Shown here: in pieces, positions 1 through 23,768 of the stretch | Layout of the letters: each line of letters opens with the position of its first letter | How positions within the stretch are numbered: the first letter of the stretch is position 1 | DNA from: a virus | Reading direction: 5' to 3' (one strand) | Length of the DNA: 23,768 nt | IMG/VR virus record: IMGVR_UViG_3300023301_000102 | Location: 1-23,768 of that record | Made by a program: the position numbers and the translations under genes | Notes under the pieces: model-generated | Told to the model about the DNA's origin: nothing | The model's input: only the letters and a program-made list of their open reading frames with translations | Database searches by the model: none

Positions 1-124
1 CTTCAACAAAGGGGTGATTCATTTCGTCTTCTTTCTGTACCTGGGCAAGGAATATGTCGTCCTTTGTGAGGAGTTCTCTTTTACCAAGAGAGGGGCAGTA
101 AAGTTTTAGTGGGAGGTATTTCAT
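1..124 (-). CDS. Hypothetical protein, N-terminal 41 residues only (cut by left edge)
   Basis: An ATG at 124-122 opens a frame that stays open to position 1, giving 41 residues beginning MKYLPLKLYCPSLGKRELL and ending at the window edge. It starts 2 bases after the stop of the zinc-ribbon gene upstream, the tight spacing typical of this leftward operon. The fragment contains one cysteine and no domain I recognise. The start is chosen because it is the only ATG and directly follows the previous stop. Function unknown. Confidence 0.5.
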   Translation of the reverse strand, partial: MKYLPLKLYCPSLGKRELLTKDDIFLAQVQKEDEMNHPFVE

Positions 125-126
125 GT

Positions 127-249
127 TTAATTATCTAAACATTCAGGACACTTGGTCTCCTCTAAGTCATCTGGGCGGTCAGCGTAACTGACCTTTCCTG
201 TGCCTGCACACAATTCACAATCAGTTCCAAATTCTTGGTTGCGGGTCAT
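127..249 (-). CDS. Small zinc-ribbon protein (40 aa)
   Basis: This short frame runs from ATG 249-247 to TAA 129-127. It has two CxxC pairs: Cys11/Cys14 (CELC, followed by AGTGKV) and Cys34/Cys37 (CPEC). The spacing and the glycine after the first pair resemble a single DnaJ-type or rubredoxin-like zinc knuckle able to hold one zinc ion. Such tiny phage zinc proteins often act as nucleic-acid or protein binders, but no specific role can be assigned. It begins one base after the stop of the membrane peptide gene and ends two bases before the next gene, so it is probably co-transcribed and translationally coupled. No Shine-Dalgarno sequence is visible. The two CxxC pairs make chance coding unlikely. 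Confidence 0.7.
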   Translation of the reverse strand: MTRNQEFGTDCELCAGTGKVSYADRPDDLEETKCPECLDN

Positions 250-250
250 G

Positions 251-355
251 TTAGTTTCCTAAAAAGGTAATTATTAACAAGGCTAATACCACAAGTGGTA
301 AAAAACCAACACTGGTATTCCTCTTGTAACTACTTGGCTGATTTTCCCAGTTCAT
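251..355 (-). CDS. Single-span membrane peptide (34 aa)
   Basis: The frame runs from ATG 355-353 to TAA 253-251. Residues 1-15 are polar and basic (MNWENQPSSYKRNTS). Residues 16-33 form one strongly hydrophobic stretch (VGFLPLVVLALLIITFLG), long enough to cross a membrane once, and the protein ends at Asn34. The charge pattern does not decide the topology. Its start overlaps the end of the regulator gene by 26 bp and its stop lies one base before the zinc-ribbon start, which supports it being a real operon member. Possible roles include a holin-like, exclusion or inhibitor peptide. Nothing in the sequence distinguishes them. Confidence 0.55.
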   Translation of the reverse strand: MNWENQPSSYKRNTSVGFLPLVVLALLIITFLGN

Positions 356-476
356 GTTTATTGATTAACATTCTAATAATGGCACTTTCTGTTTCCTCTA
401 ATTCCTTTGATAATTTACGAACCTTGTTAATGTGCCTGTTCTCTAAGTAGTAAACCTTTCGTATTTGTTTGATCAT
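330..476 (-). CDS. Putative ribbon-helix-helix DNA-binding regulator (48 aa)
   Basis: The chosen start, ATG 476-474, gives 48 residues beginning MIKQIRKVYYLENRHINKV. An upstream GTG at 512 would add 12 residues but lies inside the likely promoter/operator. The pattern is a short strand (KVYYL, residues 7-11), a basic helix (residues 13-27), then 'ETESAIIRMLINKH' (28-41), which matches the turn and second helix of Arc/MetJ/CopG-type dimers, where S/T-x-x-I/L-R is typical. Such proteins bind palindromic DNA through the dimer strand. A perfect 7-bp inverted repeat lies immediately upstream at 513-532, so autoregulation is plausible. The gene overlaps the next one by 26 bp. A stand-alone helical peptide cannot be excluded. 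Confidence 0.6.
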   Translation of the reverse strand: MIKQIRKVYYLENRHINKVRKLSKELEETESAIIRMLINKHELGKSAK

Positions 477-512
477 AATTTTATTTAATTGATAACCTCT
501 ATATAGTGGCAC

Positions 513-532
513 GTTGCACGCAACGGTGCAAC
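513..532. promoter_or_regulatory. Palindromic operator candidate upstream of the regulator gene
   Basis: Arms GTTGCAC (513-519) and GTGCAAC (526-532) form a perfect 7-bp inverted repeat around a 6-bp centre. On the minus strand, TTGCAC within it could serve as a -35 element for a poor -10 near 'ACTATATAG' (about 499-507). The 9-mer CGCAACGGT at 519-527 recurs at 3657-3665 inside another palindrome that overlaps a good promoter. This suggests one regulator acts at both sites. Confidence 0.45.
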
Positions 533-536
533 AAAG

Positions 537-944
537 TTATCCACACTTTACGCTAATGGTACTGATCTCCTTAGCCCTCGCCCCAGTAAGCGACTTACGG
601 GTCGAGCGATCACGTTCTAATATAAACGTCTCGGTAGATATGACGTGGAATACCTTTGGGTACTTTATAACGATCCACGTTGGCCTGTTCTTGTGTGCAC
701 TATAGTCGGGCGTGCCGGGCGTGCCGACAGTGTGCCGAAGTAATATGCCTTTGTCTGATCGTGACAGGTTGGCCACGGTCTCTTGTTCCAACTCGAAGCT
801 CTTAAAGGGAATGCTACTCTTACCTCGCGTGTCTTTTAACTCAAAATTTCCGTCTAAACGGTTCGTGTTCCACCACTTGCGAAATACGATACCGAAATCA
901 GATTCGTCTTTATTGTTTTGTTTTGGTAACTCTGGTAGTTTCAT
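537..944 (-). CDS. Putative phage recombination endonuclease (Holliday-junction-resolvase-like, 135 aa)
   Basis: The protein has an early acidic residue region (Glu14, Asp16), 'FELKDTRGKSSIPFK' at 34-48 with Glu35-x-Lys37, a conserved glutamine at 54, then 'GTPGTPDY' (Asp80) and 'IVIKYPKVF' (91-99). It ends with a basic 'RKSLTGARAKEI' segment. This order resembles small phage PD-(D/E)XK nucleases annotated as Holliday junction resolvases or RecU-like proteins, which cut branched DNA during replication and before packaging. That family link is from memory of the motif pattern. The only methionine is the start at 944, so the gene overlaps the end of the helicase gene by 35 bp. It is the last of the DNA-metabolism genes before the block of tiny genes. 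Catalysis is not certain because the classical DxxExK spacing is not clean. Confidence 0.5.
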   Translation of the reverse strand: MKLPELPKQNNKDESDFGIVFRKWWNTNRLDGNFELKDTRGKSSIPFKSFELEQETVANLSRSDKGILLRHTVGTPGTPDYSAHKNRPTWIVIKYPKVFHVISTETFILERDRSTRKSLTGARAKEISTISVKCG

Positions 945-2061
945 GTAAATAAATATGTGGGTTAAAGTCCTTCCCGGATTGAATCGTGTCGTATATACGC
1001 TGATCCCAACGTCCGGCGATTAAATAATAAAAAAACACTGGTGCGAGATGTTCGAGGTGTCTTGCTCGTCCTACTGCCTGAGTGTGGAAAGTACAGCTAT
1101 GACTCATGCTTGCGAACGCTATGGCCCCGAACATATAACCATCAAATCCGAATAACATTGAGGCCTGACAAATAAAAAAACATTCTTCTGCGGCTTGGGC
1201 TTGTCGCTTCACCAGATCGGCATCCTTCGTTCGGCCGTCTAGAACAAAAACAGGTTTCTCCTTGCCAAGCTCTAGTGCCAATGAATCAATCTGGTCTGTG
1301 TAGTGTACAGCCACGATGAGTTTCTTGTAGCCTAACTCCAGTATATATTTATGCTTGTTCTGTTGCTCGTGGCGATGTTCGTGCATCCAGTTAACTAACT
1401 CGTATTTTGGCTTCTCATACTTCGGTTGCTTAACCTTGATAATCGTAGATGTGGCTTTCGGTAGATACGAAACACAATCACGCAGAGAAACAATATCAGC
1501 GTGACGCTCAAGGAATGGCCGTATCTTAATCCGCCAGTCGGGCTTAGGCATCCAAGCGGGATACGGTAAAAATGGGAGTTTCACCTGCTCAAAGAACATC
1601 GATCGCCACAGTTTCCAGTCGTAATAGACACCCACATAGCAGAGCGCCGTGTGTAGTGACCATGCGTTCTGGCGGATCATGGTGGCCGATAGCCCCAAAA
1701 AGTCGCAATCTGGGTTGCCTTTAAGAATGGTATAAAGCGCCGTAGCTAATTGGCTTCTGCCTTTGGCGAACAAAGGAGAGAGAAAATATTGCAACTCGTC
1801 GACAACAATCGCAGTGGGTTTCTTGATAGTGTGCGCAACTTTTTTAAATTCTTCTTTGCTCAAAACAGTAGCCTTTGTCTTAAACGCCATCCAATCCTTC
1901 TTGTTCTGTTTCGGTGTGATGATATAGGTATTGCCGCTACGTTCCGGCATATCAACCCACAAGGCGGCTGGGAGCGATTTTCCCACGCGCATTTCCCAAT
2001 TCAGCAGAGCTTTCTTCGGGTTTTTACCGAGAAACGCTTGTTGGTGAGGTAATGGTTGCAT
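910..2061 (-). CDS. SF2 (SNF2/UvsW-like) DNA helicase/ATPase, 383 aa
   Basis: A superfamily 2 helicase core is visible. The Q-like N-terminus is 'MQPLPHQQAFL' and a degenerate Walker A, WEMRVGKS, lies at residues 22-29 in the place of SNF2 'DEMGLGKT'. Motif II is DELQ (88-91) in place of DEAH, motif III is GLSAT (123-127), and motif VI is QAVGRARH (328-335) with two arginines. These motifs couple ATP hydrolysis to movement on DNA, so a role in unwinding, branch migration or fork restart is likely. I chose the ATG at 2061. A longer frame from 2208 would add 49 basic residues unlike the family and would overlap the upstream gene almost throughout. The chosen start overlaps the coiled-coil gene by 38 bp. 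With the polymerase and ssDNA-binding genes it could form the replisome. Confidence 0.85.
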   Translation of the reverse strand: MQPLPHQQAFLGKNPKKALLNWEMRVGKSLPAALWVDMPERSGNTYIITPKQNKKDWMAFKTKATVLSKEEFKKVAHTIKKPTAIVVDELQYFLSPLFAKGRSQLATALYTILKGNPDCDFLGLSATMIRQNAWSLHTALCYVGVYYDWKLWRSMFFEQVKLPFLPYPAWMPKPDWRIKIRPFLERHADIVSLRDCVSYLPKATSTIIKVKQPKYEKPKYELVNWMHEHRHEQQNKHKYILELGYKKLIVAVHYTDQIDSLALELGKEKPVFVLDGRTKDADLVKRQAQAAEECFFICQASMLFGFDGYMFGAIAFASMSHSCTFHTQAVGRARHLEHLAPVFFYYLIAGRWDQRIYDTIQSGKDFNPHIYLHETTRVTKTKQ

Positions 2062-2332
2062 CTTTATATAATAGATAGGTGCTTTCTGTTGCCTTAGCGG
2101 TGCCTTTCTCTTGCTCAGTGTTCTTGGCGAGCTTGACCTTTTCTTCGAGCTTAGCCACGGCAGGAGAATACTTCCATGACGTTTTATGAGCAACGGTAAA
2201 TGAGCCAAAATTGTCGAGTTTGTTCTTTTTAAGCTCGTCTAGTATCTGCGCGCGGAGCGTAGCTTTTTCTGCTTCAAGTTCTTTGAAACGTGCGTCTAAC
2301 TCTATGTACTCAAGTAATAATTTTTGATTCAT
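2024..2332 (-). CDS. Hypothetical phage coiled-coil protein (102 aa)
   Basis: Residues 1-38 are heptad-like and rich in Leu, Glu and Lys (MNQKLLLEYIELDARFKEL and onward), predicting a helical coiled coil. A compact segment with 'FGSFTVAHKTSWKYSPAV' (about 42-59) follows, then a second charged helix and a Ser/Thr-rich tail. I recall similar small proteins next to RecB/Cas4-type nucleases in other phages, where they may be accessory factors for recombination, but I cannot name a domain. The gene lies 11 bp after the nuclease gene and overlaps the helicase start by 38 bp, so it is embedded in the DNA-metabolism operon. An ATG start without a Shine-Dalgarno sequence matches its neighbours. Confidence 0.7.
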   Translation of the reverse strand: MNQKLLLEYIELDARFKELEAEKATLRAQILDELKKNKLDNFGSFTVAHKTSWKYSPAVAKLEEKVKLAKNTEQEKGTAKATESTYLLYKDATITSPTSVSR

Positions 2333-2343
2333 TGATTTTATTT

Positions 2344-3075
2344 TTAACCTTTCTTACAATAACCGACCTCTTTTGTAACTCCTGATAATACGTCTTGCTT
2401 CTCGGACTCTTTTCGTGCGAGAGCTTCCCCAGCTTGCTGAAATAGCTCCGGACTTTCTTGCTTAATTTTAGTGTAGTCATCTGATATTTCCTTTGCTGTT
2501 TTAATAATTTCTTTTTTCATTTTCTGCCTCTGCCATTCTGCGATCCGACGGTTAAACACCTGAATTTTGCCGGTGAACTCAATCTGATTATTCTTGCCGA
2601 TAAGCGTGTGGCCTCCAAATTCCCGTGTCTCCTTTCCGTCCCTCGTTTCAATCCATACCAAGCGTACCCACGGGTCGACTTTTTTATATTTAATCTTCGT
2701 GAGTAACGAGTAAGTAACAAGTTGGTTTGCTTTCGCACAACGTAAGTCAGTCCACGCTTCTTTCCCTGTTTTAAACTCAACGATCGCCTTACGTTGCTTT
2801 GAAAATGAGTCTAGGACACCGAGAAAGGGTACCCCGCCTACTTTGACCTCAATACGGTGTTCCATGAGCTTGTAGCGTGGCACGCGGTCAAGTACGGGGT
2901 CTTTAATGCCGTCTTCGAGCATACGAGCAACCTTTTTCCCAAAAATAGTTTCTTTATTCTCGAATGACGGACCGTTGAAGTAGTAGCGTTGTCGATACCC
3001 TTCCCTATTACTCTGCCACAAGGACATTTGACTGTACGACAAATATTTTTTTGGTAGGTTGTATATAACTTTCAT
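2344..3075 (-). CDS. PD-(D/E)XK nuclease, RecB/Cas4-like (243 aa)
   Basis: The fold signature runs in order. 'YLSYSQMSLWQSNREGYRQRYYF' (11-33) is the usual N-terminal helix that places the first motif. 'FGKKVARMLED' (45-55) follows, then GVLDSF with Asp89, VEFKTGK with Glu100 and Lys102, and 'QLVTYSLL' (118-125), the QxxxY motif that follows the active site in RecB-family nucleases. Such enzymes cut DNA ends with two metal ions and often work with a recombinase or helicase. No Cys cluster like the Cas4 iron-sulfur site is present in the core. The C-terminal third is a charged helical tail. I prefer ATG 3075 to the in-frame GTG at 3087 because the GTG falls in a hairpin. The gene sits between the ssDNA-binding and coiled-coil genes. 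Confidence 0.85.
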   Translation of the reverse strand: MKVIYNLPKKYLSYSQMSLWQSNREGYRQRYYFNGPSFENKETIFGKKVARMLEDGIKDPVLDRVPRYKLMEHRIEVKVGGVPFLGVLDSFSKQRKAIVEFKTGKEAWTDLRCAKANQLVTYSLLTKIKYKKVDPWVRLVWIETRDGKETREFGGHTLIGKNNQIEFTGKIQVFNRRIAEWQRQKMKKEIIKTAKEISDDYTKIKQESPELFQQAGEALARKESEKQDVLSGVTKEVGYCKKG

Positions 3076-3082
3076 AATAAGA

Positions 3083-3102
3083 CGCACGGTTGTACGCGTG
3101 CG
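3083..3102. promoter_or_regulatory. Hairpin between ssDNA-binding and nuclease genes
   Basis: CGCACG (3083-3088) and CGTGCG (3097-3102) make a perfect GC-rich 6-bp stem with an 8-nt loop. It lies after the ssDNA-binding gene stop (3116) and only 7 nt before the nuclease ATG (3075) in the direction of transcription. It lacks a following T-run, so it looks more like an RNA processing or translation-control element than a full terminator. Confidence 0.4.
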
Positions 3103-3115
3103 GCCTATATAAAAA

Positions 3116-3589
3116 CTAGCTAGGAAAAGCCTCGTCGAGAGTAACGTCTGTTACAGGTGGCGTTGTGCCGCCTTTTGCTTGGTCTTCTGTATCAAGTTCT
3201 AGAACAGTCTTACTTTCTGTTGTTAGTTTCTTTCCGTAAAATCCAAAAATCTTTGTTGGACTCAAGCCCTTCTCAGCAGGGTCTTTAAGCTCGATAAGTT
3301 CTACAGTCAAAGGATCGCCAATGCGAAGATCGTCTGTCTGAGAGAGAATAAACGAAAGTCTTTTAATTCCAACGTTTACCATTTTACCGTCTTGCTGTTC
3401 AAGAGTGATACCACGCTGTTCTTTAAACTTCCCTTCAGCCGCGCGATAAAACACATCGCGAATATACCCCTGTGATTTGTCACCTACGTTTTCAAATTTA
3501 GCCCAGTTGCTCCATGCGAGATCACGAGGGCGTGTAAGTGAGTCTTTCTTGTAATCACCAAAAATGTCACCTTCTATTTTCTTTGTCAT
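3116..3589 (-). CDS. Putative phage single-stranded DNA-binding protein (157 aa)
   Basis: The central part, 'WSNWAKFENVGDKSQGYIRDVFYRA' (26-50) followed by 'ITLEQQDGKMVNVGIKRLSFIL' (61-82) and 'RIGDPLTVELIELKD' (89-103), has the alternating beta pattern expected of an OB-like barrel. The C-terminus is an acidic, flexible tail ending VTLDEAFPS, like the acidic hydrophobic tip with which SSB proteins recruit partners. I have no exact family match. The call rests on fold pattern, tail and neighbourhood (primase-polymerase, nuclease, helicase). ATG 3589 is chosen because a promoter at 3633-3661 would start RNA near 3626, which excludes the GTG at 3628. It would be an abundant replication protein, which fits its own promoter. 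Confidence 0.6.
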   Translation of the reverse strand: MTKKIEGDIFGDYKKDSLTRPRDLAWSNWAKFENVGDKSQGYIRDVFYRAAEGKFKEQRGITLEQQDGKMVNVGIKRLSFILSQTDDLRIGDPLTVELIELKDPAEKGLSPTKIFGFYGKKLTTESKTVLELDTEDQAKGGTTPPVTDVTLDEAFPS

Positions 3590-3632
3590 ATGTTGAATGT
3601 TGCTTAGTGAATAATATTTGTACAACACTTAC

Positions 3633-3661
3633 ACTATAACGCACTTGCATACCGTTCGCAA
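3633..3661 (-). promoter_or_regulatory. Sigma70-type promoter for the ssDNA-binding gene, overlapping a palindrome
   Basis: Read on the minus strand, TTGCGA (3661-3656) is followed after exactly 17 bp by TATAGT (3638-3633), giving 4/6 and 5/6 matches to the consensus. RNA would start near 3626, leaving about 37 nt of leader before ATG 3589. The palindrome ACCGTT-CGC-AACGGT (3651-3665) covers the -35 box, so a bound dimer would block polymerase. Confidence 0.65.
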
Positions 3662-3664
3662 CGG

Positions 3665-3877
3665 TTAGTATGTGGATAAGATTTCGTCGAGGGTGTCTTC
3701 GGTCACTTCCTTGTGAATGTCGCCTTGATCGTACCTCTCAGCGAGAAGTTGAACGGTCATTGTCCCCGTAGTTGTGTACCAGTTCAGTCTGTGTGTACCC
3801 TTAACAAAAGACTTCATACTCGTCATTCTTTGTTCGCCTAAATCAGTCCAGCCGTATGCTAGTATTTTGTCTTTCAT
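3665..3877 (-). CDS. Hypothetical protein (70 aa)
   Basis: The frame opens at ATG 3877-3875, sharing ATGA with the TGA stop of the primase-polymerase, and closes with TAA at 3667-3665. That stop lies at the edge of the palindrome of the next promoter. The 4-bp overlap implies translational coupling to the polymerase. The sequence (MKDKILAYGWTDLGEQRMTS...) is mixed alpha/beta with an acidic end (KEVTEDTLDEILSTY) and no motif I recognise. Because it is coupled to the polymerase it may be a replication accessory protein, but that is only inference. Confidence 0.6.
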   Translation of the reverse strand: MKDKILAYGWTDLGEQRMTSMKSFVKGTHRLNWYTTTGTMTVQLLAERYDQGDIHKEVTEDTLDEILSTY

Positions 3878-6006
3878 AAATTTTTAAATTGTTCTTCCAT
3901 AACATCAACGACCACTGGCGTTCCTAAAAGCATGGTCATCGTTGCGTCTGTTGGGTAATAACGGTTCGCTCGTGATCCTCCGACCATGATTCGGCGCTTT
4001 TCAAGTTTTAAAATACTTCTCAAAATTTCACCGACTAGGACGGATTCATAAGGATTAATTTCTTTTTTAAAATCAACATCCTTTTGAACGCCTTTTTGAT
4101 ATGCCATTGTGGTAGTTACGCCATCAAGTCTTTCTGCTTCCGTTAGACAAAAATACCAATCAACAATAGTTTCTTCAAAAGGGCTAACAATTCGTCGAAG
4201 CCCCTGCTCTATTCTCAAAGCGTCTTCTGAAAAATCGTATGTCGTTTCCTTTTTCACAACAAGTCGGTGGTACGCTTCAGCGAATAATTGATCTCGGTTT
4301 TCTTTGAGCCATCCGATGTCAGCAACTTTTCGGCACCGAATAGGAATCCATCTACGATTACCTGTTTCGTCTTTAAGATATTCTGTCTGATTCGTGGTCA
4401 TGGCAAAGACACACCTGCGTGGGAACTCCATAGAGTTACGCGCATACGGTGGTCTGAACTTGTCTGATTGAGTGGTAATGATTGCCTTCATTTTCTTCAC
4501 CTCTGTTCGTGAAAGCGTCTCTCCTTCTGAAAACTCGATAATAGCTTTCCCAGCAAACTGCATAAAAAAGTCTTTTGAGTCAGTGGACATCGTTGTTTCA
4601 ACATGCCAACCTCCACCAAGAATATTGAGTGATGTCGATTTCTTTGTCCCTTGGTCTCCTTCGAGGACAAGAACGTAGTCAAACTTGCACCCCGGTTCAA
4701 TAAGACGGTGTACAAGCCCTTTGAGCCAATTTGACCCTATGGAGTGCGTCAATTCGCTGTCATCAGCACCATAGACCTCATGAAGCCATGAGTCGAGCCG
4801 ATATGTTTTGTCCCAAACAAGAGAGGTAATCCAATCCTTTGCTGAATCATGAGAATTGTCGATAGATACTTTCATGATAGCGTCATAGACCATTTCTTTA
4901 CTTATTTTATTAAAGACAGGAAAAAGTATTTGTATCTGACTTTGAATTTCAAGAGCATCGCTATCTTTAAATTGTCGTCCATCAAGCTCAAACACAGTTT
5001 TAAACTCATCGAATCGAAAACGATTGCGGAATTTTTCATGTTTGTTAATGATCCGGCAAGTATTCTCAAGATTTTGAACAGGTATCTTGTCACCATTCTT
5101 ATTCACAGAGAAAAGGAGATCTAAATTGGGATTTTCTTTTTTAAATTTAGTTTCATGAGATTCGTACACATTTTCACACTTTGTTATCGCTTTATTGATT
5201 GTGCGAGTGCGATAGTCTTGGCGCGCCTGGGTCTTCGTTCGGTTACCGATTGGCGAAGCAATCCAAATACGCTCCATTTGAGCGGCGTTCTTACCTGTCC
5301 AAAAGGCAAGGTTCATACAAAGTGCCATATCAGCAGAGCTGTCATCATTACCATAATCTGAAGTGTCACCACCATAGACAGCCTTTGCTTTTGGTGATTT
5401 GAGCATCTTGCGAATTACGCTACCGTCATCCAATGCCTCACCCTGTGAGTCATGGTGAGGCATTGGTGTTTTTGCCCAAGGATAACCCAAGATAGAAAGA
5501 ATCCGATTCATTTCTTCGGTAGTTACTTTTCTTATTTCGGTTATCTTGTTGTACAGCTGTTCAGTTACTGTGAAATACCTAGCAGAAGTATAAAATTCGT
5601 ATTTTTCTTTATTTTGTCCGTTAGGTAGAGTGTATTTATTAGGAACAGGATCAAACGGCTCAGTTATTTCAAAATAAAGATGCAATCCAGTCTGACTTGG
5701 TGAAATTTCAGTATAGGTTTGAGATTCTAAAATAAATTCAGCAATAGTCTCTTTTTCAGGATGTTCGATTTTTCCATTTTTTAAACAATGGTCTAAATCA
5801 ATACCCAAAAGAGTTTTATCTTCATCAAACATAATGCCAACATTCTTTGAGTTTTTTTCAGATACTTCTTTAAAGGTACTCCAAGTTTTTGGATCATTTG
5901 ATTTTGCCTTTCGCCCGTTCACTTGATAGGGAACTTTTGTGAGGTTTCCATCAACGGTTTCGTACCTCCAATTAACCCAGCGTTTTTGGTTTTTAAATTT
6001 GTCCAT
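3874..6006 (-). CDS. Primase-polymerase fused to VirE-type SF3-like ATPase (710 aa, NrS-1-like replicase)
   Basis: The N-terminal part carries an archaeo-eukaryotic primase/primpol core: 'WVNWRYETVDGNLTKVPYQVNG' (10-31), a metal-binding DxD at Asp70/Asp72 (LLGIDLDHC) and 'SPSQTGLHLYF' (102-112). Residues about 215-275 (TSDYGNDDSSADMALCMNLAFWTG to YRTRTINKAI) look like the helical-bundle domain next to the primpol in the NrS-1 phage polymerase. The C-terminal half is a VirE/D5-like P-loop ATPase: Walker A EGDQGTKKST (449-458), Walker B IIEFSE (489-494), sensor TTNQ (537-540) and GNRRW (549-553) as likely arginine finger. No zinc-binding Cys cluster is present near the primase core. The enzyme would prime and extend DNA and may translocate on it. 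Its stop is the only TGA among the annotated genes and overlaps the next start. It is the first long gene of the left operon. Confidence 0.9.
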   Translation of the reverse strand: MDKFKNQKRWVNWRYETVDGNLTKVPYQVNGRKAKSNDPKTWSTFKEVSEKNSKNVGIMFDEDKTLLGIDLDHCLKNGKIEHPEKETIAEFILESQTYTEISPSQTGLHLYFEITEPFDPVPNKYTLPNGQNKEKYEFYTSARYFTVTEQLYNKITEIRKVTTEEMNRILSILGYPWAKTPMPHHDSQGEALDDGSVIRKMLKSPKAKAVYGGDTSDYGNDDSSADMALCMNLAFWTGKNAAQMERIWIASPIGNRTKTQARQDYRTRTINKAITKCENVYESHETKFKKENPNLDLLFSVNKNGDKIPVQNLENTCRIINKHEKFRNRFRFDEFKTVFELDGRQFKDSDALEIQSQIQILFPVFNKISKEMVYDAIMKVSIDNSHDSAKDWITSLVWDKTYRLDSWLHEVYGADDSELTHSIGSNWLKGLVHRLIEPGCKFDYVLVLEGDQGTKKSTSLNILGGGWHVETTMSTDSKDFFMQFAGKAIIEFSEGETLSRTEVKKMKAIITTQSDKFRPPYARNSMEFPRRCVFAMTTNQTEYLKDETGNRRWIPIRCRKVADIGWLKENRDQLFAEAYHRLVVKKETTYDFSEDALRIEQGLRRIVSPFEETIVDWYFCLTEAERLDGVTTTMAYQKGVQKDVDFKKEINPYESVLVGEILRSILKLEKRRIMVGGSRANRYYPTDATMTMLLGTPVVVDVMEEQFKNL

Positions 6007-6009
6007 AGT

Positions 6010-6120
6010 TTATTCCAATACAAAAGGAGTAACCCATATTGGACTGGTTCGGCAGAACCAATAACTACGAGTTACTCCTTTTGTACAATAATACTCTATT
6101 AAGGTGCCGAATTTGTCCAT
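6010..6120 (-). CDS. Putative leader ORF (36 aa) in front of the primase-polymerase
   Basis: ATG 6120-6118 opens a 36-codon frame (MDKFGTLIEYYCTKGVTRS...) ending at TAA 6012-6010, three bases before the polymerase ATG. Its first four codons repeat the start of the polymerase (MDKF): the string AATTTGTCCATA occurs near 5997 and near 6111. An extended -10 box (TGG TAATAT, 6136-6128) lies exactly 7 nt upstream, so the mRNA would be leaderless and this ORF would be the first one read. The coding region contains a 15-bp inverted repeat. It may be a control peptide whose translation opens the hairpin and couples to the polymerase, or a small protein in its own right. It may also be non-coding, with the polymerase start duplicated by chance rearrangement. 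Confidence 0.4.
   Translation of the reverse strand: MDKFGTLIEYYCTKGVTRSYWFCRTSPIWVTPFVLE
6019..6085. repeat. 15-bp perfect inverted repeat with nested hairpin
   Basis: TACAAAAGGAGTAAC (6019-6033) and GTTACTCCTTTTGTA (6071-6085) are perfect complements, separated by 37 nt. That spacer itself holds TGGTTC (6045-6050), GGCA, GAACCA (6055-6060). In leftward RNA the 3' arm ends 12 nt before the polymerase ATG. Each arm contains AGGAG on one strand, so the structure can hide or expose a Shine-Dalgarno-like string. It could be an attenuator, a regulator site or the remains of a small mobile element. Confidence 0.7.
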
Positions 6121-6127
6121 ACATTAG

Positions 6128-6136
6128 ATATTACCA
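6128..6136 (-). promoter_or_regulatory. Leftward extended -10 promoter
   Basis: On the minus strand TGG-TAATAT (6136-6128) is an extended -10 element with a 4/6 hexamer. It is followed by 7 nt and then ATG 6120. No good -35 is visible at 17 bp, which an extended -10 can tolerate. It would drive the leader ORF and the primase-polymerase operon. Confidence 0.45.
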
Positions 6137-6180
6137 TGTCGACTTTCCATAACCTTGTTTAAGTTGGGGATAGCTAAAAA

Positions 6181-6236
6181 GCCTCATTTTGGTACCAAAC
6201 GGTACCAAAAGCCTCGTTTTGGTACCGTTTGGTACC
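6181..6236. repeat. Perfect 20-bp inverted repeat built from four GGTACC units
   Basis: GGTACC occurs at 6191, 6201, 6221 and 6231. Arms 6191-6210 and 6217-6236 are perfect complements around the 6-bp centre GCCTCG. A second GCCTC at 6181 precedes the first arm, so 'GCCTC(A/G)TTTTGGTACC' is also a direct repeat. The 46-bp palindrome could extrude a cruciform or fold as an RNA hairpin. Its place in a divergent gap next to an AT-rich tract (about 6237-6300) suggests a replication origin element or a regulator cluster. Confidence 0.85.
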
Positions 6237-6300
6237 GGAAATACGCATAAAAACACGCTTTTTTTGAGGATTTGTTCAATTTGCCTAAAAAAGTGCTTCA

Positions 6301-6538
6301 CTATGGCACCGTACGGTGGCTAAGAATAAGGGATTGCCATAGCTGCCATAGTAAAGTGACGTTTTCCCTATAAACCCTATATGGATATTGTGTCCTATCT
6401 TTCTTTTATTCTATACCCATTCATATAAAGAATAGGTATGGTAACTATGGCAATAGTAGTATGGTGGCTATGGTTAGCGGTTTTTTTACTGCCATAGTGA
6501 TTTTGTGTTGCTATGGCAAGCTATGGCAAGCTATGGCA
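6301..6538. repeat. CTATGGCA iterons in the divergent control region
   Basis: CTATGGCA is found on the plus strand at 6301, 6445, 6511, 6521 and 6531, and as its complement TGCCATAG at 6335, 6344 and 6490. A near copy, CTATGGTT, is at 6468. The last three are exact 10-bp tandem units (GCTATGGCAA type), one helical turn apart. Between them lie a near-perfect inverted repeat, ATACCCATTC (6413-6422) with GAATAGGTAT (6430-6439), and AT-rich sequence. The motif is not part of a gene. It fits an iteron-type origin or an operator array for a phage protein that binds cooperatively on one DNA face. Confidence 0.8.
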
Positions 6539-6583
6539 GGGCATTTGGGCAACGACACATGAGTTAAAGAAAAAATGCAGTTG

Positions 6584-6592
6584 TGGTATAAT
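6584..6592 (+). promoter_or_regulatory. Rightward extended -10 promoter, probably leaderless
   Basis: TGG-TATAAT (6584-6592) is a perfect extended -10 element. Only 7 nt separate it from ATG 6600, so RNA would begin at or next to the start codon. The -35 position (6564-6569, TTAAAG) is a weak 3/6 match. The tandem CTATGGCA iterons end 46 bp upstream, where an activator could touch the polymerase. Confidence 0.7.
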
Positions 6593-6599
6593 TCTAGAA

Positions 6600-6938
6600 A
6601 TGGATAAAGACTCAGAAATAAGTGGGGGCAAGCTGGATACTAGATTCAAAAAAGGGTTTGACCCAAAACGGAACCTCAAGGGTAAACCTGTGGGCAAATT
6701 GAGCTACATAACAGAAATGGATAACGCCATTGATGAATACGCAAAGCTGCATAACCTAACCTCGGCACAAGTTAGGTTGGATATTTACATGAAGGGCGCA
6801 GAGGAAGCGTTGAAAGGAGAGTATAGCTTTTACCGAGACTACATGGACAGAAAACATGGGAAACCGATACAGCCAATAACAGGCGAAGACGGCGGGCCTA
6901 TTCAAATTCAAGGTGTTGAAATTTCTATACAAAAGTAA
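6600..6938 (+). CDS. terS: Putative terminase small subunit (112 aa)
   Basis: The N-terminus is polar and basic with 'TRFKKGFDPKRNLKGKPVGK', like the 'F..G.NPNGRP' arm of many phage small terminase and DUF5681-like proteins. A helical middle (YITEMDNAIDEYAKLHNL, then VRLDIYMKGAEEALKGEYSFYRDYMDRKHGKP) and a C-terminal beta tail (PIQIQGVEISIQK) follow. Small terminases bind the packaging site as rings and stimulate the large subunit. I start it at ATG 6600. An in-frame ATG at 6513 would place 29 extra residues over the iterons and upstream of the -10 box. The stop overlaps the large-subunit start by one base (TAATG), a coupling typical of terS-terL pairs. The position, directly before terL, is the strongest evidence. 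Confidence 0.7.
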   Translation: MDKDSEISGGKLDTRFKKGFDPKRNLKGKPVGKLSYITEMDNAIDEYAKLHNLTSAQVRLDIYMKGAEEALKGEYSFYRDYMDRKHGKPIQPITGEDGGPIQIQGVEISIQK

Positions 6939-8233
6939 TGAATATCAAGTTTGCGATTCGACCGACCTACTTACCTCTATGGGAATCAAAAGCTAGGTAT
7001 TTAATTGTTATGGGTGGCCGAGGTGCGGGGCGCTCGACAGCTGTGTCTCAATATTTGGTTTCAAAATTACCTGCGAAGACATACATGCGCGGGGCTTTAA
7101 TGCGCGCGGTACACCACGACATAAGGCATTCATGTTGGCGGGAAATAAACGATCGGATAAATGAACAGACTGAAGGACTGAGGGGCCTTATGAGAATTAC
7201 GGACAATGATATGCAGGTGTCCTACGGTACCAACAGTCTCCACGCTCACGGTTTCAGAGCGTCTAGCGGGTCACACAGTGCGAAGCTCAAGTCTATTGCT
7301 TCATATAACACTGTGTGGATCGAGGAGGCAGAAGAAATTGGTGAACATGAGTTCATGACACTTGATGACTCACTCAGAACAGTTAAGGGTGATATAAAAA
7401 TTGTGCTAACACTCAATTCGCCCCCAAAGAGTCACTGGATTATCCAACGGTGGTTCGATCTGTCTCCAAGTGATACTTCTGATTTTTTTGTTCCTAGTTT
7501 GAAAAAAGGTATAACAGACACCGAGTTTATTTTCGGTACATTTGAGGACAATTTGCAAAATCTTGACGAACACACCATGCGCAGGTACCGAGGCTATAAG
7601 GAAACAAAGCCATCGTATTACAATCAGATGATCAGAGGACTTGTACCGGAGACTGTCCGGGGCAAGATATTTAGTGGGTGGAAACAAATAGAAGAGGTAC
7701 CACATGAAGCGCGACTTGTGGCGTACGGTATTGATTTTGGGTGGTTCCCTGATCCCGCGGCACTCATTGCGCTGTACGAATATAATGGTGGCTATATCGT
7801 TGACGAACTTGCATATGGGACAGAAAAGAAAAATCAATTACTCGCAGAAATAATATTGTCTCAACCAAAGAAAGCTATAACTGTCGCTGACAGCGCGGAG
7901 CCTAAGAGTATTGATGAAATACGAAGCTATGGTGTGGACATTGTGGGGTCAGATAAAGGACCAGACAGCGTGACTTTTGGTATAAAAGTCGTGTCCGGTC
8001 TCCAAATATCAGTAACAAAACGTAGTAAAAACATATGGAAGTGCTATGAAAACTTTGCATGGGCTGAAGATAAGGACGGAAACCCAAAAGGATTCCCAAA
8101 TAATACATGGAAACACGGAATGGACGCAACAATCTACCCTCTCGTGTCTCTAAATAAGATATACCGCAAAGAACCAGAGGATATTTCTAATATTTTTGAC
8201 GATTCTCCACAGTTTTCGGATATAGGTATTTAA
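6938..8233 (+). CDS. terL: Terminase large subunit (431 aa)
   Basis: This is the packaging motor and nuclease that drives DNA into the prohead. The ATPase half has GGRGAGRST at 26-34 as Walker A, VWIEEAEE (126-133) as Walker B with the catalytic glutamate, and LTLNSP (157-162) as coupling motif III. The RNase H-like nuclease half has GIDFGW with Asp266, 'VADSAEP' with Asp318, and 'HGMDATIY' near the C-terminus as the third acidic site. Length and motif order fit the PBSX/Terminase_3 type. The Walker A lysine position holds arginine (Arg32), which is unusual, and Arg28 may take its role. Residues 192-201 (ITDTEFIFGT) recur in the next gene. No Shine-Dalgarno sequence is visible, and translation is probably coupled to terS. 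Confidence 0.95.
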   Translation: MNIKFAIRPTYLPLWESKARYLIVMGGRGAGRSTAVSQYLVSKLPAKTYMRGALMRAVHHDIRHSCWREINDRINEQTEGLRGLMRITDNDMQVSYGTNSLHAHGFRASSGSHSAKLKSIASYNTVWIEEAEEIGEHEFMTLDDSLRTVKGDIKIVLTLNSPPKSHWIIQRWFDLSPSDTSDFFVPSLKKGITDTEFIFGTFEDNLQNLDEHTMRRYRGYKETKPSYYNQMIRGLVPETVRGKIFSGWKQIEEVPHEARLVAYGIDFGWFPDPAALIALYEYNGGYIVDELAYGTEKKNQLLAEIILSQPKKAITVADSAEPKSIDEIRSYGVDIVGSDKGPDSVTFGIKVVSGLQISVTKRSKNIWKCYENFAWAEDKDGNPKGFPNNTWKHGMDATIYPLVSLNKIYRKEPEDISNIFDDSPQFSDIGI

Positions 8234-8238
8234 TAGTG

Positions 8239-8247
8239 TGGTACAAT
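8239..8247 (+). promoter_or_regulatory. Extended -10 promoter candidate after terL
   Basis: TGG-TACAAT (8239-8247) is an extended -10 with a 5/6 hexamer in the 39-bp gap before the repeat-bearing gene. RNA would start near 8254, leaving a leader of about 19 nt without a Shine-Dalgarno sequence. No convincing -35 is seen. Confidence 0.4.
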
Positions 8248-8272
8248 TACTAAATAATTAATAAAAATATAC

Positions 8273-8584
8273 ATGACACGAACAAAAAAAAATAAAGAAG
8301 AGTTAAGTGTTGAAACACCTGTTGAGGAAACACCTGTTGAGGAAACACCTGTTGAGGAAACACCTGTTGAGGAAACACCTGTTGAGGAAACACCTGTTGA
8401 GGAAACACCTGACACAGTTACAGACACCGAGTTTATTTTTGGTACAAAGCAAACACCTGAAGTCAGAGTCTTAGACGAAAAAGGTATTGTGATTCGTGTC
8501 TACGATTTACATGAGCATGGAAAGGGGTATAAACAATTAGCAGAACAGTTTGTTTCAGACAGATCAGGTTATTCTATCAAGTAA
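8273..8584 (+). CDS. Small protein with VEETP repeats and a terL-like peptide (103 aa)
   Basis: The N-terminus is basic (MTRTKKNKEE). One VETP and six perfect VEETP units follow (residues about 13-46), making an acidic proline-rich linker. Next comes 'TDTEFIFGT' (about 50-58), identical to terL residues 193-201. The C-terminal part, 'PEVRVLDEKGIVIRVYDLHEHGKGYKQLAEQF', looks like a small folded beta-alpha domain of the kind found in short phage proteins between terminase and portal. The function is unknown. An extended linker joining a basic tip to a folded domain suggests a tether or adaptor in head assembly or packaging. Repeat number may vary between relatives because the DNA repeats are exact. 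Confidence 0.75.
   Translation: MTRTKKNKEELSVETPVEETPVEETPVEETPVEETPVEETPVEETPDTVTDTEFIFGTKQTPEVRVLDEKGIVIRVYDLHEHGKGYKQLAEQFVSDRSGYSIK
8321..8410 (+). repeat. Six perfect 15-bp tandem repeats (VEETP)
   Basis: The unit GTTGAGGAAACACCT is repeated six times without a mismatch at 8321-8410, preceded by a shortened 12-bp copy at 8309-8320. It is in frame and encodes VEETP. Perfect identity, including third positions, points to recent expansion by slippage. Confidence 0.97.
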
Positions 8585-8606
8585 GTAGAAAGAGGGGTCT
8601 TTCTAA

Positions 8607-10568
8607 GTGGCTAACATAAACAAAACAAAAAGAGATAAGCTGGTCGAGCAAGCGTTGCTCGAAATTGAATTTGCTCGTACTTACAAACAAGGCGCGGTAA
8701 CTCGTTGGCACAAAAACGAGTCAATGTTCTATGGCAACAAACTTGGGATAGACCGTGTCGATAATAATCAAATGGGTTCACAGGCGCAGCTCCAATCGCG
8801 CGCCAATGTTGATTTAGGTAAAATGAAGTCGTTCGTCCGGTCTCTGCTTTCAAAGATCGATTCCCCTTTAAAGTTTGAATACCAACGTGGGACAATCGCT
8901 GATTTAAAGAAAACCCAACTACTTAACGCGCTCAAAGAAAGAGACGCTGATTTGGATGATTGGGATGAGAAAGACTTAGCTGGGAAACTACAGCTCGTTT
9001 TATACGACAGGGCAATTTTCTCGTATCATGCTGATTCATATGACGGCTATTGTTCTTATCTTGAGAATGTAGACGTGTATGATTTCTTAGTAGACCCAAA
9101 AGTTGGGGGGCTTAATTTAGATAAAGCTAGGTTTCTTGGTAGATACGGCATTGAGAAAACTAAATGGGAGTTAAAGGAGGGCACTAAAAATGGTTTATAT
9201 ATACCAGAAGAAACAAAACTTTTGACATCAGGTGCTGGTAATCCAGTTGTTACGAATCAAGAAGAGATAAACAAACAAAACCGCTATGCTTTTGTAGGCA
9301 CTTCAGATAAACAAATACAAGCGCCCGATCTGTATAAATTCTGGGAATGGTACACAACTTTTGAGGGTGAAAGATACTACCTGCTTATAAGTGAGGACGG
9401 CAAGCGCGCTATTCGATGTGAACTTCTTGCAGATATATTTAAAAAAGACGCGAAACTAAAAGACTCAATGTGGCCTTTCTGGTCATATGCTTCTCTCATT
9501 GATCTGACTGAATTTTGGACACCAAGCTATGCGGACGGAGTGCGCGAAGTGTTTATGGCACAAACTGTTTCCATTAACCAAATGCTCGATAACGCCGAGC
9601 AGGTTAATAAGCCACAAAAAAAGGTCGATACGTCTGCCATTGAAAGTCTTGCTGATATTATATACAAACGAAACGGAATCATAAGATTCAAAGCAGGGGT
9701 CGATGTGAACAAGGCATTCCAAATCGTTGAAACTCAAAGTATCACGACACCCCTGAATGTGTACGATAAGCTGGAGCAGATTCAGCAGACAGAATCAGGC
9801 GTGACTTCTGGTGTTAAAGGTTCAGCTGAAGAAGATAAGGTCGGCATATACGAGGGCAACATCGCACAAGCAGCAGACCAATTTAACTTACTCAATAAGT
9901 CATACACCAAAGGGTATCGACGTTTTGCGAAACTTTATTGGTACGGCATTGAAGACCATTTGACTAAAAAAGTAGCAGTCAAAATTCTTGGTCCAAAAGG
10001 CCTTGAGAAGACTGTGTTTGTTGCCCGTCGTGATATCCGCCCATCATCTGAGTACAGGATTTTAATAAAGAGCAGTGATTCAGAATCGCGAGCTGATAAT
10101 GTCGACAAGAAAAATAAAATTCAGTTTCTTGCTGGGCATCGGGGTAATCCTTTGGTTAATCAGAAGATTCTACTTGAAACAGAAGCAGCAATCATAGGTC
10201 TTGATAATGACCTTGTGCGTACACTTCTTGATGTTCAAGATTCTGGGACCGCAATAGTTATATCAGAAGCAGAGCGTGACATTGAAAGTATTCTAGACGG
10301 CAAAGTGCTTGAGCCAAATATGAACGCTAATATTGCTTACGCAAACCATTTCATTGAGTACATGAAAGATCACAAAGAGGATATGAGCGAAGACACGTTC
10401 TTGCTTATGCAAGATTACCTGACTCAGAGTGAGACGGTAATCGCAAATAATACGGGTACACAGCTTATGAATGACTTGGCAAAAGAAGGAGGGATCAGTG
10501 ATGGCGGTGTCAATATCGAAGACACAGGACAGGAAACATTACCAACAGAGGCTAACGAAATAATATAA
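8607..10568 (+). CDS. Portal (head-tail connector) protein (653 aa)
   Basis: The place directly after the terminase block, the length, and the content fit a podovirus-type portal, the 12-subunit ring through which DNA enters and leaves. The N-terminal helices contain 'RTYKQGAVTRWHKNESMFYGNKLG' (about 24-47). A long central domain follows with 'FWEWYTTFEGERYYLL' and 'TPSYADGVREVFMAQTVSINQMLDN'. A typical portal stretch, 'QTESGVTSGVKGSAEEDKVGIYEGNIAQAADQFN', lies around 392-425 and is followed by stem/crown helices. The C-terminus is acidic and disordered. The start is GTG at 8607 with a good Shine-Dalgarno sequence, AGAGGGG (8591-8597), spaced 9 nt. This is one of few such sites in the window and may raise translation. 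Confidence 0.8.
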   Translation: MANINKTKRDKLVEQALLEIEFARTYKQGAVTRWHKNESMFYGNKLGIDRVDNNQMGSQAQLQSRANVDLGKMKSFVRSLLSKIDSPLKFEYQRGTIADLKKTQLLNALKERDADLDDWDEKDLAGKLQLVLYDRAIFSYHADSYDGYCSYLENVDVYDFLVDPKVGGLNLDKARFLGRYGIEKTKWELKEGTKNGLYIPEETKLLTSGAGNPVVTNQEEINKQNRYAFVGTSDKQIQAPDLYKFWEWYTTFEGERYYLLISEDGKRAIRCELLADIFKKDAKLKDSMWPFWSYASLIDLTEFWTPSYADGVREVFMAQTVSINQMLDNAEQVNKPQKKVDTSAIESLADIIYKRNGIIRFKAGVDVNKAFQIVETQSITTPLNVYDKLEQIQQTESGVTSGVKGSAEEDKVGIYEGNIAQAADQFNLLNKSYTKGYRRFAKLYWYGIEDHLTKKVAVKILGPKGLEKTVFVARRDIRPSSEYRILIKSSDSESRADNVDKKNKIQFLAGHRGNPLVNQKILLETEAAIIGLDNDLVRTLLDVQDSGTAIVISEAERDIESILDGKVLEPNMNANIAYANHFIEYMKDHKEDMSEDTFLLMQDYLTQSETVIANNTGTQLMNDLAKEGGISDGGVNIEDTGQETLPTEANEII

Positions 10569-10572
10569 ATAT

Positions 10573-10647
10573 ATGCCAATAAGAGGAAACAAAAAATCAT
10601 ACGGAAAAATGAAAATGTTGAAAAAAATAAATAAAAAGAAAAAATAA
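10573..10647 (+). CDS. Tiny lysine-rich peptide (24 aa)
   Basis: ATG 10573 opens 24 codons, MPIRGNKKSYGKMKMLKKIN followed by four lysines. The TAA stop (10645-10647) directly abuts the next ATG at 10648. It begins four bases after the portal stop. Nearly half of its residues are lysine or arginine. I recall similarly small basic 'GxKKSYG-KMK' peptides beside portal genes of other podoviruses. It could bind packaged DNA or be a head-assembly peptide. The exact fit between two genes supports real coding, although A-rich DNA yields lysine codons easily. Confidence 0.55.
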   Translation: MPIRGNKKSYGKMKMLKKINKKKK

Positions 10648-11049
10648 ATGAAATACACAATCAAAAAACAATTTGAAGGAGAGGGTCAAAATGAATTTGA
10701 TTCTATTATTGAAATTTCAGGTCTTACGTCCGAAACTAGCGTAAACGGTTTACTCGACTATCTCGAGAGCGTAAAAAAAACAGTTAGACAACAAGAGGGT
10801 CAAGTGCAAATGAATGAAGTATTTATTGAAAAAGCTGTTGAAGCACTACCAATGCTGAAAGACATACCTGAAGACAAGTTGGGTTTAGTTCTTTCTTTTG
10901 TTTCAAAATTTATGGCTAATAAAGAGTCAGTTGAGATACTAAAGACTTGTGCGGCAACAATCGAAACGTACGAGAAGCACTTGGATAGCATTGAAAAAGA
11001 GACAGGAATTAAATGCGTCCCAATAATTAGTCCAATCCAAAATGGATAA
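10648..11049 (+). CDS. Hypothetical protein between portal and scaffold (133 aa)
   Basis: The N-terminus, 'MKYTIKKQFEGEGQNEFDSIIEISGLTSETSVNGLLDYLESVKKTV' (1-46), reads as a small beta-beta-alpha domain followed by a helix. A long helical part follows, 'NEVFIEKAVEALPMLKDIPEDKLGLVLSFVSKFM' and 'ILKTCAATIETYEKHLDSIEKETGIK'. No family is recognised. The ATG follows the stop of the lysine-rich peptide without a gap, and its own end overlaps the next gene by 8 bp, so three small genes are chained. Its place suggests a head-assembly or minor virion role. Confidence 0.65.
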   Translation: MKYTIKKQFEGEGQNEFDSIIEISGLTSETSVNGLLDYLESVKKTVRQQEGQVQMNEVFIEKAVEALPMLKDIPEDKLGLVLSFVSKFMANKESVEILKTCAATIETYEKHLDSIEKETGIKCVPIISPIQNG

Positions 11050-11311
11050 AGAAGTCATACAGAAAGAACTAAAGAAACTAAAAGCACTCGAAGCGGTGTC
11101 ACACCTTGAGGGTGTTGTTTTGTTAAAAGAGTATGTTAAGGAGAATACCGTTAATTCTCTTTCAGTTCTTCTTACCGTGTACATGGAGAAGACGGACTCT
11201 GAAATAAAAGCTTTGTGTTCAACAATCAAAGCAAACTTAGATTTGTATCAGTTCATTACTGGGAATCCTGAACAGATTAGAGCGATAGACGAATTGTTGG
11301 AGCCGAAATAA
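11042..11311 (+). CDS. Hypothetical helical protein (89 aa)
   Basis: The whole sequence is predicted helical and charged (MDKEVIQKELKKLKALEAVSHLEG..., 'SLSVLLTVYMEKTDSEIKALCSTIKANL'), with a leucine/isoleucine spacing that suggests a helical bundle. It overlaps the previous gene by 8 bp (ATGGATAA), so it is probably translated by reinitiation. It is followed by a 143-bp non-coding gap with hairpins. The function is unknown. Two adjacent small helical proteins with matching helical parts might be partners. Confidence 0.6.
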   Translation: MDKEVIQKELKKLKALEAVSHLEGVVLLKEYVKENTVNSLSVLLTVYMEKTDSEIKALCSTIKANLDLYQFITGNPEQIRAIDELLEPK

Positions 11312-11454
11312 TTTCGGGCTACCGCATACTTGTAAGACTTTGCCCCCTCTTAGCTTACAGGTAGCCGGTAGCCTAAAATAACTTTTTTAGGGTATAATTA
11401 TAAGTAATAGTTACCAGATGGCGAACTGGTGTAACAAAATAGCCTTAGACTATT
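11312..11454 (+). other. Structured intergenic region before the scaffold gene
   Basis: GGCTACC (11317-11323) pairs with GGTAGCC (11360-11366), and inside it TGTAAG (11331-11336) pairs with CTTACA (11354-11359), leaving a 7-nt bulge. A second GGTAGCC (11367-11373) offers an alternative partner. CCTAAAA (11372-11378) pairs with TTTTAGG (11385-11391). TATAAT lies at 11393-11398 without a -35. A third hairpin, GTTACCAG (11410-11417) with CTGGT-GTAAC (11426-11435), precedes the ATG. The first two hairpins may attenuate transcription, and the competing arms suggest a switch. Confidence 0.5.
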
Positions 11455-12201
11455 ATGGTAGAAGAAAAAAAGGACGCTCCGGCCGTAAAGGAGGGTGAAA
11501 TCGCACCAAAAAAAGATGAAGTGGTGGTTGGCGATATTGTTATTCCTGAAGTTAGTAAGGACAAACAAATTGCACAAGATCAGAAGAGACGTGCGGAGAA
11601 AGCAGAAGCAGAAATGGCTATTTCTGAAGCGTCAGTTATCGAGTTGCGTGATCAAATAACAAAGTTAAAGACAGCTGGGGTTACAGGTGAAAAATCTGCA
11701 CTCCAAGTCAATGATGAGTTAAAACGTCTTGCTAACGAACATAATATTGACGAATCGTTTCTCACACAACTGGTTTCTACTGTTCGGACGGCTACCACAA
11801 GAGAGATAAGAGAGGAACTAGACAAAGATTACACGCCAAAGTTAGCTAAAATTGAGAACGAACGCAGTCAAGAGAAAATGAACGTACAGTTCAATGAATT
11901 GTACTCAAGTGTTCTCAAAGACATGCCAGAGTATTCGAGTATCGTTAACAAATCTGTAATCAAATCACTTGCCTTTAACCCTGAGAATGCAAAGAAGACT
12001 CTTCCACAGATACTAGAAGAGGCTTACGGTGCGGCACTCACAGGAAAAAAATCCATTGAAACTTCAAGATTTTCGCGTGAACAAGAATCTCCTGATTTTG
12101 ATAATCCTTCAAAAGAAGACTGGGATAAGATAGAGAATGATCCGAAATCTAAAGAAGAATGGTCAAAAAAAACTGAAGCACAAATAAAGCGGTATCTATA
12201 A
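11455..12201 (+). CDS. Putative capsid scaffolding protein (248 aa)
   Basis: Position directly before the major capsid gene and composition both fit a scaffold. It is acidic and Lys/Glu-rich, with a disordered N-terminus, then a long coiled coil (about 45-80, 'KRRAEKAEAEMAISEASVIELRDQITKLK'). Further helices follow with 'LNDEL'-like heptads (VNDELKRLANEHNIDESFLTQLVSTVR). The C-terminus is charged and ends 'SKKTEAQIKRYL', resembling the basic helix by which scaffolds bind the coat protein. Scaffolds guide prohead assembly and then leave or are cut. I see no protease domain. An upstream ATG at 11418 in another frame is not preferred. No Shine-Dalgarno sequence is present. Confidence 0.65.
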   Translation: MVEEKKDAPAVKEGEIAPKKDEVVVGDIVIPEVSKDKQIAQDQKRRAEKAEAEMAISEASVIELRDQITKLKTAGVTGEKSALQVNDELKRLANEHNIDESFLTQLVSTVRTATTREIREELDKDYTPKLAKIENERSQEKMNVQFNELYSSVLKDMPEYSSIVNKSVIKSLAFNPENAKKTLPQILEEAYGAALTGKKSIETSRFSREQESPDFDNPSKEDWDKIENDPKSKEEWSKKTEAQIKRYL

Positions 12202-12241
12202 CAGAAGAGGGGGGAATCATTATAATTAAAATTTATTCCCC
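12198..12241 (+). promoter_or_regulatory. Capsid gene promoter within a hairpin
   Basis: ATAACA (12198-12203, 4/6 to TTGACA) and a perfect TATAAT (12221-12226) are 17 bp apart. RNA would begin near 12233, only about 9 nt before ATG 12242. GGGGAAT (12211-12217) and ATTCCCC (12235-12241) form a 7-bp inverted repeat around the -10 box, with the 3' arm touching the ATG. Read-through RNA would hide the start in this stem, while RNA from this promoter would carry only the 3' arm. Confidence 0.55.
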
Positions 12242-13453
12242 ATGTTAGACGCATTCGCTAGGAATTTTAGTAACACTTATCAGGAATTTTTCCCAAAAGT
12301 GTTGATTGCAATGAAGATTGCAAACACAAGATTATTGTCCGATCTTACTTTTGGACAAAGCATTGACCGAGTACGATACGATATCTCGGCTATCGACGTT
12401 CAGGACCGAGTTGCTCGAACTGACGGTACTGTTGACCTCGTATCAGACGAACGAGAAACTTTGACTGTAGACCAAGACAAGATGGTACTCTTTAACCTTT
12501 CTGCGAAAGAAATGGTACAAGCTGGACCTCTTAACCCAGGTACAATTATTGGCGGTCAGGTTGCAGTGAAACTCGCGACACACGTTGATGCCGACATTCT
12601 TAATCAGACATTGAACGCCTATGCTGATTTTGACACAGGTTCTTTGACGACTCTCATTGCAAACACCACACCAATCGCCCTGACATCAACCACTGTTCCG
12701 CAGATGGTTTCACGTCTTCCTGCTTTACTACGACGAAACAATCAAAATCTTTCTAACTTGGTACTTGTCGTTGATTCGATTGCCGCTTCAGACATGTTCC
12801 AGTACCTTTTGGGTAAAAATGCAGATTTTGTTAACTCTCTGTTCAAGAACGGTTTCGTTAATGAAGAAGTAGCTGGTGCAGAAGTGTATGTTTCAGAAAA
12901 CCTTACAGGTGAAGCAACCCTCGCTATGGCTACAAACGTAACAGCTGGCGACACAATCACTGTTGAAGGAGTTGTATTTACAGCGCGAGCAATACCTTCT
13001 CTAGCTGGAGAATTTGACATCGGAGGTTCCGCTGACGCAACACGAGCTATCATCGCTAATGCAATCAACGGCTCAGCAACGGGCAAAGATTCAGCGGTTG
13101 GTTACTTTGAGGTATCAGCAGCTAATCGACGTATTCTTTCTAAGACAAAGAGAATCACCGCAACAAACAACGACACTACTAATATTCTTACGATTGTCGC
13201 TGTTGGTTCTGGTCGACTTACTCTTGCGGAAACATTTACAGACGCAACTGATGCGTGGACAAAAAACTTTATTCACGCTTATTTCGGAAAAAAGGGTGCA
13301 ATAGACGTAGTTGTTCAGAAAGAATCTAAGATGGAGATGTTACAGGAACCAAAGCAGCCAGGATCAAAAAATATTTCAAGCACAATCATTTACGGGCTAA
13401 AAACCTTTTTTGATGGCTCACAGAAATTCCTCGACGTTCACATCGCTGCGTAA
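12242..13453 (+). CDS. Major capsid protein, HK97-type, with an inserted domain (403 aa)
   Basis: The size, place after the scaffold, and content fit an HK97-fold coat protein. There is a helical N-arm (MLDAFARNFSNTYQEFFPKVL), a beta-rich middle with 'DVQDRVARTDGTVDLVSDERETLTVDQDK', a long spine-like helix region (about 100-130), and 'NLSNLVLVVDSIAASDMFQYLLG' (169-191). Residues about 225-342 (GEATLAMATNVTAGDTITVEGVVFTARAIP and onward to DATDAWT) look like an inserted Ig-like or decoration domain of a kind common in phage virion proteins. After it the coat sequence resumes with 'FGKKGAIDVVVQKESKMEML' and a C-terminal strand 'YGLKTFFDGSQKFLDV'. The protein would be the most abundant in the virion. 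A strong promoter lies directly upstream. Confidence 0.85.
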   Translation: MLDAFARNFSNTYQEFFPKVLIAMKIANTRLLSDLTFGQSIDRVRYDISAIDVQDRVARTDGTVDLVSDERETLTVDQDKMVLFNLSAKEMVQAGPLNPGTIIGGQVAVKLATHVDADILNQTLNAYADFDTGSLTTLIANTTPIALTSTTVPQMVSRLPALLRRNNQNLSNLVLVVDSIAASDMFQYLLGKNADFVNSLFKNGFVNEEVAGAEVYVSENLTGEATLAMATNVTAGDTITVEGVVFTARAIPSLAGEFDIGGSADATRAIIANAINGSATGKDSAVGYFEVSAANRRILSKTKRITATNNDTTNILTIVAVGSGRLTLAETFTDATDAWTKNFIHAYFGKKGAIDVVVQKESKMEMLQEPKQPGSKNISSTIIYGLKTFFDGSQKFLDVHIAA

Positions 13454-13475
13454 TTATAAGTAATTAAAAAAAAAC

Positions 13476-13682
13476 ATGCCTTATTCAACAGGAAACGCTG
13501 ACGGAGTAAAGATTTTTGACAAAACAGCAGATGGTTTGGCTATTCGAACCACACTTGATAGTGGAACACCGCCAACAACTGCCAATGTTTTTGCAAAAGG
13601 TTGTTCAGTTATGGCACTCGACACTGGAGTACGCTATATAAACACAGGTACATCAGCGATCCCATCTTGGGAAATCAACTAG
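13476..13682 (+). CDS. Small head-associated protein (68 aa)
   Basis: The protein is beta-rich and ends 'GCSVMALDTGVRYINTGTSAIPSW', a signature I recall in short phage proteins encoded right after the capsid gene ('DTG..Y.NTGTSA.P.W'). It may be a head decoration or completion protein. The ATG follows an A-run with no Shine-Dalgarno sequence and lies 22 bp after the capsid stop. It ends with TAG, one base before the next ATG. No cysteine pair or signal peptide is seen. The role is inferred from place and motif only. Confidence 0.6.
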   Translation: MPYSTGNADGVKIFDKTADGLAIRTTLDSGTPPTTANVFAKGCSVMALDTGVRYINTGTSAIPSWEIN

Positions 13683-13683
13683 T

Positions 13684-14199
13684 ATGAAAAAAATATTTAT
13701 TCTAATAGCATTGATTGCGATTGGGGGGTATTTCTTCCCTCGATTGTCTGAAGCCCCGATTTTGGGATCGTCGAAAGTAGGTACTCAGTTTGGAGTACAA
13801 AGAATGGCAACTGTTGTTTTCTCACCAACTACCGCAACAACAACTTCACTCTTTAATAGTGACGTAAACGAGCGTTACATTACTGATGTTGTATTTTACT
13901 GCGATAATTTGGGTTCGAGTAGGACACTCTTAACAGGTGTAGGTTTGCTTTCTGCTGGTTTTACATTTTCAGCTGCCACGACCTCGAATTCGACATCGGG
14001 ATTGCAAGGTAATACGAATTTTGTTCTAAACACGAGCGTCGCGACTACAACCTTCCAAAATTATGTTGCATCTTCGACACCAGGATTAACTGGTACAGCG
14101 GTCAACAGGTTCTGGCCAGCCGGTACGTTTCTTACATATGTTGCAAACGCTACAAACACAGCGGTATGCACCATAAATACAGACTACATACCGAGCTAA
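13684..14199 (+). CDS. Membrane-anchored or secreted beta-rich protein in the head gene cluster (171 aa)
   Basis: The N-terminus MKKIFILIALIAIGGYFFP is a classic signal peptide or signal anchor: two lysines, then about 15 hydrophobic residues. No lipobox cysteine is present, and the cleavage site after SEA would be followed by proline, so an uncleaved anchor is likely. The rest is Thr/Ser-rich and beta-type, with 'VVFSPTTATTTSLFNSDVNERYITDVVFYCDN', 'GLQGNTNFVLNTSVATTTFQNYVASS' and two cysteines (in VVFYCDN and AVCTINT) that could form a disulfide outside the cell. I recall similar Thr-rich proteins in Patescibacteria metagenomes, but cannot confirm it. Such a protein inside a virion operon is unusual. 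It may act at the host surface or in infection. Confidence 0.7.
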   Translation: MKKIFILIALIAIGGYFFPRLSEAPILGSSKVGTQFGVQRMATVVFSPTTATTTSLFNSDVNERYITDVVFYCDNLGSSRTLLTGVGLLSAGFTFSAATTSNSTSGLQGNTNFVLNTSVATTTFQNYVASSTPGLTGTAVNRFWPAGTFLTYVANATNTAVCTINTDYIPS

Positions 14200-14258
14200 T
14201 TTGTGCGCTTCTTTCGGTCGTCACTTACGAGTGGCTTCCGAGGTTAAGTCCATAAAAT
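14200..14258 (+). other. Hairpin in the gap before the adaptor gene
   Basis: GTCACT (14220-14225) and AGTGGC (14230-14235) pair over a TACG loop (one G-T wobble). Outside a 2-nt internal loop on each side, TCGG (14214-14217) pairs with CCGA (14238-14241). There is no T-run after it, so it is unlikely to be an intrinsic terminator. It may stabilise the mRNA end or set relative expression. Confidence 0.45.
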
Positions 14259-14861
14259 ATGTTAACAAATACACAAGACATAATTAACGAGTTCTATACT
14301 TTAATTGGAGACACCAGTGATTTGTCGTCCGCCGAAGTTTTAAAGTTAGCAAACAAAATTTATTTTGAAATATTAAGAAGTAAGCAGTGGGAATTTTTAA
14401 AAAAGGAATCAACCGGGAGTATTTCAGGTACCGACATTGCGGAGCCGTCTGATTTTTCCAATCTATTGACGGACAATCCTAAGGTTTATATAGGAGAAAA
14501 TAATTCTGAATTCATGGTTGTGCCGTTTAGTGAACGAAGACTGTATAGAAACCAAAATTTGACTGCGTATTATGATTCACGACAACAAAAGCTAGTTTTC
14601 ACAAAGACACAAGACAATACATATTCATTTGATTATATATATGTACCAGTTGCCTTGACTGTTGCTGGTAGTAATCCTGTATTCCCCAACCGATTTTGGA
14701 ATGTGCTGCCTTTCTTTATGGCAAGCGACAATGATTTTATCCAGCTATTTGAAAAAAATCGTTCTTATTCTGGGGAAAATAGAATGCGAGGTGAAATGAT
14801 TTTATCTGACATGAAGTCGTGGAATGATAGGCTAAACAGTATCCAAACATACGGAAATTAA
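14259..14861 (+). CDS. Head-tail adaptor / tail tube A-like protein (200 aa)
   Basis: The N-terminal helices, 'NTQDIINEFYTLIGDTSDLSSAEVLKLANKIYFEILRSKQWEFLKKE' (4-50), are the usual opening of podovirus adaptor proteins (T7 gp11-like and related DUFs), which bind under the portal with a helical bundle. A beta region follows with 'YIGENNSEFMVVPFSERRLYRNQNLTAYYDSRQQKLVFT', then 'PVFPNRFWNVLPFFMASDNDFIQLFEKNRSYSGENRMRGEMILSDMKSWND'. The gene comes after the capsid block and before the nozzle-like gene, the canonical order. The family is inferred from the N-terminal pattern and synteny, not from an exact match. Confidence 0.65.
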   Translation: MLTNTQDIINEFYTLIGDTSDLSSAEVLKLANKIYFEILRSKQWEFLKKESTGSISGTDIAEPSDFSNLLTDNPKVYIGENNSEFMVVPFSERRLYRNQNLTAYYDSRQQKLVFTKTQDNTYSFDYIYVPVALTVAGSNPVFPNRFWNVLPFFMASDNDFIQLFEKNRSYSGENRMRGEMILSDMKSWNDRLNSIQTYGN

Positions 14862-15050
14862 ATGATTACTCAATTTCAAATAGACGGAGGTTGGATGTAT
14901 GTCTTATTCGCTGACGGTACGATCAATCGAAAATACTTACCAAATGCGGCTCTGTCTGAATGGGAAAATGTTGTGTTGCCAGTTTTTGATGATTTGGTTT
15001 TACCTATTCAATCAAAATCCGGTGAAGTAAAAAGTGTCCAGGTAAGCTAA
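14862..15050 (+). CDS. Hypothetical protein (62 aa)
   Basis: The ATG directly follows the adaptor stop (TAAATG) and the gene ends 7 bp before the nozzle-like gene. The sequence, 'QIDGGWMYVLFADGTINRKYLPNAALSEWENVVLPVF', reads as a small beta domain, with no recognised family. The tight fit between two tail genes supports expression. It may be a minor tail or assembly protein. Confidence 0.6.
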   Translation: MITQFQIDGGWMYVLFADGTINRKYLPNAALSEWENVVLPVFDDLVLPIQSKSGEVKSVQVS

Positions 15051-15057
15051 GAAAAAC

Positions 15058-17109
15058 ATGAGAGAGAAAAAAATCAATCTTTTTGTCAGCGGTGTCCAAA
15101 ACTTGATATCTAATGAGATTATTGCTTCTGACGCTTCCTCTGGTTCAATGTCATGGAGAACAAAGGACGGCCGTATTGAACTTGTGAGAGGTAGGCAGGA
15201 GACTGGTATCAGCACCACAAACCCCACGCTTGTAACTGAGGCTCTTGACGAGCTTACAACAGAAGCGGGCGATATGTTGGTACTTAGTCAGTCAGAGGTG
15301 GAATCTTCGGTGGTCGGAGCTGTCTATGCACAGATTTTTGCTCCTAGACAAGACGGAACGCGGATGCACTATTGCAAAAAAAATAATAAAATCCAAGTTA
15401 AACAAGGTGATAATTGGGTCGATGTAATCACTGGCTTAACTAACGAATCAGAAGTATTCTTTGCTCCGTATGCCTCACTCGCCGGGAACTATCTTTTTGT
15501 TGGATGTCGGGACGGTCTGTACAAAATAAATCTAGCCGATCCTTTGTCTTACAAGGATATGTATAACTCTACTAAGAATCACAAAGGGTACATGTTAATA
15601 AATGAAGCTCGCATGTTTTTGTGGAATAGGTTTGACCCACCAGGAGATCAAACGGCTATTTATCTTTCAAAAATTGATCCACAGGGGACTAACTACACAA
15701 CAGTAACAGCCGAAATTCTTGGGGTATCAGGGAGTACCGTGTACACAGGTACATTGGCAGCCTCAACAGGATTAAGATTTGTTTTTGGAATAAGTGTCGT
15801 TGGGACAACGGCCGCAGGTGTTGAGACATTTGTTGATAATCAAAATGGAGTTTTGACGAGCGACAAAGGAGGGACGGGTACAATAAATTATACCACTGGC
15901 CAGTATAGCGTAACGTTTAACGCTGCTGTTTCGTCAGGTAACGCAACGGCTACCTATCAATGGGAGGATTCAAACGTTAATGGTATCACTGACTTTACTT
16001 TCTCATCTCCTCGACTAGCAGGGGAGGGTGATTTTATTCCCCAAGAATATCTTGGTGAGCCGATTCGTAATGTTGTCCCTTTTGATGGTGCGTACTACTC
16101 GTTTAAAACAACCTCAGTTTATGAATTGAACTTAACAGCAGATGACACCAACGCAACTAATGCAGTATTTCGGTCTGACATTGGGGTCAAGTCTCTGAGA
16201 GGAGTTGTGGCTACCAGTAAAGGTATCGCATACATTGATACCGCAAACCCAGACAAACCGATACTTTCAATGCTCGTTCGTAACCCAGTGGGAGGTAACC
16301 TCGAACCAATAAATCTAACTCCGTTATTTGCTTGGGAAAATTACATCTTTGATCAGTGTGTAATGGACACATGGGGTGAGTACATACTCGTGTCGTGTCG
16401 GACCACTAGTTCGGATAATAATGATCGTTTGGTTTTGGTTAATACTTCTCAAAAATATTCTGTAGATATTACTTATTACGGTGTCAGATCATTGGCTAAA
16501 AATGAAGGGCTTTTATATGGAGGTGGCGCATTATCAGAAGCGATCTATCAGTTATTTACAAATGATGATGACCTTGCGGGGGTTATAGATAATTTTTGGA
16601 TTAGTAAAAATGACAATTTTGGTGATGATAGATTAAAAAAGGTGCGCTACTTAGAATTAAAAGGACTTATTGACCCCAATCAGTTTTTTTCGGTGTACGA
16701 GTCGTTTGATGACGGCACAAATCAACTCGTCGGTACAGTTTTAGGTAGTGCTGACTATGTAGACCTTTCTAACCCTCAATTTATAGAAACAGGGTTGGAT
16801 TCAACAAGCGGTACTGGGTTGATTGGAGGGGATGAAATTGGAGTATCAGCACTGGGCGGGGGGCTTGGTACAACCCCGACGGGTGATTCAATTCTTGCGT
16901 ATCCTTTTTATACTCGTATAAAAATAAGAACCTCAAAGTTTCGTGTACGTCGTTTGACATTCGTAGCGTTGGGTTTTGGATATTGTGCAATAAATATGAT
17001 TAAGGATTTTGACATCTTGTCTTTTGAACAGAGGATACCGGGGAGGTTTAGAATTAAAAGATATGTGTCACTTGATGGTGCTACGACAGATTTGGATACA
17101 CAACCATAA
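15058..17109 (+). CDS. Tail nozzle / tail tube B-like protein (683 aa)
   Basis: This is a long, beta-rich protein following the adaptor, as T7 gp12 and P22 gp10-type nozzle proteins do. The N-terminus 'NLFVSGVQNLISNEIIASDASSGSMSWRTKDGRIELVRGRQETG' (7-50) matches the typical opening in which a strand and loop bind the adaptor. Repeated blade-like segments suggest a beta-propeller (for example 'YASLAGNYLFVGCRDGLYKIN', 'FDGAYYSFKTTSVYELNL', 'WGEYILVSCRTT'). The region about 215-305 (TAEILGVSGSTVYTGTLAAST to SSGNATATYQWED) looks like an inserted immunoglobulin-like domain. The C-terminus has 'IKIRTSKFRVRRLTFVALGFGY'. The protein would form the tube through which DNA and internal proteins leave. 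Confidence 0.65.
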   Translation: MREKKINLFVSGVQNLISNEIIASDASSGSMSWRTKDGRIELVRGRQETGISTTNPTLVTEALDELTTEAGDMLVLSQSEVESSVVGAVYAQIFAPRQDGTRMHYCKKNNKIQVKQGDNWVDVITGLTNESEVFFAPYASLAGNYLFVGCRDGLYKINLADPLSYKDMYNSTKNHKGYMLINEARMFLWNRFDPPGDQTAIYLSKIDPQGTNYTTVTAEILGVSGSTVYTGTLAASTGLRFVFGISVVGTTAAGVETFVDNQNGVLTSDKGGTGTINYTTGQYSVTFNAAVSSGNATATYQWEDSNVNGITDFTFSSPRLAGEGDFIPQEYLGEPIRNVVPFDGAYYSFKTTSVYELNLTADDTNATNAVFRSDIGVKSLRGVVATSKGIAYIDTANPDKPILSMLVRNPVGGNLEPINLTPLFAWENYIFDQCVMDTWGEYILVSCRTTSSDNNDRLVLVNTSQKYSVDITYYGVRSLAKNEGLLYGGGALSEAIYQLFTNDDDLAGVIDNFWISKNDNFGDDRLKKVRYLELKGLIDPNQFFSVYESFDDGTNQLVGTVLGSADYVDLSNPQFIETGLDSTSGTGLIGGDEIGVSALGGGLGTTPTGDSILAYPFYTRIKIRTSKFRVRRLTFVALGFGYCAINMIKDFDILSFEQRIPGRFRIKRYVSLDGATTDLDTQP

Positions 17110-17112
17110 ACA

Positions 17113-17121
17113 TGCTATAAT
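17113..17121 (+). promoter_or_regulatory. Extended -10 promoter for the fibre genes
   Basis: TGC-TATAAT (17113-17121) is a perfect extended -10 placed in the 45-bp gap. TTGGAT at 17092-17097 (18-bp spacer) is a partial -35. RNA would start near 17128 and include a G-rich Shine-Dalgarno sequence, GGGGGGA (17138-17143). Confidence 0.6.
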
Positions 17122-17154
17122 TAAAAGATAATTAAGCGGGGGGAAAGCTTATAT

Positions 17155-17718
17155 TTGGCAACAAAAAAAATAACAGATTTAAGTGCGATCACGACCCCCC
17201 TGTTAACAGATATTTTGCCTATTGTTAGCGACCCTGCGGGGTCAGCAACAACAAGTAAGGTAACAATGCAGAATCTTGTCGGCGGGAGTATTTCTATTGC
17301 TTCAAATTTTGTTACAGCGTCTTTAAGTGCGGTTGATATAACCGGCATGACTTTTCCTATTGCGGCAAGTGAGATTTATGCGGTTCAAGTTTATGGTACA
17401 TGCTCAAAAGCGACATCAGCCGATGGTTTGAAATTTGCCATAAATTGCCCGACTTCTGCGACTATTGCAGGGATACAACTAGGTGGAGGCGCAACATTAG
17501 CCGCCCCCCTTGTCCCGTCTTTAATTTCTTCGATCAACACGCTTGGGACAACACTCGCCACTGGCGTAGGGGTTCAGGTATCTTTCGTGTTGTCGTTTCG
17601 AGTAGTGAACTCAACAAACGCGGGCAATATAAAAATTCAATGCGCTTCAGTTACAGCAAACAGCGCAACTATTAACGCTGGAACTTATATGGTTTTTAGG
17701 AAGTGTACTAATGTATAA
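17155..17718 (+). CDS. Tail appendage / fibre-type protein (187 aa)
   Basis: The N-terminus MATKKITDLSAITTPLLTDILPIVSDPAGSATTSKVTMQNL (1-41) is the common virion-attachment opening of phage fibres and appendages ('KITDL-x-A-x-TPLLTD-LPVVSD'), which docks the protein to the tail. The remainder is a Ser/Thr/Ala-rich beta region that could trimerise. The start is TTG at 17155, supported by the family-like N-terminus and a Shine-Dalgarno sequence, GGGGGGA, about 11 nt upstream. The first ATG is 36 codons later and would remove the docking motif. Its stop is 2 bp before the glycine-rich fibre gene. It may be a short fibre or an adaptor for the next protein. Confidence 0.65.
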   Translation: MATKKITDLSAITTPLLTDILPIVSDPAGSATTSKVTMQNLVGGSISIASNFVTASLSAVDITGMTFPIAASEIYAVQVYGTCSKATSADGLKFAINCPTSATIAGIQLGGGATLAAPLVPSLISSINTLGTTLATGVGVQVSFVLSFRVVNSTNAGNIKIQCASVTANSATINAGTYMVFRKCTNV

Positions 17719-17720
17719 AT

Positions 17721-19550
17721 ATGACATTAACTTTAACTAAAGCAGTAGCAGATTTTTCAAAACAATTAGCGGAATCAGCCTCTATCGGAGCTGTAACTTC
17801 TTCTTTGAATAATGGACTAGACTCAGACGGTGTTCAAATCACTAATCAAAAGATTTATGGTTTTACTGTAGACTCTGGTTCTCGCAAAGAATACATTGTC
17901 GCGTATTTTGATAACAATAACCAACTTTCACAAATCGTTTCGATTTCAAGACAAGGTGTAGCAACAACAGGTTTTGCTAAAGGACACAACGTGGGTGCAA
18001 GCGTGCAAATTACAGATTGGGCGTTACTACTAAGGATTACAAATATGCTTAATGGTACTACTGATTGGGACGCAGGTGTACCGATTAAATATGATGCGAC
18101 TCCTTCACAAGTGAATCCTTTAGCTCTCGCCACTGTGCAGTTTGTGTTAGACACTGCTTCTGGTTCTACAGTTTTGGCTTTCAACCCGCAAACGGTTAAC
18201 GGTGTTGTTGGTGAGGGTGTTACATCTGGTGACTGGGTTTATCTTAAAGAGTCAGACGGCAAGTGGTACAGAACTGATGCCGACGCGGTAGCAACAAGTG
18301 TCGATGTTAAAGTTGGAAAAGTTAGAGCAACGACACTTATTAACCAGTCGGTAGCTGGTGGTATTTTTATATCTGGGACTGAAACCGTTGGTACATACGT
18401 CGCAGGAACAATCTACTACATCTCAAATACAGCTGGTGCGTTATCAACATCAGCAGGAACGAATTCAGTAGTGGTAGGTGTGGGTGACGCGAATACTGAT
18501 CTATTTTTTAGTCAGCCTCTTAAGCCTATTCCTAATGCGTCTACTACGGTCAGGGGGTTTGCAGAACAAGCGACCGATGCAGAAGTTCTTGCTCGAACAT
18601 CAACTGGCGCAACTGGCGCTCCTCTCTTTGTGAATCCGTCGTCACTTTCTAGTCTTGTTAAGTTTGGCGGAACAGGTGCTGATGGTGCGCTTACAATTTC
18701 TTCTGGTACAACTACGCTTGACCTTGCGGGTGCAATTATGTTCACGCGAAACTATTCAAGTATTTCAATAACAGGCACTGGGGTTTTGGCGTTTTCTAAT
18801 CCACACGCAAACGGAACGACAATAACTCTAAAATCTCAAGGAAATGTAACTATTACATCTTCAACGAATCCGGCCATTAATCTTCGGAGTCTCGGCGGTA
18901 CTGGGGGGACAGCTGGGGCTGACGGTGAGGGTTCCGGTGGAATCGGTTCGATTGGGAATTCTTATATAAACTCGGCTAATCCAGGAACTGGGGGGGCTAC
19001 TGGTGCTGGGGGTATCGCCGGTGCGGCATTTTCACCAACGTATCTGAATAATATTCAAGACAAGAACATAAAATATCATACCGGCAGTGGTGGCGGTGGA
19101 GGGAAGGGGGGGTCATCAACTGGAGGTCCAAGAGTCGGCGGTGCCGGTGGTCGCGGTGGCGGTTCTTTATATATTGAAGTAGGTGGGGCATTAAATATAA
19201 CAAGTACAATAAACGCAAGTGGCGCAGACGGAGGGGTTGGCTCTGCCGCAGCCTTTCAGCGATATGGGGGCAGCGGTGGTGGTGGCGGCGGTGGCGGAAA
19301 AATTATTATTTTGCACAACACATTAACAGCAAACAGTGGGACGTATACAGTTACTGGTGGTGCTGGTGGCGGTGGCGGTGGCGGTGGTAGCGGTGTTGGT
19401 TCCTCAGTGGACAATTCCCGTGGCGGTGGCGGTGGCGCTGGTTATTCGGCCGGGACAAACGGTGGTATTAATAGTGGCTATGACGGTGGTGCAGGTGGTG
19501 CCGGTGGCGCTGGTCTTTCATTGGTAGCTCCTAATACAGAGTTCTCTTAA
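17721..19550 (+). CDS. Glycine-rich tail fibre / receptor-binding protein (609 aa)
   Basis: Residues 1-390 contain fibre-like segments, including 'VDVKVGKVRATTLINQSVAGGIFISG' and 'PIPNASTTVRGFAEQATDAEVLARTSTGATGAPLFVNPSSLSS', a motif common in trimeric tail fibres. Then comes a beta-solenoid-like stretch (AIMFTRNYSSISITGTGVLAFSN). From about 390 to the end the sequence is strongly glycine-rich, with runs such as GGSGGGGGGGGK and GGAGGGGGGGGSGVG, interrupted by short beta strands. Some phage adhesins use polyglycine-II sandwiches to present variable receptor-binding loops, and this tail could do the same. The DNA is purine-skewed with GGTGGC repeats prone to slippage. The receptor is unknown. 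Confidence 0.75.
   Translation: MTLTLTKAVADFSKQLAESASIGAVTSSLNNGLDSDGVQITNQKIYGFTVDSGSRKEYIVAYFDNNNQLSQIVSISRQGVATTGFAKGHNVGASVQITDWALLLRITNMLNGTTDWDAGVPIKYDATPSQVNPLALATVQFVLDTASGSTVLAFNPQTVNGVVGEGVTSGDWVYLKESDGKWYRTDADAVATSVDVKVGKVRATTLINQSVAGGIFISGTETVGTYVAGTIYYISNTAGALSTSAGTNSVVVGVGDANTDLFFSQPLKPIPNASTTVRGFAEQATDAEVLARTSTGATGAPLFVNPSSLSSLVKFGGTGADGALTISSGTTTLDLAGAIMFTRNYSSISITGTGVLAFSNPHANGTTITLKSQGNVTITSSTNPAINLRSLGGTGGTAGADGEGSGGIGSIGNSYINSANPGTGGATGAGGIAGAAFSPTYLNNIQDKNIKYHTGSGGGGGKGGSSTGGPRVGGAGGRGGGSLYIEVGGALNITSTINASGADGGVGSAAAFQRYGGSGGGGGGGGKIIILHNTLTANSGTYTVTGGAGGGGGGGGSGVGSSVDNSRGGGGGAGYSAGTNGGINSGYDGGAGGAGGAGLSLVAPNTEFS
18890..19530 (+). repeat. GGTGGC/GGTGCT-rich low-complexity coding tract
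   Basis: Short GGN codon runs recur through this stretch, with the densest blocks at about 19086-19165, 19260-19305 and 19355-19445. The runs are imperfect and in frame, encoding polyglycine. The tract differs in base use from the AT-rich flanking genes and could change length by replication slippage. Confidence 0.8.
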
Positions 19551-19555
19551 AAATT

Positions 19556-20968
19556 ATGGATTACGAAAACAACCCTTTTTACCTAAGACCAGGAGAATCA
19601 CAAAATGATTACTTTTCGAGGAATCAGCGTCGCAACAATCAACCTGTCGGTGGTATTTTTAATACAATAAGAGACAGAGAAACAGATTCAGATCGAATGC
19701 AAAATCGTCGATTTGAGGATTCTCAAAGATTAAGTACTGACCCAAGTTTCTACCGGGGGCAGTTTATTTCTATGTTTCAAGATCGAATCAATGCTCTAAA
19801 CCAAGTTTATGATCAGCAATTAAGTAAAGCAAGAATCGCAGGACAAGGTCGCGTGGGTTCTGGTACAGCTGTTCTAAACCGCCGAGGTCTTGTGGGTTCT
19901 CCGCGCGGTCAAGCTATTCAGGAAAATATCGTAGACGCAAACACTGGTTTTGAAGAAAGTATCCAAGCACGAAGAAACGCCGAAGTCGGTGCTGTTGAAG
20001 GACTTGTAAGCCAAATGGCAGTTGAAGAAGCTCGGGCTAAATCTCTATCAAAAGAACAAGGCGCAGATGCGTATCTTGAACATTTAAAGACGGTGGAAGT
20101 AAGAAAATCTGGTTACTTAGATCAGAACATTGAGTCAGTTATGTCTCAAGGTTTAGACATAAATAATGTAGCTGATTCCATTGCCAAAGGTCTTGGAGTG
20201 CAAAAAGAACAAGTACTCCTTAAGTACCAAGACGCTGTAGCGGCACAAAAAAATGCTATCTTTGAAAGAGAAGGTGAGGAACTAAAACGCGGTAAGACTA
20301 GTGCAGAGATAGATAAAATTAATGCAGATATATTACTTGCAGATAAAAAATTCAATGAGGATAAAAAGCAGTTTGGGTTAGAGTATGCACTAAAGGCAAA
20401 AGAACAGTCATTCAAAGAATTAGCAGTTAGAGGTAAAAATAATACAACTGATTCTTCGATAGTTATTGCGAACACACAAGATAAAATTAATACAATTAAC
20501 GGTTTTTTGAAAATTGATACGAACGGGAATGTTATGGGGCTTTCTAAGGCTGGCCAAAAAACTGTTGGTCCAAATAGATGGGCGCGTTTATCATTTGGTG
20601 AAGATTTTACAAATCTAAAAGGCGATTTTTCTGCGTCAATTAACCAACTAACTTCCCAACTAACTCTTGATAAGCTTGTCGAAGCAAAAGCGTCTGGGGC
20701 TACATTCGGGTCATTAACTGATGGAGAAAGAATAACTCTCTCGGGAGCTGCTACTAAATTAAACAGCTATGCTATTCGTTTAGACAATAAGCCTGATGGT
20801 AAGATTATCGGGTACAAGTCTACGGAAAAACAATTCGCAGATGAACTCGCAAAAATCCGTGACTTAGCTCAAAGAGACTTAAGTAGGAGAACAAGGAACT
20901 CGTTTAGTTCAGATGAATCAAGTCAACTAGATCAAGAATTTGGTAACGAATCATCATATTTTGAATAA
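19556..20968 (+). CDS. Putative internal virion / ejection protein (470 aa)
   Basis: This is a long, mostly helical protein. The N-terminal part is Arg/Asn-rich (residues 1-60, NNPFYLRPGESQNDYFSRNQRRNNQ). 'GQGRVGSGTAVLNRRGLVGSPRGQA' (about 95-125) follows, then charged coiled-coil helices (about 140-280, with 'KSLSKEQGADAYLEHLKTVEVRKSG' and 'GKTSAEIDKINADILLADKKF'). A C-terminal domain has 'LTSQLTLDKLVEAKASGATFGSLTDGERITLSGAATKLNS' (about 363-402), a segment I recall from tail-tip and tape-type phage proteins. Podoviruses encode such helical proteins after the tail genes and eject them with DNA to build a channel. The gene overlaps nothing and begins 5 bp after the fibre. An N-terminal fibre adaptor is an alternative. 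Confidence 0.5.
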   Translation: MDYENNPFYLRPGESQNDYFSRNQRRNNQPVGGIFNTIRDRETDSDRMQNRRFEDSQRLSTDPSFYRGQFISMFQDRINALNQVYDQQLSKARIAGQGRVGSGTAVLNRRGLVGSPRGQAIQENIVDANTGFEESIQARRNAEVGAVEGLVSQMAVEEARAKSLSKEQGADAYLEHLKTVEVRKSGYLDQNIESVMSQGLDINNVADSIAKGLGVQKEQVLLKYQDAVAAQKNAIFEREGEELKRGKTSAEIDKINADILLADKKFNEDKKQFGLEYALKAKEQSFKELAVRGKNNTTDSSIVIANTQDKINTINGFLKIDTNGNVMGLSKAGQKTVGPNRWARLSFGEDFTNLKGDFSASINQLTSQLTLDKLVEAKASGATFGSLTDGERITLSGAATKLNSYAIRLDNKPDGKIIGYKSTEKQFADELAKIRDLAQRDLSRRTRNSFSSDESSQLDQEFGNESSYFE

Positions 20969-20970
20969 TT

Positions 20971-22809
20971 ATGGCTTTTAATGCAAAAGAAAAATCAATA
21001 CTCGATTGGGGAAAAGCCAACGGCAAAACTCGTGGGGAAGTCGAAAAAGCTATTGTTAATTATAGAACAGGGGTGACCCCTAAAAAAAATGAAATCTCAA
21101 ATCCCGCTCCTGTAAAACAAAGTTTTGTGAAAGATTACGCGTCAGATTACGCGTCAGATATTGGTCAAATAGTTCCAGGAATAAGAAACTCTTATAATAA
21201 CAGACAAAATAATCTTACTTCGATAAGGAGGGCAGACCAAGGGCTTGCTTCAAGAACTTTCCAACACATAGGTGAAGGGTTTGGGTTTGTTGGTGATGTT
21301 GGTGCAGAGGTCATAAAAGGTAATGTGAAGGCTGTATTACCTCAAGGAGGGGAGGATTTTGTAAAAGCCAGTATTCCTAAAGTTATAGACGGAATGGCTA
21401 AATTCGGGAAAATTATTACCCCAGACCAAGTAACAGACTTCGGAGCTAAATTGTTTCTAGAGTACGATGGTCTTGACGAAGAAACAAAAAGAAATGTAAA
21501 TGCTTCTTTTAACATAGGAAGTCTATTATCAGAAGCCTTTGGTGTAGGAGCAGGAGCTAAAGGTGTAAAGGTTGCAGGTAGAGCAACTATGCGCATGGCA
21601 GGTGAAGCATTTGAGCAGGTAGAAAAAAGGTTGGTAACATCTAGTAAGGGATTAACATCTAGTAAGGGATTAACAGGAGCATTCCAGAGTGGGAAAGAAT
21701 TAGTTGAAAGAATTCCTAGGGCGATCAAACGAGTACAGGAGGCAGGGGAAAACGCTGCAATCAGAGCTGAACGATTAAGGACATCAACTCCTGATGTTCA
21801 GAACGCCATAAAAGCAAATCTTGACGATCGAATAATCAACACGGTTGTTGACGCTGATAAAAATACCATAAAAGCATACAAAGAAATGCTTGATATTGCT
21901 GATACTGCGGGGACTAAACTCAAACCAGCACAACGTCCTGAAATTGTAGCAGGTCGCGTTGCAGGGGATCAGTATACAACAATCGACACTGCAAGAAAGT
22001 CGGTAGGCAAACAGATTGGAGAGACTGTCGACAAGCTTTCAGAGACTCAAATTATAAATATTTCAAAAGACCGCATCATGTTGAATGATGTTTTAAAGAA
22101 ACAAGGTATATCCATTACAGATGATGGTCTAAATTTCTCAAGTTCAAGATTCACACCTGCTGCAAGGTCGCGAATTAATGAACTCTATACTCTAGCAAAT
22201 GAAGGTGGTGTAAATTTAACGCCGCGGCAGATTTATGATAAAGACCAGTTATTTTCTGCGCTTCAAAGAGAAACTCGAATGGAGGGAATCGGCGACATTA
22301 TCATTGATGTGGGGGGTGAGAAGAAAAATATGTTTCAAGTATTTAGAGACATTTTTTCAGATACTCTTGAGACGAATACTCCACAAATCAAAAACCTCAA
22401 TCGTGAATATAGGAAATTAGTTACACTACAAGATGACCTTGAAAACAGTATTATCAAAAGTGGAAATTTCCAAACAACAGGGAATATAGACCCCTCTGAA
22501 TTCGCGAAAACAAATCTTCGTAGAATTTTAGGAGACGCTCAAAGTTCTGCGGATTACCGAGAAATTCTGAATAAAATGGATACTTTATCTAGGGAATTAG
22601 GATATCAGGGAGCAAGAGCTGATGACCTCATAACTTTCGCTACTGAACTAAGAAGGTTATATCCCGATACTATTCCCGCTACTAGTTTTTCTGGGGGGTT
22701 CAAAACAGGGATCGGTAATATCGCTGAAAAGGTTTTAGAAATTGGTAAGCCCGGTACACTAGACCAACAAAGGGCGTTGAGAAAGTTAATTGAGGGCCTT
22801 AGCCAGTAA
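20971..22809 (+). CDS. Putative internal virion / ejection protein (612 aa)
   Basis: The protein starts 'MAFNAKEKSILDWGKANGKTRGEVEKAIVNYRTG', a short helical domain. A glycine/alanine-rich, partly amphipathic middle follows ('TFQHIGEGFGFVGDVGAEVIKGNVKAVLPQGGEDF', 'FNIGSLLSEAFGVGAGAKGVKVAGRATMRMAGEAFEQ', about 95-225) that could insert in membranes. A long helical C-terminal part then includes 'INELYTLANEGGVNLTPRQIYDKDQLFSALQRE'. I recall this last region, leading into 'LNREYRKLVTLQDDLENSI', from large phage structural proteins. No lysozyme or protease motif is seen. It carries two tiny in-frame duplications, DYAS and SSKGLT. Its place after the first helical protein suggests that both are packaged and ejected together. 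Confidence 0.5.
   Translation: MAFNAKEKSILDWGKANGKTRGEVEKAIVNYRTGVTPKKNEISNPAPVKQSFVKDYASDYASDIGQIVPGIRNSYNNRQNNLTSIRRADQGLASRTFQHIGEGFGFVGDVGAEVIKGNVKAVLPQGGEDFVKASIPKVIDGMAKFGKIITPDQVTDFGAKLFLEYDGLDEETKRNVNASFNIGSLLSEAFGVGAGAKGVKVAGRATMRMAGEAFEQVEKRLVTSSKGLTSSKGLTGAFQSGKELVERIPRAIKRVQEAGENAAIRAERLRTSTPDVQNAIKANLDDRIINTVVDADKNTIKAYKEMLDIADTAGTKLKPAQRPEIVAGRVAGDQYTTIDTARKSVGKQIGETVDKLSETQIINISKDRIMLNDVLKKQGISITDDGLNFSSSRFTPAARSRINELYTLANEGGVNLTPRQIYDKDQLFSALQRETRMEGIGDIIIDVGGEKKNMFQVFRDIFSDTLETNTPQIKNLNREYRKLVTLQDDLENSIIKSGNFQTTGNIDPSEFAKTNLRRILGDAQSSADYREILNKMDTLSRELGYQGARADDLITFATELRRLYPDTIPATSFSGGFKTGIGNIAEKVLEIGKPGTLDQQRALRKLIEGLSQ
21133..21156 (+). repeat. 12-bp tandem duplication (DYAS twice)
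   Basis: GATTACGCGTCA occurs twice in direct succession and keeps the reading frame, giving DYASDYAS. The copies are identical, so the event is recent or maintained. Confidence 0.95.
21636..21671 (+). repeat. 18-bp tandem duplication (SSKGLT twice)
   Basis: The unit AACATCTAGTAAGGGATT (21636-21653) is repeated exactly at 21654-21671 in frame, giving SSKGLTSSKGLT in the ejection-type protein. Confidence 0.95.
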
Positions 22810-22817
22810 TAGAAACT

Positions 22818-22922
22818 ATGACAAAAAGAACAACCCAAATTATAGCAAAAATTATAGCCAAAGGCGGAGAGATGACGCAAAGTATTAAAAATATACCTAA
22901 ATTTATCATGTACACATCATAA
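22818..22922 (+). CDS. Small basic peptide (34 aa)
   Basis: ATG 22818 opens 34 codons, MTKRTTQIIAKIIAKGGEMT and onward, ending at TAA 22920-22922. The first half is an amphipathic, basic helix. It lies 8 bp after the ejection-type gene and just before the next promoter. No family is recognised. The size, lack of a Shine-Dalgarno sequence and A-rich DNA mean it could be non-coding, but it fills a gap otherwise empty. Confidence 0.4.
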   Translation: MTKRTTQIIAKIIAKGGEMTQSIKNIPKFIMYTS

Positions 22923-22930
22923 CTTATTAG

Positions 22931-22936
22931 TATAAT
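22931..22936 (+). promoter_or_regulatory. -10 box with leaderless spacing before the collagen-like gene
   Basis: TATAAT (22931-22936) is a perfect hexamer, followed by 7 nt and ATG 22944, the same spacing as at the small terminase gene. No TG extension or clear -35 is visible, so activity is less sure. Confidence 0.45.
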
Positions 22937-22943
22937 AAAGTCA

Positions 22944-23768
22944 ATGGGAAAAGAAAACAATACAGAATTAGAGGCACAAAATATTCTCCAGCTGGAGGCT
23001 AATTCAAAGTTGGAATCTATCGAAAAAAATACTGAATCGACACTCCTTGAGGTTTCAAAGACAAAAGATGTCCTTAATAATCTAGAGCCTGTCCTTGAAT
23101 CCATTGTTGTGAATACAGCACCAAAAGAAATACAAAAAATAGAAATTGTTGGTTTTGATTTTAGTACACTAAAGGGGCCAAAGGGCGATAAAGGCGATGA
23201 TTCCACCGTCGCAGGGCCAAAGGGTGACAAAGGCGCTGATTCCACTGTCGAAGGGCCAAAGGGTGATGATTCCACTGTCGAAGGGCCAAAAGGCGACAAA
23301 GGCGCTGATTCCACAGTCGCAGGGCCAAAGGGCGACAAAGGCGCTGATTCCACTGTCGAAGGGCCAAAGGGCGACAAGGGCGATGACGGTTCACCTGACA
23401 CCCCAGAAAACATCGTAGAGAAACTCAACACACTGACAAGACAGCTCAACTGGAAAGTGTTGAAAGATATCCCAGAAAACCTTGGAGGGAAAGGAGGTGG
23501 AGCTGGTTTTTTGCGCGAGATTTCAGATGTCGAAATATTAACCCAACCTAATAACGACCAGACTCTTTCTTGGGATTCGCTTAAACAGAGGTGGACACCA
23601 AAAACACCATCAGGAGGCGATCTCACTGTGTTTATACGAAGAGACGGCACATCTACCACCACAGCCCCTATCCCTTTTGCATTAGGGCTTACTTCTGCGG
23701 GCAACGTTACAATAGACGACGGGATTCAATCTAAATTCTTAACTGTAGGGAACGTAGGGACTCTCGGC
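22944..23768 (+). CDS. Collagen-like tail fibre, N-terminal 275 residues (cut by right edge)
   Basis: The frame opens at ATG 22944 and is still open at the window end. Residues 1-60 are a coiled coil (LEAQNILQLEANSKLESIEKN..., VSKTKDVLNNLEPVLESIV) that could start trimerisation. Residues 78-149 are collagen-like: 13-residue units GPKGDKG(A/D)DSTV(A/E), one of them shortened to 10 residues. A second helical segment (DTPENIVEKLNTLTRQLNWKVLKDIPENL, 152-180) and a glycine patch follow. Then comes 'DVEILTQPNNDQTLSWDSLKQRWTPKTP', a common phage fibre element ('L.WD...W.P'). The end resembles the start of a beta-rich tip. It is probably a trimeric receptor-binding fibre. A long opposite-strand frame here is a shadow. 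Confidence 0.8.
   Translation, partial: MGKENNTELEAQNILQLEANSKLESIEKNTESTLLEVSKTKDVLNNLEPVLESIVVNTAPKEIQKIEIVGFDFSTLKGPKGDKGDDSTVAGPKGDKGADSTVEGPKGDDSTVEGPKGDKGADSTVAGPKGDKGADSTVEGPKGDKGDDGSPDTPENIVEKLNTLTRQLNWKVLKDIPENLGGKGGGAGFLREISDVEILTQPNNDQTLSWDSLKQRWTPKTPSGGDLTVFIRRDGTSTTTAPIPFALGLTSAGNVTIDDGIQSKFLTVGNVGTLG
23175..23390 (+). repeat. 39-bp collagen-like coding repeats
   Basis: Six units encoding GPKGDKG(A/D)DSTV(A/E) lie in tandem. Most are 39 bp, the third is shortened to 30 bp, and the last is incomplete. The DNA copies are near-identical (GGGCCAAAGGGCGACAAAGG type), so unit number probably varies between relatives. Confidence 0.9.

Follow-up and report, generated by a model that had tools for sequence, protein, structure and literature searches.

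The window analysed here, a linear 23.8-kb fragment that makes up the whole viral record, encodes matches to terminase and portal as well as other virion-type genes. Its replication gene set runs from a 135-aa gene at 537-944 to an origin-like region at 6187-6538 and includes the following features:

537-944, minus strand: 135-aa putative endonuclease, conserved in relatives and located where NrS-1 carries its Hjc-like endonuclease
910-2061, minus strand: SF2 helicase of the NrS-1 NRS1_16 type (hhalign and PHROG 62)
2024-2332, minus strand: 102-aa protein, possibly Gp157-like (weak PHROG matches)
2344-3075, minus strand: RecB/PD-(D/E)XK-like nuclease, conserved in most relatives
3116-3589, minus strand: predicted OB-fold SSB (AF2 and Foldseek)
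3665-3877, minus strand: 70-aa protein without a family, located between primpol and SSB
3874-6006, minus strand: primpol-ATPase of 710 aa, with primase-polymerase (1 to ~180), helix-bundle domain (HBD, 223-282) and VapE-like SF3 helicase (394-587)
6019-6085: inverted repeat (20 bp, 90%) immediately 5' of the primpol start
6187-6236: TTTGGTACC repeated five times across the two orientations (0.25 copies expected), with a perfect inverted repeat of 20 bp among them
6301-6538: iteron array, eight exact TGCCATAG/CTATGGCA in both orientations
6352-6444: AT-rich spacer (70% AT versus 59% in the record) between a tandem iteron pair and an inverted iteron

Residues 8-282 of the primpol are homologous to the NrS-1 polymerase (31% identity), and the profile match of the N-terminus to the solved NrS-1 polymerase structures reached an E-value of 2e-34. 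The SPS loop, the DxD, GLH, E and RY motifs, and the HBD tyrosine are all retained. The AEP motif residues are D70, D72, H109, and E137 (D78, D80, H115, and E139 in NrS-1), Y265 aligns with NrS-1 Y261, and the dNTP-selecting positions are conserved, as are the catalytic and HBD tyrosine positions. R256 and K258 of the HBD are offset by one residue from the NrS-1 pair R249 and K251. S102-P103-S104 occupies the place of a zinc motif; residues 1-300 contain no CxxC, only the isolated cysteines 74, 230, and 277, in agreement with an earlier sequence-only reading that had described a 710-residue primpol-ATPase without a zinc-binding domain. That reading also proposed a helical bundle at 215-275, where a profile search indeed finds the Pfam NrS1-1_pol-like_HBD (PF22763, 62 bits) at 223-282. 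An N-terminus unlike primpol enzymes, which it had named as the contrary outcome, was not seen, the region being clearly primpol-like by sequence, and PF09250 found no match in the protein. On homology, the N-terminus is assigned as a true NrS-1-type primase-polymerase followed by a helix-bundle domain.

The C-terminal half is, by the same kind of evidence, assigned as a VapE/SaPI-type SF3 helicase. The Pfam VapE domain (PF05272) matches residues 394-587 with 223 bits; K456 (the Walker lysine) and R551 and R552 (arginine finger) are invariant, and Walker A takes an unusual form, GxQG(T/S/A)(K/R)KS, in the closest clade. Matches in the PDB include the 7pds and 7ola chains, which we take to be SaPI proteins. 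The NrS-1 head and tail domains (PF22761 and PF22762) were detected in NrS-1 but not in the window protein. Since the C-terminal halves differ, the similar length of the two enzymes (710 versus 718 aa), to which attention had been drawn earlier, is coincidental. The AF2 model of the full-length protein, built from a 4-sequence alignment, was poor (pLDDT 37), so the assignments were built on sequence homology. Foldseek gave only a weak winged-helix hint; a winged helix at the C-terminus (approximately 609-684) is possible, as taken from the best-scoring stretch of this poor model.

Among the accessory genes, the helicase previously noticed in the left arm matches NRS1_16 over the full length (hhalign 98.7%, E 2e-16), and its start is probably the ATG at 2061 rather than the listed TTG at 2208. 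The SSB-like protein, proposed from the letters alone, has no match in Pfam or INPHARED, but it yields a confident OB-type AF2 model (pLDDT 81) with which Foldseek retrieves phage ssDNA-binding proteins, and its C-terminal tip is acidic/aromatic, as are those in relatives (EDIPF, EDVPF, EESPF, and DEAF). By the model and tips, the protein belongs to a new family of OB-fold proteins whose tails resemble those of SSB and which are predicted to bind ssDNA. The RecB-like nuclease has a homologue in relative G004 that matches PDDEXK_1 (E 0.0035), and its best local alignment with the NrS-1 RecB, although non-significant, covers the GxxDS...EYKTG...Q..Y motif. A neighbour gene in G004 matches Sipho_Gp157 at 0.001. 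The 135-aa protein found no match to NrS-1 Hjc. Overall, homology of the gene set to NrS-1 is significant for the helicase and primpol alone; the SSB, RecB-like nuclease, and endonuclease showed no significant similarity to NrS-1 proteins and were equated by position. The RecB-like nuclease and resolvase-like protein had been regarded as additions to the NrS-1 system, yet NrS-1 carries equivalents of both, arranged in the same order.

Eight of the nine window copies of TGCCATAG/CTATGGCA fall within 6301-6538 (0.35 copies expected in the window), whereas the best array in shuffles of the whole record held three. As read from the sequence, the region has the layout of a PICI/SaPI-type replicon, with two iteron sets around an AT-rich region beside pri-rep. 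PICI origins likewise have an AT-rich region between two iteron sets (PMC6092414), and in SaPI Rep and Cch2 it is the C-terminal domain that contacts the iterons (PMC7581432). Our analysis points to the array as a probable origin of replication. The minimum of the cumulative GC skew lies near 6 kb, at the same place as the array, and is confounded by divergent transcription. The sequence-only reading had overlooked the array. Two candidate priming sites were rejected. The NrS-1 8-nt priming site, TTTGGTTA, shows no enrichment in the window (3 copies versus 1.8 expected) and is therefore not carried over; TTTGGTACC is enriched (five copies), but TTTGGT is unclustered upstream of primpol in most relatives.

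Arrays of 5-11 iterons were found in G000-G006, G010-G013, and NrS-1, whereas shuffled genomes gave no more than 3-4; the four iterons of G019 equal the shuffle maximum. Most arrays lie approximately 600 bp or less from the primase/SF3 gene (2.6-3.2 kb in G002-G004). They recurrently consist of a tandem pair with a 9-bp pitch and a usually AT-rich spacer of 78-118 bp, often with a 42-47-bp step, and the closest clade shares the iteron core GGTA(T/G)GGCA. Among 48 VapE-type loci, 26 of 30 arrays were no more than 1.5 kb away from the VapE match. The iteron array was absent in G018, G007, and G020, the relatives without a detected primpol, and G008, G009, and G017 have a primpol and no exact-repeat array. 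In NrS-1, an array of 11 copies spans 17062-17377, directly 3' of the polymerase gene, and exact TTTGGTTA occurs once in the genome, inside this array.

The earlier observation that the window lacks a family A or B polymerase is true for the 23.8-kb linear fragment. As the record is only a fragment, we extended the check to relatives, and no DNA polymerase was detected in the window or in the relatives, including six terminally redundant genomes; a replicative polymerase elsewhere, named beforehand as the other contrary outcome, was thus not found in related genomes. Pfam hardly detects divergent polymerases such as those of KP1 and Sasha, so these proteins were used as separate queries; the PF03175 search had no positive control and carries no weight. 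The absence fits both use of the host polymerase and self-replication. Furthermore, an annotated DNA polymerase co-occurs with the NrS-1-type N-terminus in the cultivated phages Sasha, KP1, and BU9. In G018 the accessory genes persist beside a DnaG-type primase; PolA, Pfam, and KP1-type searches found no polymerase there, although other divergent polymerases can escape them. Beside an 88% identical neighbourhood, the primpol is replaced by a pair made up of a PF09250 Prim-Pol and a D5_N/DUF5906 helicase. G029, a phage with a fused primpol-VapE and PolA, was considered as a counterexample and left out because its N-terminus is PF09250-type.

The domains, active-site residues, array, gene-order match to NrS-1, and lack of a detected polymerase were computed directly. 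We consider it fairly likely that the locus is a tailed-phage replication module in which an NrS-1-type primpol/HBD joined to a VapE-type SF3 helicase acts at a PICI/SaPI-like iteron origin, with elongation by the host. Iteron binding, melting, priming, and host elongation are steps that we infer. The helicase part would bind the iterons, probably via a C-terminal winged helix, and melt the AT-rich spacer, whereupon ring hexamers would load and then unwind. The N-terminal domain would make de novo DNA primers, and the OB-fold SSB would coat single strands. Fork and recombination steps would fall to the SF2 helicase, the RecB-like nuclease, and the terminal endonuclease, and bulk elongation would be more likely the task of the host replicase than of the primpol.

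The NrS-1 strategy proposed in the sequence-only reading stands in part: the N-terminal homology, the catalytic and HBD residues, and the neighbours in the same order speak for it, while the VapE/SaPI-type C-terminal half and undetected head/tail domains speak against. Its strong form, in which the primpol is the only replicative polymerase, self-primes at the origin, and copies the genome with helicase and SSB and no need of host polymerases, appears rather unlikely. The retained catalytic, dNTP-selecting, and HBD tyrosine positions agree with it, as do the undetected polymerases in relatives, terminally redundant genomes included, and, combined with its own helicase and SSB, the NrS-1 enzyme shows processivity in vitro; nevertheless, its capacity to extend DNA is weak and is impeded by the HBD (PMC8718748). 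Moreover, this architecture does not imply self-priming of a whole genome, given the annotated polymerases of Sasha, KP1, and BU9 and the DnaG-type primase of G018, and the exchange for the Prim-Pol pair weighs in the same direction. Slightly more doubtful still is the general proposal that, in a phage family including NrS-1, recognition of an iteron origin, unwinding, priming, and polymerisation are all done by one protein, and a dsDNA genome of approximately 40 kb is thereby copied without a host or phage replicative polymerase.

The repeats at 6187-6538 might instead be operators for regulators of divergent early and late promoters rather than an origin; they do sit in a divergent intergenic region, and the palindromic GGTACC repeats and inverted repeats look operator-like. 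We regard this as improbable, since the layout recurs in relatives at varying gene distance and 3' of the gene in NrS-1, and arrays associate with VapE loci and are missing from relatives without primpol. Recombination-dependent replication by the RecB-like nuclease, SSB, SF2 helicase, and endonuclease, with the primpol only restarting forks, would suit the accessory genes being the part most widely shared across priming types, but it leaves the array and its association with primase/SF3 genes unexplained and seems very improbable. A repeat-built, satellite-like origin is a better guide to the initiation mode than the idea of one enzyme copying everything.

The NrS-1 polymerase is a model enzyme for primer-free DNA synthesis. 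Its origin has so far been guessed only from an 8-nt motif mid-genome (PMC7102993); the placement of this motif inside an 11-copy array beside the polymerase gene, together with the arrays in relatives, offers a testable origin and ties the NrS-1-type enzyme to the replicons of satellites (PICI/SaPI). Alongside shared accessory genes, the priming module has been exchanged naturally (NrS-1-type fusion, Prim-Pol with SF3 partner, or DnaG-type primase), and these swaps allow a direct test of which enzyme carries out bulk synthesis.

Compared with known systems, the window resembles NrS-1 (AB746912) in the primpol-HBD N-terminus, the SF2 helicase, the lack of an annotated DNA polymerase, the order endonuclease-helicase-RecB-SSB on one strand, a primpol adjoining terminase, and an iteron array adjoining the polymerase gene. 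It differs in its VapE-type C-terminus without detected NrS-1 head/tail domains, a primpol that shares its strand with the accessory genes, an SSB unrelated in sequence, a different iteron, and an array on the 5' side of the gene instead of the 3' side. Septimatrevirus KP1, Sashavirus Sasha, and Klebsiella phage BU9 also carry the NrS-1-type N-terminus and HBD in a primase-helicase, with helicase and exonuclease genes close by; unlike the window, they have an annotated DNA polymerase gene, and the C-terminus in Sasha is D5_N/DUF5906. pRN1 ORF904 and PF09250 Prim-Pol proteins share the AEP fold, HBD, and helicase fusion with the window primpol (PMC8718748), but ORF904 has a zinc motif, whereas the 710-aa protein carries the SPS loop and is not matched by PF09250. 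Like SaPI/PICI Pri-Rep replicons and SCCmec Cch2, the window combines a primase with a self-loading SF3 helicase and, as in SaPI/PICI, two iteron sets around an AT-rich region, although the SaPI origin lies 3' of rep. The element works like a PICI replicon, but with its terminase, portal, and other virion-type genes it is a phage and not a PICI satellite.

The left arm of the window, a linear IMG/VR virus fragment of 23,768 bp, carries a primase-polymerase (primpol) and the following genes:

3874-6006, minus strand: primpol, 710 aa, the first gene of the left arm reading leftwards
between the primpol and SSB-like genes, minus strand: 70-aa protein
3116-3589, minus strand: SSB-like protein
2344-3075, minus strand: RecB-like nuclease
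between the nuclease and helicase genes, minus strand: 102-aa protein
910-2061, minus strand: SF2 helicase
537-944, minus strand: 135-aa protein, leftmost of the arm

Beyond a non-coding stretch of about 500 bp, on the far side from this arm, lie virion genes, with matches to terminase and portal. Elsewhere in the window, positions 8273-8584 encode a protein of near-perfect (VEETP)n repeats, derived from a tandem DNA repeat whose opposite strand is open too, and a probable tail protein with collagen-like GPKGDKGADSTV repeats (22944-23768) is cut by the contig end.

Residues 8-282 of the primpol matched the N300 structures of NrS-1, a deep-sea vent Nitratiruptor phage whose primpol starts DNA synthesis de novo, both in a single-sequence search (E 3e-23) and with a profile of four sequences (E 2e-34). 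BLASTP between the NrS-1 protein and the window primpol gave 31% identity across some 285 residues (E 3e-26). All AEP catalytic residues are kept, as are the helix-bundle-domain tyrosine and the one associated with dNTP selection, and the SPS loop, which in NrS-1 stands in place of the zinc motif (PMC8718748), is present. The C-terminal half, in contrast, is unlike NrS-1: it has a VapE domain (223 bits), and the head and tail domains that are strong in NrS-1 itself were not detected in the window primpol. Its closest solved structure is 7pds ('similar to D. nodosus vapE', E 7e-45), a SaPI protein. Fused relatives with 37-56% identity occur on other IMG/VR contigs, and no record in the cultivated-phage set had a single place covering 80% of the primpol query. 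The sole relative in the genome collection is on a contig (L127, CAIPPE010000165.1) from the bin of a Methylococcaceae MAG, which hints weakly at a host for the clade.

The endonuclease, helicase, RecB and SSB genes of NrS-1 (AB746912) are ordered as in the window, and its primpol shortly precedes the terminase genes. By hhalign (E 2e-16), homology between the window SF2 helicase and the NrS-1 helicase spans the entire protein. For the nuclease, SSB and terminal endonuclease no significant sequence similarity to NrS-1 proteins was seen, and these are counterparts by position. The SSB-like family had no match in Pfam or INPHARED at the thresholds used. Its AF2 model (pLDDT 81) hit predicted phage proteins, the best of them at E 1e-6, with a named ssDNA-binding protein at 2e-5; matches to SSBs of mitochondria and bacteria were weak (E 0.04-0.1). 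In several relatives the protein terminates in EDIPF, EDVPF, EESPF or a similar motif, which resembles the SSB C-terminal tip. One related phage (G004, L020:4507-6186) encodes a Cpn60/TCP-1 chaperonin-like (GroEL-like) protein.

Nine copies of TGCCATAG occur in the window against 0.35 expected, eight of them at 6301-6538, an origin-like array of such repeats (iterons). As listed, the first rightward ORF (6513-6938) begins within the iterons (6511-6538), and an ATG downstream, near 6594, may be the real start. Scanning for one exact 8-mer, in both orientations and clustered within 400 bp, revealed a single dominant array in the window (8 copies), in the comparison genomes G001 (10), G002 (6), G003 (9), G004 (7), G005 and G006 (9 each), G010 and G011 (8 each), G012 (7) and G013 (5), and in NrS-1 (11), against 3-4 copies in twelve dinucleotide shuffles per genome. 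G019 had four copies, no better than its own shuffles, and the same scan found no array in G008, G009 and G017. None was found in G018, G007 or G020, and no primpol was detected in any of these three. In G002-G004 the distance from the array to the primase/SF3 genes is 2.6-3.2 kb; in the others it is at most about 600 bp. One layout, a tandem pair with 9-bp pitch, a 78-118-bp spacer and a 42-47-bp step, is repeated in the window, G001, G004, G005 and NrS-1, and in part in G003, G010 and G011; spacer AT content exceeds that of the genome in most, not in G003 or G013. The core GGTA(T/G)GGCA, with variants, is common to the closest clade. This layout comparison and a wider scan of VapE-type loci were devised after the window was seen and are exploratory, with later genomes scanned by the same fixed rule: 30 of 48 loci, some of which may be satellites or prophages, had an array of at least five copies, and in 26 of the 30 it was no more than 1.5 kb from the VapE match.

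The NrS-1 array comprises 11 AGTGTAAC iterons at 17062-17377 (L032), beginning 11 bp 3' of the polymerase gene, and the only exact TTTGGTTA in that genome, the published recognition sequence, lies within it at 17198; a random site would fall there with a chance of about 0.9%. Chen et al. reported two copies, as against the one found here, at the centre of the genome and suggested a possible origin, with iterons unmentioned (PMC7102993). Our literature search found no paper linking NrS-1 to iterons; a SCCmec paper names both, separately (PMC7581432). The array is overlapped by NRS1_29, a short gene in the annotation that could be spurious.

The sequence-only reading had proposed a possible compact, NrS-1-like self-priming replisome, with no family A or B polymerase in the window. 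Another replicative polymerase in the genome would speak against it, and to the extent that the available sequences allow a search, none was found: there was no PolA in any near relative searched, no PolB or PolC in G000-G004, and no divergent polymerase of KP1/Sasha type in the relatives searched. Six primpol genomes (G003, G004, G008, G010, G012 and G013) show terminal overlaps of 121-136 bp and seem complete. Pfam models run on 76 proteins, drawn from these six and three further genomes, gave no polymerase family; the set held ORFs of at least 380 aa minus primpol and helicase, with four qualifying ORFs that straddle sequence pieces outside it and three scanned separately.

This lack of a detected polymerase does not by itself make the primpol the replicative polymerase. 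About 430 phage records have an NrS-1-like N-terminus, and all three inspected, the cultivated phages Sasha, KP1 and BU9 (a small, unsystematic sample), also carry a gene that is annotated, or noted, as a DNA polymerase; Pfam backing of these annotations is weak or nil, but the three polymerases are mutually homologous. The counterpart of window 2035-3665 in G005 and G006, 88% identical in DNA, adjoins different priming genes, not the primpol, which is a natural swap of the priming module beside SSB/nuclease DNA. In G018, whose terminal repeat measures 2.3 kb, the SSB, nuclease, helicase and 135-aa genes stand alongside a CHC2+Toprim primase, and no polymerase was detected in it. The loci are:

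L026:5326-7754 (G005): PF09250 Prim-Pol (291 aa) and D5_N/DUF5906 helicase (518 aa)
L028:2267-4695 (G006): PF09250 Prim-Pol (291 aa) and D5_N/DUF5906 helicase (518 aa)
L152:3895-6008 (G018): primase-like gene (CHC2/Toprim) and second protein; SSB and accessory genes as in the window
L030:17779-19571 (G007): primase-like gene (CHC2 only) and second protein; SSB and accessory genes as in the window

Toprim precedes CHC2 in the G018 primase, an unusual order. The swaps in G005/G006 and G018 fit a primase-helicase role, with bulk synthesis by a host enzyme. That the primpol is the sole polymerase seems unlikely to us; a division of labour, in which a host polymerase would elongate and the primpol would act as primase-helicase, is the probable arrangement.

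Overall, this is a known kind of replication system in a new form, and its origin prediction is testable. In PICI origins, an AT-rich region is bordered by two sets of iterons (PMC6092414). SaPI Rep and Cch2 bind iterons through their C-terminal domain (PMC7581432), and the window element resembles a PICI/SaPI-type satellite replicon in its working, yet it is not a PICI.
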